From assembly GCA_012839295.1 (NCBI GenBank), contig DUNO01000008.1, positions 186,001 to 250,000 on the forward strand: 64,000 bases of DNA. The letters run 5' to 3'. Source of the stretch: Clostridiales bacterium (GTDB lineage: Bacteria > Bacillota > Clostridia > Lachnospirales > Lachnospiraceae). A program made the translations under genes and the position numbers. The notes under the pieces were generated by a model that did no database searches, was not told the origin of the DNA, and was given only the letters and a program-made list of their open reading frames with translations. Of the stretch, positions 1-64,000 are shown piece by piece. The number at the start of each line of letters is the position of its first letter. Within the stretch, counting starts at the first letter, position 1.

Positions 1-140
1 TATTCCCTGTAATAGTCCTCCATAGCCCTGATTACTGTCTCCGGCTTCTGCGTAGTAGCCGCATTATCAAGATAAATCAGCGGTTTTCTTCCGGGCTCCT
101 GCCTCAGGATGGGAAAATCCTCTTTATATCGATTTGACAT
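1..140 (-). CDS. sufS: Cysteine desulfurase SufS, N-terminal part (cut by window edge)
   Basis: The first 46 codons of a PLP-dependent cysteine desulfurase, which supplies sulfur for Fe-S assembly on the SufBCD scaffold. The visible protein starts MSNRYKEDFPIL and contains YLDNAATTQKP, the N-terminal hallmark of SufS/CsdA-type enzymes. The active-site Cys and PLP Lys lie beyond the window. Its ATG (138-140) overlaps the last codons of sufD, so translation is probably coupled. It is the fourth visible gene of the operon; a sufU-type gene may follow outside the window. Confidence 0.9.
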   Translation of the reverse strand, partial: MSNRYKEDFPILRQEPGRKPLIYLDNAATTQKPETVIRAMEDYYRE

Positions 141-1221
141 GATTAAGCCTCTCTTTCACATATCCAAATACCTGCTCCCTTAGGGTTTCAGACGGAATAG
201 TGTCAAGCACCGGATGAAACCAGGCTTCCAGTATTAATTTCTTGGCTTCTCCCTCGCTGAGCCCTCTGGACATCAGATAGAAGAGCTGATTTTCATCAAT
301 TCTTCCGCTGTTTGCCGCATGCTTTCCGGAGACATTTTCTTCTCCGCAGAGGATTAACGGTACTGATATGTTCTTAATATTTTTATCAAACAGAAGCGTA
401 TATTCTCCCTCCGCTCCTTCTGAACCGGATGCCCCTTTCTTAAAATCAATCGTACCCCTGAAAATCTTCCTGCTGTTGTCAAATAGGGCTCCGTTTACTC
501 TCATATTACTTTTCGTATTCTTTCCATAGTGATTGGCTACATAGTTAAGATCCAGGAAACGCTCCCCGTCACCCAGATAGATCGTATCCACCGTCATCTC
601 ACTATTCTCTCCCCGCAACGCAGTCATGATACCGCTTACAGCATGACCTCCGCCCAGTTCACATTGGGTAATCTTAATACTTGCGCCTTCCCTGCAAGCT
701 CCGCCGATATTATTAAGATGAATCCCTTCCCCCGGAAGAAGCTGTATCTGGATCAGGTTGATTACGGCATTCTTGCCTGCCAGCAGATAAATCAATCCTC
801 CATGGAACAAGGGGAGACCCGCTTCTCCTTCATAGGTAATCACCAGGGTCAGCTCACTGTCCTGCTCCGCCTGTATCAAAAGCTCCTCAGCCAGAACAGG
901 GTTCTCCTGATCCAACCGGTAAGAGAGAAAAAGCGGTTCCGCTATCTTTTTCCCCTTCGGCACGGTAATCGCCCACTCCCTGTTTCTATACCTGTGCAGG
1001 AAAGCACTGGTCTCTTCGCCCATTCCGGTCTGGGGTAATTCGATCCCCGAAGGGTTATGCTTAAGGCCTATCACCGCGTCCCGAACTCCTTTCCCTGTCA
1101 GTTCTACTGGGGGAAAAGGCTTAATCTCCGGAATTTCTTTTATTAATTTTAATTCGTTGACACCCAGCCAACGAAAGGTTTTTACGGGCAATTGATTGGC
1201 TTCCTTTAATTCCAGAATCAT
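124..1221 (-). CDS. sufD: Fe-S cluster assembly protein SufD
   Basis: SufD-like scaffold subunit of the SufBC2D complex that builds Fe-S clusters in the cytoplasm. About 365 residues. The C-terminal half has the SufB/D beta-helix signature (KIFRGTIDFKKGASG, then the NSGRIDENQLFYLMSRGLSEGEAKKLI segment shared with SufB). There are two in-frame ATGs, at 1227 and 1221. The Shine-Dalgarno AGGAGG lies one base from the first but seven bases from the second, so I place the start at 1221 (MILELKEANQ). The start region overlaps the end of sufB, as expected for a coupled operon. Confidence 0.92.
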   Translation of the reverse strand: MILELKEANQLPVKTFRWLGVNELKLIKEIPEIKPFPPVELTGKGVRDAVIGLKHNPSGIELPQTGMGEETSAFLHRYRNREWAITVPKGKKIAEPLFLSYRLDQENPVLAEELLIQAEQDSELTLVITYEGEAGLPLFHGGLIYLLAGKNAVINLIQIQLLPGEGIHLNNIGGACREGASIKITQCELGGGHAVSGIMTALRGENSEMTVDTIYLGDGERFLDLNYVANHYGKNTKSNMRVNGALFDNSRKIFRGTIDFKKGASGSEGAEGEYTLLFDKNIKNISVPLILCGEENVSGKHAANSGRIDENQLFYLMSRGLSEGEAKKLILEAWFHPVLDTIPSETLREQVFGYVKERLNHVKSI

Positions 1222-1232
1222 AGCCATCCCTC

Positions 1233-2645
1233 CTATCCGATGCTGCCTTCCATTTCAAGACGTATTAACTGGTTCATTTCAAGGGCATACTCCATGGGTA
1301 ATTCCTTGGCGATGGGTTCCGCGAAGCCGCTGACGATCATTGCTCTTGCATCTGCCTCGCTCAATCCCCTGCTCATTAAATAAAATATCGTATCATCACT
1401 GATTCTCCCGATCTTCGCCTCGTGTCCGATATCTACATTGTCATTACGGATGTCCATCACCGGAATGGTATCGGACCGTGACCTGGAGTCAAGCATAAGG
1501 GATTCGCAGGATACGGCGCATTTTGCACCCTCCGCCTCCTTTTCGATTATTACGGCACTCCGGAAGGTACTGGTTCCTCCATCCTTAGAGATGGATTTGG
1601 AGCTCATATGGGCGGAGGTACCCGGTGCGGCATAAACCACCTGGACACCAGTATCCAGATCCTGCCCCTTCCCGGCAAAGGTTATGCCCGTATACTCCAT
1701 CCTTGCATTTTCCCCTTTTAGAATATTCATGGGATAAAGGCAGGATACCCTGGAGCCGAAGGAGCCTGATACCCACTCCATGGTTGCATTCTTTCCCACC
1801 TGGGCCCGTTTTGTATTTAAATTATACATATTCTTTGACCAGTTCTCGATGGTCGAATAGCGCAGCCGTGCCCCATCCCTTACAAACAGCTCCACGCAGC
1901 CTGCATGCAGGTTGGCAACGTTATATTTTGGTGCGGAGCAGCCTTCAATAAAGTGCAGGCTGGCTCCTTCATCCACAATAATCAGGGTATGCTCAAACTG
2001 TCCTGCCCCGGGTGCATTTAACCGGAAATAAGACTGCAGGGGGATTTCGACAGATACACCGGGCGGAACATAGACAAAGGAGCCTCCGCTCCATACCGCA
2101 CCATGCAGGGCGGCAAATTTATGGTCCCGGGGTGTAACCAGCTTCATAAAATGCTCCTTCAGAATATCCTCATGCTCCCTCAAGGCACTTTCCATATCCG
2201 TATAAATTACCCCCAGGCTTTTTACTTCCTCCTTCACATTATGGTAGACAACCTCAGAATCATACTGGGCTCCTACGCCTGCCAGCGAGGTTCTCTCTGC
2301 CTGGGGAATGCCAAGGCGTACAAAGGTATTTTTAATATCCTGGGGTACCTCCTCCCAGGTAAGCTGCAGCTTTGTGTCAGGCCTCACATAGGTTACAATA
2401 TCATCCATATTCAGCCCATCGATATTCGGTCCCCATACGGGAAGCTCAAGCTCATGGTATATTTGTAACGCCTTCTGCCTGAATTCCCTCATCCATTGCG
2501 GATCCTTCTTTTCTCTTGATATCTGATCTACGATCTCCGGGGTCAATCCCCTGGAGGTCTGGTAGGCGGCATTTACTTTATCTTTCTTATCATAGATACT
2601 TCTGTTAATGTCATCGACATAGGTTTTGTTTCTCGGCGTCTCCAT
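1233..2645 (-). CDS. sufB: Fe-S cluster assembly protein SufB
   Basis: SufB, the core scaffold of the SufBC2D complex; 470 residues, normal for the family. It shows the conserved HAAVWSGGSFVYVPPGV-type segment (here LHGAVWSGGSFVYVPPGV) around residue 185, the FEHTLIIVDEGASLHFIEGCSAP stretch, and the C-terminal DIGHEAKIGRISDDTIFYLMSRGLSE motif. It sits 17 bp after sufC and just before sufD on the same strand, giving the clostridial order sufC-B-D-S. Nothing appears truncated. Confidence 0.96.
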   Translation of the reverse strand: METPRNKTYVDDINRSIYDKKDKVNAAYQTSRGLTPEIVDQISREKKDPQWMREFRQKALQIYHELELPVWGPNIDGLNMDDIVTYVRPDTKLQLTWEEVPQDIKNTFVRLGIPQAERTSLAGVGAQYDSEVVYHNVKEEVKSLGVIYTDMESALREHEDILKEHFMKLVTPRDHKFAALHGAVWSGGSFVYVPPGVSVEIPLQSYFRLNAPGAGQFEHTLIIVDEGASLHFIEGCSAPKYNVANLHAGCVELFVRDGARLRYSTIENWSKNMYNLNTKRAQVGKNATMEWVSGSFGSRVSCLYPMNILKGENARMEYTGITFAGKGQDLDTGVQVVYAAPGTSAHMSSKSISKDGGTSTFRSAVIIEKEAEGAKCAVSCESLMLDSRSRSDTIPVMDIRNDNVDIGHEAKIGRISDDTIFYLMSRGLSEADARAMIVSGFAEPIAKELPMEYALEMNQLIRLEMEGSIG

Positions 2646-2662
2646 GCGGGAGCCTCCCTTCC

Positions 2663-3406
2663 TTATACAAGCGCCAGCTCCTTATAGCCCTTCCGGTTTA
2701 CCTCATCGATCAGATTAGCGTCTCCGGTTCGGATGAGCCTTCCGTCCACCAGGATGTGAACGTAGTCCACCTCCAGAGCTTCCAGGATCTTTGTGCTGTG
2801 AGTGATTATTATTAGAGAATTGCCGTCATTTTTAAAGGCTTTGATTCCCTGGGATACGATTTTGACAGCATCCACATCAAGCCCGGAATCCGTCTCATCA
2901 AGAATGGCAAGCTTTGGGTTTTGCATCAGCATCTGCAATATCTCCGATTTCTTCTTTTCCCCTCCGGAGAAGCCCACATTCAGGTATCTGCCCGCATATT
3001 CTTTGTCCATGCCAAGCTCTTCCATGGTTTTATCAAGCTCCTTCTTAAAAGCCAAAACCCGGACAGGTTTATCCGTGACCGCTTTCTTTGTAGCTCTGAT
3101 AAAGCTCTCCAGGGTCACCCCTGACAGCTCCTCCGGATTTTGGAAGGATAAAAAAATACCTTTTTTTGCTCGGATATCCGTCTTCTCATAGGTGATATCC
3201 TCTCCTTCAAAAAGAATGGTGCCTTCCTCCACAACATACTTCGGATGTCCCATGATGGAATAGCCCAGGGTTGACTTGCCCGCCCCGTTGGGTCCCATGA
3301 TCACGTGTACCTCCCCCTTTTTAATGCTCAGTTCCAAACCGCTGAGGATATCCTTATGGTCAACGCTGACCCTGAGTCCGCATATTTTTAATAATTCGTC
3401 CGACAT
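2663..3406 (-). CDS. sufC: Fe-S assembly ATPase SufC
   Basis: Cytoplasmic ABC-type ATPase that powers the SufBC2D scaffold; 247 residues. Visible motifs: Walker A GPNGAGKST (about residue 40), the SufC-type signature FSGGEKKKSEILQ, and Walker B LAILDETDSGLD. The SufC-specific spacing and the absence of membrane partners separate it from transport ATPases. It is the first gene of the operon; the region upstream carries a promoter (-35 at 3513, -10 at 3490) and an IscR-like palindrome. Confidence 0.96.
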   Translation of the reverse strand: MSDELLKICGLRVSVDHKDILSGLELSIKKGEVHVIMGPNGAGKSTLGYSIMGHPKYVVEEGTILFEGEDITYEKTDIRAKKGIFLSFQNPEELSGVTLESFIRATKKAVTDKPVRVLAFKKELDKTMEELGMDKEYAGRYLNVGFSGGEKKKSEILQMLMQNPKLAILDETDSGLDVDAVKIVSQGIKAFKNDGNSLIIITHSTKILEALEVDYVHILVDGRLIRTGDANLIDEVNRKGYKELALV

Positions 3407-3473
3407 TACATCACCTTATACCTTTCTCATTTTTCATCCTTTTAGGGTTTACATTTCATGCCAAAATAATTCC

Positions 3474-3518
3474 TACTATTTTAATTAGTATTATATTACT
3501 CGGATATAACCTTTGCAA
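3474..3518 (-). promoter_or_regulatory. suf promoter with IscR-like operator
   Basis: On the minus strand a -35 box TTGCAA (3513-3518) and a perfect -10 TATAAT (3490-3495) are 17 bp apart. Directly downstream is the imperfect palindrome TACTA-N7-TAGTA (3474-3490), which resembles Rrf2/IscR-type sites known to control suf/isc operons. A repressor bound there would cover the transcription start. The assignment to IscR is inference; no Rrf2 gene is in the window. Confidence 0.6.
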
Positions 3519-3603
3519 GTATGAAGTTAAATTATTTACAAATCTCTGTCAAGACCGCCGTCTTAGCCTCGGATTAATGCTCCGCCGACTAACAGCCTAA
3601 GCA

Positions 3604-3918
3604 CAACAGGATAAAGAGGATTCTTTATCCGCTGTTCACATCAGTAAGCTATCATATAAAAACAGCGATTAAATACCATATACTCATGTTATCGTAAAGG
3701 CATTTAATCACTGTTATAAATAGTTCTAAAAAGTTAAAACAGGAAGCCTCCAGAATACTTCTGCTGACTCCCTGTTTTTCTCTATTTAATTGGGGGTAAA
3801 ATAGCAATATTATCTCACATTTGATCGCGCAAATTGCTGCATTGTTAACATATTACAGGATTCTTTTACAAGATTTTCCCACGGAGAATAGTATAAGGGA
3901 TTTAATCAACATTGTCAA
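3604..3918 (-). ncRNA. Candidate structured minus-strand RNA upstream of suf
   Basis: A consensus minus-strand promoter, TTGACA (3913-3918), 17 bp, TATACT (3890-3895), has no gene of its own in front of it. It is followed by three strong hairpins: 3733-3780 (13-bp outer stem), 3661-3715 (17-bp stem followed by a U-rich tract) and 3604-3640 (GGATAAAG stem). In the first two, the non-Watson-Crick positions are G-U pairs only when read as minus-strand RNA, which fits that strand. It could be a stand-alone sRNA of about 230-280 nt or a long attenuated suf leader. A 10-codon ORF (MQQFARSNVR) lies inside without a clear ribosome site. I do not recognise a known RNA family. Confidence 0.45.
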
Positions 3919-4015
3919 CGCTTTTATATATGTTTTTTTACAACAAAGCGCTTAAATGCTATTGAGACTAGATAGTATAAAGGGTATCTTAGATTTAGCA
4001 TTTAGGAGGTATTTA

Positions 4016-4363
4016 ATGAGCGATATTACTAAGATTATAGGCAACAGGATAAGAACACTCAGAAATGATAAAGGATTTAGCATTGAGGAATTAGCTGAGA
4101 AGGCTGACATAAATACCACTCATTTAGGACGCATTGAAAGGGGGGAATCTATTCCCAGATTGGATAGTATAGAGAAGATCATAAACGCTTTGGGAATAAC
4201 ATTTGAGGAACTATTTAGATATATACAGCCTGCTGCGAAAACCAGCGGAGAAAATGATACGTCTCTGGCTTTTCTGATAAACAAATTGAACAGCCTTAAA
4301 CCCGGGGAACAGAAAGAGGTATTAAACCTCTTTGATATTCTGTTTAGGCTTATTAATAAGTAA
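4016..4363 (+). CDS. XRE-family HTH transcriptional regulator
   Basis: Small cytoplasmic DNA-binding protein of 115 residues. The N-terminal Cro/C1-type helix-turn-helix spans about residues 7-62 (IGNRIRTLRNDKGFSIEEL, then THLGRIERGESIPRLDSIEKI), followed by a short C-terminal tail of the kind used for dimerisation. The ATG at 4016 is preceded by AGGAGG at ideal spacing, so the longer upstream reading frame is not needed. It is monocistronic, followed by a clear terminator, and convergent to the siderophore operon. Its targets are unknown. Confidence 0.85.
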   Translation: MSDITKIIGNRIRTLRNDKGFSIEELAEKADINTTHLGRIERGESIPRLDSIEKIINALGITFEELFRYIQPAAKTSGENDTSLAFLINKLNSLKPGEQKEVLNLFDILFRLINK

Positions 4364-4369
4364 GTACGG

Positions 4370-4406
4370 GAAGCTTACAGCCGTTAACTGTAAGCTTCTT
4401 TTATTT
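4370..4406 (+). terminator. Rho-independent terminator after the XRE gene
   Basis: An 11-bp perfect stem (GAAGCTTACAG 4370-4380 with CTGTAAGCTTC 4388-4398), a 7-nt loop, and a T-rich tail begin 6 bp after the XRE stop codon. The tail favours plus-strand termination. Confidence 0.85.
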
Positions 4407-4466
4407 ATTAACTAAGACAATGATGAAGGCGGAGGTACCATGAAGTACGGTCTGACTAATCAATAG

Positions 4467-5219
4467 CTAATAAATCGCTATTGGCCCATGAGGACCATCC
4501 ATAATGTCTATTTTCGTTTCAAAAATATCTGTCAAAAGTTTTGCATCCATAATCTCCTCCACCGTTCCAAAAGCAGCAATCCGTCCATCCTTCATGGCGC
4601 AAATCCTATCAGAATATTTGGCTGCAAAATTAATATCATGCATCACCGTCAGGATTGTCCTTCCAAATTCATCGGCAGCATGCCTTAAATGCTTCATCAT
4701 TTGAACAGAACGGGCGACATCCAGGTTGTTTAGAGGCTCATCCAAAAGTACATATTCCGTCTCTTGGCACAAAACCATCGCTACATATGCCCTTTGCCTT
4801 TGGCCGCCGGAAAGCTCATCTAAATATCTGTTTTCCAAAGCAGTCAGATCTAGAAAGTCAATGTATTTGGAAATAATCATCTCATCACCCTTTGTTAATC
4901 TGCCTTTGGAATAAGGAAACCGCCCAAATCCAGCCAGCTGCCTGACAGTAAGCCTTGTCACAAAATGATTTTCTTGCCGTAAGATAGTCAGGATTTTTGC
5001 CAGGTCTTCTGATTTGGATTCAGAAACATCCATATTCGCTACCTTAATTTGGCCTTCATCCATATTCAATAGTCTTCCGATCATTAAAAGTGCCGTAGAT
5101 TTTCCCGCTCCATTTGGCCCAATTAAAGAGGTAAGGCCGGCTTTTGGTATTTGGATATTTAAAGGTCCTATTTTCACCTCATCCGTATACATTTTTCTAG
5201 CATTAAGAATCTTTATCAT
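4467..5219 (-). CDS. Siderophore ABC transporter ATP-binding protein (YclP/CeuD-like)
   Basis: ATPase of an Fe(III)-siderophore importer, 250 residues. Walker A is GPNGAGKST, the signature motif is LSGGQRQRAYVA, and Walker B is YVLLDEPLNNLD followed by the H-loop VMHDINFA. The C-terminal FETKIDIMDGPHGPIAIY tail and overall spacing match the YclP/CeuD/FatE branch, which serves catecholate-type siderophores such as petrobactin and enterobactin. The start overlaps the upstream permease stop (ATGA). The exact siderophore cannot be told from sequence. Confidence 0.88.
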   Translation of the reverse strand: MIKILNARKMYTDEVKIGPLNIQIPKAGLTSLIGPNGAGKSTALLMIGRLLNMDEGQIKVANMDVSESKSEDLAKILTILRQENHFVTRLTVRQLAGFGRFPYSKGRLTKGDEMIISKYIDFLDLTALENRYLDELSGGQRQRAYVAMVLCQETEYVLLDEPLNNLDVARSVQMMKHLRHAADEFGRTILTVMHDINFAAKYSDRICAMKDGRIAAFGTVEEIMDAKLLTDIFETKIDIMDGPHGPIAIY

Positions 5220-6280
5220 AAAGTTCCCTTCCTTAACATTACGATTAGAAATGTTATTCCACCAAACATTTCAATAATAACGGAGACTACACCTTGAGCC
5301 CTGAATACATGGTACATAAAAAAGTATGATCCTGTCAGCACCAAAAATCCTATGGCAAGAGCCATCGGAAAAACATATCTGTGATCATAAGTCGGCGCTG
5401 CCTGATAAGCCATAGTCGCAACTAAAAACCCAAAGAAGGTAAGGGGGCCGACCAAAGAGGTTGAGATTGACATCAGGACAGAGACTAAGATAAGGGTATA
5501 TATTACGCCAAATTGATGGTTCACTCCCAAAGAGGTGCTGGTACTCTTTCCAAGGGACAGGACATTTAGTTTTTTAGAATAAGCAAGGATGAGTGTTGCG
5601 GCAATTATCACAATTGGAATTGCAACAGGAAAGTACTCAGCATCCGCATTATTGACAGAGCCAAACAATCTCGCCTGTAAAACATCAAACTCAGAGGGCG
5701 CTAACAGCTTTCTCATAAAAGTCGATACAGACCTCAGCCCGGTTCCAATAATAACCCCAACTAAAAGCATAAGCTGTAGGTTTCCATACTTTCCGGAAAG
5801 CAGCCATCCATAAAGCATCAAACACATCAGGACCATAACAGTAACTTGAAATAGAAATGATCCAATACCACTGAATTGCAGAAATACACCAGCGCCAAAG
5901 AAAAACATTGTACTGGTATGTATTGCCCCGTAAAGCGCTTCAAACCCTAAAAGAGAAGGAGTTATAATCCTATTATTCGTACTCGACTGGAAGGCAACGG
6001 TAGCCAGGCTCTGGCAAATTACTGAGATAAGCATTGCGCCAAGAGCTACCAGCCTTCTTTTAACAACCGGGATAAAGGAAGGGGAATCCACCGGAACAGG
6101 ATTGTTATAAACCAAAAGTCCGTAGGATGCAAGGACACCTAAAGCAATCAATGTTATCAGCAAAATCCAATAACGTTTTTCTTCCTTCTTAGAACGAAAG
6201 GCTCTGGCTGATCTGTTGCTCTGGTCAAGGCTGGTATCGATTCCGACATTATCCTTATTACTATATATAAATTTACTCAT
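5216..6280 (-). CDS. FecCD-family siderophore permease (YclO-like)
   Basis: Inner-membrane permease of the FecCD/BtuC family, 354 residues with eight or more hydrophobic segments. An unusually long polar N-terminus (about 35 residues) precedes the first membrane helix. The GPLTFFGFLVATMAYQ motif near residue 270 corresponds to the conserved FecCD GxxxFVGLxxP loop in its YclO/CeuC variant. It overlaps the upstream permease by ATGA and the downstream ATPase by ATGA, so the four genes are one translationally coupled operon. Confidence 0.87.
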   Translation of the reverse strand: MSKFIYSNKDNVGIDTSLDQSNRSARAFRSKKEEKRYWILLITLIALGVLASYGLLVYNNPVPVDSPSFIPVVKRRLVALGAMLISVICQSLATVAFQSSTNNRIITPSLLGFEALYGAIHTSTMFFFGAGVFLQFSGIGSFLFQVTVMVLMCLMLYGWLLSGKYGNLQLMLLVGVIIGTGLRSVSTFMRKLLAPSEFDVLQARLFGSVNNADAEYFPVAIPIVIIAATLILAYSKKLNVLSLGKSTSTSLGVNHQFGVIYTLILVSVLMSISTSLVGPLTFFGFLVATMAYQAAPTYDHRYVFPMALAIGFLVLTGSYFFMYHVFRAQGVVSVIIEMFGGITFLIVMLRKGTL

Positions 6281-7290
6281 CTTAGCTTCCTTTGTTTCAA
6301 TAAGATAATAATAAATGCAACCGCTCCCACGGTTCCAAGTATCAAAGAGACGGGGACTTCAAAAGGCATTATAATTGTACGGGAAATGATGTCGCAAAGA
6401 GTGATAGCGCCCATTCCTAATACACATACCCAGGGCAGGTTGCTCTTAAGATCATCGCCCCGATACATTGAAACAATATTGGGTACAATTAAACCTAAAA
6501 AAGGTAGGTTCCCGATAACAGCCGCAACAATTCCAACTGCAATAGAAATCAGCCCGGTGCCTAAAATAACGATCTTATTATAATTTACGCCAAGGCTTGT
6601 TGCCACATCTTCGCCTAATCCGGCTAATGTCAATCTATCCGCATAGACAAAAATAATGATATTAACTATCACAATTAGCCACAAGTATTCATACCGTCCA
6701 ATTTGAACCGGCGCAAAGGAACCTACAAACCAGGTTTCAATATTTTGCGTCATTTGAAAAATAAGTCCAACAAAGGTGGAAATCGCGGAAATGACTGCCC
6801 CGAGCATCATTCCTATAATTGGCACAATTAAAGACGAGCGGAGCTTCACCCTTCTTAAGAACAAAAAGAAAATCATAGTGCCGATAAAAGAAAAAATAAT
6901 TGCACCAGTCATTCTTAGCACTAACGTTGGTGCAGGAAATGCTAAATAAACAAAAACAAGTCCCAAGCCTGCCCATTCAATTGTTCCTGTCGTGGTAGGT
7001 TCAACTAAGCGATTCTGTGTAATCAGCTGTGTCACCAGCCCCGACATTGACATTGCCGCACCGGTAAGCATGAGTGCCGCTGTTCTCGGAACACGGGTTA
7101 TGAAAAACATATTTATTCCATCTTCCTGTCCCTGTATATCATAAACTCCGGTAAACAGCGATATAATCCCTAAAATAAAAACAAGAATAATCACTAATAT
7201 AAAAGGTTTTGTCCATATTTTATTATATTTAAAATGCTGGGGCTGAGAACTCTCAGCCCCTGTTGTTTTTTGTATTGTATTCTTCGGCAT
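6277..7290 (-). CDS. FecCD-family siderophore permease (YclN-like)
   Basis: Second permease of the heterodimer, 337 residues, FecCD/BtuC family. Family landmarks are TRVPRTAALMLTGAAMSMSGLVTQ near the N-terminal third and GNLPFLGLIVPNIV near residue 265, the loop contacting the ATPase. It lies between the binding lipoprotein and the second permease. Its partner is the product at 5216-6280. Confidence 0.88.
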   Translation of the reverse strand: MPKNTIQKTTGAESSQPQHFKYNKIWTKPFILVIILVFILGIISLFTGVYDIQGQEDGINMFFITRVPRTAALMLTGAAMSMSGLVTQLITQNRLVEPTTTGTIEWAGLGLVFVYLAFPAPTLVLRMTGAIIFSFIGTMIFFLFLRRVKLRSSLIVPIIGMMLGAVISAISTFVGLIFQMTQNIETWFVGSFAPVQIGRYEYLWLIVIVNIIIFVYADRLTLAGLGEDVATSLGVNYNKIVILGTGLISIAVGIVAAVIGNLPFLGLIVPNIVSMYRGDDLKSNLPWVCVLGMGAITLCDIISRTIIMPFEVPVSLILGTVGAVAFIIILLKQRKLR

Positions 7291-7310
7291 TTTAGTATAC
7301 GTCCTTTATG

Positions 7311-8360
7311 CTACTTACCTAAGGCGCTTGCAAGGTCTTCAAACAACTCCAGATAAGTCTGTATGGATTCGTTTGTATATGTATCGTTTGGCGCATAAAC
7401 GATCTGTCCTTTCGTAACGGCAGCCGTGTTTTGAAGGGCCGGCGAATTATTGATGACATCCTGGGCAGGAACTGCATCTTCCATAGAAGATATTGCCGCA
7501 TCGCGGTCCAGTACGAAAATCCAATCAGGATTACTTTGTGCAATCGCTTCAACAGAAATATCATCCCCCTGATGATCTGAAGTAGCACCGTCAACTTCTA
7601 GTGCCGAAACCCATCCGAAAATTTCATACATCGGACCCCAAACACGTCCGGAACGGGGAGCAGAAAAACCAATATCTCCACCGGAAACCACGACACTCAT
7701 AATTGTATCTGTTCCATTATACGCAGCTTTTGCATCTTCGATAGCTTTTTCAAAATCAGCTACCAATTGCGCAGCCTCTTCATTTTTATCAAAAATCTGT
7801 CCCAAAGCAAGTGTAGAATCCTTAAGTCCATTTACTAAGTTATCTCCAGGTGCATCAGCTTCCACAGAAACATCAAAATTGAGGTTAATCACAGCCGCAT
7901 TTGGCACCAATGCTTTTATATCCTCATAATAGCTGGCAAATCTTTGGCCGACAATAACAAGCTCGGGGTTTACAGCTGCTATTATCTCAAGATTTGGTTC
8001 ACTATGGTTTCCAATATCTTGGACAGAAGCGTCATTTACATAGGGTGAATCCGCGGGCATTACCCCCTTGGGAACCGCCGCTAATTGAATCCCCCAATCC
8101 GATAAGGTTTCAAAGGTCCTATTATCCAAAGCCACTACATTCTGGGGATTTACAGGAACAATAACCGTTCCATAAATATCTGTGACCTCAACTGTTCCCG
8201 CCCCGTCAGGCTCACTTGCCGGCTGGGTGGGTTCAGAAGCGACGGGAGTAACTGCCTGTTGGCCCGCTTCATCCTTTGAAGCTGAATTTGTGCAACCCGT
8301 TAATAATAAAGCAAAAACTGCTATAGAAACAGTTAATTTCGGTAAAATGAATTTTCTCAT
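7311..8360 (-). CDS. Siderophore-binding lipoprotein (YclQ/CeuE-like)
   Basis: Extracellular substrate-binding lipoprotein, 349 residues. The signal peptide ends in the lipobox LLTGC (Cys about residue 23), followed by a Ser/Thr/Pro-rich linker. The mature part has the class III binding-protein fold signature TDIYGTVIVPVNPQNVVALDNRTFETLSDWG, and ends TNESIQTYLELFEDLASAL, typical of the YclQ/CeuE group. The ATG at 8360 has AGGAGG six to seven bases upstream; the 12-codon upstream extension lacks a site. It is the first gene of the operon, behind the paired operators at 8535-8585. Confidence 0.9.
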   Translation of the reverse strand: MRKFILPKLTVSIAVFALLLTGCTNSASKDEAGQQAVTPVASEPTQPASEPDGAGTVEVTDIYGTVIVPVNPQNVVALDNRTFETLSDWGIQLAAVPKGVMPADSPYVNDASVQDIGNHSEPNLEIIAAVNPELVIVGQRFASYYEDIKALVPNAAVINLNFDVSVEADAPGDNLVNGLKDSTLALGQIFDKNEEAAQLVADFEKAIEDAKAAYNGTDTIMSVVVSGGDIGFSAPRSGRVWGPMYEIFGWVSALEVDGATSDHQGDDISVEAIAQSNPDWIFVLDRDAAISSMEDAVPAQDVINNSPALQNTAAVTKGQIVYAPNDTYTNESIQTYLELFEDLASALGK

Positions 8361-8534
8361 GTATATCCTCCTAAATATGTTGTGATAGGCAAGCAAATTA
8401 TCGAAGTTAATTGCTATATTCCTATAGCCAGGCTAAGGCTGGCTGTTAAAAGCTACATTGTTGTATCTTTGAAAAATCTTTGAAAAGCATCACCCTTTCT
8501 ATCATAAAATACATTGCAGAATTACGCTCTGTCT

Positions 8535-8623
8535 AGGGTTAATGGCAACTAACCCTTTGGTAAAAATAAGTTAGCTGCCGCTAACCTTTTTGAGAGTTTA
8601 CCATAACAACCAATCATTGTCAA
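8535..8623 (-). promoter_or_regulatory. Siderophore operon promoter with two matching operators
   Basis: The minus-strand promoter is TTGACA (8618-8623), 17 bp, TAAACT (8595-8600). Just downstream lie two 16-bp inverted repeats, GTTAGCTGCCGCTAAC (8570-8585) and GTTAATGGCAACTAAC (8538-8553, flanked by AGG/CCT to make 22 bp). In opposite orientation they share GTTAGYTGCCRYTAAC. Their centres are 32 bp apart, about three helical turns. The position suggests repression, presumably by iron. The motif is not a Fur box and its spacing differs from DtxR/IdeR boxes, so the regulator is unknown. Confidence 0.7.
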
Positions 8624-8671
8624 CAGTTATCCCATAAATTGTTGGGTTACGAATCGGGTGTATCTACTTCC

Positions 8672-8718
8672 AAATCAAGGGTTCCGGAGTTTATATTAAC
8701 GTCCGGAACCCTTGATTT
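8672..8718 (-). terminator. Terminator hairpin downstream of the GH35 gene
   Basis: A perfect 17-bp stem (8672-8688 with 8702-8718) containing GGGTTCCGGA, with a 13-nt loop. The stem ends in A/T runs on both sides. It lies about 50 bp after the GH35 stop codon and separates that operon from the siderophore promoter. Confidence 0.75.
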
Positions 8719-8769
8719 TTATGCATTTGTGAAGCACTCAGCCCCAAGTACGTATTTGGATTTTTTGAC

Positions 8770-11178
8770 CTATCCGACAATTTGGACTTTTTTTACTGCT
8801 TCTAAACTTATTTTATTAATTCTGGCAATTTGTTCTTCAACAACTTCATAACGGGCTGCCATAGCTGAGCTGTTATCCACATAGGCGCCCTTTTTCTTAG
8901 GTGAAATATATAGATACATGCCATGGCTAAGCAATTCGTCCTTATACGGCATTAAATCAATTTCCCATGCCGCCCCATTGCAGAAATTATCATGAAACAT
9001 TTCACCATTGATAAACGCATAACCTACATCGCCTTCATACTCTACCTTTAATAACAGCTGCTTTAATCCTTCAAAATCCTCCGGTTGAAAATTAATGACA
9101 GCCCTTGCATTTACGACTTTGGTCGATGTTAACGGACTTCCTACCACCGGACGCTTTAGCTCTGTATCCTGATCACTATTTACGGTACTGCAGTTTTTCA
9201 CAGTATACCCGAATGATTTATCCTCTTTATAGGAAGCAAACTGTTTAAATATTCCGTCAAATTTTTCAATATGCAGTTTCTTATCATTTGCAATTAATTC
9301 ATCCTCTTCCGCCGGGAAAATGCGGATAGCGATCTCTTCTCCCACCGGATATTCCAATTCCAGTCTGCCGTCCTTCACAAATGCCGGACAATCGGATAAT
9401 ATTATCCTTCTCTCCCCTTTCCACTCTACCTGCCATAGCTTTAAGGAATCTGCCTCTGTCAACGTACAAATAATATAAGTTTTTCCGTCTTCCCCCTGGA
9501 ACGAGAAGGAGCATACACCGCTGTTATCTTCTAATGTTATTTTCTTTCCGTCCATTATACAGCCGGCCGGATGATCAGCCTGCAATTCCTGGTCAAATAC
9601 ATATTCGCTTCTCATTCCCGGTACCCTGGTAAAGAAATAATATTCTCCATCCGGTCTTGTGATCCTGGTAATTAACTGGGTTGTCGCATATGACATGCGT
9701 ATGTTGCCAAACTCAAACCAAACCGGTAGTATAGCGTATGTTTCTTTATTTAAATCAAGTGTTCCCTGCTCCGGTATTCTGACTGTTCCTAAATCCGTCC
9801 CAACCTTAATAGAAAATTCCTTTTGATCAATTCCGCATACATGATCCTGGTAATTATTGATAAATACAAAGCCTTTTCCTTTTTCATCGATTCTGGCCAC
9901 ATATCGCAACGTCTCAACATCTTCCGGAACTTGGGTAATTGCTTCTTTCGATAAAACCGTCTTTGTTGCCGTCATCTCTGCCTCAAACTCTTTATATAAC
10001 AAATGCTGCAGCTTCAACTGATGAAAGGATTTACGCACCTGGCCAAATTCTCCAAGCGCCGCCTGATAGTCATAAGAAAACTTCGGAACCGCGCATTCAT
10101 TTAAATATGGGACTTTTTTTCCCTTCGGATGGGTTCCTCCATGGTACATATAATAGCCCAGAAAGTTACAGCCGCTTCCTACCTTAACCTGTGCTAAAGC
10201 ACCAACACTTTCATAAGGGAGCTGGAAGCGGTAAGGATAATATACATTCATGCCGCCGCCCATTTCGCAGCAGGCATACGGAAAATCTTCAGCGTTGTAT
10301 TCCGGATCAAAATTATAATACTTAGGTGCCGTATTACAATGAAAATCCCCATAAAGATATTCCGCTGTGGCCGGATGCTCTTTTAATTTTCCATCATAGA
10401 ACATCCATGGCCGGAAAGCATATCCTCCCCATAGCGGAAACACCGTATCCACCGGTGCGCAAGCGCCGCCCCATGCTGTCGCTGTATACAGCGGTACATC
10501 AAATCCTGACTCAATTGCCAGTTTCTTCAAGGTTTTCATATGGTTGATTCCGTCTTTTCCACTGACAACCCATTCCTTACTATTTTCCGTTGTCATTTCC
10601 CAGGGGCAGGAAGCATGCTCATGTTCATTTTCCAACTGTACTCCGATAACCGGACCCCCATCTTTAAATAGCAGTCCATCTACCTGATTGTATATTTCCT
10701 CAAAAAAACGTTTTGTATATCTCAAATAGTTCTCATCATCACACCGAATATCAAAAGGTCTCCCGAACATCCAATCCGGATATCCCCCATTTCTGCACTC
10801 TCCATGGGAAAAAGGCCCAATCCGTAAAATGATATGCATTGAGTTCTTTTTACATAATTCAACAAACCTTCTGAGGTTTTTATTCCCGCTCCAATCAAAC
10901 TGACCTTCCATTTCCTCATGGTGAATCCAGAAAATATAGCTGGCTATGATATTCAATCCACCCATTTTCATCTTTATAATTTCATCTTCCCAAAGCTTTT
11001 CATTCATTCTGGAAAAATGAGCCTCTCCGCAGATTGCATAAAATGGTTTTTCATCATACTGCAAATAGTAATTCTGTATGGAAAAAGCTTGACCCTTATC
11101 ATTACAACCTCCCATATTAATAGGAGCAGGGTAAATCGGATTTTTAATATTTCTTGCATCGATGCTGTATTCTCTCAT
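8770..11178 (-). CDS. GH35-family beta-galactosidase-like glycoside hydrolase
   Basis: An 802-residue glycoside hydrolase of the GH35 type, with no signal peptide, so it acts in the cytoplasm on imported oligosaccharide. The N-terminal TIM barrel (about residues 30-340) carries GGPVIGVQLENEHEH; E185 in ENE is the expected acid/base. The likely nucleophile is the Glu of ACCEMGGG (about E305), though this motif is divergent. C-terminal beta-sandwich domains follow. It is the last gene of the transporter operon and has its own ATG with GGAG. Linkage to galactonate genes suggests the substrate carries galactose or galactonate. The family call is firm; the substrate is inference. Confidence 0.85.
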   Translation of the reverse strand: MREYSIDARNIKNPIYPAPINMGGCNDKGQAFSIQNYYLQYDEKPFYAICGEAHFSRMNEKLWEDEIIKMKMGGLNIIASYIFWIHHEEMEGQFDWSGNKNLRRFVELCKKNSMHIILRIGPFSHGECRNGGYPDWMFGRPFDIRCDDENYLRYTKRFFEEIYNQVDGLLFKDGGPVIGVQLENEHEHASCPWEMTTENSKEWVVSGKDGINHMKTLKKLAIESGFDVPLYTATAWGGACAPVDTVFPLWGGYAFRPWMFYDGKLKEHPATAEYLYGDFHCNTAPKYYNFDPEYNAEDFPYACCEMGGGMNVYYPYRFQLPYESVGALAQVKVGSGCNFLGYYMYHGGTHPKGKKVPYLNECAVPKFSYDYQAALGEFGQVRKSFHQLKLQHLLYKEFEAEMTATKTVLSKEAITQVPEDVETLRYVARIDEKGKGFVFINNYQDHVCGIDQKEFSIKVGTDLGTVRIPEQGTLDLNKETYAILPVWFEFGNIRMSYATTQLITRITRPDGEYYFFTRVPGMRSEYVFDQELQADHPAGCIMDGKKITLEDNSGVCSFSFQGEDGKTYIICTLTEADSLKLWQVEWKGERRIILSDCPAFVKDGRLELEYPVGEEIAIRIFPAEEDELIANDKKLHIEKFDGIFKQFASYKEDKSFGYTVKNCSTVNSDQDTELKRPVVGSPLTSTKVVNARAVINFQPEDFEGLKQLLLKVEYEGDVGYAFINGEMFHDNFCNGAAWEIDLMPYKDELLSHGMYLYISPKKKGAYVDNSSAMAARYEVVEEQIARINKISLEAVKKVQIVG

Positions 11179-11196
11179 GGCAATTTCTCCTGATCT

Positions 11197-12018
11197 TTAT
11201 TTAGATGAACCTACGATTCCTTCAACGAACTGCTTTTGCATGGTTAAAAACACAATAATAATAGGCAATGTCGCAAATACAATTGCAAGCATCAGCTGCC
11301 CGTAATCCACATAATATGCGGAGGCCAAGGAGGACAATAGTAGCGAAAATGTCTTCTTTTCATTGCTCTGAATTACGATCAGCGGCCATAAATAATTGTT
11401 CCATTGCTTCATAAATGCATATATTGCAGCTGCAGCAAAGGTTGATTTCATAGGCATAAATACTAACTGGAAGAAAATAACGAACTCATTGGCCCCATCT
11501 ACTCTGGCAGCTTCAATTAACTCATTAGGATAGGACTGAAAGCTCTGCCGGAAGAAAAATACCAGGAAGGGCATGGCTAATGTAGGAAGAATAATTGCGA
11601 TATGGCTATCCAGCATATTACCCTTTGCCGCCATTTTAAAAAGAGGTATCATCTGGGCTGAGAATGGAATCATCATCGACAGCAAAAACATAGCATATAC
11701 AATATTTTTGCCTTTGGACCGATATTTTTCAAATCCATATCCCGCCATCGAACATATTAAAATAGATAAGATTGTATATATTACTGTAGTTTTAATCGTA
11801 TTCCAGCTTATTTGCAATATATTCGCGGAGCTTTGTAAATTACTCCAATTATCTTTCAGCGCCTTGCCTAATTTCATCGTTCCTTTTGTAATATCTACAC
11901 TGGCATTGGTTGCACCCGTAATCATCCAGAAAAAAGGAAATACGGATATAACAACCGCTATCACGAGAAATACGTGGATTATACTAATTCTTAATAACTT
12001 CATATTTTTTTCTTTCAT
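11197..12018 (-). CDS. CUT1 sugar ABC transporter permease (MalG-type)
   Basis: Inner-membrane permease of 273 residues with six predicted helices. The EAA loop is visible as YPNELIEAARVDGANEFVIFFQLVFMPMKS (about residues 175-205), which docks on an ATPase. It ends with the typical FVEGIVGSSK tail. It pairs with the permease at 12030-12908 and the lipoprotein at 12984-14342. No ATPase is in the operon, so a shared MsmX/MsmK-type ATPase encoded elsewhere is expected. Confidence 0.92.
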   Translation of the reverse strand: MKEKNMKLLRISIIHVFLVIAVVISVFPFFWMITGATNASVDITKGTMKLGKALKDNWSNLQSSANILQISWNTIKTTVIYTILSILICSMAGYGFEKYRSKGKNIVYAMFLLSMMIPFSAQMIPLFKMAAKGNMLDSHIAIILPTLAMPFLVFFFRQSFQSYPNELIEAARVDGANEFVIFFQLVFMPMKSTFAAAAIYAFMKQWNNYLWPLIVIQSNEKKTFSLLLSSLASAYYVDYGQLMLAIVFATLPIIIVFLTMQKQFVEGIVGSSK

Positions 12019-12029
12019 AATCTTTTCTC

Positions 12030-12908
12030 CTAATTATCTTTACCGGCAACTCCAAATTGTATAATTGCCAGGATAATCATAATAAAAACAACTACATAAG
12101 ATATTGCCGAAGCATAACCAAAATTAGGTGCATATACAAAAGACTGATTATATATATAATGGGATACCGTCATTGTAGAGTTAGCCGGCCCTCCCTGCGT
12201 TATATTCATAGTTTCGTCAAATAATTGCAAAGTACCATTAGTAGACATAATTGTTGTCAAAAGTATAATTGGTTTTAATTGGGGAATGGTTACTTTAAAG
12301 AAAACATAAAAAGCATTTGCACCGTCCACCTTTGCGGCCTCGAAGGTTTCTTTCGGAATATTCTGCAGTGCGGATAAATAAAAAATAACGTTATAGCCAG
12401 TCCATCTCCAAAGCATTGCAATGATGATAACCGCTCTTGCCCAGCCGGAATTCTGCAGATATTGATAAGGTGCATCCAGGATACCAAAGTGAATCAATAT
12501 TTGATTAACAATCCCATCCATTGAAAACATCATTTTAAACAAAATAGAGTATGCTACCAGGGAGGTTACACATGGCAAGAATATTGATGTTCTAAAAAAG
12601 CCTTTCCATTTCAGAACCTTGCTGTTTAATAAGGTTGCAATGGACAATGCCATCACAAGCATGACCGGAACCTGAATGATCAGGTAAAAAAACGTGTTCT
12701 TCAACGACTGAAGAAAAATAGTATCTCCAAGCATCCGTTTGAAATTATTTAAGCCTGTAAAAACATATTTTCCGCCGTCCATGCCCTGAAAGGCTAACAT
12801 CAATGACGCTCCTGCAGGATAAATCGTAAAAATCAAATACAATAGAAATGCCGTTGAAATGAATATCCACCCATACCAATTATAATTAGGACCTGCTTTT
12901 CTTTTCAT
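12030..12908 (-). CDS. CUT1 sugar ABC transporter permease (MalF/UgpA-type)
   Basis: Inner-membrane permease of 292 residues. The EAA loop IPKETFEAAKVDGANAFYVFFKVTIPQLKP (about residues 180-210) is well conserved. Six hydrophobic segments are present. A GGAG site precedes the ATG. The gene follows the lipoprotein gene after a terminator-like hairpin, which should give it lower expression than the binding protein. Confidence 0.92.
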   Translation of the reverse strand: MKRKAGPNYNWYGWIFISTAFLLYLIFTIYPAGASLMLAFQGMDGGKYVFTGLNNFKRMLGDTIFLQSLKNTFFYLIIQVPVMLVMALSIATLLNSKVLKWKGFFRTSIFLPCVTSLVAYSILFKMMFSMDGIVNQILIHFGILDAPYQYLQNSGWARAVIIIAMLWRWTGYNVIFYLSALQNIPKETFEAAKVDGANAFYVFFKVTIPQLKPIILLTTIMSTNGTLQLFDETMNITQGGPANSTMTVSHYIYNQSFVYAPNFGYASAISYVVVFIMIILAIIQFGVAGKDN

Positions 12909-12923
12909 TTCTATACTCCTTTA

Positions 12924-12974
12924 CAAAAAGGGTGTCCTGCTCCTCATATTGGAACTAAGTTTACAGAACACCCT
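12924..12974 (-). terminator. Intra-operon terminator between binding protein and permeases
   Basis: On the minus strand an 11-bp stem (12964-12974 with 12929-12939, one G-U pair) is followed by five T residues, a proper Rho-independent terminator. It lies between the lipoprotein gene and the permease genes, so it probably acts as a partial terminator that keeps binding-protein mRNA in excess. Confidence 0.75.
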
Positions 12975-12983
12975 CTTATTCTG

Positions 12984-14342
12984 TTATCTTCCTAACTGAT
13001 TTGCAAGCTGTTCTTCCGCCTGTTCTAAGGCACCGTTTACATCTGTTTTTCCTTCAAACAGATTAGACAATGCTGTCGTTATTGCATCATTTGCTTCTGC
13101 AACATACCCGCCATAATTAACAGGAATAACTTCTGGAAGCACTTCGGTAAATAATCCATTCAGCTTCTGTCCTCCAAAGAACTCATCCTCCGCCTTGTAC
13201 GCATCCGTAGCATAGCCCGGAATATAGGAGCCCATGGCACCCTGGTTTAATAAAATTGTATCATAAAAATCAGTATTACCCTGCCATACACCCTGCATAA
13301 ATGCAATTGCATCGTCTTTTACTTTAGACTTTTCCAATACATACCAGCTTGAGCCACCTACATTGGATGCGTTAATGGACGAAGAGACCTGGGAAAGCCT
13401 AGGAATTCTGGCTGCTCTCCATTGTCCTTTCTGGTCCTCCGCCTGTCTGAGGGAGGAGATAAACCAAGGAGCATTAACAACAGATGCAACTGTGCCGCTA
13501 TTCAGCGCTCCGGCGCGCCCTTCCGTGCTTTCAGCTTCAAAAAGTATGCCTGCTTGTTTCATCTTCAATATCGTTTCAAATGCAGCTTTTAATGCCTCAT
13601 TGTTTTTAATATTGATATTACCGTCCATGTCATAATACCACAAACCGCATGACTGCATCATGGAACGAATTAATGTCGTTTTATTATTTGCAATTTCTAC
13701 AATCATTTGGACACCGGTTTTTTCGGTTACATCTTTACCGATTTCAATAAATTCATCCCAGGTAAGATTCTGCATATCTTCTTCCGTATAACCGGCCTTT
13801 TCAATCAGGTCAATTCTATAATATAAAGCTGTAGCGCCTGTATCAAAGGGTACGGCATACACTTTACCGTTTTGGGTTACGGCATTTACTTTAAAAGGTA
13901 AGAACTGGGAGTAATCAAATTTATCTGTTAAGTCAACAAAATCGCCAGGGAAAGTATTTAGATATTTACCTGAAACATAGTCCTCTAATAATACTATGTC
14001 CGGAATTCCACTTCCGCCTCCGGCCAGAGCTGTCTGTAATTTTACATATACGTCTTCTTTAGATAAGCTCACAACATCAATTTTTACGTTTGCATCAGGA
14101 TTACTCTCAGCGTAAACTTCTGCTGCCTCTTTCATTACTGCAACATTAAATTTATCATCCCATGCCCATACCGTAATTGTTTTAGCCTCACCGGAAGTCT
14201 TGCCTTCCTCTGCTGTTTTTCCGGCTTCAGTTCCTGCTGCCGAATTCTCTTTTGAGTTTTCTGTTTTTGCTTTTCCGCAGCCTACAAACAGGCTCATTAC
14301 AAGTACTGCTGCCATAATTATGGCGATTGATTTTCTTTTCAT
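12984..14342 (-). CDS. Sugar-binding lipoprotein of CUT1 ABC transporter
   Basis: Extracellular solute-binding protein of family 1, 452 residues. The signal peptide ends in the lipobox MSLFVGC (Cys about residue 22), followed by a low-complexity Glu/Lys/Thr linker. The mature domain begins ITVWAWDDKFNVAVMKEAAEVY, typical of the family, and later shows GAMGSYIPGY. An AGGAGG-like site precedes the ATG. It is the first gene of the operon, expressed from a promoter with IclR-type operators. The ligand is predicted to be an oligosaccharide or aldonate-bearing sugar from its neighbours only. Confidence 0.9.
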   Translation of the reverse strand: MKRKSIAIIMAAVLVMSLFVGCGKAKTENSKENSAAGTEAGKTAEEGKTSGEAKTITVWAWDDKFNVAVMKEAAEVYAESNPDANVKIDVVSLSKEDVYVKLQTALAGGGSGIPDIVLLEDYVSGKYLNTFPGDFVDLTDKFDYSQFLPFKVNAVTQNGKVYAVPFDTGATALYYRIDLIEKAGYTEEDMQNLTWDEFIEIGKDVTEKTGVQMIVEIANNKTTLIRSMMQSCGLWYYDMDGNINIKNNEALKAAFETILKMKQAGILFEAESTEGRAGALNSGTVASVVNAPWFISSLRQAEDQKGQWRAARIPRLSQVSSSINASNVGGSSWYVLEKSKVKDDAIAFMQGVWQGNTDFYDTILLNQGAMGSYIPGYATDAYKAEDEFFGGQKLNGLFTEVLPEVIPVNYGGYVAEANDAITTALSNLFEGKTDVNGALEQAEEQLANQLGR

Positions 14343-14362
14343 ACCTTTTCCTCCTTTATTTT

Positions 14363-14435
14363 GTTCGTATATACGAACAGTGTATCTATATACGTTTCAC
14401 ACACTTATACTAGCACAGGAAAATAATTTTGTAAA
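14363..14435 (-). promoter_or_regulatory. Promoter and IclR-type composite operator of the transporter operon
   Basis: The minus-strand promoter is TTTACA (14430-14435), 17 bp, TAGTAT (14407-14412) with an extended TGn. Downstream, 14363-14378 is the perfect palindrome GTTCGTATATACGAAC, and 14387-14397 holds a second half-like site TATATACGTTT. The two TATATACG cores are 19 bp apart. The same arrangement occurs in front of the divergent iclR gene. The position downstream of -10 indicates repression. Confidence 0.75.
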
Positions 14436-14567
14436 TGCCCTTTTGGCACTTTTTTATATTTGCCTGTATTTCTTTTATTTATAGTTGTGTAATATTTACT
14501 ATTTGAGGCGATTTATGTGTAATTTATTATAAATCCAATGTATAATCAAACTATTACATCTTTTCAT

Positions 14568-14641
14568 TTGACACATTTTATAAAGAATGCTATAATGCAT
14601 TTGATTCTTATATACGAACACACATCTTATATACGTTTTAC
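14568..14641 (+). promoter_or_regulatory. iclR promoter and composite operator
   Basis: A textbook promoter: TTGACA (14568-14573), 17 bp, TATAAT (14591-14596). It is followed at 14609-14641 by the same 33-bp composite operator seen on the other side of the intergenic region (TATATACGAACA, spacer, TATATACGTTTTAC), again with the TATATACG cores 19 bp apart. This suggests the IclR protein represses both its own operon and the transporter operon. Confidence 0.78.
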
Positions 14642-14672
14642 AATGGTAATTATAAGTTTTACGGAGGTAATT

Positions 14673-15455
14673 ATGAATAGTGATAAAAACATCCATCGAT
14701 CCACAAGCAGGGTACTGGATATTTTAGATTTGGTTGCTGCAAACCCTTCCAAATATACCCTTACAGATATTTGTGAATTAACAGCTTCACCAAAAAGCAG
14801 TCTTCATCCCATATTATATACGCTGGTATCCAGGCATTTCCTGGCATTAGATTCAAATTCACGCTACCGTATTGATTATTCCGCTTACCAAGTGGGTAAT
14901 TCTTATCTTACACAGTTGAATTTCTTAGATAATGTTGAGAAAATTTTGAGAGACCTGACAAATGTCTCTATGGAAACCTCGCATTTCGCTATTTTAGTGG
15001 ATGGGGATGTCCTTTATATGAAAAAGATTGATTCACCGGAATCCATCCGGATGACTTCCCATGTCGGAAATCGAATGCCGGCCTATGGAACCGCTTTAGG
15101 CAAAGCACTGCTGATAGACTGTGAATCGCCTGAATTAAAAAAACTATATCCTAATGGCCTCCCCCCTATTACCCCCAGTACCATTACAGATTTAAATGTA
15201 CTTCTTAACCAGATACACGAAGCCCGTACAAATGGATTTACTTACGAAATCGAAGAATCCACTCAATACATCCGTTGTTATGCAGTTCCAATTCGCAAGA
15301 ATGGACGGGTAGTAGCAGCTATCAGCGTGGCCATTCCCACTTTTCGTTATACAGAGGAAAAAGCTTCATTGGTAAAACTTCTTTTATTTGATTCTAAAAG
15401 TAAAATTGAAGGTATTTTAAATAGTATTGATACGGATTTCAGCAGTTTAATATGA
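14673..15455 (+). CDS. IclR-family transcriptional regulator
   Basis: A 260-residue regulator. The N-terminal winged helix (about residues 8-70, STSRVLDILDLVAANP and TASPKSSLHPILYTLVSR) is followed by an IclR effector-binding domain (MPAYGTALGKALL, then GFTYEIEESTQYIRCYAVPI). The ATG at 14673 has GGAGG upstream; a longer upstream frame would run through the promoter and operator and is rejected. It probably senses galactonate or a pathway intermediate and controls both flanking operons through the shared 33-bp operators. Confidence 0.9.
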   Translation: MNSDKNIHRSTSRVLDILDLVAANPSKYTLTDICELTASPKSSLHPILYTLVSRHFLALDSNSRYRIDYSAYQVGNSYLTQLNFLDNVEKILRDLTNVSMETSHFAILVDGDVLYMKKIDSPESIRMTSHVGNRMPAYGTALGKALLIDCESPELKKLYPNGLPPITPSTITDLNVLLNQIHEARTNGFTYEIEESTQYIRCYAVPIRKNGRVVAAISVAIPTFRYTEEKASLVKLLLFDSKSKIEGILNSIDTDFSSLI

Positions 15456-15479
15456 AACTAATAGAAAGAGGCGATATCA

Positions 15480-16430
15480 TTGAATCAACTGGTAACTATT
15501 GGTGAAACCATGGTTTCCTTTGTCCCGCAATCTAACGAATTATTACGGTATGGTGCATCTTTAAAAATGTATATTGCAGGAGCTGAAAGTAATACCGCCA
15601 TCGGTGTTCAAAAATTAGGGCATTCCGCCTCCTATATCACCCGTATAGGAGATGATAGCTTCGGGCAATTTATATTAAGAATGATACGTGCAGAAGGTGT
15701 AGATACCTCTTATGTCAAAATAGACACTGAATATCCAACTGGCATTATGTTCAAGGAACCTTTGCCAAACCGGGAGACCGCGGTACACTACTATCGTACG
15801 GATTCTGCAGCATCTCACCTAAATATCCATGATATTCCGGAGGACGCCATAGCTCAGGCCAAAATCCTTCATTTTACGGGGATTACTCCTATTTTGAGTG
15901 ACTCTTGCAGGCAGGCTGTCTTTCAGGCAATCGAAATTGCTGCGGCAAACGGCTGTTCCATCAGTTTTGATCCAAATATCAGGGCTAAATTATGGAAGAT
16001 TAATGATTATAGCCCTCTGATGAAAGAGATTATTTCCAAGTCATCTTACCTGTTACTTGGCTTGGATGAAGCATTCACATTATATGATACAAATGATATA
16101 CAGGAGCTGCGCTCTATTATTTTTTCTTCCGGGAATTTGCAATATCTGGCGATAAAAAATGGCAGCAATGGAGCTTGGGTATGTGATAATGACCAAATCC
16201 TTCATATACCACCCGTATCCTGTAATTGTATCGATCCTGTAGGTGCCGGCGATGCGTTCAATGCCGGATTTATTTCCGGTATCCTTAAAGACGAGCCTTT
16301 GTCGGTATGCGGTTCGATAGCAGCTATTACCGGCGCGCGAGCTACAGAAACCCCCGGTGACATTGAAGGGATGATTACAGAGCGGGATATCCACAATACT
16401 CAAAATAATATTTCACCGGTATTCCGATAG
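15480..16430 (+). CDS. 2-keto-3-deoxy-sugar-acid kinase (PfkB family)
   Basis: PfkB-family carbohydrate kinase, 316 residues, starting at TTG (15480) with AAAGAGG upstream. It has GAESNTAIGVQKLG near residue 40, the sugar-binding segment typical of KDG kinases, and the C-terminal GAGDAFNAGF catalytic/anion-hole motif (Asp is the base). Between IclR and the aldolase it most likely phosphorylates 2-dehydro-3-deoxy-galactonate (or gluconate) at O6. Substrate preference between the KDG and KDGal epimers cannot be read from the sequence. Confidence 0.88.
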   Translation: MNQLVTIGETMVSFVPQSNELLRYGASLKMYIAGAESNTAIGVQKLGHSASYITRIGDDSFGQFILRMIRAEGVDTSYVKIDTEYPTGIMFKEPLPNRETAVHYYRTDSAASHLNIHDIPEDAIAQAKILHFTGITPILSDSCRQAVFQAIEIAAANGCSISFDPNIRAKLWKINDYSPLMKEIISKSSYLLLGLDEAFTLYDTNDIQELRSIIFSSGNLQYLAIKNGSNGAWVCDNDQILHIPPVSCNCIDPVGAGDAFNAGFISGILKDEPLSVCGSIAAITGARATETPGDIEGMITERDIHNTQNNISPVFR

Positions 16431-16441
16431 AGAGGTTTTAT

Positions 16442-17074
16442 ATGAAAAATTTAATTAAGAAAAATCCGGTTATATCAATTTTACGCAATACACCGGATTC
16501 AGATCTTCCAAATTATGCAAACAGCCTTTACGAAGGAGGTTTGCGTTCATTCGAAGTATCTTTCAGCGCTGAAAATGCTGTTTCCCAGCTTAAATGGATG
16601 AAGCAGAATATGCCGGAAGATACTATTATTGGCGCAGGTACGATATTAACGGAAAAGGAAGCTGCCCTTGCAGTGGAAGCCGGTGCAGATTTTTTATTAT
16701 CACCTTCCACCAATTTAGAAGTCCTTAGCTACTGCGCTAAAAATAAAATACCATTTTTACCAGGTGTTAATACTCCAACCGATGTGAGTATTTGTTTGCA
16801 ATACGGATTTAATACATTAAAATTATTTCCTGCGGGAGATTTACCGATAGGATACATAAAAAGCCTGCGCGGGCCATTTCCCAATACAGAATATGTAGCC
16901 GTAGGCGGTATTTCGCCACAAAATACTCCTAACTACTTACAGGCAGGTTTTATTGGAGTTGGAATTGGCAGCTCATTGGTTAATAAAAAACTGTTTCAAG
17001 AAAAAAATTGGCCCCAGATTACCAGGGATATCCATACCTTCATGTCTACATTAAGAAAGGATAACTTATTATGA
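16442..17074 (+). CDS. KDPG/KDPGal aldolase
   Basis: Class I (Schiff-base) aldolase of the KDPG/KHG family, 210 residues, cleaving 2-keto-3-deoxy-6-phospho-sugar acid to pyruvate and glyceraldehyde 3-phosphate. The catalytic Glu lies in the N-terminal GGLRSFEVSFS region (the usual E in E[VI]); the Schiff-base Lys is in NTLKLFPAGD. GAGTIL and GVNTPTDV loops are present. The stop overlaps the next start (ATGA). With the dehydratase next door, the D-galactonate (DgoA-type) role is most likely. Confidence 0.9.
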   Translation: MKNLIKKNPVISILRNTPDSDLPNYANSLYEGGLRSFEVSFSAENAVSQLKWMKQNMPEDTIIGAGTILTEKEAALAVEAGADFLLSPSTNLEVLSYCAKNKIPFLPGVNTPTDVSICLQYGFNTLKLFPAGDLPIGYIKSLRGPFPNTEYVAVGGISPQNTPNYLQAGFIGVGIGSSLVNKKLFQEKNWPQITRDIHTFMSTLRKDNLL

Positions 17075-18219
17075 AGATTATAAAAATATCCACCTACTTA
17101 GTTAGACCCCGCTGGTGTTTTGTTGAAGTAGAAACAGATGACGGAATTACCGGTTGGGGTGAAGCTGTTATTGAAGGGAAAGCTTCCACCGTAAGTGCCT
17201 GTGTCGAAGAGGTCACTGATTATTTGATAGGAATGAATCCCCTAAATATTGAAGATATCTGGACTCTTCTGTACCGCGCTGCTTTTTATAGAGGCGGCCC
17301 GATTATAATGAGTGCAATTTCCGGCATTGACCAAGCCTTATGGGATATTAAAGGAAAATACTACAATGCACCGGTCTACGAACTAATGGGCGGCAAATGC
17401 CGTACCAAAATAAAAGTTTATTCCTGGATAGGCGGAGACCGCCCTGCTGATGTAGCGAAAGCTGCAAAAGAAAAACAGATGTCCGGCTTCAAAGCCATCA
17501 AAATGAATGCTACTGAAGAATTACAATTTATTGACAGCTATGATAAGGTGGATTCTGTTCTTGAAAGGGTTGCTTCTATCCGCGAAAGTACTGGGAAGAA
17601 TTTTGGAATTGCCATAGATTTCCATGGAAGAGTGCACAAGCCTATGGCTAAAATTCTGGCAAAGAAATTAGAAGAATTTGATCCTATGTTTATTGAGGAG
17701 CCTGTTTTATGCGAAAACATGGAGGTCTTTAAAGAAATAGCCGCCAGCTGTAATATTCCCATAGCTACCGGTGAGCGGTTATTTTCAAAATGGGATTTTA
17801 AGCGCTTGTTACAGGCTGGCGGTGTTGATATTATTCAACCGGATCTATCCCATGCAGGCGGTATTACCGAAGTAAAGAAAATTGCTTCTATGGCTGAAGC
17901 CTATGATATTGCCCTTGCACCCCATTGTCCTTTAGGACCCATTGCCCTGTCCGCCTGCCTGCAAATAGATGCCACCTGCTATAATGCGGTTATCCAGGAG
18001 CAGAGCATCGGTATTCATTATAATGTCGGAAAGAGCGTACTGGATTATATAAAAAATCCCGAGGATTTTGCATTTACGGATGGCTATGTTAATCTACCGA
18101 TACTTCCCGGTCTTGGTGTTACTATAAATAAGGAGCTTGTTCTGGAAGAAAATTCATCCCCCCATCATTGGAAAAATCCTGTATGGCGTCATGAGGACGG
18201 CTCTATTGCGGAATGGTAA
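17071..18219 (+). CDS. dgoD: D-galactonate dehydratase (enolase superfamily)
   Basis: A 382-residue enolase-superfamily dehydratase that converts D-galactonate to 2-keto-3-deoxygalactonate. Metal-ligand and catalytic residues are visible in order: IAIDFHGR (Asp ligand, His base), FIEEP (Glu ligand), IATGERL (Glu ligand), and LAPHCPLGP (His acid). These match the DgoD subgroup, whose N-terminal capping domain starts MKIIKI. ATGA overlap with the aldolase gene. With the kinase and aldolase it makes a complete De Ley-Doudoroff pathway from galactonate. Confidence 0.9.
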   Translation: MKIIKISTYLVRPRWCFVEVETDDGITGWGEAVIEGKASTVSACVEEVTDYLIGMNPLNIEDIWTLLYRAAFYRGGPIIMSAISGIDQALWDIKGKYYNAPVYELMGGKCRTKIKVYSWIGGDRPADVAKAAKEKQMSGFKAIKMNATEELQFIDSYDKVDSVLERVASIRESTGKNFGIAIDFHGRVHKPMAKILAKKLEEFDPMFIEEPVLCENMEVFKEIAASCNIPIATGERLFSKWDFKRLLQAGGVDIIQPDLSHAGGITEVKKIASMAEAYDIALAPHCPLGPIALSACLQIDATCYNAVIQEQSIGIHYNVGKSVLDYIKNPEDFAFTDGYVNLPILPGLGVTINKELVLEENSSPHHWKNPVWRHEDGSIAEW

Positions 18220-18304
18220 TATTAATATCATACATTACTTGTAATCTGATGTTTCTCAATTACTTAACGCTGCTGGATATGCACGGTGCAAAAAAATAAC
18301 AGAA

Positions 18305-18364
18305 AAGAGCCTATAGAGTGAACTCTCTGCCAGATTACCGGTAGACCGCGCTTTATAGGCTCTT
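18305..18364 (-). terminator. Terminator between convergent dgoD and ABC-2 genes
   Basis: An 11-bp stem, AAGAGCCTATA (18305-18315) with TATAGGCTCTT (18354-18364), and a long loop. On the minus strand it is followed by a T-rich run, so it fits the ABC-2 gene best, but it may serve both convergent genes. Confidence 0.6.
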
Positions 18365-18380
18365 CTAAGCATAAAGAATT

Positions 18381-19040
18381 TTATGCGAAATCCTTATGTT
18401 CAATAATCCTGCCGGATATGGATATCCCAACGAAAAATACGAAAAAACCAACCAACACACACAAAGCGGAGAGCTCAGCAGTACGGTCCAAGATCCAATT
18501 TAGTTTGGCAGTTTCCCCACTCTTTAACCAATTTAACACGTAGTTGCCAGCAAAGAACATGATAAACGCCGGAATTATACGGATGATGGCCATCATTTGA
18601 TTGCTCTTGCCTTTTCCCAGGGAATAAAACAGAATATATTGCAGGGAGCAAATGACCATGGCGCCCCCAAAGAATATGCAGGATACGGTTAACGCTGGCT
18701 CCAGGCTGATTCCATGCTTCATATCGTATACGACCGTCGCACCTAGCCCTAACAATACCGAAAGTAAAATCAGGATAAATGCAAATAAATATCTTCCCGT
18801 AACCCGGTCACTCTTTGTCCCCGGCAGCATATTAATGAAGCCTGACTCCGACATTTGTTCCATAGTAAAGGGCTGGATTGCAAATACAATAGCGCCGAAA
18901 ACCATGTAAGTAATCGCAAACAGCTCGTTGTCCATCCCCCTAAAGGCCAGCACCACTGCCACCACCGGAAAAAGTATCATGATTTTTAATTGGGATTTGC
19001 AACGGATCCAGTCCACTTTTAAGAATTTTAAAGCCTTCAT
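18381..19040 (-). CDS. ABC-2 type transporter permease
   Basis: Integral membrane protein of 219 residues with six hydrophobic segments and a short positively charged start (MKALKFLKVDWIRCKSQ), typical of the short ABC-2 permeases paired with GntR-regulated ATPases. It lies one base after the ATPase gene stop. The substrate is unknown; related YtrA-linked systems often respond to cell-envelope stress or antibiotics. The function is inferred from the operon only. Confidence 0.8.
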   Translation of the reverse strand: MKALKFLKVDWIRCKSQLKIMILFPVVAVVLAFRGMDNELFAITYMVFGAIVFAIQPFTMEQMSESGFINMLPGTKSDRVTGRYLFAFILILLSVLLGLGATVVYDMKHGISLEPALTVSCIFFGGAMVICSLQYILFYSLGKGKSNQMMAIIRIIPAFIMFFAGNYVLNWLKSGETAKLNWILDRTAELSALCVLVGFFVFFVGISISGRIIEHKDFA

Positions 19041-19041
19041 C

Positions 19042-19914
19042 CTATCTCTCCTCCATTCTGTTACGGATTAAATGTATCATGATTTTGTCAATGGATGGAT
19101 TATTTATGACAAATCCTTTGGGAACATACCGTGCTTCATCACTTTTTATCAGCGCTTCAAATCCAAATTCCTTCTTTTCTATTCCAATCAGCCGGCTTCT
19201 TAGCTCCGGCGTAAGCTCTGCCTTATCCCCTTTGATAAGGATATAGGATTCCAGCAGATCATCCTTGGCCTCATTAATGATTATTTTCCCCTGGTCAATA
19301 AAGACGATATAGTCTGCTATCTGCTCAAGATCTTCCAGCATGTGGGTGGAAAAGAGTATGCTCCTCTCACCATCTGAGATATAATCCTGAAGGATTTTCA
19401 GCACCTCCGACCGTATTACCGGGTCGAGACCATTGGTGGCCTCATCTAAAATCAGAAGCTTCGTGTCCCTGGACAGCGCTACCGCAAACATCAGCTTTAC
19501 TTTCATTCCTCTGGAAAACTCCGATATCCTCCGCTTTTCCGGCAGTTGAAACCTTGAGACCATTTCATTAAAAGCGCCTTCCTGAAAGCTTTTATAAAAT
19601 GTTTTTTGGACGCTCCGGACATCTGATATCTTCATCTCCTTTGGAAAATATGATTCATCCCCGATGAATCCAATTTCTTCTTTATATCCGATTGGATTCT
19701 CTTTATATCTCCGGCCATTTACATAGACAGTACCGCCATCGGCATTGCATATCTGGTTAATGCAGTTAATTGTCGTTGTCTTTCCTGCCCCGTTCTGTCC
19801 AACGTATCCCATGATATATCCCTTGGGCAGGGAAAAGGTTACATCGTCAAGTAAAAATTCCTTATAGCGCTTGGTTAAGCCCTTTACTTCTAACAGCTCC
19901 ATATTTATGTCCAT
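19042..19914 (-). CDS. ABC transporter ATP-binding protein
   Basis: Cytoplasmic ATPase of 290 residues for the ABC-2 permease. Walker A is GQNGAGKTT, the signature EFSRGMKVKLMFA (a degenerate SRG form common in this ABC-2 class), and Walker B LLILDEATNGLD. Two starts are possible, ATG 19914 (MDINMELLEV) and ATG 19902 (MELLEV); neither has a classical Shine-Dalgarno. The start region belongs to a ~100-bp repeat also found before marR, and a 10-codon leader ORF ends just upstream, suggesting coupled translation. The open frame continues upstream to 20025, but that part is the repeat, not family-conserved protein. Confidence 0.87.
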   Translation of the reverse strand: MDINMELLEVKGLTKRYKEFLLDDVTFSLPKGYIMGYVGQNGAGKTTTINCINQICNADGGTVYVNGRRYKENPIGYKEEIGFIGDESYFPKEMKISDVRSVQKTFYKSFQEGAFNEMVSRFQLPEKRRISEFSRGMKVKLMFAVALSRDTKLLILDEATNGLDPVIRSEVLKILQDYISDGERSILFSTHMLEDLEQIADYIVFIDQGKIIINEAKDDLLESYILIKGDKAELTPELRSRLIGIEKKEFGFEALIKSDEARYVPKGFVINNPSIDKIMIHLIRNRMEER

Positions 19915-19998
19915 GCCTGTCACTGCACAAATCGCCATGAAAGTGCTGGCATGAACCCGGTCCTCCCTTCGCTTATTAGTTTTATTTCTTTCAACCTT
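19898..19998 (-). repeat. Dispersed leader repeat, copy A
   Basis: About 100 bp on the minus strand, from AAGGTTGAAAGAAATAA down to ATGGACATAAATATGGA, matching copy B at 49908-50007 with roughly 15 differences by hand alignment. It contains a GGGAGG ribosome site and a short ORF, MPALSWRFVQ (19920-19952), which ends five bases before the ABC ATPase start. A GCCA/TGGC hairpin lies at the ORF start. It looks like a mobile or conserved translational leader. Confidence 0.75.
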
Positions 19999-20030
19999 CC
20001 CGATATGCTGCGGCAGCACAAACATAATTG

Positions 20031-20120
20031 GGAAGAACGCTGCTCTCGCGTTCTTCCAGTGTGAGGTTTTAGAAATTCTTAGGTGGCGTCTTCTGACACC
20101 TTAGAATTTCTCTTCACACT
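20031..20120 (-). promoter_or_regulatory. Two stacked hairpins between gntR and the ABC ATPase gene
   Basis: Directly after the gntR stop are a hairpin of 15-bp stem with one mismatch (20071-20085 with 20097-20111, extended by AGTGTGA/TCACACT outer arms 20059-20065 and 20114-20120) and then a perfect 10-bp stem GGAAGAACGC/GCGTTCTTCC (20031-20040 with 20048-20057). No long T tract follows. They may reduce read-through, protect the mRNA, or mark a repetitive palindromic element. Confidence 0.55.
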
Positions 20121-20492
20121 TCATTCTTCCCACAGCTTATGCAATAAGTCTACAAGTTCCTCTTCCTTCATTCCAATTCTCTTCGCCGTCTCTACCGCTA
20201 TTTCCATGCCATCTTCAATCCGAAGCAGGTATTTTTCCTTTAGGAGCTCATTTTCCTTAGACAATACCATGCTCCCTTTTCCCTGCATGGACGTAATAAA
20301 CCCCTCTTCTTCAAGGTCGTTATACGCACGGGTAGTAGTTATGACGCTTACCCCAAGCTCTTTTGCCAGCTTGCGGATGGAGGGAAGCTCTGTCCCCTCC
20401 TGAATCTGCCCGTTCAGTATCTGTTCCTTGATCTGTTCCTTGATTTGGGCATAGATCGGCAGTTCTGACTGGTTTGATATTAATATCTTCAT
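20121..20492 (-). CDS. GntR-family (YtrA-type) transcriptional regulator
   Basis: A 123-residue repressor with only a winged-helix GntR domain (about residues 5-75: PIYAQIKEQIKEQILNGQI, TELPSIRKLAKELGVSVITTTRAYNDLEEEGFI, GKGSMV) plus a short helical tail, the YtrA architecture. The start at 20492 (MKILISNQ) has GGAGG upstream; the longer frame is rejected. It is the first gene of the gntR-ABC-ABC2 operon and probably binds the long palindrome covering its own promoter. Confidence 0.9.
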   Translation of the reverse strand: MKILISNQSELPIYAQIKEQIKEQILNGQIQEGTELPSIRKLAKELGVSVITTTRAYNDLEEEGFITSMQGKGSMVLSKENELLKEKYLLRIEDGMEIAVETAKRIGMKEEELVDLLHKLWEE

Positions 20493-20551
20493 AGTACCTC
20501 CAGTATACCCTATGATATTCTGCAGCAATATCACCGGATTATTCACTTCGC

Positions 20552-20602
20552 AAAGCTCATACTGTATATATTAGATTATATACAGTATGAGCTTTTTGTC
20601 AA
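20552..20602 (-). promoter_or_regulatory. gntR promoter embedded in a 44-bp palindrome
   Basis: A perfect 19-bp inverted repeat (20552-20570 with 20577-20595, spacer TTAGAT) contains the core ACTGTATATA. The minus-strand -35 TTGACA (20597-20602) and -10 TATAAT (20575-20580), 16 bp apart, overlap it, so a dimer bound there would block RNA polymerase. This is the expected layout for GntR autoregulation. Confidence 0.75.
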
Positions 20603-20626
20603 TACCATTCTTTGAAATAAATAGAA

Positions 20627-20662
20627 AAGCCCGCAGAATTCTACTTGAGACCTACGGGCTTG
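20627..20662. terminator. Hairpin between gntR promoter and the 20679 ORF
   Basis: AAGCCCGCAG pairs with CTACGGGCTT across a 15-nt loop, one wobble position. It lies 17 bp past the end of the small minus-strand ORF at 20679-20888 and could terminate that transcript. Confidence 0.5.
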
Positions 20663-20678
20663 CCGTATTTAATGTATC

Positions 20679-20888
20679 TTACTTTGTTTTTCTCACGCCG
20701 TTTTCATCCACCTCGTAACCATCAATCCGAGTGCTTTTTGCAAGAACTCCACTGGCGAGGCCGTTGCCGTTGCCGTGACCGGTATTGCTCCGTATTACCG
20801 CACTATTATACAGCATTCCAATCAACAAAGAATAAACAGACAAAATTTGACCCCTGTATTGTATAATACAAGGGCCGAAAAATTCCAT
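20679..20888 (-). pseudogene. Possible remnant of a cell-surface protein with wall-binding-like repeat
   Basis: A 69-codon frame whose C-terminal part reads STRIDGYEVDENGVRKTK. This resembles the terminal GY-V-NG-W repeats of Firmicute secreted or wall-bound proteins. There is no convincing signal peptide and no clear ribosome site, and the frame is much shorter than such proteins. It sits downstream of the response regulator and just before a hairpin. It may be the tail of a decayed gene or a small real protein. Confidence 0.3.
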
Positions 20889-20914
20889 ATTCAGTTTTCC
20901 AACTCCGCTGTTCC

Positions 20915-22003
20915 CTATAAGCGCTTTCTGGGAGCTAATACCAGGGGCTTTTCCTCATCTGAAAGGAGCTGTTCCATTTCCCTGCACAATTGCTTTGCCT
21001 TTCCCTTCCTGCCGGTCCGTATGTAGAGCCCGAGCAGTTTTCTGTATGCCTCTTCGTGGAACGGATCCAGCTCCAACACCCGCAGGTACAGGGCTTCCGC
21101 AGCTTCATGCAATTTCTCTTCTTGCCGCTGTTCTGCCGCTCTAAGCAGATTGGAAATCATACTTTTCTCCAATGCCAGCGTCTTACCAAAGGACCATTCG
21201 TAGGTTTTTCCCTGGAACAGCTCTCCACGGTACAGCTCATTCAACCGTTCCAGCTCCTGCTTCGTATTCCACGCAGATTTTTGCAACCGCTCAAACTCAT
21301 ACAGGTCGCAGTAGATTTTTTTAGCATCCAGGGAAATCTGCCGGCGGGTGGTCATCATACAATCTGCCAGACCATACTGCTGCAAGGTCTTACGGATGTA
21401 GTAAACGGTGGAGTTAAGATTTTTCATCGCTTTATCCAATGTGAATCCATCCCACAGGGTGTCCGCAATTTCGTCGCGGCTGACGCAGTTCTTGCAGACC
21501 AAAAAGGCAAACAGCTCCTCCACCTTGGGCGACCTCCAGCCGATGGCCTCGCCATCCTTCTCCTGAACCGATACCCGAAAGCCTCCAAAGCAGGAGACGT
21601 ACAGCCGCTGTGCTTCATACTGCTGTATCTCATACCGCTGTGTTTTCATCAGCCGCTGCACCGTTTTTGCAAGGCGTTCCCTGCTGATGGGCTTGAGTAA
21701 ATAATCTACCGCATCCAATTCAAATGCCTCCACTGCATACTCCTCATATCCGGTAACAAAAACCACCCTTGCAGTGCTGCCTTTGTCCAGCAGTATATTG
21801 GCAAATTCCATACCATTCATTTCCGGCATACTGATATCAAGAAAAACAACATCCGCAGCTTTTGTTTCCATATATTGCAATGCTTCTTCCGCTGTGCCGA
21901 AGGAACCGCAAAGCTCTACACCTTCCAGCTTTATCAGTAAATTAGAAAGACGGCAGCGGGCCAGTTCCTCATCATCAACAATGATTGCTTTAATAACAAT
22001 CAT
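20915..22003 (-). CDS. Response regulator with SARP/BTAD-type output domain
   Basis: A 362-residue cytoplasmic regulator. The N-terminal receiver domain starts IKAIIVDDEELARCRL; the phosphoacceptor Asp is in VVFLDISMPEMNG (about residue 54), and the switch Lys in YLLKPIS. Next come a winged-helix DNA-binding segment (about 140-235) and a bacterial transcriptional activator domain of TPR-like helices (about 240-350, LYLRVLELDPFHEEAYRKLLGLYIRTGRKGKA). The ATG at 22003 overlaps the kinase stop (ATGA). Receiver plus SARP-type output is uncommon but known in Firmicutes. Cognate kinase: 22000-23925. Confidence 0.9.
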   Translation of the reverse strand: MIVIKAIIVDDEELARCRLSNLLIKLEGVELCGSFGTAEEALQYMETKAADVVFLDISMPEMNGMEFANILLDKGSTARVVFVTGYEEYAVEAFELDAVDYLLKPISRERLAKTVQRLMKTQRYEIQQYEAQRLYVSCFGGFRVSVQEKDGEAIGWRSPKVEELFAFLVCKNCVSRDEIADTLWDGFTLDKAMKNLNSTVYYIRKTLQQYGLADCMMTTRRQISLDAKKIYCDLYEFERLQKSAWNTKQELERLNELYRGELFQGKTYEWSFGKTLALEKSMISNLLRAAEQRQEEKLHEAAEALYLRVLELDPFHEEAYRKLLGLYIRTGRKGKAKQLCREMEQLLSDEEKPLVLAPRKRL

Positions 22004-23925
22004 CTCCTTCCAATAAAATATTTTTTGCGCCTTTCCTCTTTTTTTAGGGGCAGCGCAAAGGTCACCTGTGTCCCGGATCCTTTTTCGCTCCTTATTGATA
22101 ATTCTCTGCCATACAACATTTTCAGCCGCTGGTTGATATTCCACAAGCCAATTCCACCTGATTTCGTTTTTTCCTCCAGTAAGCAGTCCAGCCTGCCCTG
22201 TTCCATACCAATGCCGTTATCCTCAATGGTAAAGACGGCCTCGTCCCCCTGGCATTGAATGGAAACCTTCACTGTTACCCCGGCTACGCTATCCATCAGC
22301 CCATGCTTCACCGCATTTTCCACCAGGGGCTGCAGAACGAGGGGAGGGATAGGCAGGTTAAGGGTTTCGTCAATGTCATATACCACCTTCAGGCGGTCAC
22401 CAAAGCGGGTCTTCTCGACATACAGATATGTCTCCAGCAATTCAAGCTCCCTTGCCAGTGTGGACATGGCATCCATCCGTTTAAAATCAAAGCTCCTGCG
22501 CAGATACTGGGAAAGCTCAACCACCACATCCTCCGCCTTTTCCGGGGCTGTTATGCACAGTGCCGCAACGGAGTTGAGGGCGTTATACAGGAAATGGGGA
22601 TTGATCTGCGCACGCAAAAAGGCAATTTCCGCCTCCTGGGTTCTCTTCAGGGAGGCCTGCTGTTGTCTGATTGCGGTAAAGTACTGCCCTGACAGCAGAA
22701 ATATCATCATAGCGGCAAAAATCATAATATATACCTGCAGAAAGCCAGAGCTTGTCTTAAAGCCCAGAGAGAACAGGATTGCATCTGCGGAATACAGGTT
22801 GATTGCCAGAATAGCGATAAAAAGCAGTAAGCCCTCACCCTTTCGTATATACAGCCGGACCGACTGGATCAGGAGCAGCAGCAGGATAGCGGTATTGCAG
22901 GCCATCACGAGCAGACATATCTTAATATAAATATAAATCGGAAGAAGCAGTATCCCTATCAGGTAAACGCTACATGCAACCGAGATGATACGGATCAGTC
23001 CCAGGGGCAAAAGCCCCTTTTTAGACATGTGAAAAACCCAAAGCATCACAATAAAGTTAGCCGCCAAAAAGAAGTCCTTCAATTTGAAAGCCAGCGCGAA
23101 GGACATATCCGGGAGAAAGAGCAGCAAGGGTCTCTGGTCAGCCAATGAGTTCGCTATAGCGAACAGAATACAGAAAACGGAAAAAAACAGCATTGAATAT
23201 TGTTTTACGCCATTAAATTGAGCAATCACAAAGAAATTGAGATATAAAAAAGCCGTAGTAAACAGGATAACCAAAATTGCCATGGAATACAAATAATTTC
23301 TCTGATGCTGGCGCAGCAGGGCCTTGTCACTGCCTAGCTCAAGGGAAGCAGGTATACCGGAATTCGGATATTCATAATTGGCAACCTGTACAAGGATTTC
23401 AATGTTGCCTCTGTCGCTGCTGAAAAAGCCAAGCTGGGGAGTATTACCCGGTTCATAATCCACCGCCCCCCCTGCCGGTACACCATCAGAAAGCAGTTCC
23501 TGACCATTGACAAAGACCTTGCTGGAAAAGCGCGCATTGACCTTTTTAAGTCCAAACACACCGTTACAGGGGGGATTTTCCAATACCAGGCGGTAGGTGG
23601 CGCAGCCAAAAACAGGAAGCTTTTCGCCGCCGGGCGCCTTCCCATTCCACAGCGAGGGTACCTGCATATATCCGGTAAGCACCGGTCTGTCCGGCTTTTC
23701 CACCGAAAAATCCGCCGGGGTCAGAAGCCGGTTCCAATAGAACTCCCATTCACCATCCAAAGGAAGGACCTCCGTGCGATCCATATCCCAGCTGGCAAGC
23801 TCCATTCTGCCATTTACAGCCTGCAGCCCGTTATTGCCTGCCTGCTTATGGCCTGGAAGGGACAGCAGCAAAATCGAGAGAAACATCAGGACGATTATAA
23901 TAACCGCCAAAGACCTTTTAAGCAA
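22000..23925 (-). CDS. 7TMR-DISM sensor histidine kinase (LytS-type kinase domain)
   Basis: A 641-residue membrane sensor. After a signal/anchor segment comes an extracellular jelly-roll domain (LPLDGEWEFYWNRLLTPADF, about 55-190), then seven transmembrane segments (about 205-405), then a His_kinase region with phosphoacceptor in FLRAQINPHFLYNALNSV, and HATPase_c motifs (LVENAVKHG; DNGIGM; GGIGLWNINQRL). GGAGG lies seven bases before a TTG at 23925, whereas the ATG at 23955 has no site, so TTG is the preferred start. The jelly-roll domain in this class is thought to bind carbohydrates; the signal here is unknown. Confidence 0.9.
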   Translation of the reverse strand: MLKRSLAVIIIVLMFLSILLLSLPGHKQAGNNGLQAVNGRMELASWDMDRTEVLPLDGEWEFYWNRLLTPADFSVEKPDRPVLTGYMQVPSLWNGKAPGGEKLPVFGCATYRLVLENPPCNGVFGLKKVNARFSSKVFVNGQELLSDGVPAGGAVDYEPGNTPQLGFFSSDRGNIEILVQVANYEYPNSGIPASLELGSDKALLRQHQRNYLYSMAILVILFTTAFLYLNFFVIAQFNGVKQYSMLFFSVFCILFAIANSLADQRPLLLFLPDMSFALAFKLKDFFLAANFIVMLWVFHMSKKGLLPLGLIRIISVACSVYLIGILLLPIYIYIKICLLVMACNTAILLLLLIQSVRLYIRKGEGLLLFIAILAINLYSADAILFSLGFKTSSGFLQVYIMIFAAMMIFLLSGQYFTAIRQQQASLKRTQEAEIAFLRAQINPHFLYNALNSVAALCITAPEKAEDVVVELSQYLRRSFDFKRMDAMSTLARELELLETYLYVEKTRFGDRLKVVYDIDETLNLPIPPLVLQPLVENAVKHGLMDSVAGVTVKVSIQCQGDEAVFTIEDNGIGMEQGRLDCLLEEKTKSGGIGLWNINQRLKMLYGRELSIRSEKGSGTQVTFALPLKKEERRKKYFIGRR

Positions 23926-24231
23926 GCCGCCACCTCCATAAATCCATAGTATCATATTACTGATGCGGTATAGCTATTGATGCGCCGTTTTATGCGCTTT
24001 TAGGCTAGCTATTCCGTTATATTGCTTTATTATATTTCATTCCTCCAGATATTTCAATCCATAGAAAAACACAGGCTAAATATTTAAAAGTGATTTTTTT
24101 GGACTATGGTGATATAATCAATCTGTCCCAATTAAACTCGATACAGATCCGGGTATGATTAACCTATTATTTGATGTATTACCAATAGAACTAATTTACC
24201 TGGTAAGATCAATACAGAAGGAAGAAACTAA
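23926..24231. other. Intergenic region before the repeat-protein gene
   Basis: About 305 bp between divergent operons. A plus-strand TATAAT at 24113-24118 may be the -10 of the repeat-protein/MoxR operon, but no good -35 is seen 16-18 bp upstream. Nothing else is recognised. Confidence 0.4.
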
Positions 24232-25032
24232 ATGGAGCAATCACAGCTTATTGAAATGATAAATAACAATCCCAGCGCCATAAAAACCCTTCACCAGCCT
24301 TCCGACGAGCTGAAGCTGATCGCCCTAAGGAAAAACGGGCTATTGCTGGAATATATCGAAAACCCTACCAAGGAAATGGAGGAATTAGCCCTGGATAATA
24401 ATATTCGGGCAATTAAATTCATTAAAAATCCTACGGAGGACATGATGATAAGGGCCATCAAGGGCGGCTGGACCAACCTGGAATACCTCAAAAACCCCAC
24501 CGAAGCGGTGGTCAGGCTGGCGGTTGAACAAGCCGGCTGGGCGATCCGCTACATCGACGATCCAAGTGAAGAGCTGCAGCTATTAGCCGTAAGAAGGAAT
24601 TACGATTCCATCAAATTTATAAAAAATCCATACGAAAGTGTCCAGGAGGAAGCTGTAGCCATAAATTACGAGGCTCTGCGGCTGATTGCAACCCCTACCT
24701 ACCAGGCGCAGCTGATTGCAGTTAGGAATAACGAAAGTGCTATTAAGTTTATTAATGACCTGGACAAGAACAGGATACTGGAATTTTTGAAGGTAAATTT
24801 CCTGATCCTGAAATATGTTATAAAAGAAGTCTCAAAGGCAGAGCTGGAAGAAGTATTAAGGGAGGTATTATCGAGGGAGGATGCGGACGAAAAATATGTC
24901 CGGGATTTTCTAAACTACAGCACCCTAGACCACAGCACTATCAGGGACATGGATAAAATGCGGTTCATCTACCAATACGGAAGCAGGAAAGCGAAAAAAA
25001 TAGCGGTGGATGAAAAGCTGAAGCTGGTGTAG
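24232..25032 (+). CDS. Tandem-repeat protein, first gene of MoxR/VWA module
   Basis: A 266-residue protein with no signal peptide. Residues 10-185 are seven or eight tandem repeats of about 22-23 residues, each with a pattern like AIKFIKNPTEDMMIRAIKGG (aromatic or Ile, then N/D-P, then a helix), recalling DUF4116-like helical repeats. Residues 185-266 are a charged helical tail. GGAAG lies before the ATG. The next gene begins soon after, and all three genes share strand and tight spacing. It is probably an adaptor or substrate-recognition partner for the MoxR ATPase; I cannot assign a function from sequence. Confidence 0.75.
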   Translation: MEQSQLIEMINNNPSAIKTLHQPSDELKLIALRKNGLLLEYIENPTKEMEELALDNNIRAIKFIKNPTEDMMIRAIKGGWTNLEYLKNPTEAVVRLAVEQAGWAIRYIDDPSEELQLLAVRRNYDSIKFIKNPYESVQEEAVAINYEALRLIATPTYQAQLIAVRNNESAIKFINDLDKNRILEFLKVNFLILKYVIKEVSKAELEEVLREVLSREDADEKYVRDFLNYSTLDHSTIRDMDKMRFIYQYGSRKAKKIAVDEKLKLV

Positions 25033-25084
25033 CAGTTTTTGAGTTTCTCAATTACCTGCTGCCACAGAAAAAAGAAAGGAGCGT

Positions 25085-25120
25085 ATGATGTATTATTACC
25101 GGATGCATCATTTAAGATAA
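25085..25120 (+). CDS. Short leader ORF before the MoxR gene
   Basis: An 11-codon ORF (MMYYYRMHHLR) with a strong AAAGGAG site at 25075-25081. It stops at 25118-25120, two bases before the MoxR ATG at 25123, which has no ribosome site of its own. The layout suggests translation of the leader delivers ribosomes to the MoxR gene. Its Tyr/His richness could also allow attenuation-like control, but that is speculation. Confidence 0.45.
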   Translation: MMYYYRMHHLR

Positions 25121-25122
25121 TC

Positions 25123-26253
25123 ATGAATTTTACAGACACATTAAAAAGCGTGGAGCTGGTACTGTCAACGGATGAAGTACCCTTGATCGTCGGCGAAAGC
25201 GGCATCGGAAAGACCGCCTTAGCCAAGGAGCTTGCAGAAAAAAACAATTGGAGCCTGGTTGTCATTGACGGCAACCTCCTAAAAGAGGGGGAAATCGGCG
25301 GCCTGCCGACGATCGAAACCTATACTGAGGTTAACGATAACGGGGAAGAGGCGCAAAAAAAGACTACGGTATATGCGGTCCATCATAAGCTAAGGGAAAT
25401 TGATGAAGAAATATTAAAGGGAAATACGGTCCTATTATTTATCGACGAAATTAACCGCTGTGAACACGCGGTACAGCAGGAGCTTATGAATTTAATACTG
25501 AACCGGGAAATCAACGGCTACCGCCTTAACCGGGGCGTGAAAATAATTGCCGCCATGAACCCCTCCAGCAAATATGGCGTGGATTTTGATTATCAGGTTG
25601 TGGACATGGACGCGGCCCAGGAAAACCGCTTTGTCTGGCTTTCCATGGAGCCGGATTATATGCAATGGCTGCAATGGGCCATCGATGCCGGCATCGAGCA
25701 AAAGGTGATTGAATTTATCCAGGCCTTCCCGGAATATTTACACAAAATAAATGAAGACAGCATCCGTGCCACACCAAGAAGCTATGAACGCATTTCAAAG
25801 GCCTATACGGTATATAAAGAGAGAAGATCCTCCATCCCCAGGTCTGTATTCTTAAATGTCATCAGGGGAAATGTAGGAAAATTAATTGCCGGGGAATTCA
25901 TCAGCTTTATTGAAGCCGACCATAGCCCCCTGGTATCCTATGAGGATATCTATTCCGGGGAAGACATACCAAAAGCTGTGGTGGAACAGATACAAAAGGA
26001 AAGCCATACCAGGCTTTATCTTTTGGCAAGGAATATTTTAAAAAGCCTGGAGGCAAATATAAAGAACTACTATGGGGAATCCGGCTTTTATGTAAACCGG
26101 TTAATTGAATTCCTAAGGATATATCCGGTAGACCTAAGAATCGGCATCATGAAGGATATCAGGAACAGCTACCAGGAAATTTATAAACAGGCCATAGAAA
26201 ATGAAGCCTTTGTGAACCTCTATTTTGAATCCTACGGCTTCTTTAGGGAGTGA
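25123..26253 (+). CDS. MoxR-family AAA+ ATPase
   Basis: A 376-residue AAA+ ATPase of the MoxR/AAA_5 type. Walker A is VGESGIGKTAL (about residue 25), Walker B LLFIDEINRCEHAVQQELMNLIL, sensor I IIAAMNPSS. A lid domain with RATPRSYERISKAY follows. I place the start at ATG 25123 (MNFTDTLKSVEL); an in-frame TTG at 25039 lacks a ribosome site. MoxR ATPases act as chaperones for adjacent VWA proteins, remodelling them or their targets; the VWA partner is 3 bp downstream. Confidence 0.88.
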   Translation: MNFTDTLKSVELVLSTDEVPLIVGESGIGKTALAKELAEKNNWSLVVIDGNLLKEGEIGGLPTIETYTEVNDNGEEAQKKTTVYAVHHKLREIDEEILKGNTVLLFIDEINRCEHAVQQELMNLILNREINGYRLNRGVKIIAAMNPSSKYGVDFDYQVVDMDAAQENRFVWLSMEPDYMQWLQWAIDAGIEQKVIEFIQAFPEYLHKINEDSIRATPRSYERISKAYTVYKERRSSIPRSVFLNVIRGNVGKLIAGEFISFIEADHSPLVSYEDIYSGEDIPKAVVEQIQKESHTRLYLLARNILKSLEANIKNYYGESGFYVNRLIEFLRIYPVDLRIGIMKDIRNSYQEIYKQAIENEAFVNLYFESYGFFRE

Positions 26254-26256
26254 CAA

Positions 26257-27663
26257 ATGGACCATTATCTTGATAATCAAATCGGGGAGCTGCGCAAGAA
26301 ATCAAGCAAGCTGCTCCGGACCTTTTCAAAGGCGGAACAACAGGCTGCAAAATTCGTGGTCACAATGCCGGAGGAGTTTCAGAAGGAGTTTTTCCATCTG
26401 GTAGACCAGGTTAATTTAAGCCTTATGGAGGATGAGGATAATTTTTACGGTTATTTCTTATTCCAGATGTCAAAGGAAATAAGATATGATATCAGCAGCC
26501 CTACCGCCGTTAATTTTAAGGACGCAGGCTATGTTATTTATTTTAACCCCCTTATATTTTTGAAGCTTAAGGTGGGACAGATGCAAAGCTCCATCAAGCA
26601 CGAGATACTCCACATCCTGTCCCTGCATTTCATAAGAGCCAGGAAATTAAAAAGCAGTTACCACAGTTTAGCTATCGATATGGCAATGGACATCGTTGTA
26701 AATGAATACCTGGATCAGCTGCCGCCCTATGCGACTACCCTGGAACGGGTAAACAAGACATATTCCCTGGATCTCAGACCCTATCAGCCCTTTGAATATT
26801 ATGTGGAACAGCTTCATACAGCCATCCCTGCACCGGAAACGGAAAAAACCGAACCGGCAGAAAGCCGTGAATCCGGCAACCCTGTAAGAACAGAGTATGA
26901 GGTAGGAAAAACCCACGATATCTGGGAGGAAGCTGATACTATTGATGAAAAAACACTGCTGGGCTTCACGGAAAAGGTTGTAAAGCTTTCAGAAAAAGGC
27001 AACCTTCCCACCCATGTAAAAGCCCTCATCGATTTAATGGAAAACTGCGAGGATGAACTGCCCTGGGATTTATATCTGCGCCGGTTAATGGGGACCGTGG
27101 AAAGCAATCCAAAGAAAACCATAACCAGAAAGAACCGGAGGCAGCCGGAGCGGTTAGATTTAAGGGGGCAGCTTAAGAGCCATAAGGCCAATATTGCTGT
27201 CGCCCTTGACATCAGTGGAAGCATCAGTGATGAGGAGTTTAAACAGGCCTTAAAGGAGGTACTGGGAATCGTAAAAAATTATAACCATGAGATTACCTTG
27301 ATTGAATGTGATAACGAGATCAGGCGGGTGTATCCGGTTACGTCGTTAAAGGATCTCAGGGATAGGCTCCATAAAAAAGGAGGTACGAAATTTAACCCTG
27401 TTTTTGAATATGCCAACCATAACAAGGTGAATTTGCTGGTGTATTTTACGGATGGGAAAGGTGAAGATAAGCTGATAACCATCCCCCGCGGATATCACGT
27501 TTTATGGGTCATCTCCGGGCGGGGGGAAGGGCTTTCCTTAAAAAAGCCCTATGGTGCAGTAAAAAAACTAAGCCCTGTAGAAGTAAGGGATAATCATATA
27601 CTGGATACCGGTGATGTTACAAGCGGCGGCTTTTCCATGAATAACCAGGAGAAAATCATTTAG
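26257..27663 (+). CDS. Metallopeptidase-like plus VWA domain protein (DUF2201 type)
   Basis: A 468-residue cytoplasmic protein with two parts. Residues about 20-170 contain SSIKHEILHILSLHF, a HExxH zinc-binding motif of the metallopeptidase-like DUF2201 N-terminal domain. Residues about 300-450 are a von Willebrand A-like domain with the MIDAS motif ALDISGSIS (DxSxS) and the later FTDGKG. A charged linker (about 185-230) separates them. It starts 3 bp after the MoxR gene. The pair resembles RavA/ViaA- and YehL/YehP-like ATPase-VWA systems; the target is unknown. Confidence 0.87.
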   Translation: MDHYLDNQIGELRKKSSKLLRTFSKAEQQAAKFVVTMPEEFQKEFFHLVDQVNLSLMEDEDNFYGYFLFQMSKEIRYDISSPTAVNFKDAGYVIYFNPLIFLKLKVGQMQSSIKHEILHILSLHFIRARKLKSSYHSLAIDMAMDIVVNEYLDQLPPYATTLERVNKTYSLDLRPYQPFEYYVEQLHTAIPAPETEKTEPAESRESGNPVRTEYEVGKTHDIWEEADTIDEKTLLGFTEKVVKLSEKGNLPTHVKALIDLMENCEDELPWDLYLRRLMGTVESNPKKTITRKNRRQPERLDLRGQLKSHKANIAVALDISGSISDEEFKQALKEVLGIVKNYNHEITLIECDNEIRRVYPVTSLKDLRDRLHKKGGTKFNPVFEYANHNKVNLLVYFTDGKGEDKLITIPRGYHVLWVISGRGEGLSLKKPYGAVKKLSPVEVRDNHILDTGDVTSGGFSMNNQEKII

Positions 27664-27682
27664 GTTTTGTCTTCTGGTTATT
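27640..27682 (+). terminator. Terminator overlapping the VWA stop codon
   Basis: A 13-bp stem (27640-27652 with 27670-27682) with its only irregular position a G-U pair on the plus strand. The stop codon lies in the loop and an A/T-rich run follows. It closes the three-gene module. Confidence 0.65.
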
Positions 27683-27725
27683 TATATAAAGCCCTTAAGG
27701 AACAATAAGATAATTCCTCTGTTTA

Positions 27726-28403
27726 TCAATTTAACCTAATATCCATCGACACAAAACAATCCTGTGCCAATGCCCGAAGCCCGTCTATATCCCGTATCAC
27801 AAAGGCATGCCTGTCTTTTGCCAGTATCCCCTGTGTGCATAATTCCTCCAACGTCCTTAATAAATGCCGGTAGCTTATGCCTAAAAGCTCGGCTACCTTC
27901 GTCAAATTAGCTTTGAACCGTCCATCCACATTGCTGAGCAAAATATAGGACGCTACCTTTGCATCTGCTAAATTCAGTATGTTCGTTGTATTATTCTGTA
28001 TACTGCGCGTTAATTTCTTTGCTAAGGTCAAGCCCAGAAAATACAATAACTTCTCATTCCCTTCCACATCCCGTAACTGGGCAAAGGGAATCGTAAGCAG
28101 GAGGGCACGGTTCATAGCCTGGGCGCTTGATGTGGCAAGACCATCGGTAAAAAACTCGATTTCGCCGAATATGGTCTGATTTGTACAGATTGCCAGGAGC
28201 AATGTTTTCCCATTCTTTGCAGTCACACTGATGCTTACCTTACCGGAGTACAGCAGATAGATACAGCTAAGCTGCTCTCCCTGATGAAACAGGTATTCTC
28301 CTTTTTCATAGGCGCGGGGCAGGACACACTCCGTGTCAACAAACCCTAATCCATTCGCTGCCAGAAAGTCTCTATGATCCTTGTTTATCTTTAACAGCTT
28401 CAT
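27726..28403 (-). CDS. Crp/Fnr-family regulator (YeiL-like)
   Basis: A 225-residue regulator. The N-terminal cyclic-nucleotide-type beta-barrel (about 15-130: YEKGEYLFHQGEQLSCIYLLYSGKVSI, then GEIEFF) is followed by a C-terminal winged helix (about 160-205, LTKVAELLGISYRHLLRTLEELCTQGILAKD). No N-terminal Cys cluster for a Fe-S sensor is present. It is divergent from the YdcZ transporter pair, whose promoter carries a palindromic Crp/Fnr-like site, so it most likely activates them. Confidence 0.88.
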   Translation of the reverse strand: MKLLKINKDHRDFLAANGLGFVDTECVLPRAYEKGEYLFHQGEQLSCIYLLYSGKVSISVTAKNGKTLLLAICTNQTIFGEIEFFTDGLATSSAQAMNRALLLTIPFAQLRDVEGNEKLLYFLGLTLAKKLTRSIQNNTTNILNLADAKVASYILLSNVDGRFKANLTKVAELLGISYRHLLRTLEELCTQGILAKDRHAFVIRDIDGLRALAQDCFVSMDIRLN

Positions 28404-28436
28404 TATAATCCCCCTCCTTAAAATATTAAAGCAATT

Positions 28437-28478
28437 ATGACATATGTCATATTTATTTTCAATGGCATTCTATAGAAT
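28437..28478 (+). promoter_or_regulatory. Crp/Fnr-type site and -10 of the YdcZ pair
   Basis: A perfect 14-bp palindrome, ATGACATATGTCAT (28437-28450), is centred 41.5 bp upstream of the start expected from the -10 TAGAAT (28473-28478). This is the class II activator position. It lies in the divergent region between the Crp/Fnr gene and the transporters. Confidence 0.7.
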
Positions 28479-28532
28479 TAGGCTGCGGACTAATTATGAA
28501 TACAAAACAAATCAAATCCGGGAGGGATTACC

Positions 28533-28955
28533 ATGTATAATTCTCTATCTATTTTTATTGGTGCCTTAATTGCAGCCATGGTCGTATTAAACGGAGAGCT
28601 TTCGTCAATTGCCGGGAGCTATCCTGCTACGGTCATCATCCATATTGTTGGCTTACTTCTCAGTCTTGTGCTTTTAATTATTAAGCGGGGAAAGAGAAAA
28701 TCACCGGCAAAAATCCCGTTCCCTTTCTATCTGGGGGGAGTAGTCGGCGTGGGCACAACGCTGTTCACTAATCTGGCCTTTGGTAATATCAGCATTTCAG
28801 CCATCCTCGCCCTTAGCCTGCTGGGAGAAAGTGTAACCGCATTGTTCATTGACCAGTACGGTCTGTTCGGTTCCGTAATCCGGAGGATTAACAGGCGGAA
28901 GATCGTTGGACTGCTATGGATTATTGCAGGTATTTCTGTAATGATCATTTTTTGA
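28533..28955 (+). CDS. Small DMT-family transporter subunit (YdcZ/DUF606), first of pair
   Basis: A 140-residue membrane protein with four or five helices, starting LSIFIGALIAAMVVLNGELSS; that N-terminal GxxxxxQ/NGxLS pattern is typical of the YdcZ (DUF606) family. GGGAGG precedes the ATG. It pairs with the homologous gene 13 bp downstream, so the two probably form a heterodimer. The substrate is unknown; the gene is controlled by the divergent Crp/Fnr regulator. Confidence 0.85.
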   Translation: MYNSLSIFIGALIAAMVVLNGELSSIAGSYPATVIIHIVGLLLSLVLLIIKRGKRKSPAKIPFPFYLGGVVGVGTTLFTNLAFGNISISAILALSLLGESVTALFIDQYGLFGSVIRRINRRKIVGLLWIIAGISVMIIF

Positions 28956-28968
28956 AAGGGGGATATCA

Positions 28969-29397
28969 ATGTATTTGGCCATTCTTTTTGCCTTCCTGAC
29001 AGGTGTTACAAAGGTTGTGTCCAGGACGATTAATGCAAAGCTCTCCGCAGAAACGGGAACCTTAAGGAGCACTGTCTATAATTTCGTCTTCGGGCTCCTT
29101 ACCTCCTGCCTGTTAATGCTTTTTACAAATACCTTCCGTTTTTACGGCCAGCTGCCTGGGATAAAGGGCTGGATGCTGTTAGGGGGAATCCTGGGCGTTG
29201 CCGTTGTTTTCCTCCTCAATGTAGGAGTTGCAAAAATTCCGGCCATTAATATGACCCTGCTTTTATTTGTTGGCCAAATGATCGCTGCCCTGCTCCTGGA
29301 TGCCTTTCTCACCGGAAGCTTTTCCTTTGCAAGGCTTGTGGGGGTAGCTCTCGTAACCTTTGGGCTGATCGTTATATTATCCGATAAGAAATCTTGA
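28969..29397 (+). CDS. Small DMT-family transporter subunit (YdcZ/DUF606), second of pair
   Basis: A 142-residue membrane protein homologous to its upstream neighbour (NAKLSAETGTLRSTVYNFVFGL near the N-terminus; FVGQMIAALLLDAF near the C-terminus). AAAGGGGG lies upstream of the ATG. Paired YdcZ genes next to a Crp/Fnr gene are a recurring Firmicute arrangement. No terminator is seen. Confidence 0.85.
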   Translation: MYLAILFAFLTGVTKVVSRTINAKLSAETGTLRSTVYNFVFGLLTSCLLMLFTNTFRFYGQLPGIKGWMLLGGILGVAVVFLLNVGVAKIPAINMTLLLFVGQMIAALLLDAFLTGSFSFARLVGVALVTFGLIVILSDKKS

Positions 29398-29466
29398 ATA
29401 AAAGCTTGAATCTTCCACCTCCATCCATTACAATATACAAAAATACCATCCCAAAGGAGGATCCCT

Positions 29467-29754
29467 ATGTTAGCCGTATACGCAAAATGTATTGTAGTAG
29501 AAAAAAATGTTGACCAATTTCTTGAATGTGCAAAGCCATTAATCGAGGAAACCCGGAAGGAACCGGGAAATATCAGCTATGAACTGGTCCGTGGTATCGA
29601 TAACAGGAGTTTATTTGCTTTTGTTGAGAAGTGGGAAACCCAGGAAAGCCTGGACGCCCATATGAAAACCAGCCATTTTAAGACAATCCTTCCGAAGCTG
29701 CAGGTATTATCCGTTGGCGATACGGAGATCGCTGTACATGAGGTGGTGATATAA
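29467..29754 (+). CDS. Antibiotic biosynthesis monooxygenase-family (quinol monooxygenase-like) protein
   Basis: A 95-residue dimeric alpha/beta-barrel protein of the ABM superfamily. Landmarks: VDQFLECAKPLIEETRKEPGNISYELVRG, then FVEKWETQESLDAHMKTSHFKTILPKL. A GGAGG site precedes the ATG. Family members are cofactor-free quinol monooxygenases or heme-degrading enzymes; the heme-binding Asn of IsdG is not evident, so a YgiN-like role is more likely. It is followed by a LysR relic that may once have regulated it. Confidence 0.85.
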   Translation: MLAVYAKCIVVEKNVDQFLECAKPLIEETRKEPGNISYELVRGIDNRSLFAFVEKWETQESLDAHMKTSHFKTILPKLQVLSVGDTEIAVHEVVI

Positions 29755-29773
29755 AGCAGGAGTTGCCCCGAAA

Positions 29774-30110
29774 CAAACTGCAATTTACTCTGCCCCGACA
29801 AAAACCCTTTATTACCTACCTGGGCTTTATCGGAGCTCCCTGGCTCACCCCCTGGCTTCCCGGCCCGAGGTCTCCCTGGGGGAATTAAGGCAGGAGCATT
29901 TTATCCTGATGAATAAGCACATCAGTATCCACTCCCTATGTATCAATGCATGTATAGAAAGCGGCTTCACGCCAAATATCCTTCGGACAGCGCGGGTGGA
30001 ATCGATTCTGGGTGCCGTAGCTGAAAATGAAGCAGTCAGCCTCCTCATGAAAAGAAATATCGGGGTTTTTCTTCATGAGAAGGTTGCAATTATTCCAGGA
30101 AATGCGCCAA
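29774..30110 (+). pseudogene. LysR-family regulator C-terminal remnant
   Basis: Reading the plus strand in the frame of ATG 29909 without a start gives SLAHPLASRPEVSLGELRQ, followed by FILMN and TARVESILGAVAENEAVSLLMKR. These are hallmarks of the LysR effector-binding domain (HPLA, eLxxexFI, and the VAxxxgVSLL segment). The DNA-binding N-terminus is absent, and the frame ends against the 3' end of the convergent Crp/Fnr gene. It is a relic of about 110 residues, not a functional gene. Confidence 0.6.
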
Positions 30111-30779
30111 TGCTTCCTTATTCATCAGCTTAAAGCTGTTCCCATAAAAATCGATCAACCCCTCCTCCTTCATCCTTGCCAGCTCGCGGCACATGGAGGT
30201 GCGGGATACATTCAGGTAATCTGCCAGCTCTGTGCGGTTCAGCATTATTTGGAACATATTGCTGCTGCGTTCATTCGCTTCATTTAACAGAAAGCTGGTG
30301 ATCTTCTCCCTCATGCCCTTTAAAGTCAAAAGCTCCAGTTTACGGTTCAAGTTAACATTCTTCTCCCCGAGCACCACCATCATATTCTGTATCAGGCTTA
30401 CATGGAAGGAGCAGCTGTTGCCGCAGGATTTAATGATTCTCTCATAGGGAATAAATAAAATCTTCGCCATCTCCTTGACCCTCACAGTAACTGGGGAAAT
30501 CCGGCGTGCCGTACATACAATCCCCTCTGCAAACATGTCGGAGGTTCCCAAGAATGCAACAATATGCTTATTTCCGGCCAAATTCTCCTTCATAACCTCA
30601 ACCATCCCTGACAATACGATCCCCACCTGGTTTACCTGGTCACCGGAAAAGAATATATATTCCTCCGCCTTAAAGCTCTTTGTCTGTGCTCCCAGGCATT
30701 GTACCAGGGATTCAATTTCCCTGTCCCCCATTTTACGAAATAAGGCACAGTTTTTTAGAACAGCATAATCCAGCTCCAC
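30090..30779 (-). CDS. Crp/Fnr-family regulator, probable hcp regulator
   Basis: A 229-residue regulator: cyclic-nucleotide-like barrel (about 10-125, KAEEYIFFSGDQVNQVGIVLSGMVEVMKE) and C-terminal winged helix (about 165-215, LNRTELADYLNVSRTSMCRELARMKEEGLI). It is divergent from hcp. Crp/Fnr proteins beside hcp (HcpR type) are known to respond to nitric oxide or nitrite, often through heme; no Cys cluster is seen here. The palindrome at 30948-30963 fits class II activation of hcp. Confidence 0.87.
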   Translation of the reverse strand: MELDYAVLKNCALFRKMGDREIESLVQCLGAQTKSFKAEEYIFFSGDQVNQVGIVLSGMVEVMKENLAGNKHIVAFLGTSDMFAEGIVCTARRISPVTVRVKEMAKILFIPYERIIKSCGNSCSFHVSLIQNMMVVLGEKNVNLNRKLELLTLKGMREKITSFLLNEANERSSNMFQIMLNRTELADYLNVSRTSMCRELARMKEEGLIDFYGNSFKLMNKEALAHFLE

Positions 30780-30947
30780 TTTCGTCTCCTTCCTACCTGA
30801 ACATGCCTAACAGTCATTGTACCGTTCTGAATGCTCTGCATAAGCAGTTTTCAGACATGCTCTGATCGCTCCAATCAAGCTCTTTACCATTGGTAGCTTC
30901 CTAATTTATCCCCGCTTAATAATTAACTTAGAAATTCTTTTTCAATT

Positions 30948-30990
30948 TGTAGCTCAAGCTACACTTTTAATTATGTAACTGTATTATACT
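30948..30990 (+). promoter_or_regulatory. hcp promoter with Crp/Fnr-type palindrome
   Basis: TGTAGCTCAAGCTACA (30948-30963), a 7+7 perfect palindrome, is centred 41.5 bp upstream of the start expected from -10 TATACT (30985-30990). No good -35 is present, as expected for an activator-dependent class II promoter. The 5' leader to the hcp ATG would be about 100 nt. A second A/T-rich -10-like element, TATAAT near 31056, lies closer. Confidence 0.7.
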
Positions 30991-31100
30991 CATCTTGTTT
31001 CCAGGAAGTCAATAAAAAGAGATTACAATTCTTCCCCAGGAACTATAAAATTTATTTTATAATAGACCAATTAAAAATTTTAATTATAAGGAGAATGGAT

Positions 31101-32741
31101 ATGGAAAACAAGATGTTTTGTTATCAATGTCAAGAAACCGCAGGCTGCACTGGTTGTACCAAGGCCGGCGTATGTGGTAAGTCCCCGGAATTAGCAAAAA
31201 TCCAGGATTTATTAATCTACACTACAAAGGGCTTAAGCGCTGTAACTACTGCTCTCAGGGCACAGGGTGAAGCAGTTTATGCCGATGTAAACCACTACGT
31301 TACCATCAACCTGTTCACAACCATCACAAATGCAAACTTTGATAATGAGATTTTCTATAAGAGAATTGAGAAGACCCTTGAGATCAAAAACAAGCTGCTT
31401 GCTAATGTAAAAGATACCGCTTCCCTCCCAGAGGCTGCATTATGGAGCACTACCTCAAGAGAAGAGATGGATGAAAAATCTGCCGTTGTAGGTGTTCTTG
31501 CTACTGAAAACGAGGACGTAAGAAGCCTCCGTGAATTAATTATCTACGGTTTAAAGGGTATGGCTGCTTACTTAAAGCATGCAAATGAATTAAAATATGA
31601 CAGCGAAGAGGTTTGTGCCTTCATGCAGAGAGCTCTTGCAGCAACTTTGGATGACAGCTTAAGTGCAGATGATTTAGTTGCATTAACTCTGGAGACCGGT
31701 AAATTCGGCGTTGACGGTATGGCTCTGCTTGATTCCGCTAATACAGGAACCTATGGAAATCCTGAGATTACAAAGGTTAACCTGGGCGTTGGCACAAGAC
31801 CTGGTATCTTAGTTTCCGGACATGATTTAAGAGACTTAGAGCAGCTGTTAGAGCAGACAAAGGGCACCGGCGTTGATGTATACACCCACTCCGAGATGCT
31901 TCCTGCCCACTACTATCCTGCCTTTAAGAAATATGACAACTTTGTCGGTAACTACGGTAATGCATGGTGGAAGCAGAAGGAAGAATTCGAATCCTTCCGT
32001 GGCCCGATCCTCATGACAACAAACTGCGTAGTTCCTCCCGCAGCTTCCTATAAGGACCGGTTATTTACTACAGGCGCTGCTGGTGTTACTGGCTGTACAC
32101 ATATTGACAAGGATGAGGACGGCATTAAGGACTTCTCCCAGATTATCGAATTAGCTAAGACCTGCGAAGCTCCAGTTGAATTGGAAAAGGGTGAAATCGT
32201 CGGCGGTTTCGCACACAACCAGGTACTTGCCCTTGCAGACGCTGTAGTTGGAGCAGTAAAATCCGGCGCAATCAAGAAATTCTTTGTTATGGCCGGCTGT
32301 GACGGACGTCAGAAGGCTAGAAATTACTATACCGACTTTGCCAAGGCTCTTCCGAAGGATACCGTTATCCTTACAGCAGGCTGTGCAAAGTATAAATACA
32401 ACAAGCTTGATTTAGGTGATATCGGCGGTATTCCAAGGGTACTGGATGCAGGTCAGTGTAATGACTCCTACTCCCTAGCTTTAATCGCCCTTAAGTTAAA
32501 GGAAGTATTCGAGCTTCAGGATATCAATGAGCTTCCAATCGCCTTCAACATTGCCTGGTATGAGCAGAAGGCAGTTATCGTACTCCTTGCCCTTCTCTAC
32601 TTAGGCGTAAAGAACATCCACTTAGGACCCACACTTCCAGCTTTCCTTTCTCCGAATGTGGCAAAGGTTCTCGTTGAGAACTTCGGTATTGCAGGAATCG
32701 GCACTGTAGAAGATGACATCGAATTATTTATGGCTCAATAA
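31101..32741 (+). CDS. hcp: Hybrid-cluster protein (hydroxylamine/NO reductase), class I
   Basis: A 546-residue cytoplasmic Fe-S enzyme that reduces nitric oxide (to N2O) and hydroxylamine in vitro. The N-terminal motif Cys7-x2-Cys10-x8-Cys19-x5-Cys25 is the class I pattern for a [4Fe-4S] cluster. Hybrid-cluster ligands are visible further on, including [36 protein letters not shown] and [11 protein letters not shown]. ATGs occur at 31095 and 31101; AAGGAG is seven bases from the second, so I use it. It is followed by a strong terminator, yet the next two genes appear functionally linked. Confidence 0.96.
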
Positions 32742-32783
32742 TTAACATATCCATTCTTTTGTAATAATTCATAGTAAAAAAGG

Positions 32784-32834
32784 AAAATCTACCGGGTAAG
32801 GACATAGATCAATACATTTTACCCGGTAGATTTT
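32784..32834 (+). terminator. Terminator after hcp
   Basis: A 16-bp perfect stem (32784-32799 with 32819-32834) built on AAAATCTACCGGGTAA and a T-rich end, 40 bp after the hcp stop. Read-through would reach the unknown gene at 32894. Confidence 0.85.
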
Positions 32835-32893
32835 ATTCTTAACAGGTGAGCCGCCTTCCAGGCCGGCTCCTGGCATTAAAAGGAGGAAGTGCA

Positions 32894-33502
32894 ATGAGTG
32901 CATTTTTAGGCCCAATCCATTATTGGCTTTATAACAAAATACAGCAGCAGCAAGCAATCGTAGATGAACTCTATGCTTTAGGTGAGAAGAATGCCCTCTC
33001 CCTGGAGGCAGAATGTAATAACCTCTTCGGTACCTTTGAAAATAAACCCCTTGAGGAAATGATTGACCACGGCAATATCCATGGGTGGCTCCAGGAGCGT
33101 GTATCCCAGGTTGAATATAAATATGCTTATTGTATCACAAAGCTGTTAGAAAAGGATCCACAGCTGAAGGCTTCCGTCACCAATATCGTAGCAAACAACG
33201 GTACAAACCTGGCAATTACCATGAAGGAATATTCACTGGATGCCGCAGGGGTGTTCAAGGTGATTGAAGACAATCTTTTAGACGGCATGCCCTGTGACCA
33301 TGCTAACCGGGTGCTCAAAAAGAGCGCGGACCAGGTAATCTGGGTTCGGAACCTCTGTGTCCACAGCCCTTATTGGGAAGAACTCGGCGGCGACATCAAT
33401 ATTTATTATGAGCTGCGTGATGCCTGGATCAGCGCCTTAGTCAAGGAGCTTGGCTTTAACTTTGAAAAGCCGGATGAAATTACTTATTTAATTGTAGCTT
33501 AA
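32894..33502 (+). CDS. Conserved hypothetical protein between hcp and hemerythrin gene
   Basis: A 202-residue soluble protein with no signal peptide or membrane segment. The ATG at 32894 has AGGAGG; the upstream extension is rejected. It begins MSAFLGPIHYWLYNKIQQQ and is largely helical, with several His and Trp residues (HYW, DHGNIHGW, LCVHSPYW) and Cys in CDHANRV and NLCVHS. This composition would allow metal or heme binding, but I recognise no motif. Its place between a nitric-oxide enzyme and a hemerythrin suggests a nitrosative-stress role. Confidence 0.75.
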   Translation: MSAFLGPIHYWLYNKIQQQQAIVDELYALGEKNALSLEAECNNLFGTFENKPLEEMIDHGNIHGWLQERVSQVEYKYAYCITKLLEKDPQLKASVTNIVANNGTNLAITMKEYSLDAAGVFKVIEDNLLDGMPCDHANRVLKKSADQVIWVRNLCVHSPYWEELGGDINIYYELRDAWISALVKELGFNFEKPDEITYLIVA

Positions 33503-33534
33503 GCTTCATATACCCATAGATCGGAGGTAAAGCC

Positions 33535-34089
33535 ATGAACAGTATTCAATTAATGATGGAGGAACACCAATATATCCTGCGCATGCTGGCCGTTGTCCGC
33601 AAGGCCTGCTACCGTGTAATGAAGGGTGAGGATATCAATTATGAGGATTTTAATAAAATGATAGACTTTATCCGTAATTACGCAGATGCCCACCACCATG
33701 GCAAGGAAGAAAAAATGCTATTTAATGAGATGGTGGTCCATTTAGGAAGCCTGGGTAATAAACTGATCACCCATGGAATGTTAGTAGAGCATGATTCCGG
33801 AAGACTATTTATCAAGGAATTGGACGAAGCCCTGATGCGTGTCAAGGCCGGTGATGAGGAGAGCAGGCTGGATGTCATTGCGAATGCCATCAGCTATACC
33901 CATCTCTTAAAACGGCATATTGAGAAAGAGGATACTGTGGTTTATACCTTTGCAGAGCGTCAGCTGTCGCCGGATATTATAGAAAAGGTGAACCGGGAAA
34001 CCGTTGATTTTGAAGCTGCTGCCACCCAAAAGGGAACCCAGCAGAAATATACGGATCTAGTGAAAGAGCTAGAAGAAAAATACCAATAA
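33535..34089 (+). CDS. Hemerythrin-domain (HHE) protein
   Basis: A 184-residue four-helix protein expected to hold a di-iron centre. Ligand-like residues are in EEHQYIL (helix 1), HHHGKEEKMLF (helix 2), HGMLVEHDSGR (helix 3), and HLLKRHIEKED (helix 4). Related HHE proteins handle O2 or NO, or donate iron during Fe-S repair (YtfE/Ric). It lies downstream of hcp and the unknown gene. GGAGG precedes the ATG, and a very strong terminator follows. Confidence 0.9.
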   Translation: MNSIQLMMEEHQYILRMLAVVRKACYRVMKGEDINYEDFNKMIDFIRNYADAHHHGKEEKMLFNEMVVHLGSLGNKLITHGMLVEHDSGRLFIKELDEALMRVKAGDEESRLDVIANAISYTHLLKRHIEKEDTVVYTFAERQLSPDIIEKVNRETVDFEAAATQKGTQQKYTDLVKELEEKYQ

Positions 34090-34116
34090 CTCCTCTATTT
34101 TACTTCCCCTTATTAA

Positions 34117-34173
34117 GGAAAGGATGAAGGGAATTGCATGATTACCATTTTTGCAATTCCCTTCATCCTTTCC
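34117..34173. terminator. Bidirectional terminator between hemerythrin and chemoreceptor genes
   Basis: A perfect 22-bp stem (34117-34138 with 34152-34173) with a 13-nt loop and a plus-strand TTTTT tail. The receptor gene converges 8 bp away, so it probably serves both genes. Confidence 0.92.
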
Positions 34174-34180
34174 TTTTTAA

Positions 34181-35974
34181 TTATACGGTAAACCCGGCTA
34201 TTTCCTCCTGTAACTGTACCGAGCTTTCCCTTGCTACTTCAACCTGCTCCGTTACTCCTGCGGACTTATCGGTAACATCGGCAATTTTCTCCGCAATGTC
34301 CCCGGTGCCCATTGCTCCCTCCGTTGCAGCCTGGGCAACCTCATGCACGGAAACCATAATATGCTCAATGGATGCCAGGAGCTCCTCCGAGGTGGCGCTA
34401 TATTCAGTAATCAGCTCATCTACATAGGCCGCATCCTCCCTATAAGCTTCTGCCACCTCCAGCATCCTTTGCAGGCTTGAATTAATGTCAGTGGATACAA
34501 AATGAAGCAATTCACCGGCACTCTCAGACAGGTTGTCCACCGCTCCCGTTACCTGGGTGGTCACCTCCTGTATCCTTCCTACCGCTTCCTTGGATTGATC
34601 TGCCAAATGACGTATTTCATTTGCCACAACCGCAAAGCCCTTTCCGCTTTCCCCTGCCCTTGCCGCTTCAATGGATGCATTCAAGGCCAGCAGGTTCGTC
34701 TGCTCGGTAATGCCCATAATTGCTTCCGTCAGCACCCCGATCTGTTCCACAATCTTTGACTGTTCCAATGCCCGTCTCAGTCTTTCCTCTATTTCCATGC
34801 CTACCGCATTTGCCCTGTCCCTGGAATCCTTCACATCCATCTTTGTATTCTTGGCCCGCTTGCTGATTTCAACCACCTGCAGTGCGGCTTCCTGTGATTT
34901 TTTTGCAATACTCCGGCTGGCGGCCTCGATCTCACTGGAGGTAGTGGTCATAACCTCCGCTGAGGCTGCTGTTTCCTCCATGCTTGCCGCAAGCTCCTGG
35001 CTGGTAGCTGCTACATCCTCGATACTGGAATTCAGCTCCTTCATAGTCCCGTTGACCTTCTCTACAACTGTTATGATCCTGTCCGCCTCAACCTTCGCAC
35101 TGCCTACCAGCCTTGCAACGGACTCCCTCATGGTCTCAATCTCACTTCCGAGAACGCCGAAATCATCCTTTCGCTCTGTATATCCCCGAGGTAAGCTTAT
35201 CTTGAAGTTTCCCTCGGCCAAGGTATTAAAAAATTGGCTCAGAACAGCAAAATCCCGATTCAGTGTCCGCGAAAAGTAAATTGTTATTGCGACGGATAGG
35301 AGGATGGCCGCACCCAGGATAATGCCAAAGCTTGCCATGCTGGAATACAGCGCCTGATCCCCCTGGTTCTTAAGCTCCTGGATCTCCCGGTCAATATAAT
35401 CCGTATAATTGCCGGTTCCTATGATCCATTGATAAGGCTCATAGGCCAGGGTATAGCCCCGCTTTGGCAAGGGCTCCGTCTCGCCTTCCTTCGGGAACCA
35501 ATAATCCGTAAAACCTCCGTCCTCCTGGCGTCCTGCTGCTATTAAGGCCTTGATAAAGTAAAAATCGTTCAGATCCTGTTTTTCCATCCGGTTGGTTCCT
35601 TCTGTCTCGCTGCCTAACAGTACCACATTATCCCCTTCATAGGTATCAATCCAGAAATATCCGTTCTCACCATAACGGATCTCCCTGACCAGGTCCGCCG
35701 CCTGCTTCTTGGCCTCCTCCAGGGTGTATTCTCCCTTTTCCCTTTTTGCATCAATGGTGGCAATTAAGGATACCACATTCTGCACCTGGCTCTTTATATT
35801 ATTATCATAGCTGATCCGTATACTTTTCTCTTCCTCCTCCAATTTCCTCTCATTCTCCACTACCCTCTCATAGATGGAAAATACGGAGACTATGGCAGTT
35901 ACTAAGAGCAAAAATACAGATAATAATATTACCTTTGTTCTAACCTTTAGATTTTTTAGGCTGAATCTTCTCAT
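34181..35974 (-). CDS. Methyl-accepting chemotaxis protein with Cache-type sensor
   Basis: A 597-residue chemoreceptor. Membrane helix 1 is about residues 15-37; an extracellular single-Cache-type domain follows (about 40-200, EIRYGENGYFWIDTYEGDNVVLLG, the sCache_2 signature), then helix 2 (about 215-235), a HAMP-like region, and the signalling hairpin (about 390-430) with the [35 protein letters not shown] core. The ATG at 35974 has GGGAGG; the longer frame is rejected. sCache_2 receptors often sense small organic acids; the ligand here is unknown. Confidence 0.92.
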   Translation of the reverse strand: MRRFSLKNLKVRTKVILLSVFLLLVTAIVSVFSIYERVVENERKLEEEEKSIRISYDNNIKSQVQNVVSLIATIDAKREKGEYTLEEAKKQAADLVREIRYGENGYFWIDTYEGDNVVLLGSETEGTNRMEKQDLNDFYFIKALIAAGRQEDGGFTDYWFPKEGETEPLPKRGYTLAYEPYQWIIGTGNYTDYIDREIQELKNQGDQALYSSMASFGIILGAAILLSVAITIYFSRTLNRDFAVLSQFFNTLAEGNFKISLPRGYTERKDDFGVLGSEIETMRESVARLVGSAKVEADRIITVVEKVNGTMKELNSSIEDVAATSQELAASMEETAASAEVMTTTSSEIEAASRSIAKKSQEAALQVVEISKRAKNTKMDVKDSRDRANAVGMEIEERLRRALEQSKIVEQIGVLTEAIMGITEQTNLLALNASIEAARAGESGKGFAVVANEIRHLADQSKEAVGRIQEVTTQVTGAVDNLSESAGELLHFVSTDINSSLQRMLEVAEAYREDAAYVDELITEYSATSEELLASIEHIMVSVHEVAQAATEGAMGTGDIAEKIADVTDKSAGVTEQVEVARESSVQLQEEIAGFTV

Positions 35975-36086
35975 TTGTAAACCTCCCAATTCTGATAGGA
36001 ATTTCATTAAAAATAAGCCATATCTGGTTCTTAACTTACTATTATCAATTTTACATTATACTACATCTATTTTCAATATTTTCTAT

Positions 36087-36137
36087 TAAAAAAGAATCCG
36101 TAATCACCAGCGGTAGCTGCTGTTTACAGATTCTTTT
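36087..36137. terminator. Hairpin between chemoreceptor promoter region and aldo/keto reductase
   Basis: AAAAAGAATCCGTAA pairs with TTTACAGATTCTTTTT (one mismatch) across a 19-nt loop. It lies about 105 bp past the reductase stop on the minus strand and may terminate that operon. The rest of 36008-36246 holds no gene I can support. Confidence 0.55.
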
Positions 36138-36246
36138 TGGTAACCGGTTTTACGGTGGGTTCTATTTTATAACTTCCCTCACGATGTTATTTTCAGCTTT
36201 ACCGGGATACCGGCCTTTACCCGTCTTTTCTTCCGGTAAAACCTTA

Positions 36247-37254
36247 TTATTTCACGATATAGCCATCCTCATCCCACAGGTCATGCCAGTCCTTTGCCCC
36301 TTCCCATAGGAATACCTGTCCTTTTACCAGACGGTTGTTCCTTTCCAGGGTAGCAATGACAGCCATCTCCTCCTCGGTCAGCGGATCTTCGGTAGTGCAT
36401 CTTAGGTTGCTTACATATTCATTCTCTTTCACGGAGAAAGGAATTGGAATCTGTCCCCGTTGTACCGCCCACTTTAAAGCCACAACTGCAGGATGGATAC
36501 CATGTGCCTCGGCAATTGCCTTCATCTCAGGAAGCTGGATGTCTGCAACATCTTCCGGCATCATATCACGTTCCGGCCTGGTGGGGGAACCAATCGGCAT
36601 AAAGCCGATGGGCTGGATTCCATGGGCTACCAGGTAATCAAACAGCTCCTGCTGCTGGAAGCAGGGATGCAGCTCCATTTCACAGGCCACGGGTTTAATC
36701 TCCATTCCTGGCAGTACCGCCTCTAATTTCGGAATCGTCATGTTGGAAATACCAATGGATTTAATCAACCCCTTCCGGACCAGCTCCTCGCATTGCCTGT
36801 AGGTATTTAGGAAACGCTCCGGGTCAAAGGGCTTGGAATCAGGATTACGGGAATCCACATCACAGCCGGGTGCATGGTAATTAGGGAAGGGCCAGTGGAT
36901 GAAGAACAGGTCAACATAACCGCACCTTAAGTCTGCGATGCTCTTCCTGCAGGACTCTTCCACCCTTTCATGCATGTCATTCCAAACCTTCGTCATGATA
37001 TACAGATCCTTACGCTCTGCCACACCTTCGTCAAAGGCAGCCTGGAACACCTGTCCAATCTGTGCCTCATTGCCATAGCAGGCAGCACAGTCAAACATAC
37101 GGTAACCGCAGCGGATTGCCCCGCCTACGGCCGCAGATACCTGCTCCGGTGTAAAGCGGTCGGAGCCGAAGGTTCCCATACCGATGCAGGGAATTTCTTC
37201 TCCTGTATAAAGTTTTACTTTTGGCACAAGTGCCGGATCAATAAATTGGCTCAT
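36247..37254 (-). CDS. Aldo/keto reductase
   Basis: A 335-residue NADPH-type oxidoreductase. The catalytic tetrad is visible: Asp in FDCAACYGN, Tyr in the same segment, Lys in IMTKVW, His in FFIHWPF. The NADP site region is IPIPFSVKENEYVSNLR. Two ATGs are present (37260, 37254); AGGAG is seven bases before the second. It is the last gene of the polyol/ketose operon, so it probably interconverts an aldose, ketose or polyol. Confidence 0.88.
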   Translation of the reverse strand: MSQFIDPALVPKVKLYTGEEIPCIGMGTFGSDRFTPEQVSAAVGGAIRCGYRMFDCAACYGNEAQIGQVFQAAFDEGVAERKDLYIMTKVWNDMHERVEESCRKSIADLRCGYVDLFFIHWPFPNYHAPGCDVDSRNPDSKPFDPERFLNTYRQCEELVRKGLIKSIGISNMTIPKLEAVLPGMEIKPVACEMELHPCFQQQELFDYLVAHGIQPIGFMPIGSPTRPERDMMPEDVADIQLPEMKAIAEAHGIHPAVVALKWAVQRGQIPIPFSVKENEYVSNLRCTTEDPLTEEEMAVIATLERNNRLVKGQVFLWEGAKDWHDLWDEDGYIVK

Positions 37255-37289
37255 CGTCATTCTCCTTCTATGATTTAAATTTATATGCC

Positions 37290-38225
37290 TTACTTCTTTA
37301 TCTCCAAGATCTGAATCTTATCAAAAAGCTGTTCCATATCTTCCTTTACAAAGAACCCGGTCTCCTCGCGCAGGGCTGCCGCAGCAGAAATGGCGCTGGC
37401 TAACCTTAATGTCTCCTGTATCGCAAGCCCTCTCTCAAAGCCAAGTGCAAAGCCCGCAATCATTGAGTCCCCACAGCCCACCGTATTTACGGCATCAATC
37501 CTCGGAACCACTGCCTGGAATATGCCTTCCCCACAGACTACCAGGGATCCGTTGGCTCCCAATGAGATAACCACAATTTCCACTCCCCTGGTATGGATTT
37601 TCATAGCCGCTTCCAACAGCTCCTCCCTTGTGTCACAGGCCTTACCGGTCAGGAAGCGGATCTCATCAATGTTCGGCTTTACCAATGTGGGCTTTGCCTC
37701 AATTCCCGCCCTGAGCAGCTCACCGCTGGTATCTAAGATGACCCTCTTACCGGCAGCCTTGGTAACAGCCACCAGCTGCTGGTAGGCGGTGGAATCCAGC
37801 CCCTTTGGGACACTGCCTGATATGGAAACCACATCCGCATCCTTAACTAATTCCGTGAATTTCCCTACAAAGCCTTCCCAGTCCTCCTTCGATACCGTAA
37901 AGCCCGGTTCCAGATATTCGGTCTGAAGCTTATGCACGCTGTCCCAGATATTAATGCAGGTACGGCTTTCCTCTGCCACATGATAGAATTCACTCTGGAT
38001 TCCGAAATCCTTCAGTGAAGCCACAATAAAATTGCCTGCATGCCCTCCTACAAAGCCCGTTGCTACCACCCTTGCCCCGGCTATGGAGGCGGGCTTGGAT
38101 ACATTTAGCCCTTTTCCGCCCGGGGTGTAGGAGCATTGCAGCACCCGGTTTACCTCGCCCATTTTGGCGTCCTCCACCACATAGCGCTTATCGATTGCCG
38201 CATTCAGTGTCACCGTCAAGATCAT
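37290..38225 (-). CDS. PfkB-family hexose-phosphate kinase (1-phosphofructokinase/tagatose-6-P kinase type)
   Basis: A 311-residue kinase of the FruK/LacC branch: starts MILTVTLNAAIDKRYVV, has YTPGGKGLNVSKP (substrate-binding GGKGxNVS), and the C-terminal catalytic VGCGDSMIAGF (a GCGDS variant of GAGDS). It should make a ketose 1,6-bisphosphate for the class II aldolase of the same operon. Whether it uses a 1-phosphate or 6-phosphate ketose cannot be told. Confidence 0.9.
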   Translation of the reverse strand: MILTVTLNAAIDKRYVVEDAKMGEVNRVLQCSYTPGGKGLNVSKPASIAGARVVATGFVGGHAGNFIVASLKDFGIQSEFYHVAEESRTCINIWDSVHKLQTEYLEPGFTVSKEDWEGFVGKFTELVKDADVVSISGSVPKGLDSTAYQQLVAVTKAAGKRVILDTSGELLRAGIEAKPTLVKPNIDEIRFLTGKACDTREELLEAAMKIHTRGVEIVVISLGANGSLVVCGEGIFQAVVPRIDAVNTVGCGDSMIAGFALGFERGLAIQETLRLASAISAAAALREETGFFVKEDMEQLFDKIQILEIKK

Positions 38226-38341
38226 AGTTATCCTCCATTCCTAACTCATCTTTACTATGCTTATTTTTTGATTCAAGCTATATCTTCTACTTTTCCAGGC
38301 CTTCAATTTTCTATGCCTTCTTTTCTATACCGTCTTCTTTT

Positions 38342-39391
38342 CTACGCCTCACTATCGATCAATATCTTACCCTTCACCGCACCGGCCGTCTTAAACATCT
38401 CAAAAGCATCTGCAATCTGGCTCAGAGGTATTTTCTTAAAGATCAGGGAATCATCAAATTTTAAGTCCCCCCGTTTGAAATAATGGGCTGTCAGCTCCCA
38501 TTCCCTGCCCGGGAAGGGTGCGCTATAGGACATCCAGGAGCCGGTCAGGTTAAATTCCTTACGGTTCATATTCTCCCACTCTTCTACGGAAAAGGTCAAT
38601 TCCTTGGTGGGGGTTCCGATAAAGCAGACACCTGCCTTATTTGCCGCCAACTTAAATGCCATTTTCATAGTAACGGTATTGCCTGCAGTTTCATAGACAT
38701 AATCATAGCCCTTTCCGCCGGTAAACTCCTTTGCCTTCTGCATAAAATCCTCATCCAGCGTGTTGATTACAGCCGTTGCCCCCAGAGCCTTTGCCAGCTC
38801 CAGGCGCTCCTTCGCAATATCAAATACCACTACTTCCTTTGCCCCATAGATTTTTGCCCACTGCATGGTGAAAAGCCCGATGGTTCCTCCGCCTAAGATT
38901 GCAACGCTCTTTCCTCCCTGATAATCCAGCCTCTGCAAGCCGTGGAGTGCAACGGTTGCCGGTTCAAAAAAGGCTCCCTGCTCAAAGCTGACCTCGTCGT
39001 CAAATTTTACCGCATTTTTCTCCGGTACTACCACATATTCAGCAAAGCTTCCGTATTCCCTGGAGCCAATAAAGCTATAATGTTTGCACAGGGAATAGTT
39101 CCCTTTGAGGCAGTCCTCGCATTTCATGCAGGGGACCAGGGGAACTCCCGCCACCCGGTCGCCCACCTTCAGGGAAGTGACTCCCTGCCCCAGCTCCTCA
39201 ATCACGCCGGAAAACTCATGTCCCAGCACATTGGGGAAATAGTGGCAGGCATCCCCGTTAACGCGGGGGATATCGGAACCGCAGATTCCGGTGTATTTTA
39301 CCTTAATTAAGACCTGTCCCGGCTTAGGACTGGGCTTCTCTATCTCATCATAACGGATATCATTCTTTGCATATACAACTCCAGCTTTCAT
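38342..39391 (-). CDS. Zinc-dependent polyol dehydrogenase (galactitol-1-phosphate 5-dehydrogenase-like)
   Basis: A 349-residue medium-chain dehydrogenase. The catalytic zinc site is GICGSDIPR...GHEFSG; the structural zinc Cys cluster is PCMKCEDCLKGNYSLC; the NAD loop is ILGGGTIGL. The FIGSREYGSFAEY and LTGSWMSYSAPFPGREWE segments are characteristic of GatD. No PTS genes are nearby, so the substrate could be a free polyol rather than its phosphate. The start overlaps the kinase stop by one base. Confidence 0.87.
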   Translation of the reverse strand: MKAGVVYAKNDIRYDEIEKPSPKPGQVLIKVKYTGICGSDIPRVNGDACHYFPNVLGHEFSGVIEELGQGVTSLKVGDRVAGVPLVPCMKCEDCLKGNYSLCKHYSFIGSREYGSFAEYVVVPEKNAVKFDDEVSFEQGAFFEPATVALHGLQRLDYQGGKSVAILGGGTIGLFTMQWAKIYGAKEVVVFDIAKERLELAKALGATAVINTLDEDFMQKAKEFTGGKGYDYVYETAGNTVTMKMAFKLAANKAGVCFIGTPTKELTFSVEEWENMNRKEFNLTGSWMSYSAPFPGREWELTAHYFKRGDLKFDDSLIFKKIPLSQIADAFEMFKTAGAVKGKILIDSEA

Positions 39392-40914
39392 TACTTGCTA
39401 CCTCCTTTTTTACTCATCAAATCCTTTAAGCTCCGGTATAATTCCAAATAGGTCTCATAATTTTCCTGATAGCATTCCTGGTTTTCCCGGTTTGGCTCAT
39501 GCCTTCTGGTTACCTTTACCGTGGTGCGGATGGCTTCCTCAAAATCCTTATAAACTCCTACGCCCACGCCCGCCAGGATTGCCGCACCCAGGGTCGTTGC
39601 CGTATCTGAGGAGGGAACCACTATGGGCTTGCCCGTAACATCGGCCTTGATCTGGGTCCACAGCAGGGAATTTGCACTTCCTCCCATTGCCCGGAGCTCC
39701 TCCGCCTTAGCCCCGGTGGCCTCTGCAAGATCCAAATTGTGCTTTAGGGAGAATGCCACCCCTTCCATGGCTGCACGGATCATATGCCCCTTGGTCTTAC
39801 TAAAATCAAGCCCGTAGAATACCCCTTTTGCCTTTGGATCCCAGATCGGGGAGCGCTCGCCCGCCATATAAGGCAGAAATACCACTCCATCGCTTCCCGG
39901 AGGAACCTCTCCTGCCAGTTCATTAAATTGTACTAAAGAGGATTTGTCCTTTTCCTTTGCCACGCTTCTCTCATAGTCACCCAGCTCCTGCTCCAGCCAG
40001 CGCATCACGCCTCCGCCGCCGGTAGTTCCTCCCTGGAGCAGCCATCTGCCCGGAGCCACATGGAAGCTGAGGATCAGTCTGGGATCTGATGCATACCGGT
40101 CAATGCAGATGCTCATTCCCCCGGCCTGGCCGCCCTGCTCCTGGGTCTCTCCTGCATGCAGGACACCTGCGCCCAAGGTCCCGCAAGCCGCATCCAGACC
40201 TCCGGCTACCACCGGGGTTCCTATTGCCAGACCGGTTTCAGCCGCCGCTTTTTCCGTTACTGTTCCTACGATATCATGGCACTGGTACAGGTCAGACATG
40301 AAAGAGAAGGGGATTCCAAGCTTCTCACACATCCCTTCATCCCAGGTGCCGGTCCTCATGTTAAAGCAATGCATTCCGTAGCCCTGTGACATATCGTGGG
40401 AGCAGATTCCGGTCATCCGGTATACGATAAAGGCGTTGGATTGGAGTATCCTGTCTATCTTTCCATACACCTCAGGCAGGTTTTCCTTATACCAGAGGAT
40501 CTTTGCCGTCGTATAGGAGGGCTGCAGGGAATTTCCTGCCACCTCAAAGATCTGCTCTGTCCCGATGCTGTGGTTTAACCGGTCACAGATATCCTTCGCT
40601 CTGGTGTCCATCCAGATCGGAGTATTTGCCAGTACCCTGCCTTCCTTATCAATGGGAATCGCCGACCAGCTCTGTCCGTCCACACCGATTCCGGCGATAT
40701 CCTCAGCCTTAAATTTCCCTTCGGATAACAGCCTTCGGATTGCCTGGCATACGGCCTGCCACCATTCCTCCGGGTTTTGCTCCGCCCAACCGGATTTCGG
40801 ATAATATACATTATAATTTCCCGTACAGCTTGCAATTACTGAACCGCCCTTATCAAATACGGCTACCTTGCAGGCACTTGTTCCGATATCAATGCCTAAT
40901 AATAAATTTCTCAT
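39391..40914 (-). CDS. FGGY-family carbohydrate kinase (xylulokinase-like)
   Basis: A 507-residue cytoplasmic kinase. N-terminal phosphate motif is LLLGIDIGTSACKVAVFD; GVDGQSWSAIPID and WMDTRA follow; the nucleotide-binding half shows GGLDAACGTLGAGV, the FLPYMAGERSPIWDP signature, and MGGSANSLLWTQIKADVTGKP. It resembles xylulokinases but sits with a hexose-bisphosphate-type kinase and aldolase, so a hexulose (tagatose, fructose or sorbose) kinase is also likely. Confidence 0.88.
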   Translation of the reverse strand: MRNLLLGIDIGTSACKVAVFDKGGSVIASCTGNYNVYYPKSGWAEQNPEEWWQAVCQAIRRLLSEGKFKAEDIAGIGVDGQSWSAIPIDKEGRVLANTPIWMDTRAKDICDRLNHSIGTEQIFEVAGNSLQPSYTTAKILWYKENLPEVYGKIDRILQSNAFIVYRMTGICSHDMSQGYGMHCFNMRTGTWDEGMCEKLGIPFSFMSDLYQCHDIVGTVTEKAAAETGLAIGTPVVAGGLDAACGTLGAGVLHAGETQEQGGQAGGMSICIDRYASDPRLILSFHVAPGRWLLQGGTTGGGGVMRWLEQELGDYERSVAKEKDKSSLVQFNELAGEVPPGSDGVVFLPYMAGERSPIWDPKAKGVFYGLDFSKTKGHMIRAAMEGVAFSLKHNLDLAEATGAKAEELRAMGGSANSLLWTQIKADVTGKPIVVPSSDTATTLGAAILAGVGVGVYKDFEEAIRTTVKVTRRHEPNRENQECYQENYETYLELYRSLKDLMSKKGGSK

Positions 40915-41039
40915 CCGGGTTTCTCCATTCTGCGACTTGAGTACTTCCAGAAATTTTTTATATGCAGATTGTGGCTACGTTTCCTGGAGTTCTCCTATTT
41001 GTCTATAACCTTATTTCGAAATTCAGGTGCATCATTTTT

Positions 41040-41891
41040 TTATTCCGCCTTTCCTGCGCAGCCGCATACCTTCATACGGTTCATGACCAGTGCTTTTACT
41101 GCTGCCATGGCTGCCTTTCCAAAGGCCTTCGGGTCATATTGCTTCGGGTTTTCATTATATAGCTGGTTCCAGCCTTCCGTGAAGGCTACCCGCAGCTCCG
41201 TGGCAAAATTCACCTTGCAGATACCTCTCCTTACACAGTCCATGACCTCCTCATCACTGATCCCGGAAGCACCGTGCAGCACAAGGGGAATGGAAACCAC
41301 CTTCGCAATCTCTGATAACCGTTCCTTATCAAGTACCGGTATTCCGGCATAAAAGCCGTGGGCTGTACCGATAGCCACCGCCAGGGAATCTACCCCTGTC
41401 CTCTCGACAAATTCCTTTGCCTGCCCGGGGTCTGTATTGGTATCCGCCTCTGCCTCCAGGTCATCTTCTTTGCCCCCGACTTTACCCAGCTCTGCTTCTA
41501 CCGGAATTCCCATCTCCTTTGCATAATCTGCTACCTTTTTAGTAATTTCTATATTGTCTTCAAAGCTTTCATGGGAACCGTCGATCATGACAGAGGTATA
41601 TCCGTCCTTGATACACTCCACTGCCAGCTCATAGCTGCTGCCATGGTCTAAATGCAGGCATACCGGAACCTTGGCCCTGGCTGCCTCTGCCTTGACAATC
41701 CCCGCATAGGTTGCGCTGGTTCCATAACGGATGGTAGAGGGGGTCGTCTGGATCATAACCGGGGCATTCAGCTCCTCTGCTGCTGCGATGATTGCCTTGA
41801 TCATCTCCATATTTTCCGCATTGAAGGCCCCTACGGCGTATCCGCCTTTTTGGGCTGCTGACAGCATCTTTTTTGAATCAACTAATGGCAT
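41040..41891 (-). CDS. Class II ketose-bisphosphate aldolase (GatY/KbaY-like)
   Basis: A 283-residue zinc aldolase cleaving a ketose 1,6-bisphosphate. Visible ligands and motifs: HLDHGSSYE (His pair, catalytic Asp), DGSHESFEDNI, EAELGKVGGKEDD, AIGTAHGFY (zinc His), and LVLHGASGISD. The length and AIGTAHG form suit tagatose/fructose-bisphosphate aldolases. It is the first gene of the operon and has an unusual triple ribosome site upstream. Confidence 0.9.
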   Translation of the reverse strand: MPLVDSKKMLSAAQKGGYAVGAFNAENMEMIKAIIAAAEELNAPVMIQTTPSTIRYGTSATYAGIVKAEAARAKVPVCLHLDHGSSYELAVECIKDGYTSVMIDGSHESFEDNIEITKKVADYAKEMGIPVEAELGKVGGKEDDLEAEADTNTDPGQAKEFVERTGVDSLAVAIGTAHGFYAGIPVLDKERLSEIAKVVSIPLVLHGASGISDEEVMDCVRRGICKVNFATELRVAFTEGWNQLYNENPKQYDPKAFGKAAMAAVKALVMNRMKVCGCAGKAE

Positions 41892-41898
41892 TCTCTAA

Positions 41899-42037
41899 TC
41901 CTCCTATATGTTTTTATTTAGGAGGATTTGTCCTCCTATATGTTTTTTTGTTAGGAAAAAGATCCTCCTAATATATTTTTCGTCGCAGGGATTATTCCTC
42001 CCTTAAACGATTGATTTATAGTTCTATCCTTATTATA
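41899..42037 (-). promoter_or_regulatory. Aldolase leader with three Shine-Dalgarno copies
   Basis: Three TAGGAGGA-type copies lie at 41899-41904, 41931-41938 and 41963-41970, two preceded by AAACATA. The middle copy pairs perfectly with 41919-41926 (8-bp stem, 4-nt loop), leaving the proximal copy free for translation. A minus-strand -10 TATAAT is at 42032-42037 with only a weak -35, which would suit activation by the divergent AraC protein. Confidence 0.5.
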
Positions 42038-42183
42038 GATTTTTCTGGACAAAAAATAAGAGAAATACAAGACAGAAGGACTTTTTTCATGTCGTATTCT
42101 CGAAGGTAGGGCGCGCAGCGTCAAGGATGAGGCGGAATAGTGGGATGTCCAGGCTAAAGCAGGCTAGGAGGGTTCTAAGGATA

Positions 42184-42212
42184 TTGACTTGTCATTATGG
42201 AATTGGTACACT
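42184..42212 (+). promoter_or_regulatory. Promoter of the araC-type gene
   Basis: TTGACT (42184-42189), 17 bp, TACACT (42207-42212), 39 bp before the ATG at 42251. The rest of 42038-42183 shows nothing I can name. Confidence 0.55.
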
Positions 42213-42250
42213 TAAGTGGAAAATCTTCAACAAGATAGGAAGGGTGGGTC

Positions 42251-43114
42251 ATGCGTACAGCATATACGGATTTAGATATTAAGATCACTATTGATGATAC
42301 TATTTTTTATGTATTGCAGATTGTATTCGAGCATTTCAAGCGCCCCATGCCCAGGCACAGCCACGGCAATAACAGCTATGAGCTCCACTACATCCCCCAT
42401 GGGCATGGCTCCGTAAATATTGATGATACGGTATACGATGTAACCCCGAACACCCTGTATATGACCGGCCCCCATGTGGAGCATGAGCAGCTTCCCGCAA
42501 AGGAAGATCCTATGTCGGAATACTGCATCTATTTTAAGCTGCAAAGCAGCCCTGCCTCCGGTAAGCGCTCCCGAAGCGCGACAGCCTCCCTCTTTGAAAA
42601 AACCCATTTTTGGTACGGCCAGGATTCCCAGTCCATCTACCCTGTCCTGACACAGCTCTTCCAGGAGCTGGAGCACCAATATACTGGTTACCGCCTCCAG
42701 GTAGAAGCCCTATTACAGCAATGCATCGTGAAAATTGTACGGAATTATGAAAACAAAAAAGAATCGGAGGCTCATTTCCAGCCCTCCAATTTAGTGGATA
42801 GTAAGTATTTGATTATAGAGGAAAGCTTTTTATATGATTATGAGATCCTCACCCTGGATATCCTGTCAAAGCGCCTTGGCCTGGGTAACCGCCAGACGGA
42901 GCGTTGCTTGAAAGAATATTATGGCAAGACCTTCCTCCAGAAGAAGACGGAGGCAAGGATGTCCATGGCTAAAATTTACCTGAGTGATCCATCCCTGACC
43001 ATTTCCGAGATAGCAAACCGCTTGAATTATTCTTCTGTAGAGCATTTCGCTTATGCTTTTAAGCAGTATTATAAGACCTCGGCCAGCGAATACAGGAAGC
43101 GGAAGCTGAAATGA
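42251..43114 (+). CDS. AraC-family transcriptional regulator
   Basis: A 287-residue regulator. The N-terminal cupin-like sensor domain (about 20-130) has RHSHGNNSYELHYIPHGHG and PNTLYMTGPHVEHEQ. The C-terminal double helix-turn-helix (about 190-285) contains LTISEIANRLNYSSVEHFAYAFKQYY. It is divergent from the aldolase/kinase operon and most likely activates it in response to the polyol or ketose. Confidence 0.9.
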   Translation: MRTAYTDLDIKITIDDTIFYVLQIVFEHFKRPMPRHSHGNNSYELHYIPHGHGSVNIDDTVYDVTPNTLYMTGPHVEHEQLPAKEDPMSEYCIYFKLQSSPASGKRSRSATASLFEKTHFWYGQDSQSIYPVLTQLFQELEHQYTGYRLQVEALLQQCIVKIVRNYENKKESEAHFQPSNLVDSKYLIIEESFLYDYEILTLDILSKRLGLGNRQTERCLKEYYGKTFLQKKTEARMSMAKIYLSDPSLTISEIANRLNYSSVEHFAYAFKQYYKTSASEYRKRKLK

Positions 43115-43149
43115 GCAGGCCTTATATAAAGCTATGTATAAGACCTGCT
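43114..43149 (+). terminator. Terminator after the araC-type gene
   Basis: AGCAGG and CTTATA pair with TATAAG and CCTGCT around a short loop, overlapping the stop codon, followed by a long T run. It separates the gene from the convergent chemoreceptor. Confidence 0.7.
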
Positions 43150-43242
43150 TTTGTTTTTTTATTGTATACTTGTTTATATTCAGAATGATTTAATACGTTC
43201 TAAAGAACAAGGGGGACAACGGGGGATTGATAATTTCCCCGC

Positions 43243-45237
43243 CTATTTTACCTTAAAACGCTCCACTTCCCCCATCATCTGATTCGTGGCCTGCTGCAGC
43301 ACGTTTGCGGCAGCGGCAACCTCTTCGACAGAGGCACTCATCTCTTCTGAGGAAGCTGAAATCTGTTCTGAGGAAGCTGAAATTTCCATGGCAGAGGAGG
43401 CAATTCCCTCGATACGTCCCATTACTTTATTCTTGTCCTCTTCAATATCCCTGGCAGAAGCTTGTATTTTTTCCATTTTAGGGATAACCTCGTCAACGGC
43501 TTCCACTATCTTTTGGAAGGAAAGCAGAGAGTGTTCGATAACGCCCACTTGATTCATCAGCTCCTGATCCATTGTAATGGAATTTTCCACCATAGCGTTA
43601 GTTCCCGCGGATATTCCAGCGACTACCTTGCTTATTTTGTCGGAGGATACTTTGGATTGCTCCGCAAGATGGCCGATTTCGTTTGCAACCACTGCAAAGC
43701 CTTTTCCTGCTTCCCCCGCTCTGGCGGCCTCAATGGAGGCGTTCAGCGCGAGCAGGTTCGTCTGGTCTGCGATGCTGTTGATCAAATCAGTAATCTCGCC
43801 AATCTGATGGATTTCCGCTCCAAGAGAAACCGTCTGCCTATGAAACTCTTTAAAGGATTCGCTTATCTTCGATATTGATTGGTTCAGCAGATCTGCCTCT
43901 TTGCTGCTGTCCGCCGCCAAATCGCCAACTTCTTTTGAATTTGCACCTACATCCTCTATCTCGCCGATAATGTCGGTTAGTTTTTCATTAAAGCGATCCA
44001 TAATACCTGTAATCATTACCAAATCCTCAGACTGCTGGTTGGTACCCCTGGCAATTTCGGTTATGGTTTCCGTTACATTTTGCGCCGCATCCGCAATCTC
44101 TTCGGTCACGGAGGATAAGTTCTCCGCCTGCTCATTGATGTCGCCGGTATTTCCGCGAATCTTTCCAATCATGCTGCCGGTGGATTCCTGCATCGTTTTC
44201 ATGGAGTTCATCATTTCCCCGATTTCATCCTTCTGCTTCAGATACCGGGAGGAAATCTCCCTGGAAAAATCTCCGGCCGCCAACAATTTTAAATGCCCCG
44301 AGGTCAACTTAATTCCCTTCGTTATGGTATTCGCCATAAAATACATGGCTACTAAGCTGAGCAAGATAAATATCACTGAAATGGACACAGCTGTTACCTT
44401 CAAGTTATCGAGAACAGACAAGGCTTCATGCTCCGTTACGGTAATACCTACGGACCAGCCTGTCTGGACAATTGGCGCATAGCCTATAAATTTGTCTTCG
44501 CCCTGATATGCAATCTTGCCCATTCCGGTCTCTCCGGCAATCATTTTCTTCTCAATTTCGGCTAACGCGGTAAGGCTTGCATCTGTTTCTGCCGCCTCAA
44601 TGTCGCTTACTTCCTGAATTACCTTCTCTGGATCCGGATTCGCGATGGAAACTCCGGCGCGGTTTATCATAAAGGTGGTGCCGTTTTCTCCTATTTGGAT
44701 GGAATTCGTAATTTCGCTCAGCGCATTTCCATCTCTCGTTTCCAGAAGGATCGCCGTCACTTTTCCATTGTTGAAAATAGGCGCTGCATAAGTCACGACA
44801 AACCGCTTGTCCGGCGTAACGAGAGGATCCGATACCACTCCTTTTCCGGTTAGTGCAGTCTGAAAATAGGCCCTATGGCTGATCTCAGCGGTGGAACCAT
44901 CCGTATTCAGCAGATTTCCGTCCAAATCCGCAATTCCCATCCGGATTGCTCCGAGCCGCTCTCCTTCACCCTCCAAAATCTTAAGCTTTTCATCCAAAGA
45001 AAGATTTAAGCTCTTGATATCGTCCCTTTCTGCAACAGTTTCCAGGGCTTTTATCTCTCCGTTGACTCTGGCGATTATATGTTCCGACGTTTGCTTTGCA
45101 ATTTCCGGCAGTATAATCTGTAGGTTCGACTCCAATGCGGACTTCGCATTGAAATAAGAAGAGACCCCGATTCCGGTACATACAATTACAATTATGACCC
45201 CAAAGAACACCATCATTTTTGTTTTTATACTTTTCAT
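43243..45237 (-). CDS. Methyl-accepting chemotaxis protein with dCache sensor
   Basis: A 664-residue chemoreceptor. Helix 1 is about residues 8-28, a double-Cache extracellular domain spans about 35-280 ([34 protein letters not shown] is typical dCache_1), then helix 2 (about 285-305), HAMP, and the signalling tip [38 protein letters not shown]. The ATG at 45237 has GGAGG six bases upstream. dCache_1 receptors often bind amino acids; the ligand cannot be told. Confidence 0.92.
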
Positions 45238-45585
45238 TTCCTTCCTCCGTTCCATGTTATTCCGTTATCTTTATGTAAGTAATTCTATATACAATAATAC
45301 CACGAAAATCGACAATCGGGAAGCAAAATCATATATTATTCCCAGGATTGCACTTAACAAAAAAAGCTCACATTTCCCATGTAAGCCACTACTGAATCTG
45401 GCATGGACCATCTCAATATCCCGAGCCTTACTCACTGAATTTCTAATGGTCTGCACCTGTTGAAATATATTATTTTTTGCCTTATTTTTGCTGTTTTTCG
45501 GTGCTCTTCATATATTTGTCATCCCACGTCACTGCGCATTCTTTTTTGAACAATAAAAGCAGCTCCTTTACGGGTCGATTTAACC
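45238..45585. other. Intergenic region, no recognised gene
   Basis: About 350 bp upstream of the chemoreceptor gene, A/T-rich, with short open frames but none with a ribosome site or family similarity. It merges into the decayed region that holds the SRAP relic. Confidence 0.4.
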
Positions 45586-45738
45586 TTATACAGCCGTTCT
45601 AATCAACCGTGGCGGGACACGGTGCAGAAGGTCGTTGGTGGCCTGATTATCCATAATCCAGGTTCGTTCATAAAATCCAGTTGAGGGTATGATGCAACGA
45701 CGGTTTAGCAGGCTATCACAGAAGGTTTTCTTTTCAAA
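45586..45738 (-). pseudogene. SRAP/YedK-family relic
   Basis: Translating the minus strand gives EKKTF followed by NRRCIIPSTGFYE, then a stop at 45586. This matches the core of SOS-response-associated peptidase proteins (YedK/HMCES), where EKPxF and RCxIPxxxFYEW are conserved. The catalytic N-terminal Cys2 region and the C-terminal half are missing, and the Trp after FYE is lost. It is a fragment of about 50 residues. Confidence 0.55.
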
Positions 45739-46040
45739 GGCCGCCTAACAGCAAACGGACCTGTCGGGAATTCCGGCAGCTTGGACTTTCGTCAAGCTCT
45801 TCTTCATGTATGTTTAATACCATCATCTTTTCTTTCATATTATCATATTTTGCTGCATTAATAAAAGCCATTTTTCAAAGATAATATTATATCATCCTTT
45901 AAATAAAATAACTCATACGACATAAGGACATCCTGGGGCTGCCCTGCCTGAAAGGGTTGGCATTGCTTCGTAACCCAACTGACTTATGCAATGATCATTT
46001 AGGACTTAAAACCCCTGGTACACATGATAATATTTGCATT
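45739..46040. other. Decayed intergenic DNA
   Basis: About 300 bp with a short minus-strand frame from 45826 (MMVLNIHEEELDES) that stops after 30 codons and continues the SRAP relic in another frame. No intact gene, promoter or RNA is recognised. Confidence 0.35.
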
Positions 46041-46081
46041 AATAGACAGCAGATTATCCCACCGATAATCTGCTGTCTATT
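46041..46081. terminator. Strong terminator hairpin
   Basis: A perfect 18-bp stem (46041-46058 with 46064-46081) with a 5-nt loop and T-rich ends, three bases after the stop of the small minus-strand ORF at 46084. Confidence 0.8.
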
Positions 46082-46083
46082 AT

Positions 46084-46269
46084 TTACATATTCTTTTCAT
46101 ATATCTTATAAAAAGCTAAATAAGCAAGGATAAAAAAGCTGATTAAGCACATTAACACCTTTACAATAATCGGTATAAACAGTCCTCCAAATAGACCTCT
46201 TATATATCTAGTTTGCTTTACATTTTTAGTATAGTTCACTTCACACTTGGTGTTAAGTAATGCTCCCAA
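46084..46269 (-). CDS. Possible small membrane protein
   Basis: A 61-codon frame beginning at TTG (46269) with no good ribosome site. The second half is hydrophobic (GLFGGLFIPIIVKVLM, then ISFFILAYLAFY), giving one or two membrane helices. A strong terminator immediately follows, which argues for a transcribed gene here, but it could be the tail of a larger decayed gene. No family is recognised. Confidence 0.35.
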   Translation of the reverse strand: MGALLNTKCEVNYTKNVKQTRYIRGLFGGLFIPIIVKVLMCLISFFILAYLAFYKIYEKNM

Positions 46270-46369
46270 CCTATATGCATAAGTTGAACTATCTTTCCTT
46301 TCCCATGGTAACCGCCAACATATTCCAGCTTAAGAAGCCGCCATCGAATTACCCCAGGCCATCTCCTCC

Positions 46370-47368
46370 TTGTGCAAAAGCAACTATTTGTATGAAAGCG
46401 GGTGGACGTATATCGAATATAATCCATTCTGGGTTTTAAACGGATTAATGCCAAATGAGAAAATAATGATTGTTGCCTGTGAGCAGGAGGAACTTCCGGC
46501 GATGGAAAAAATATTCCATACAATTTATCAATCCTTTCACCGCCTGTCAGCACCTATTACCACGGTTATTCACTCCTTCAGTGATACTTCCTTAGAACTT
46601 CTGCCGTCTCACTTACTAAAAATGAATAAGGTTATGAAAGAAAATATCATTTTTTCACAATCCATATTCATCTCGCCGGATCATTTATCGGCTGCAAAGC
46701 TGACAATGAAATTCCTGACCACAGAAGAACAGCGAGAACTCTCCATATTTTTCAAGCAGCACAGTCAACAGAACTTACAAACACTAATTAGTAATATCTT
46801 CAGTAGAATGGAAGCCGGGAACTATAAACAAACAGAGCTGGAAGAACTGCTGATGCAGATGATACAAATTTTTCTGGAGAGCGTGGAAACCTCCTGTACA
46901 CCTGCTTTATACCGTAACACGATTTCAGAAATTATCAGTTATCATTTCACTTATTCTTCTCTTCAGAAAGAATTTTTCAATATGATTCAAGAGCTTATTG
47001 ATATAAAACAATTATCCGTTCGGGATCAGGTACCAAAGAATATAACCGCTAAGGCTGTGCGGGAATATATCGAACAAAATTATACCACCCCCATTAATAT
47101 TCAAACATTAGCTGCCATGTATGGCATCGTAGCTCCCTATCTGAGTAAAATTTATTATGAATATTACGGCCATACCATCAAGGCAGACATCATCGGCCTT
47201 CGAATGAAAAAAGCAAAGGAATTGCTAAAACTGAAGCCTCCCCTGCCCCTGCGGGAAATTGCTGATTTATCCGGTTTCAATGATCAGTTTTATTTTAGTA
47301 AGGTCTTTAAGCAGTACTATCATATCAGCCCGATCACTTTTCGTAAATATATTAACGATGAAGAATAA
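46370..47368 (+). pseudogene. AraC/YesN-type regulator, N-terminally truncated
   Basis: A frame of about 332 residues from TTG 46370. The C-terminal double helix-turn-helix (about 235-330: INIQTLAAMYGIVAPYLSKIYYEYYG, then LREIADLSGFNDQFYFSKVFKQYYHISPITFRK) is intact AraC type. The upstream part resembles the linker region of YesN-like response regulators, but the receiver domain is missing; an in-frame stop lies at 46331 and neither TTG 46370 nor ATG 46448 has a ribosome site. It is probably a 5'-deleted gene, although a short functional form cannot be excluded. Confidence 0.6.
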
Positions 47369-47607
47369 GTCTTCCCTGCCGGTTAAAGCGACGGGGGATG
47401 GTCATTGCCTGCCTTTTTTCAATCCTTTCATAATATGCTAATAGTTACTACTATATTTGCTATTGAAAATATTGTTTTATGGTGTATTTCAATCGCAAGG
47501 AGCAAATGATTTCGGAAGTTCTGTCCTCCGATATTCCGACTTTAATTTGAAGGAGCAGGCAATGACGCATTTTAAGCTGACACTGTAAAGGGGTAGGATT
47601 ACTGCTG

Positions 47608-48666
47608 CTAATTGCTTCTTATCATTTTCAGACTATTGACACCGGATGCCATAACAAGCCTCCTCAGGGGCGGAAAGTACATAAATGGAGACTTCAATAC
47701 CTTCAGATATAATTTCAGCCTCAAACGAAAGGTCTTCCTCCGGTAGGCCTTACACGGATCAGAGCTTTTGGCATTCAATACCTTACTTAAATAATACCCC
47801 GTATTGATCGCACTGCTGATCCCCTCTAAGGAGCTGGGACTAATAAATCCTGCTGCTTCACCAATCAGAAATATATTATCCTCACCTGTACAAAAATCAT
47901 CAAGTCTTGACGGCCGGAGCACAAGACAGCTTTCCGTCCTCAGGGCTTCCCCAAAGTGGATCCCCAATTTCCCAAGCCGCTCCTTTTGGTTTTCAAAACG
48001 CTCACGGCACCCGTGCTTTGGATATGCACCCCCGAAAATAAAATATCCATCCTTTGAAATTGTCCAGGAATAGCAATCCGTGTTTTTTGAATCAAAGATA
48101 CAGGAGTAAAAGGGGGTAAGATTCCTTTCCTTAAACCATTGCTGTATCGATACATAGCTCCTGATTTTTTTATCCGGATACAGGTATCTTCTCATGATTG
48201 AATTGGCTCCATCCGCTCCGACAAGATATTTTCCGGAAATCACACGTCTATGATCCCCCTGCATAAATTCAACATCATAATATTCCCCCTGCTTCCTGAT
48301 GCCAGTACAGAGACAATTTCCGAAGATCTCTACGTGGTTTGGAATCAGGGTCTTTAGCCACAGGTCAAATTTCTGTCTGTCCAGGTTGATATAAAACCGC
48401 TGATAATGCTGGGTAGCGCCCGCATCCAGGTCTATGGTCCGAACTGCAAAAATCTGCGGATCAACAAGAACTTCTTTGGGTAAGGTAAGGCCAAAGCGGG
48501 AAAGAGCCTTTTGCGCATCCATTGCCAGCAGTCCGCCGCATGGTTTACGAAAGCCCTCTTCCCCTGATCCCTTTTTATCTATAACGGCAACCGAATATTT
48601 TTTATCCAAAAGACGCGCCAATGTTGCACCGGCGGGCCCTAACCCTACAATAATGACATCATACAT
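47608..48666 (-). CDS. FAD-dependent oxidoreductase (geranylgeranyl-reductase/CbrA-like)
   Basis: A 352-residue flavoprotein. The N-terminal dinucleotide fold is YDVIIVGLGPAGATLARLLD; a PCGGLL motif follows (about residue 42), and the second FAD motif is NIFLIGEAAGFISPSSLEGISSAINTG. This is the group that includes geranylgeranyl reductases and CbrA. ATG 48666 has GAGGG eight bases upstream; a GTG at 48675 is less likely. It probably reduces an unsaturated isoprenoid or quinone-like lipid; the substrate is unknown. Confidence 0.85.
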   Translation of the reverse strand: MYDVIIVGLGPAGATLARLLDKKYSVAVIDKKGSGEEGFRKPCGGLLAMDAQKALSRFGLTLPKEVLVDPQIFAVRTIDLDAGATQHYQRFYINLDRQKFDLWLKTLIPNHVEIFGNCLCTGIRKQGEYYDVEFMQGDHRRVISGKYLVGADGANSIMRRYLYPDKKIRSYVSIQQWFKERNLTPFYSCIFDSKNTDCYSWTISKDGYFIFGGAYPKHGCRERFENQKERLGKLGIHFGEALRTESCLVLRPSRLDDFCTGEDNIFLIGEAAGFISPSSLEGISSAINTGYYLSKVLNAKSSDPCKAYRRKTFRLRLKLYLKVLKSPFMYFPPLRRLVMASGVNSLKMIRSN

Positions 48667-48738
48667 AAAATGCACCCTCTTTTTACCAAGCTTTCTAATT
48701 AAGCTTACCGTTGGTTCTTACTAAGCTTCTATTAAGTA

Positions 48739-48804
48739 AAATATCATAGCATGAATCGAATGTCAATAATAATTTATTGTTTATCAATAAATTATTATTG
48801 ACAT
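48739..48804 (-). promoter_or_regulatory. Promoter and 43-bp palindrome before the FAD oxidoreductase gene
   Basis: A perfect 19-bp inverted repeat (48762-48780 with 48786-48804, spacer TTTAT) holds two CAATAATAATTTATTG-like units. The minus-strand -35 TTGACA (48762-48767) lies in it, with -10 TATTTT (48739-48744) 17 bp away. The MarR protein encoded upstream is the obvious candidate ligand. Confidence 0.65.
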
Positions 48805-48920
48805 AAAACAAATCTAAATTTTAAAAAACAGCAATTCATGAAACAGCAATTAAACTTAATAGAACTAAATTGTAGAGCGAGATGCCACTTTGTAAAATGA
48901 GATGCAGTGTTTGTAAATCC

Positions 48921-49448
48921 TTATATACTAACACCCTTCACATATGTTATCAGAGGTTTGATCAATGCTTTATCCGAGTGGTCATTTGACTTCATAAGGG
49001 CATTCATCATGCCGGTTTCCTCATCCGTCCTATCCTTCTTTTTTTGAAGTGATTTGCACATACCTTTCAAAAGTGTTTTCGAAAAGAATCCCATATTTTC
49101 GTAATTTATCCCGCTTTCGAAATAGTAAAAGGGGATACTTTCCTGTTCCTGCTGGGACAGATTGTTATCCCTGATGCTGTTAATGATCTTGGAGGCGTTC
49201 CTGTCCGTCGCCCCTGTTGCAAACAAAATAAGCTTCTTGCCGTAAATATGGGGATTTTTCTTCAATTTGTCAAGACCGGCGATCCTGCCAGCCGTGATAC
49301 CACCACCATAGATTATTACATCATAATCGCTGATTTTCTTTGACGCAGCTTCATGGTCTGCAAGATCGCAGGACAGTTCTTCGGCGATCCACTGGGCATA
49401 CTTTTTTGTAAATCCGGTACTGCTTTGATATACGACAATTGTTTTCAT
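48921..49448 (-). CDS. Flavodoxin-like protein
   Basis: A 175-residue flavodoxin-domain protein (protoporphyrinogen-oxidase HemG-like size). The FMN phosphate loop is VYQSSTGFTKKYA near the N-terminus; DYDVIIYGGGITAGRI and LILFATGATD follow. The start overlaps the marR stop (ATGA), so they are co-translated. It probably carries electrons for, or reduces, a neighbouring flavoenzyme. Confidence 0.85.
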   Translation of the reverse strand: MKTIVVYQSSTGFTKKYAQWIAEELSCDLADHEAASKKISDYDVIIYGGGITAGRIAGLDKLKKNPHIYGKKLILFATGATDRNASKIINSIRDNNLSQQEQESIPFYYFESGINYENMGFFSKTLLKGMCKSLQKKKDRTDEETGMMNALMKSNDHSDKALIKPLITYVKGVSI

Positions 49449-49924
49449 TTTTGGCCCTCCCGTATTGAGATAAGATTGCTCTCGATCTTAATCATTGCTT
49501 TCAAGGTGATTGCTATTTCCTCTTCTGAAAGTCCGTCAAACAGCCGTTCCATAAACTCCACTCCCTGGTTTTTATGCTTCATTTCCAGCTGCATTAATTT
49601 ATCCGTCGGAATAATTCGTACTTTTCTCTTGTCCTGCTCATCCGGAAGGAGCTTAATAAATCCGTTTCTCTCAAGCTTATTTGCAATTTGCCTTACATTC
49701 TGGTGTGAGCTGCCCATGATCCCAGACAATTCATTAATCGTAGGACAGTGGTCATGAAATAGGGACAGACAGATTGTAAGAAAAAATTGTTTGCTGGTGA
49801 TACCCTCGTAGAAGGTGTCGCCGGCTGCCTGCAATTGATTATCAAAGGCAAAAAAGAGGCCAAAGAGGATGCTTTTATCATTTAGTCCGGTTAGCATGGT
49901 ACTTCTGTCCATAATTATGTCCAT
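49445..49924 (-). CDS. MarR-family transcriptional regulator
   Basis: A 159-residue regulator with a winged helix (about 55-115: CPTINELSGIMGSSHQNVRQIANKLERNGFIKLLPDEQDKRKVRI), the MarR recognition helix and wing. Two starts are possible, ATG 49924 (MDIIMDRS) or 49912 (MDRSTML); both lie in the leader repeat shared with the ABC ATPase gene. It probably represses the flavin redox genes through the nearby palindromes. Confidence 0.88.
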   Translation of the reverse strand: MDIIMDRSTMLTGLNDKSILFGLFFAFDNQLQAAGDTFYEGITSKQFFLTICLSLFHDHCPTINELSGIMGSSHQNVRQIANKLERNGFIKLLPDEQDKRKVRIIPTDKLMQLEMKHKNQGVEFMERLFDGLSEEEIAITLKAMIKIESNLISIREGQK

Positions 49925-50007
49925 GCCGTTTACCGCATAAATGCCATGAAAGTGTTGGCATGGACCCGATCCCCCTTTCGTTTATTAATCTTATTTCTTT
50001 CAACCTT
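49908..50007 (-). repeat. Dispersed leader repeat, copy B
   Basis: Second copy of the element at 19898-19998. It starts one base into the stop codon of the FMN-binding gene and runs into the marR start codons. It holds a GGGGG ribosome-like site and a short ORF starting MPTLSWHLCG (49878-49961) that overlaps the marR start out of frame. An ATGCCA/TGGCAT hairpin (9-nt loop) sits at the ORF start. Confidence 0.75.
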
Positions 50008-50404
50008 ATTGCTCCTTTCCTTTTTCAAGCGCGATACTTACCGCACTTTTGATTACTTCGCTCGAGAGGGTGGCTCCGCTTATTGCATCAACCTCATATG
50101 TATTCTGTCTTACCATTTCCTTTGTTATAGCCTCTGCTTTAGTGCCCAGCCCATTCTCATGCTTAAGAATATCAATTCTAATAATTGTATGATTTTGCAC
50201 CGTAACCTTAACCTCAGCCTTAACCAGGCCCGCATCCGCCATGCCATGGTATACTCCATCGGCCACCTTTGAAGCCTCTAACCCGGAATAGTATAGCTTT
50301 TTCCTTTCATGGTTGGCGGATGAGACCATAAATACAATCATGATTATCAAAAGCGCCAGGATTACAGCCAGAAGCCATCCTAAGAATTTTCCTGCTCTTT
50401 TCAT
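50006..50404 (-). CDS. FMN-binding domain membrane protein (RnfG/NosR-like domain)
   Basis: A 132-residue protein: one N-terminal membrane helix (about 8-30), then an extracellular FMN-binding domain with DGVYHGMADAG and the C-terminal DAISGATLSSEVIKSAV. The SGAT motif is where FMN is covalently bonded to Thr in RnfG/NqrC-type proteins. It is likely an extracytoplasmic electron carrier. It heads the MarR-flavodoxin gene group. Confidence 0.87.
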   Translation of the reverse strand: MKRAGKFLGWLLAVILALLIIMIVFMVSSANHERKKLYYSGLEASKVADGVYHGMADAGLVKAEVKVTVQNHTIIRIDILKHENGLGTKAEAITKEMVRQNTYEVDAISGATLSSEVIKSAVSIALEKGKEQ

Positions 50405-50417
50405 CGAAGTTCCTCCA

Positions 50418-50475
50418 CAATAAGTAATATATTACATATAATACGTAATATATTACTTATTGCATCTCCAGTCAA
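50418..50475 (-). promoter_or_regulatory. Promoter and paired palindromes before the FMN-binding gene
   Basis: An 18-bp perfect inverted repeat (50418-50435 with 50445-50462) in which each arm contains the palindrome GTAATATATTAC. The minus-strand -35 TTGACT (50470-50475) and -10 TATATT (50447-50452), 17 bp apart, overlap the upstream arm, so binding would block transcription. Likely target of the MarR protein. Confidence 0.7.
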
Positions 50476-50478
50476 GTA

Positions 50479-50510
50479 AAATCTGAAAAATCAGAGAGTT
50501 TTTCAGATTT
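50479..50510 (-). terminator. Terminator after the MacB-like gene
   Basis: AAATCTGAAAAA (50479-50490) pairs with TTTTTCAGATTT (50499-50510). It lies about 40 bp past the stop codon at 50551 and closes the kinase/permease/adaptor operon. Confidence 0.7.
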
Positions 50511-50550
50511 GGGCGTCCACGGGGCACACAAAAAAGTTCCTTACATTTAT

Positions 50551-51777
50551 TTAAATTCTTGCTTTAATCCAGCTCTTCCCCTTATTTACTAGATCCTCCG
50601 CCATAATAAAAATTGGAAGCATGTAAAGGTATCCATTCCCCGCTGGAAAAACCTTCTCTGTTTTATATAAGATAACAATGGCCCCACACTCCAGTATAAC
50701 CGCAAGAGTGGCCAGGCATAAGCCATTCGTTTTACCTAAAAGACTTCTTATATGCAGTGCAAATATCCACACACCAGCAAGGGAAATCAGTGTATACACA
50801 ATACATCTTTTTACATAACGCAAAAAAATGATATCCTTTACCGTCGGTGCCAGATATACTGTTTGCCCTATTTGTTCCCTAAGCTCCTTATATCGCCCTG
50901 CCCAAAAAGAAAAATCTGACCATTTGGTAGGAATGAACCGTTCCGGTAGATTAATTTGCAATCCCAACAGCCATTTTAACAGCATCCAGACTGATATAAG
51001 GATTACCAAAAGAACCACCACCTGTAAGGGTATGGTTCTCCTTTTCCAAATTGCTGCCAATATCTGACCGAGTATGTAGAAGCCCAGAAACCATGCGGGG
51101 GCTTTACAAAACCCATCTATAATCCCGGCATAGAAGGAGCCGTCTAATACGGTATAGGAAATGGCTAAATTATTTTGCTCCATAAATGCCTTTGCCAGCT
51201 CCTGTCCCTTTTCCATATCATCATATACCAGCTCCATATTGGAATAGGTGTGCTTTTTATCATTCATTTGAAGGAAGATAACAGGCTCCGGCGATTTTAT
51301 GATTCCCCGTATGTAATATTGCTTATTCTGATAGGTAACCGTATTCCCCACTGCATCTACCGTTCCAAATAATTTATATGCCACCTCCTGGTCTATCATA
51401 CAGCCTTCGTAGTCCTCAGGGGTAAGTATATTTCCTTTGGCCAGCTTCATCGGATATACCTGCCTGATATCACCGGATACCTCAATCAGCTGTGACTTAT
51501 AGGAGGTTGCCAATGTCCCGTTCTCAATGTTCTGCTCCTCCAAGCGGTTCCAGGCACTGATTCTGGGGATGTTTTTTGGATTTTTAACCTCCTCGTATTG
51601 TAACGCAGCCATGAATTTCTCTTCTGAAACCCCAGCTTCCTCCATCCGTATGCTAACAGCTTGATAATGCTCTTTTATATACTGTCCGTAATATATTCCG
51701 CTGCCCCATATCACCAGCGCCGCCAAAGAGAGCAGAATAAGGAACGGCTCTTTTTTTATCCTCCTAGTCATTGTCAT
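50551..51777 (-). CDS. MacB-core-like membrane protein without ATPase partner
   Basis: A 408-residue membrane protein. Helix 1 is about residues 12-30; a long extracellular domain (about 35-220) resembles the MacB periplasmic core (KLAKGNILTPEDYEGCMIDQEVAYKLFGTVDAVGNTV); four further helices follow from about 225. It does not show the usual FtsX permease signature, and no ATPase is adjacent. The start overlaps the adaptor gene end. Function unknown. Confidence 0.65.
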   Translation of the reverse strand: MTMTRRIKKEPFLILLSLAALVIWGSGIYYGQYIKEHYQAVSIRMEEAGVSEEKFMAALQYEEVKNPKNIPRISAWNRLEEQNIENGTLATSYKSQLIEVSGDIRQVYPMKLAKGNILTPEDYEGCMIDQEVAYKLFGTVDAVGNTVTYQNKQYYIRGIIKSPEPVIFLQMNDKKHTYSNMELVYDDMEKGQELAKAFMEQNNLAISYTVLDGSFYAGIIDGFCKAPAWFLGFYILGQILAAIWKRRTIPLQVVVLLVILISVWMLLKWLLGLQINLPERFIPTKWSDFSFWAGRYKELREQIGQTVYLAPTVKDIIFLRYVKRCIVYTLISLAGVWIFALHIRSLLGKTNGLCLATLAVILECGAIVILYKTEKVFPAGNGYLYMLPIFIMAEDLVNKGKSWIKARI

Positions 51778-53869
51778 TTAAGCGGACCCGGTCGCCTGCC
51801 TTAATATTTTTATTACTGCTGACAATAATATTGTCGGGAGGGCCATCCTCAATAGCGGCTGTGGTATGGTCCTTTCCTAAAACGGTAACATCCATACGCA
51901 GTGCAGTTAATTCATTTCCCAGGATGGTATTGGTTTCCACCGCGACCAATACATAGGTCCTGTTATTTTCATCCATTCTTAGCGCCTGTACGGGTATTGT
52001 GCTTCTGTATTGCTCCGATTTCTTACTTACCTTAAAGGAGGCCGGTGTTCCTACGGAGTAATTACCTTTTGGCATAATTCCTGTTATGGTAAGCTTCCCT
52101 TGTGCATCCTCCGGACTAATATTTTCTAATAATACGGCTAATTCCTCCCTGCTGTCACCTACCTGTACCATCATCTCATCCCCCACAGCAAGGTGCTTTG
52201 CTTCCTCCCTGGAGACTTTGGCTTCAAAGCCATAATTGCGGAGTGCAAAGCATACCCTCTCAGCTCCGGTTATACGGTCTCCTATTACTGCCCCGAGCTC
52301 TACCAGCACACCGGTTACCGGGGAAGCCACCTTTCCATCCTCCTCCAATATGTCCTTTATTTCTGCGGCGGCTTCCTTCTTGCTTTCAAGCTCCATTTCC
52401 ACTAATTCTAAATCTATCCTCTGGAGCTGCCTGTTAAGCTGATTATTTTGGGCGGTATCTGCATCGCTTTTCCTTGCCGCCTTTAGTCCTATTTTGGCAT
52501 CCTCCAGATTTCTTTCGGCGGTTATTACCTGCATCTCCTCTGCCTTAACCTCCTGAGAATAATCGTAAGTATTATTCCTTATTTCGTCATACTGTTCCTC
52601 GGCCTTATTCTTTGCTTCCTCCGCTTCCAAAACCGCCCTTTCCGCCTTATCCATTAGCTTCTGCCATTCTGCCCCAGTTTCCTCCAAGGATTCCTCTGCG
52701 GATATAACTGCTTTATTTGCTGCTTTTATCAGCTTTTCCTTATCCTTATCCTCCGTATAAAGCATGGCGTGTAAAGCCCCATAGGCCTTCTCAATATCCG
52801 TTTTATTGTATAGAATTGCATTGCGATAGTTCCCCATTGCGGCCGTCAGGTCGTTGTCCTTCTTTGTCAGCTCTGCCAAGGCATCCTCCGCATCCTCAAT
52901 AGCCCGTCTATACCTGGTATATTCTGAGGAAGACAGGCCTTCCTCCCCCAAGGCTTCTGCCATCCAATTCCAATAATCCTCATTTGCCCTTGATAAAGCC
53001 TTCCTTGCCCTTTCCACCTCCTTTCTATGCTTCTCATATTCTGCTTCGCCATAATATCTTTTAAATATATTAGCTTCCGCTTCACTGACTGCCTTTGAAT
53101 TGTTATTCCCAACTGCGGCTTTGAAATTCGCCAGAACAGTTTCCGTGTCTATCCTATCCTGATCCACATACAATTCCTCCAACGCTTCCTTTGCTTCTTC
53201 AAGTCTCTTATTTGCTTCCTTAACCGCCTTCTGCTTCTTATCCTCCTGGTCATCATAAGCTTCTAAAGCATCCAAATAGGCCTTGTCTGCTTCCTCGTAG
53301 GCATCCTTTTTCTCCTTAATTCTTTCCTTGATAATATTCTTTTTTGCTGATTTTAAAGTTTCCTTTGCTATTTTTAAATCAAGCTTCGCCCGCTCCAATG
53401 TAAGCTCTGCCCTTTCTTCCTCACCACCTTCACTTCCTGCCTTATAATTTAATCTTTCCTTTTGCAGGTTAAGCTCTGCCTTTACCACTTCATCCTCCAA
53501 ATCATCCAAAATATCCTCTAAATCCTTTACGTCATACTGGAATAACAGCTCTCCCTCCTCCACATTTTGCCCTTCCTTCACAAAAACAGCCGCAATCCGG
53601 ATCCCCTCATGGAGCTTTAGGTATTTTTCCGCCTTTGCCCCTAAGGTTCCTACACCACTCACTTCAAATTTCAGCGTCCCTTTTTGCGGGGATGTTGCAT
53701 CAACCCTTGCAGTTATCACAGAGGCCGCCGCCCTTGATACAAATGTTAATAATAACATCAGGATAAGAAATCCAACAAACAACCTTCCCGCACGTGCTTG
53801 AAGGGATAGCTTTTTTTCTTCCGGTTCCCTTTGTAATTCATATAATAATTTTTTTCTTAGCTTGCCCAT
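51764..53869 (-). CDS. HlyD/MacA-like membrane-fusion protein with long coiled coil
   Basis: A 701-residue protein. A cytoplasmic start (about 1-27) and one membrane helix (about 28-50) are followed by a lipoyl-like half (VSGVGTLGAKAEKYLKLHEGIRIAAVFVKEGQNVEEGELLFQYD), a very long charged coiled coil (about 115-510), then the second half (GKVASPVTGVLVELGAVIGDRI) and a barrel ending GDRVRL. The coiled coil is several times longer than that of typical MacA. It could span a thick wall. It overlaps the MacB-like gene. Confidence 0.82.
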   Translation of the reverse strand: MGKLRKKLLYELQREPEEKKLSLQARAGRLFVGFLILMLLLTFVSRAAASVITARVDATSPQKGTLKFEVSGVGTLGAKAEKYLKLHEGIRIAAVFVKEGQNVEEGELLFQYDVKDLEDILDDLEDEVVKAELNLQKERLNYKAGSEGGEEERAELTLERAKLDLKIAKETLKSAKKNIIKERIKEKKDAYEEADKAYLDALEAYDDQEDKKQKAVKEANKRLEEAKEALEELYVDQDRIDTETVLANFKAAVGNNNSKAVSEAEANIFKRYYGEAEYEKHRKEVERARKALSRANEDYWNWMAEALGEEGLSSSEYTRYRRAIEDAEDALAELTKKDNDLTAAMGNYRNAILYNKTDIEKAYGALHAMLYTEDKDKEKLIKAANKAVISAEESLEETGAEWQKLMDKAERAVLEAEEAKNKAEEQYDEIRNNTYDYSQEVKAEEMQVITAERNLEDAKIGLKAARKSDADTAQNNQLNRQLQRIDLELVEMELESKKEAAAEIKDILEEDGKVASPVTGVLVELGAVIGDRITGAERVCFALRNYGFEAKVSREEAKHLAVGDEMMVQVGDSREELAVLLENISPEDAQGKLTITGIMPKGNYSVGTPASFKVSKKSEQYRSTIPVQALRMDENNRTYVLVAVETNTILGNELTALRMDVTVLGKDHTTAAIEDGPPDNIIVSSNKNIKAGDRVRLNDND

Positions 53870-53913
53870 AATTCCAACAAAACCTTTCCCAGTGTCAGTC
53901 CACTAACTCCAGC

Positions 53914-54759
53914 TCATTCTTTTATACCGGATGCAGCAATACCCTGTTCAATATACTTTTGGCCATATAAAAAGATCAGGATCGCAGGCATCATAGCAAT
54001 TACAGAGGCCACCATGGCAGCTCCCAATTTTTCTTTGGAAATCTCCGGCAGGTACAAGGATAAGGGCCATAAAGCTCTATCCTTTAAAAAAGTCAATGGT
54101 TGTTCTATCCCATTCCATGCCTCCAGGAATCCAAGCACCATTGCCGATACAATCCCGGATGCCCCCATAGGTATCCCAATATGCATGAATATCTTAAGCT
54201 CACCTGCGCCGTCTATCTTAGCCGCCTCAATTAAGGATCCAGGTATGGCCTTAAAGAATTTTTCCATGATAAATACGGGAAATGCGGAAAATATATTAGG
54301 TAAAATCAGAGCGAAATCCGTATTAAGCAGACGGAATTTATCTAAAACCAAATAGCTTGATACCATGGTTACCTGGAATGGCATAATCATTAAAACGATA
54401 TATAAAATAAACAATGGCTTTTTTCCTTTGAAGCTATATCTTGCAAAGCTCCAGGCTGCCGGGACTGCAATAAACAACTGCCCTATCAGCCCGGGGAAAA
54501 CCTGTCTGCAGGAGTTCCAGAACATTACAAAGAAATTCGGGGAATCCAGCAGTAATTCCACATATGGCTTTAGGGTTGGGAACCTTGGTATAAGGTGCCA
54601 GCCTGCCATTTTATCCTCATTGCCAAATACCGGCCCAATCATTTCATTGATCTCCTGTGCCCCCATAAAGGAACCTGTTACCATCATCCATAGAGGCCCC
54701 CATATGAGCAGTACAATAATAAGAAGAAGCCCTAAGGACAGAAAGCTTTTTGCCTTCAC
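53914..54759 (-). CDS. CUT1-type ABC permease (MalG-like)
   Basis: A 281-residue permease with six helices. The EAA loop IPGSLIEAAKIDGAGELKIFMHIGIPMGAS is conserved. GGGAGGAGG lies before GTG 54759, which shares a base with the upstream stop codon, so I use GTG rather than the longer frame. Partner of the permease at 54759-55631. No binding protein or ATPase is visible in this operon. Confidence 0.88.
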   Translation of the reverse strand: MKAKSFLSLGLLLIIVLLIWGPLWMMVTGSFMGAQEINEMIGPVFGNEDKMAGWHLIPRFPTLKPYVELLLDSPNFFVMFWNSCRQVFPGLIGQLFIAVPAAWSFARYSFKGKKPLFILYIVLMIMPFQVTMVSSYLVLDKFRLLNTDFALILPNIFSAFPVFIMEKFFKAIPGSLIEAAKIDGAGELKIFMHIGIPMGASGIVSAMVLGFLEAWNGIEQPLTFLKDRALWPLSLYLPEISKEKLGAAMVASVIAMMPAILIFLYGQKYIEQGIAASGIKE

Positions 54760-55631
54760 TATAAATCCTCCTCCCTTACGCCGCTGTACCTCCTGACAAT
54801 TAATATGAAGAGCAGCAAAATAACTGCAACTATAATGGCCGCCGCGCACATTTTCTGTATATCCAGGGTAACAAACCAGTTGTTGAATAAATGCTGGAGC
54901 ATATAAATGCTGTTATCCGGATAGCTCCCCGCAATCAGGTAGGCTTCCCGGAAAACCTTGAAGGAATTAATTAGGGACAGCACAAAAAGGGTAAATGCAG
55001 TCGGTAACAGTCCGGGCAGCGTAATGTACCTGAATTTCTTCCATGCCCCGGCACCGTCTATGGAAGCAGCTTCATATAATGCAGGAGCGATTCCGCTCAG
55101 GCCTGCCAACCATAGCACCATATCGTATCCGGTGTTCTTCCATAGATAGCTAAATACCAGCACGTAAAAGGCCTTTGATGTGTTCATCCAGTCAACAGGC
55201 TGATGGCCTGACATTAAGATCATTCTGTTTAACAGCCCATTCTTATCAAAAATTATATCCCACAGCAGGACAATGGACGCCACCGGAACTGCCATGGGTA
55301 TTAGAAAGGAGCTTTTAAAAAAGTCACCAAGCTTCCTTTGCCCCATGACTAAAACCGATAGAAATAAAGATATGGCCAGCAATAAGGGTATGCAGGTTAG
55401 TATGAACCTGCTTGTATTTTTTGCCGCTAATTGAAATGCCCCGTTGTTGAATACAGTTATGTAATTGGCCACACCGGCAAATTTTCCACCCATTGCTTCA
55501 TAAAATGATCTTCTTACCACATCTCCAAAGGGGATTAATATGAAAAGCGTAATACCTGCCAGGCTTGGCGCCAAAAACAACCAGGCCGCCCTGGATTCCC
55601 TTTTTTGCATTGTTGTTTTTTTCCTTGTCAT
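54759..55631 (-). CDS. CUT1-type ABC permease (MalF-like)
   Basis: A 290-residue permease with six helices; the EAA loop is PALYEAASIDGAGAWKKFRYITLPGLLP. I place the start at ATG 55631 (MTRKKTTMQKR), with an AAGG-type site upstream; the 15-codon extension is not needed. It is the first transport gene after the kinase, about 380 bp downstream of the kinase stop. Confidence 0.88.
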   Translation of the reverse strand: MTRKKTTMQKRESRAAWLFLAPSLAGITLFILIPFGDVVRRSFYEAMGGKFAGVANYITVFNNGAFQLAAKNTSRFILTCIPLLLAISLFLSVLVMGQRKLGDFFKSSFLIPMAVPVASIVLLWDIIFDKNGLLNRMILMSGHQPVDWMNTSKAFYVLVFSYLWKNTGYDMVLWLAGLSGIAPALYEAASIDGAGAWKKFRYITLPGLLPTAFTLFVLSLINSFKVFREAYLIAGSYPDNSIYMLQHLFNNWFVTLDIQKMCAAAIIVAVILLLFILIVRRYSGVREEDL

Positions 55632-56009
55632 AGCACCTTTTCCTTCATACGTAAACTTTTTTATCAGCTCTTGCATTTCTTTACAACCCTTGCTTTTTTT
55701 ATAACTTTTATATTTCTTTACAATCCTTGCATTTTACAACTTTTATATTTTTTTACAGCCCTTACATTTCCTTATTAACCCCTAAGAAGTACTCCTTTTT
55801 CCGCACTATAGTAATAATTTTATCCCTGTTATCTCTAAAGAATCTTTAATTTTAAAGAGTATCCTCCCAAAGCCGGATTTTTTTGGAGGAAGCAGGAGCT
55901 ATGCCACAAAATTATCTAAGTGATTTTCTATATGGTAAAACGGCGCCCAGACTGAAATTCCAGCCTGCGCGCCACTTCTTGCCAAAACCCTATTTAGTTT
56001 TCCTCTTCC
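55632..56009. other. Gap between kinase and permease genes
   Basis: About 378 bp. At 55690-55770 there are three imperfect direct repeats of a motif like CTTTTATATTTCTTTACAACCCTTGCATTT. No gene is recognised. It may contain the promoter of the permease operon. Confidence 0.45.
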
Positions 56010-57293
56010 CTACCAGGGAAGCCGCAGCGCAAAGGTAGCGCCGCCTCCGGGCGTATCCTTTATGAAAATACTGCCATCATGAAGCTCTGCCAACTCCTTT
56101 GCAATGCTAAGCCCCAGACCAAAATGCTTCTTATCGCTTCTTGACCGGTCCCCACGGTAGAACCTCTCAAAGACCTGTTTTTTATCTTCATCACAAATCC
56201 CAGCTCCATGATCCTCCACTTCTACCAGCACATAGCCCTTTTGGTTGTAAGCCCGGAGGGCAATGCTTCCCCCTGGGGTCGTATGGCTCATGGCGTTATC
56301 TATTAATATGGTCAATATCTGCTTTATGCGTTCCCTGTCCCCATAGACCTTTCGCAGCTCTTCCTCCGGTAAATCGAGGGTTAATTGATACTTTTTCTCA
56401 TTATAGCAGGTGCAAAACATATCATAGGTCTCTATAAGAAGGGTGTCCATTTCTACCGGCTCCTTTAAAAGGCTCCAGGTCTTGGCATCAGACGAGGCTA
56501 ATAAAAGCATATCACTGATCAGCCTCGTCATCCGGTTACATTCCTCCTCAATATGGGGGAGAAAATGATCCGCCTTTGACAGATCCTCCCCTATGGAGGC
56601 CAAACCTGCTTTAATTACAGTAAGGGGTGCCCGCAGCTCATGGGATGCTGCAGCCACAAAGGCGACCTGCTTTTTTTGTCCCTCCTCCAAAGGCTTTATC
56701 ACCTTTCCGATATAGAGTGAGCTAATTAGGAATAGTGCTGCCACACCAATAAAATCAATAAAGACATACAACAGCAGCTGTTTTAATAAAATTCCCGATC
56801 CCAGATTGTCACAGCTTATTGCTATTATATTCATCCAGCCTATATTCCTCGGAATCATGACTGCCATGCCGTAATAAGCCTTCCCGCTGCCCGGGCTTAC
56901 TGTATACACCGGAGTCTTTTCCATGGACTGGTACAGGGGCTTTCTATCCAGGTTAATCCCTTCCCCTGCTGCCATTTCCTTTATCTTCCCAACCAGCATC
57001 CCGGAATCCGGCAGGCTGCTCCTCTGGTATTTGGTCAGCTTTCTTCCGTTATCCTCTATGTACAAAAATAACCGGTTATCCTCCTGCATTCTAACTAACC
57101 AGGTGTTGTCAATTACATCTGTCTGGCGCACCTTCTCAACAATCTGTTCCATATTCTTCTGGAACAAAACCATGCTTTGCTCCTGGCTCTGCTTATTATT
57201 TATGATACATACCCCTATTATAATTGCTGTTAATATAATACTTGAGGTCATACCATACAAAAGCACCAGCCTTCTTTTCAGCTTGTTAAACAT
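56010..57293 (-). CDS. Membrane sensor histidine kinase (HisKA type)
   Basis: A 427-residue sensor kinase: helix 1 (about 13-33), an extracellular domain (about 35-170), helix 2 (about 175-195), then HisKA with VAFVAAASHELRAPLTVIKAGL (phosphoacceptor His), N box ILIDNAMSHT, G1 EVEDHGAGI, and G2 HFGLGLSIAKEL. GGAGGAATAG precedes the ATG. No response regulator is adjacent in the window; it would normally lie just upstream, where the prophage begins. Confidence 0.88.
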   Translation of the reverse strand: MFNKLKRRLVLLYGMTSSIILTAIIIGVCIINNKQSQEQSMVLFQKNMEQIVEKVRQTDVIDNTWLVRMQEDNRLFLYIEDNGRKLTKYQRSSLPDSGMLVGKIKEMAAGEGINLDRKPLYQSMEKTPVYTVSPGSGKAYYGMAVMIPRNIGWMNIIAISCDNLGSGILLKQLLLYVFIDFIGVAALFLISSLYIGKVIKPLEEGQKKQVAFVAAASHELRAPLTVIKAGLASIGEDLSKADHFLPHIEEECNRMTRLISDMLLLASSDAKTWSLLKEPVEMDTLLIETYDMFCTCYNEKKYQLTLDLPEEELRKVYGDRERIKQILTILIDNAMSHTTPGGSIALRAYNQKGYVLVEVEDHGAGICDEDKKQVFERFYRGDRSRSDKKHFGLGLSIAKELAELHDGSIFIKDTPGGGATFALRLPW

Positions 57294-57607
57294 ACCTATT
57301 CCTCCATTCGGAATACTACTCTTTGTGGCTTCTTGCTACCTTTCGTAGTTTCTCGTGAAGCATTATTAATCACGGCTTTCAAGGACTTAATCTTTACTAA
57401 AGCTGTGTAATTCATGGTGATCTTTAGTATCATTTGTGATTCGTGTCCGTTAAAAGTCCGTTATGAGAAAAGACAAAAGCACCCCGAAGGATGCTTTTTA
57501 AAAAATCCTTAAAAGAGCGATTTCTAGCCAATAAAGACAATTTTCTAATGTTACTATAATACTATTATACCGCATTTCCTGTGGATGATGTATGAACATC
57601 TATTTCA
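57294..57607. other. Junction region between host operon and prophage
   Basis: About 310 bp. A 45-codon minus-strand frame (57296-57433) ends just before the kinase start and supplies its ribosome site, but lacks its own. A hairpin built on AAAGCA/TGCTTT (57477-57501) lies further left. No integrase or att repeat can be recognised, though the prophage edge is probably here. Confidence 0.4.
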
Positions 57608-57784
57608 TCAAGCTTTTTTAATTATTATGCTATCACCCTCAAGTGATATCAATACCTCTCTATCTTCTATTGTTAAACCCAGCGCATTGACAAACTCTGG
57701 CGGCAACGTAAGCCTCGCCATAATGGCACCTTTGCTTGCTGTACCTCCCGGTTTATTAAAAAGTATCTTCCTTTTTACTTCCAT
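57608..57784 (-). CDS. SpoVT-AbrB/MazE-like DNA-binding protein
   Basis: A 58-residue protein starting MEVKRKILFNKPGG, with a swapped-hairpin fold signature SKGAIMARLTLPPEFVNALGLT and LISLEGDSIIIKK. It fits AbrB-like antitoxin or repressor proteins. GGAGG is nine bases before the ATG. It is too short for many gene callers. The four ATTCGTACGAAT-type sites in front of it are the natural binding sites for its own repression and control of the divergent early genes. No toxin gene is adjacent. Confidence 0.8.
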   Translation of the reverse strand: MEVKRKILFNKPGGTASKGAIMARLTLPPEFVNALGLTIEDREVLISLEGDSIIIKKA

Positions 57785-57816
57785 TATTAGACACCTCCAT
57801 GCTTACAGAATACGCT

Positions 57817-57917
57817 ATTCGTACAAATAAATCAAGTTAATTTTACAATTCGTACGAATTGCACAAATTTCATTCGTACGAATTAGTAGATATGCCTATT
57901 GTATTATTCGTACGAAT
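57817..57917. promoter_or_regulatory. Array of four ATTCGTACGAAT operators
   Basis: Three perfect 12-bp palindromes ATTCGTACGAAT at 57848-57859, 57872-57883 and 57906-57917, plus a one-mismatch copy ATTCGTACAAAT at 57817-57828. They fill the region between the divergent AbrB-like gene and the first plus-strand phage gene, so they probably form a control switch. Centre spacings are 31, 24 and 34 bp. Confidence 0.85.
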
Positions 57918-57969
57918 AATTTATACTAACATCATAAGGAACAACAAATAACAAATGGAGGTTGAAGAT

Positions 57970-58272
57970 ATGATGTTAGAAGAAGCGCAAGCCCGATTGA
58001 AGAAAGAGAAAATCAACACACAAGACCAACTTTGGGCGATAAATTCACTTTATATTCTTCTTGACTTACACAAAGATGATTTTTGCAAAATCATTGATGC
58101 AGTTGGACTTGAAACCCTGATCAAGAAGCAAAGCCATTATGAACGTCTTAACCGTGCTGAACAGGAATTGACAGCAAAAGAAAGATACTTAAGCGCGAAA
58201 GCACGATTAGAAGAACTCGAAAGTGAAAAATCAGATCTTGAACAAATTGTCTCTGGGTATAAGCCCATATAG
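57970..58272 (+). CDS. Small prophage-region protein, coiled coil
   Basis: A 100-residue helical protein (MMLEEAQARLKKEKINTQDQ), C-terminal half coiled-coil-like (LSAKARLEELESEKSDLEQIV). GGAGG is eight bases before the ATG at 57970; the ATG at 57955 overlaps that site. No family is recognised. It is the first of four small plus-strand genes divergent from the AbrB-like gene. Confidence 0.6.
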   Translation: MMLEEAQARLKKEKINTQDQLWAINSLYILLDLHKDDFCKIIDAVGLETLIKKQSHYERLNRAEQELTAKERYLSAKARLEELESEKSDLEQIVSGYKPI

Positions 58273-58325
58273 TGACTAGGGTTTCCGGTCATCCTTAAAC
58301 CGGAACAAATCAAATGGAGGTAATT

Positions 58326-58541
58326 ATGGCCGAAGCAAAAATTATGAAAGTCCAGTTTAAGTATAGCATTCCCGGTTATTACAAAAATCAAGTTTATAGG
58401 CAGAAAACAATGCAAATGGAAATTCCAACAGATGATTACGGTTTTACATTACCCGGGAAACTGTCTGAAAATATCACTCAATGGCTCAGAGAGAATGTAG
58501 ATGTTCGTGCAGTATTGATATGGCACAGGATAATAAATTAA
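58326..58541 (+). CDS. Small prophage-region hypothetical protein
   Basis: A 71-residue protein (MAEAKIMKVQFKYSIPGYY). GGAGG precedes ATG 58326 by five bases; the ATG at 58314 is part of that site. It has no membrane segment and no recognised family. Its ribosome-site context (AAATGGAGG) repeats that of the upstream gene. Confidence 0.6.
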   Translation: MAEAKIMKVQFKYSIPGYYKNQVYRQKTMQMEIPTDDYGFTLPGKLSENITQWLRENVDVRAVLIWHRIIN

Positions 58542-58585
58542 ATACCACGCTGGACCAGCGGCATGACGGGCGGAAAGAGGACGAT

Positions 58586-58822
58586 ATGACAAAGAGAGAA
58601 TATGAAAGATGTACCGATTTGATGAATGACGCTCTAATCCATGCGAAGCGATCAGAAAGATACTATTCTGAATTAAGAGAAAAGAAGCTTTCCGAAACTG
58701 ATAAATATATCAAGGAGCTGAACGGACAAAATGATTTAGGCTATGCGCAAGGAATTAACCAGGCTCTTGCTATAATAGGTTTTAAGCATGAGCGGATGAA
58801 GGAATTAAGTAAACTTATATAG
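58586..58822 (+). CDS. Small prophage-region hypothetical protein
   Basis: A 78-residue charged helical protein (MTKREYERCTDLMNDALIHAK). AAAGAGG lies five bases before ATG 58586; upstream in-frame codons overlap the previous gene and are not needed. No family recognised. Confidence 0.6.
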   Translation: MTKREYERCTDLMNDALIHAKRSERYYSELREKKLSETDKYIKELNGQNDLGYAQGINQALAIIGFKHERMKELSKLI

Positions 58823-58849
58823 TCCGGCAAAGGCAGAAAGGAAGGGTTT

Positions 58850-59125
58850 ATGAAACTGATACCTACGTTTATTGATGGAAATTTCCACGGCCATGATACC
58901 ATTAAGGAAATTATAAGCCTGAGAGATGAAGGCTATGAAATAGCATGCACAAGGCAGAAGGATCAACAGGCAGATCACATGGTGTACTGCCACTACGATT
59001 TAACCGAAGATGGAGAGATTCGCACGGTATGGTTATACACCGGCATGGCAATGACGGATGAAGAATTTGATAGAATAGCAAATATGAAACATGCTTACAT
59101 CGGTGCAATACACAAATTAAAATAG
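58850..59125 (+). CDS. Small prophage-region hypothetical protein
   Basis: A 91-residue protein (MKLIPTFIDGNFHGHDTI), with GGAAGGG before the ATG. Aromatic- and charge-rich, no membrane segment, no recognised family. It is the last of the four small genes; it ends about 120 bp before the convergent Rha gene. Confidence 0.6.
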   Translation: MKLIPTFIDGNFHGHDTIKEIISLRDEGYEIACTRQKDQQADHMVYCHYDLTEDGEIRTVWLYTGMAMTDEEFDRIANMKHAYIGAIHKLK

Positions 59126-59245
59126 CCCCGTCTGATGATGGCTGTCTGGGCGGCAGCCGAAACCGATCCGCTTGGACCGGTCACGGGAACCCACGGCATA
59201 GAGGATAAGCGCCGCCTCTTTTATTATAGATTGTACATTGATAAT

Positions 59246-59893
59246 TTAACCTGCTATACGCTTTGTATTTGTCTGCTCTATAAAGGCTTTTATCTGATCG
59301 TAGCCCCATCCGCAATCAACAAGACCGCTTACCATGTTTTCCATTGACTGGATGGCCTTTAACTCATTCGCGGATAGGTAGTCCCTGAGATTATCTCGTT
59401 TTGATATCCCATGTTTATCTCGCAATTGATTAGCATTCATACTGAAAAGCACTTTATATATACAGTTCGTGTATGTGGAGTAAGCATGTCCATGCATCCG
59501 GTCATTCTCGGTTGATTGCTGTAGCGCCTTTGTAAGTGATTGCCGCACAGCAATGCCTTTTTCTCTTTCGATCAGTTTGCTGGTGAGAAGTTTCTCCATG
59601 GCATTAAACTGCTTAATGTATCCCTCTTTGAATTTCATTGCTTTCGCACCATTATACCCAAAAGCGAGCATGGTAAACCCGTCTCTTGTCATATGGTACA
59701 TTGGCTGCTTTTTGTTCTGGGAGTTGATATAGTAGGACTCTCCAAAGTTGGCGAGTCTAAATTCTTCGCTGCATTCAAGCTCCCTTATGTCTCTCAATAC
59801 CTTATCGTGATTTTTCTCAAACGTATCAGCCACATCTAGGCTGCTTACTGCGGTTACCTCTTCTTTGTTAATCTTCGCGATTTCTACTAACAT
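59246..59893 (-). CDS. Phage antirepressor/Rha-family protein
   Basis: A 215-residue phage regulatory protein. The Rha domain is about residues 10-105: SSLDVADTFEKNHDKVLRDIRELECSEEF, then YHMTRDGFTMLAFGYNGAKAMKFKEGYIKQFNAME. A helical C-terminal region follows. Rha and antirepressor proteins counteract repressors during lytic switching. It is the first minus-strand phage gene after the small plus-strand set. Confidence 0.85.
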   Translation of the reverse strand: MLVEIAKINKEEVTAVSSLDVADTFEKNHDKVLRDIRELECSEEFRLANFGESYYINSQNKKQPMYHMTRDGFTMLAFGYNGAKAMKFKEGYIKQFNAMEKLLTSKLIEREKGIAVRQSLTKALQQSTENDRMHGHAYSTYTNCIYKVLFSMNANQLRDKHGISKRDNLRDYLSANELKAIQSMENMVSGLVDCGWGYDQIKAFIEQTNTKRIAG

Positions 59894-60005
59894 AATTCAA
59901 CATTCCTTTCTGATGCTTTATTTTTTCACATAATAAAAGCGCCTGGTTATCCCAAGCACTAATTCGATAATATTACTTTATCACGAATGTATGTCCTCGA
60001 AGTGG

Positions 60006-60863
60006 TCATTTAGCAAGGCTTTTGATTGTAGACGCGCCTGCCGTATACCCCCAGGTAGTAGACCAATCCCAGCCCTTGGAATCGGCGTACGTCAGGATGG
60101 CAATCCTGGTCTTTTGGTCAAATATACCCGTAACGGGCACCTTTAATCGCTCCTGGAGCCATTTAATGTCCTGTGGTGGGGATGTCTTTGTAATCGGAGC
60201 TACCGGGACGTACGCCTCCGGCACATATTTAATACCGGCATACTCACACACTCCCCTGGCGATCTCCTGGGCACTCTCCAACCAATAAGCCGCGTTGGCC
60301 ATCATAGTTGTAGCTTCGTGTAGGTTGGTCATAAATGCAAGCTCCACGAGGATGGCAGCCTTGGTATCCAACGCATTACAATTGCACATTGCCAGCGCTT
60401 GCTTATTCACTCCACGGTTTGTTTGTTTGGTGCCTCCTGCAAGGTGCTTAAGGACGGTTTGAGCCAGCTTTTCTGATTGCCCGGCGTATTTATCGTGGAT
60501 GTAGATCCCGACCCCCTGGGCGCTGTTAAAGCTGTTTCCATCCCCATAAGCATTAAAATGGATTGATATGCTGTAATCACAGTTGGACTTGGCTATGACT
60601 CGCTGCCGATCCGTCAGGGCGGTGTCCGGATCATCAGTGGCATTGCTATCATTAAAGCCGGTTTTAACTACCTCGAAACCACAACGCTGCAGCTCTGCGA
60701 CTAACAGGGAGGCTACGCCGACATTGGCATAATGTTCCCGATACTGCTCACCCTTTTTAATGTCAACCTTACCATCCTGATCGATATCGATAGCAGCCGG
60801 AAGAGGTGGCGTCCTCTTGCCGGCCGTGTTCGTTCCATGTCCTGCATCTACATTAATTTTCAT
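60006..60863 (-). CDS. N-acetylmuramoyl-L-alanine amidase (endolysin)
   Basis: A 285-residue lysin. The Amidase_3 domain (about 1-190) has zinc-site motifs VDAGHG, the Glu of GEQYREHYAN, SIHFNA, and the catalytic Glu in ILVELAFMTN. The C-terminal part (about 220-285, QDIKWLQERLKVPVTGIFDQKTRIAIL) is a peptidoglycan-binding repeat. The start overlaps the holin stop by four bases. There is no signal peptide; release depends on the holin. Confidence 0.93.
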   Translation of the reverse strand: MKINVDAGHGTNTAGKRTPPLPAAIDIDQDGKVDIKKGEQYREHYANVGVASLLVAELQRCGFEVVKTGFNDSNATDDPDTALTDRQRVIAKSNCDYSISIHFNAYGDGNSFNSAQGVGIYIHDKYAGQSEKLAQTVLKHLAGGTKQTNRGVNKQALAMCNCNALDTKAAILVELAFMTNLHEATTMMANAAYWLESAQEIARGVCEYAGIKYVPEAYVPVAPITKTSPPQDIKWLQERLKVPVTGIFDQKTRIAILTYADSKGWDWSTTWGYTAGASTIKSLAK

Positions 60864-61285
60864 TTCACATCCTCCTCTGCTTTGCTTTTTAACATGTCAA
60901 TGGCATTCTTTAATATTGGTGGGTACTTCATTCCCATAAGGCCACCATTTTCAAGGATAGACAGGGCTTCATTTGCAACAAATCCAATGACCACTGCATT
61001 TCTTATAATTTCTGTCCCGGTGAGTTTGTCAACCTGGGCAGCGATCAGGACATACAACAAGATCATGCCCTTTTTGCATAACCCCTTAAACCCAGCCTTG
61101 CTCTCTAGGGCTCCATTTTCGGTTTTGGTTGACTTCTTGAATACTCCTGCTACAACCAATCCTGTAATATAATCAACTGCCATAAATAGAGCCAGTGTCT
61201 GCAACGCCATGTCCCACCCCCCAAGTAATTGAGCAAGAAAGCTCCCTATTAGTCCGATACCTGCAAATATAATATTATGTTTCAT
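60860..61285 (-). CDS. Phage holin
   Basis: A 141-residue membrane protein with three or four hydrophobic segments and motifs of the toxin-secretion/phage-lysis holin family (LLGGWDMALQTLALFMAVDYITGLVVAGVFKKS, then GLCKKGMILLYVLIA). It lies directly upstream of the amidase, the usual lysis cassette order. Confidence 0.9.
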   Translation of the reverse strand: MKHNIIFAGIGLIGSFLAQLLGGWDMALQTLALFMAVDYITGLVVAGVFKKSTKTENGALESKAGFKGLCKKGMILLYVLIAAQVDKLTGTEIIRNAVVIGFVANEALSILENGGLMGMKYPPILKNAIDMLKSKAEEDVK

Positions 61286-61315
61286 ATTTTTCTCCTTCCT
61301 TTACGAATCGGCTGT

Positions 61316-61630
61316 TTACTGCGCCTGGGCTGCCAACAGCGCCCTGATCTCCTTGAGCTCAACCACCATGGCATCGGTCGACACCTCAATGGTGTAAGTA
61401 CCAGCTTCATAGTCTCTCCTGATTGACTTAAGCCCTACGCCGTCCAGGTAAGCGGTTAATACCTCCCCGTCCTCGGAAACTACCTTAATATTCGAGGTAT
61501 CCGCGAAAGCCGTCTCGATTTCCGCATATTGTGCCCCGGAGGCGATTGTAAAGCCCCGGCTCTTATCCCGATCCGTAACTCCATTTACAACGAGTTCAAA
61601 TTCGTTTGTTCCAATCTTGATTTTTTCCAT
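61316..61630 (-). CDS. Phage small tail/baseplate-associated protein
   Basis: A 104-residue protein (MEKIKIGTNEFELVVNGV) mostly beta-strand, with a helical C-terminus (VVELKEIRALLAAQAQ). ATG 61630 has an AAGG-type site upstream; the longer frame is rejected. It lies between tail genes and the holin, a place where small tail or chaperone proteins are common. Function not assigned. Confidence 0.65.
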   Translation of the reverse strand: MEKIKIGTNEFELVVNGVTDRDKSRGFTIASGAQYAEIETAFADTSNIKVVSEDGEVLTAYLDGVGLKSIRRDYEAGTYTIEVSTDAMVVELKEIRALLAAQAQ

Positions 61631-61731
61631 AAATTTTTCCTTTCTTAGCATAAAAAATAAGCCCTTCCGGACTTGGGTTAATAGATTGTATTCGAATGCT
61701 TGTTCCGAATTTTTGTTCACTAAATGATAAT

Positions 61732-62295
61732 TTATGTAGTCTTATATATTATATCGACAAACACATACATTCCTAGAGTTCCGGAACTAACTATTACTCC
61801 ACCTCCGGGGTAGATTTTTACCATGCATGGATATATATTCGCTCCGGAAGCATCATACATACACGCAAATACATCTTCTTCTGATGCAGGCCTATATCCT
61901 TCTGGTACATTTGCAAATACAGCAGTTAATGCGTGTGATGATGCCGCCTTTATATTGAGCGTTAATCTTATATCTTTGCCAGTTTTTATTATGCTGTTGC
62001 GACCGTTGACAGTATACCCGGTCGGTATCACGCAAGTCGAGCTTGTGACTGCTAATTTATCATTTAGTGACTGAACTGTTTGAGCTAAACTGTATACTAC
62101 GGCGGCGCTGACATACTTTGTTGGATCATTTAGTATCGACTGGATCATCCTTGCATTGAGATCATCCACACCGTTACAGGCTGCCTTTATTCCGGCCTCA
62201 TCAATATTAAGATTTTCGGCGTTCAATGGTGTGCTGACAGACGGAGCATTCTGCCAGCCGTTTCCTCCGTTTACCCCAGTAAAATTAATTGCCAT
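61732..62295 (-). CDS. Phage tail/baseplate-like structural protein
   Basis: A 187-residue protein (MAINFTGVNGGNGWQNAP), with N-terminal coil NAENLNIDEAGIKAACNGVDDLNARM and a beta-rich C-terminal half. This structure suits a receptor-binding or baseplate upper protein. GGAGG is nine bases before ATG 62295. It overlaps the preceding small gene by 11 bp. Precise role unknown. Confidence 0.65.
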   Translation of the reverse strand: MAINFTGVNGGNGWQNAPSVSTPLNAENLNIDEAGIKAACNGVDDLNARMIQSILNDPTKYVSAAVVYSLAQTVQSLNDKLAVTSSTCVIPTGYTVNGRNSIIKTGKDIRLTLNIKAASSHALTAVFANVPEGYRPASEEDVFACMYDASGANIYPCMVKIYPGGGVIVSSGTLGMYVFVDIIYKTT

Positions 62296-62479
62296 CCTTT
62301 TTTGCCTCCTCTTCATGACTTTTGCGCTCAGCTTCGATTGTCTGAGCCGCAATACTGTTAACCTGTGATGTTAGCTCAAATAGAGCCATCTGAGTTATTG
62401 TAATTGGCAGATTGGATTCATTGATCACATTTGTAAGGTTTTCCTTCAGCTCTTGGATTTGCAGGTTAATACCTTTCAT
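62285..62479 (-). CDS. Small phage protein, helical
   Basis: A 64-residue helical protein (MKGINLQIQELKENLTNV), ending in a very charged tail. GGAGG precedes the ATG. It lies between the Ig-like protein and the tail-like protein and overlaps the latter; possibly an assembly or tail-associated factor. Confidence 0.6.
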   Translation of the reverse strand: MKGINLQIQELKENLTNVINESNLPITITQMALFELTSQVNSIAAQTIEAERKSHEEEAKKDGN

Positions 62480-62551
62480 ACTTCCTCCTTTCGCGCATAA
62501 AAAGAGCAGCTGCCTTTCGGAGCCGCCCTGGTTGCTAAGAATTATTTAGTT

Positions 62552-63685
62552 TTACTTTGTAATGCTTATATCACATCTCAAGACGATCACTTGTTTATCC
62601 GGCGTGGTGATCGTGCAGGTAACATATGCCTCGCCTTCCCCGACCGCCCTAATCTTTCCGGATGCAGAATTGACACGAACCTTTGACCAATCGCTGGAAG
62701 CATATTTATATTTGCTCTTTGCTATGCGATTCTCGACAGTGATGTAAAAGACATCATTAATTGAGAGGTCAAGTGCTTCATCGGTCAGTACTGGGGCGTT
62801 TTCATCATAGCCTACAACCACATCACTGGTTAGAGTTTCCGACCTTCCATCCGGCAACGTGGCTTTACATGTAATAGTTGCCTTGCCTGGCTTTATGGCC
62901 TTTACAATGCCGTTTTTAGGGTTCACCGTGGCTATCTTGGGATCGCTGCTTGTAAATTCGTATTTGGTTCCCTTTATGTTGTCTACAATGTTAATATCGT
63001 AAGATGTTGCTGTTGCAAGTGATACGGATGTAACGGTTAGGGATGGAGTGGTTATTTCCTCTACTACGGCAGTTTCGTCACGCTCCAGTAGTTGCACATA
63101 AATATATCCCGTTTTCGCTTGATATATTTGATCTCCTGGTGTAAATGTCCACTTTATTTTTTGCATATTAGTTGTGCTTGAATCGTAATCGGAATACGAA
63201 AATGTTCCAGTGACAACATTACCGACTTTACTATACATTTTTACATTAGGCAAAATATTATAAATATCATCACCTAAATATCCATTATATACATCATACA
63301 TATCTGATCTGTCGCCTAGTTCTATTTGATTGGATGCTGCTGTTATTGGAACTTTAAAAACAATTTTCTCATAAGGAAGCAGTATTTCACAAATCAAATT
63401 TACTGTTTGTTGGCCTTCCGCAATAATATAATCAGGATTTTCCCAGTATAATAAATTAGATGTCGCAACAGTATCTCCCTTTGTTACTATTCCAATGAGA
63501 CTAAAGTCTTTTAATTTTTGACCTTTATAAAACCCATCACTATTAGGATTAGTGGCAATAAATGAGATATTATAATTGCCATCCACAGAGATTAAATTAA
63601 TAGCCTGTGCCTTTGCTGTATGTTCCGTTGCAGAACATGTAAATGAAAGAATGAATGCAATTGCAAATATGATTATTTTCTTCAT
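62552..63685 (-). CDS. Secreted protein with tandem Ig-like (Big_2) domains
   Basis: A 377-residue protein. A signal peptide (KKIIIFAIAFILSFTCSATEHTAKAQA, cleavage about residue 27) is followed by a unique domain (about 30-210) and two Big_2 repeats (about 215-290 and 300-377) with KYEFTSSDPKIATVNPKNGIVKAIKPGKATITCKA and KYKYASSDWSKVRVNSASGKIRAVGEGEAYVTC. ATG 63685 has better spacing to AGGAGG than 63688. A cleaved signal peptide is unusual for a phage virion protein, so it may be cargo. Confidence 0.8.
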   Translation of the reverse strand: MKKIIIFAIAFILSFTCSATEHTAKAQAINLISVDGNYNISFIATNPNSDGFYKGQKLKDFSLIGIVTKGDTVATSNLLYWENPDYIIAEGQQTVNLICEILLPYEKIVFKVPITAASNQIELGDRSDMYDVYNGYLGDDIYNILPNVKMYSKVGNVVTGTFSYSDYDSSTTNMQKIKWTFTPGDQIYQAKTGYIYVQLLERDETAVVEEITTPSLTVTSVSLATATSYDINIVDNIKGTKYEFTSSDPKIATVNPKNGIVKAIKPGKATITCKATLPDGRSETLTSDVVVGYDENAPVLTDEALDLSINDVFYITVENRIAKSKYKYASSDWSKVRVNSASGKIRAVGEGEAYVTCTITTPDKQVIVLRCDISITK

Positions 63686-63738
63686 CATAACACCTCCTAT
63701 TGGTATTATACCATATTGTTACAATTATACAACAAAAG

Positions 63739-64000
63739 TTACAAGTAATTTATTGTGGACAAAATATTATTAATTTGCTCTTGTAGACCTTTTATGGTTT
63801 CCTGTTGATCCTGAATTACAGCTATGGCTGGGGATATAAATTCATCATTTCTTAGCCCGTAAGCATATCCAATGACTTCACTATTAGTGTCGTATTCACC
63901 ATATTCATCTCTTAATGCGTGCATAGGAGATTTAATAAATGCAGCCAGATCTTTCGATGCAAGCCCCAGCTCTTCTATTAACTCTTCTACATCCTGAGAT
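63739..64000 (-). CDS. Phage tail-fibre-like protein, C-terminal chaperone end (partial)
   Basis: The last 86 codons of a larger protein that continues past the window. The end reads SQDVEELIEELGL, then IGYAYGLRNDEFISPAIAVIQDQQETIKGLQEQ, which fits the Peptidase_S74 intramolecular chaperone found at the end of phage tail spikes and fibres. The catalytic Ser-Asp dyad lies outside. This marks the tail-module boundary. Confidence 0.7.
   Translation of the reverse strand, partial: SQDVEELIEELGLASKDLAAFIKSPMHALRDEYGEYDTNSEVIGYAYGLRNDEFISPAIAVIQDQQETIKGLQEQINNILSTINYL

Follow-up and report, generated by a model that had tools for sequence, protein, structure and literature searches.

The 64,000-nt stretch of DNA analysed here (hereafter the window) carries, at the start codons of two unrelated genes, copies of a short repeat that probably represents a mobile split ribosome-binding site, that is, a member of a non-autonomous Clostridia family of about 92 nt inserted at translation starts. 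According to this interpretation, the element would insert seamlessly and in the sense orientation downstream of the Shine-Dalgarno (SD) sequence of a gene, in the gap that separates it from the start codon and as a rule 3 nt before the ATG, and would bring a replacement split site made up of its own SD (AAGGRGG), 5-6 nt, a 9-bp stem and an ATANNN-ATG stretch, the loop holding the rest. Folding would put the element SD about 11-13 nt from the host ATG, and the host gene would stay translatable, so that the element could persist before essential genes. In the cell, 30S subunits would use the folded SD. The split-site model accounts together for the position of the element, the retention of its SD and the covariation of its stem, which none of the other explanations was seen to do.

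A repeat family positioned at gene starts

The original prediction had described a repeat of about 100 bp at 19898-19998 and 49908-50007, at the starts of two unrelated genes, and this proved to be real: the two copies share 85% identity over 101 nt (BLAST), and Pfam assigns the genes behind them to ABC_tran and MarR, respectively. Both copies (Table 1) are separated by 3 nt from the ATG of the gene that follows, at 19902-19900 (minus strand) for the ABC ATPase and at 49912-49910 (minus strand) for the MarR-family regulator. The stop codon TAA (50006-50008) of the FMN-binding gene upstream of copy 2 spans the left junction of the element, which supplies its last base. Directly upstream of copy 1, at about 20003-20116, lies another dispersed hairpin repeat, with an end such as GTGCTGCC..GGCAGCAT.CGGG, and ends resembling it precede the element at loci L018, L066, L072, L077, L079 and L083. 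The window also contains a 155-nt direct repeat (34590-34744 and 43652-43806; 72% identity), perhaps reflecting related genes.

Table 1. Element copies and associated features in the window
Feature	Position	Strand	Description	Basis
Element copy 1	19906..19997	-	92 nt, AGGTTG...GGACATA	Exact ends from the tandem junction GGACATA/AGGCTG in L062
Copy 1 internal Shine-Dalgarno-like motif	19962..19970	-	GAAGGGAGG	Region kept at start codons, decays elsewhere
Copy 1 stem, 5' arm	19948..19956	-	GTTCATGCC, 9-bp stem	Fold and covariation
Copy 1 stem, 3' arm	19909..19917	-	GGCATGGAC	Fold and covariation
ABC transporter ATPase gene	19042..19902	-	286 aa from native ATG	Pfam ABC_tran
Element copy 2	49916..50006	-	91 nt, one deletion in loop	
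Copy 2 internal Shine-Dalgarno-like motif	49971..49979	-	GAAAGGGGG	Sequence
Copy 2 stem, 5' arm	49957..49965	-	GTCCATGCC	Predicted fold
Copy 2 stem, 3' arm	49919..49927	-	GGCATGGAC	Predicted fold
Native Shine-Dalgarno remaining upstream of copy 2	50011..50018	-	AAAGGAGC	Sequence, 5' flanks
MarR-family regulator gene	49445..49912	-	155 aa from native ATG	Pfam MarR

The suggestion that the repeat is mobile and recurs at start codons was borne out, the two window copies belonging to a genome-wide family with 87 covariance-model matches (E<=0.001) in the 6.36-Mb source genome (G000). In the same genome BLAST gave at least 40 matches (40 of 95 candidates scored), and a pattern search allowing up to 3 mismatches gave 57, compared with none for a reversed control; the repeat is therefore not due to chance. 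Alignment and a head-to-tail array define the unit as 92 nt, AGGTTGAAAG...GGGCATGGACATA; the array (L062) consists of three copies joined at GGACATA/AGGCTG, and the same kind of junction is found in a two-copy array in another genome (L244, G074). Fetching of the loci gave 94 distinct copies at an HMM score of at least 20 (87 from G000 and 7 from G012, a member of the same genus), and omission of six copies without a recognisable 3' end left 82 and 6 copies, respectively. Among 70 well-ended copies from these two genomes, 36 are 91-92 nt long and 16 are 111-113 nt long, with the extra length located in the loop. Loop expansions based on a unit of about 18-20 nt (GGCAATGCCCGTAATGAT-like), some of them repeated, were seen inside or beside element copies at L066, L068 and L041 of G000.

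As to other genomes, a search of the source genome and its relatives yielded many more copies, also in distant Clostridia, rather than a single pair produced by simple duplication. Covariance-model searches of 34 genus members gave 87 matches in the source genome, 7 in G012 and none in the other 32. When 391 Clostridia genomes, sampled evenly, were searched using Infernal with stricter filters, 12 genomes including G000 had matches, two of them (G138 and G132) near the threshold; the nine other foreign genomes together contained 130 matches, of which 49 were fetched. Ten copies in G246 are nearly identical, suggesting, on the basis of sequence, recent movement. BLAST at E<=0.01 gave no match in plasmids and phages. 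Four exact-pattern scans of viral contigs returned one stretch, and on viral contig IMGVR_UViG_3300011712_000014 (L250, 658-777) a copy is found where a phage structural-type gene begins, with LysM- and tail-like genes next to it (names read from translations); such a phage copy is a possible vehicle between hosts. The scan of genome contigs returned 16 stretches, 2 of them from Herbinix sp. MAG L_E1_T20_B_bin.8, and the other 14, having no covariance-model match at E<=1, were counted as chance; given that the exact pattern caught only 31 of 63 own copies, its misses mean little.

The element lies in the sense orientation between the SD of a gene and its start codon. In 54 of the 82 own copies, a mechanically called ORF (minimum length 60 aa, or 20 aa where the end of the locus truncates it) begins with an ATG exactly 3 nt after the element, and of the 28 that are not exact according to the parser, three (L047, L181 and L185) are exact by eye, their ends having been misplaced by the parser. 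A sense ORF starts within 127 nt in 80 of the 82 (mechanical ORFs; the misses are L054 and L184), and in 40 of the 49 copies fetched from other genomes the ATG at the end of the unit opens an ORF of 60 aa or more. Pfam supported 7 of 7 own genes submitted behind a copy, including MurG-, Clp_N-, CLP_protease- and PP-loop-type proteins, and 10 of 10 submitted from other genomes, including adenylate kinase, HisF-type, cold-shock and Tex proteins. The targets are unrelated and include housekeeping genes (murG, clpC, gatB), and no common function, for which the prediction had proposed to look, was seen among the genes behind the element in the own and other genomes.

Stem, Shine-Dalgarno retention and alternative readings

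The conserved parts of the element are the SD (AAGGRGG), a gap of 5-6 nt, the 9-bp stem and a final ATANNN leading to the ATG. In 33 sequences chosen by the analyst for diversity, 93.9% of cells of the stem (GTCCATGCC/GGCATGGAC) are paired and 23 cells, distributed over 6 of the 9 pairs, carry double changes. None of 500 shuffles reached the observed stem pairing, double changes or covariation score; the number of further pair types was reached by 41 of 500. RNAalifold, unaided, returned the same 9 pairs, while folds of single sequences were not better than those of shuffles (z from +0.4 to -1.7). Folds of the window copies do predict a hairpin over the ATG of the short ORF, as originally proposed, and the covarying stem supports the structural role that had been suggested for the repeat. 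An inner GCAC/GTGC helix is 86.5% paired in own-type copies and was not found in the consensus fold of the diverse set.

If the element SD drives the host gene, it is expected to be kept at start codons and to have decayed elsewhere, and this pattern was observed. For this comparison, exact, near and far groups were drawn by hand after the positions had been seen; 80 of the 82 copies entered the grouping, and 5 of these (3 'other' and 2 tandem) stood outside the comparison. Exact copies (n=52) had an SD mismatch of 0.12 and far copies (n=15) one of 0.36, the corresponding left-half values being 0.24 and 0.29, and the SD octamer contained 1.7% non-purines in the exact vs 15% in the far copies (p=6e-7). 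Overall divergence is somewhat higher in the far copies (p=0.046), and in divergence-matched groups the SD mismatch was 0.11 for exact (n=39) vs 0.38 for far copies (n=11; p=1e-6). Loss of the SD also affects the 8 near copies, with a start 4-9 nt off (mismatch 0.264). The stem, in turn, is equally kept away from start codons (mismatch 0.089 vs 0.087; pairs kept, p=0.34); the split-site model does not explain this upkeep in far copies, for which detection bias is possible.

The folded distance between SD and ATG is 11-13 nt in 30 of the 42 own copies analysed and in all 9 G338 copies analysed, and 12 nt in all 9 G246 copies analysed. It is 12 nt in 6 of 9 copies of the G340 subfamily, with weaker SDs; despite the recent appearance of its copies, the internal SD of this subfamily (AATGTGG) is weak. 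As for the native SD left upstream of the element, the mean best match was 4.93 in G246, G338, G340 and G356 (n=29), 4.20 in the own genome (n=44) and 3.56 in G074, G108 and G149 (n=9), with controls near 3.2; no significant weakening of the native SD with element divergence was found in the own genome (rho 0.17, p=0.26). This missing trend, the weak SD of the G340 subfamily, the stem upkeep in far copies and the copies without an exact start speak against the split-site interpretation.

The original prediction had also proposed a peptide-dependent role for a short ORF within the repeat. The ORF itself is present, as MPALSW in copy 1 and MPTLSW in copy 2, although in the latter the 1-nt deletion breaks the frame after LSW; the peptide-dependent role was not supported. 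Variation is equal at codon positions 1, 2 and 3 (0.151, 0.139 and 0.149), the frame is broken or closed early in many copies, and the ATG in the stem, which opens MPALSW here, opens MQFLTL in G246, MLDISS in G338 (L213) and, by eye, a two-residue MP-stop in 8 of 10 G340 copies. That is, neither codon positions nor the comparison of subfamilies gave any sign of peptide selection in the short ORF, and a leader-peptide attenuator was rejected for lack of a conserved translated peptide. A related reading, which we regard as unlikely, is that of a translated leader with coupling, in which ribosomes would load on the native SD, start at a TTG of the element placed exactly where the native ATG was, reach a stop near the host ATG and re-initiate there. 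Indeed, 48 of 70 copies carry a TTG (8 a CTG, 3 a GTG) at a distance of 3 nt from the left junction, and in 35 of 70 the stop of the frame falls in the interval from 22 nt before to 20 nt after the host ATG. However, TTA or CTA occupies the TTG place in 11 of 70 and the stops are scattered from -588 to +106 nt relative to the ATG; the absence of codon-position bias, the unrelated peptides of the subfamilies and the retention of the internal SD at start codons also speak against such a leader.

Three copies common to two species each keep SD and stem while their loops diverge, which favours the split-site interpretation and bears on a further reading, in which the element would be a cis-regulatory RNA (riboswitch, thermosensor or protein-binding leader) spreading through useful regulation. 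These copies precede gatB (G074 and G108, whose GatB proteins are 95% identical), a nuoG-like gene (G000 and G012) and minD-like genes (G149 and G318), the last of which match ParA/MinD-type ATPase families. The paired stem changes are GTTC/GAAC vs ATCC/GGAT at gatB and GTCC/GGAC vs ATCC/GGAT at nuoG, where one pair is additionally broken in G012. The ATG that follows the copies at minD and at gatB of G074 is about 3 nt further away than usual, placing these copies among the 9 of 49 that are not exact. A conserved structured RNA at many starts, with a loop sequence like TTTTGTGC recurring by eye in several subfamilies, could fit regulation of this kind; we nevertheless consider it improbable, as at the shared loci the loops diverge while SD and stem are kept, the genes behind the element have no evident function in common, and Rfam gave no match in the window at gathering level and chance-level matches for one copy. 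The least probable reading, already disfavoured, is an ordinary small interspersed repeat without a role, inserted at random and kept where harmless, which would suit a small, multicopy, lineage-specific family with decaying copies but not the sense orientation, the fixed distance to the start codon, the SD kept at start codons and not elsewhere, the housekeeping genes hit or the paired stem changes in copies common to two species.

Empty sites and mobilisation

Comparison of 12 own genes with up to 8 relatives revealed element-free homologues for 11 of them, the nuoG-like gene being also filled in G012. The spacing is equal in filled and empty sites at the clpC, tadA, murG and U32-peptidase genes; at clpC, for example, the sequence of a relative is GGAGGACACAAATATG and that of the own locus GGAGGACACA, followed by the element and AATATG. 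Spacing differs by about 1 nt at the thiL-like gene and by 5 at yfcE, and the other loci were too diverged to judge, the clpP comparison being the weakest (70-71% identity, with an alignment from residue 3). Because of the equal spacing, the insertion between native SD and ATG looks seamless, and no target-site duplication was found at the four comparable loci. In the clpP-like locus of G012 (L158), AAGGTTAGAAGAAATA, just before the native SD, resembles the left end of the element and is perhaps a fragment.

Positions -7 to -4 of the left flank are rich in G, and A occupies position -1 in 58 of 70 copies and position +1 in 57 of 70. The target logo amounts to 8.3 bits only and selects 91 sites in the window: 15 coincide with starts and 4 fall just upstream, 10 are intergenic and 62 lie within coding sequence; two of the 91 are the junctions of the window's own elements. 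Such a short motif together with the loss of insertions in coding sequence would therefore put about half of the insertions at starts, and the start-codon excess above that argues for added targeting or selection; with a logo of 8.3 bits, part of the start-codon bias may be contributed by selection acting once the element has inserted. It is conceivable, though doubtful, that insertion is directed by the translation-initiation signal itself (SD plus start codon), recognised as a DNA motif or as 30S-bound mRNA. Equally tentatively, directed insertion would place the element one codon before the start and trade one ribosome-binding site for two. The head-to-tail junction GGACATA/AGGYTG resembles an SD-spacer-start arrangement.

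Among possible sources of mobility, a MITE of a DDE transposon was rejected, as the ends AGGTTG and GGACATA are by inspection not inverted repeats and the four comparable loci show no target duplication. A derivative of IS200/IS605 (HUH Y1) elements is disfavoured: the Y1 transposase (PF01797) was detected in 6 of 8 carriers and is absent from G000 and G246, drafts in which loss or gaps are possible, and no subterminal hairpin was found at both ends, the consensus fold giving a right-hand stem only. Disfavoured as well is a derivative of a retro-element or group II intron, since reverse transcriptase (PF00078), present in 5 of 8 carriers, is missing from G246, G338 and G356 (G338 and G356 being 80-86% complete) and Rfam gave no intron RNA in the window (gathering level) or for one copy (E up to 10). 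The large serine recombinase (PF07508) occurs in 7 of 8 carriers and is absent in G012. No element copy was detected with the own-subfamily HMM in six serine-recombinase clusters; adjacent serine recombinase genes are clustered at L253, L254 and L258 (G000, G108 and G074, respectively). The only copy found in G412 (L209, element at 1501-1581) lies at the start codon of a large serine recombinase gene. An autonomous parent with the same left end was rejected, as the 24 own left-end matches (up to 3 mismatches) coincide by eye with full copies. A solo right-end match (G000:C2:100243) is only a 30-nt partial HMM match (E=0.022). No mobilising enzyme emerged from these comparisons.

Implications and relation to known systems

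If the split-site interpretation is correct, the family would represent a class of mobile elements for which insertion before essential genes is no longer a problem, since each copy supplies a folded ribosome-binding site of its own, and the split ribosome-binding site, a phage curiosity, would turn out to occur at dozens of chromosomal genes of a single genome. The element would also create a second in-frame start (ATG GAC ATA NNN ATG), which annotation may mistake for the native one, and the filled and empty sites would form natural sets for testing the effects of structure between SD and AUG on initiation. Among the matches listed, the portions of the open-access literature consulted contained no description of a mobile element at SD-AUG gaps.

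The closest parallel is with the split sites of bacteriophage T4 genes 25 and 38, in which a stem brings SD and AUG close together, shortening the distance from 27 nt to 11 in gene 25 and from 22 to 5 in gene 38, and in which destabilised structure lowers initiation (excerpts of PMC3014915). The gene 25-type features are present in the element, namely an SD (weak in the G340 subfamily), a stem and a folded spacing near 11 nt, mostly 11-13 nt. Unlike the T4 sites, which are single and fixed, the element is mobile and multicopy in bacterial chromosomes. As a short, non-coding, structured, multicopy and lineage-specific repeat it is similar to BOX, RUP, SPRITE and ERIC, as these are presented in excerpts of PMC3049150 and PMC2229807. 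Terminal inverted repeats and target duplications characterise BOX and RUP, and the regions between convergent genes are enriched in all three pneumococcal repeats (excerpts of PMC3049150), whereas the element has neither end feature and sits at gene starts. Finally, the bypassing inserts of Magnusiomyces mitochondria are likewise short inserts tolerated because translation copes with them, and are mobile according to a title cited there (excerpts of PMC5009743); in contrast to these inserts, which lie in reading frames and are skipped in elongation, the element is located before the start codon and would itself supply initiation signals.
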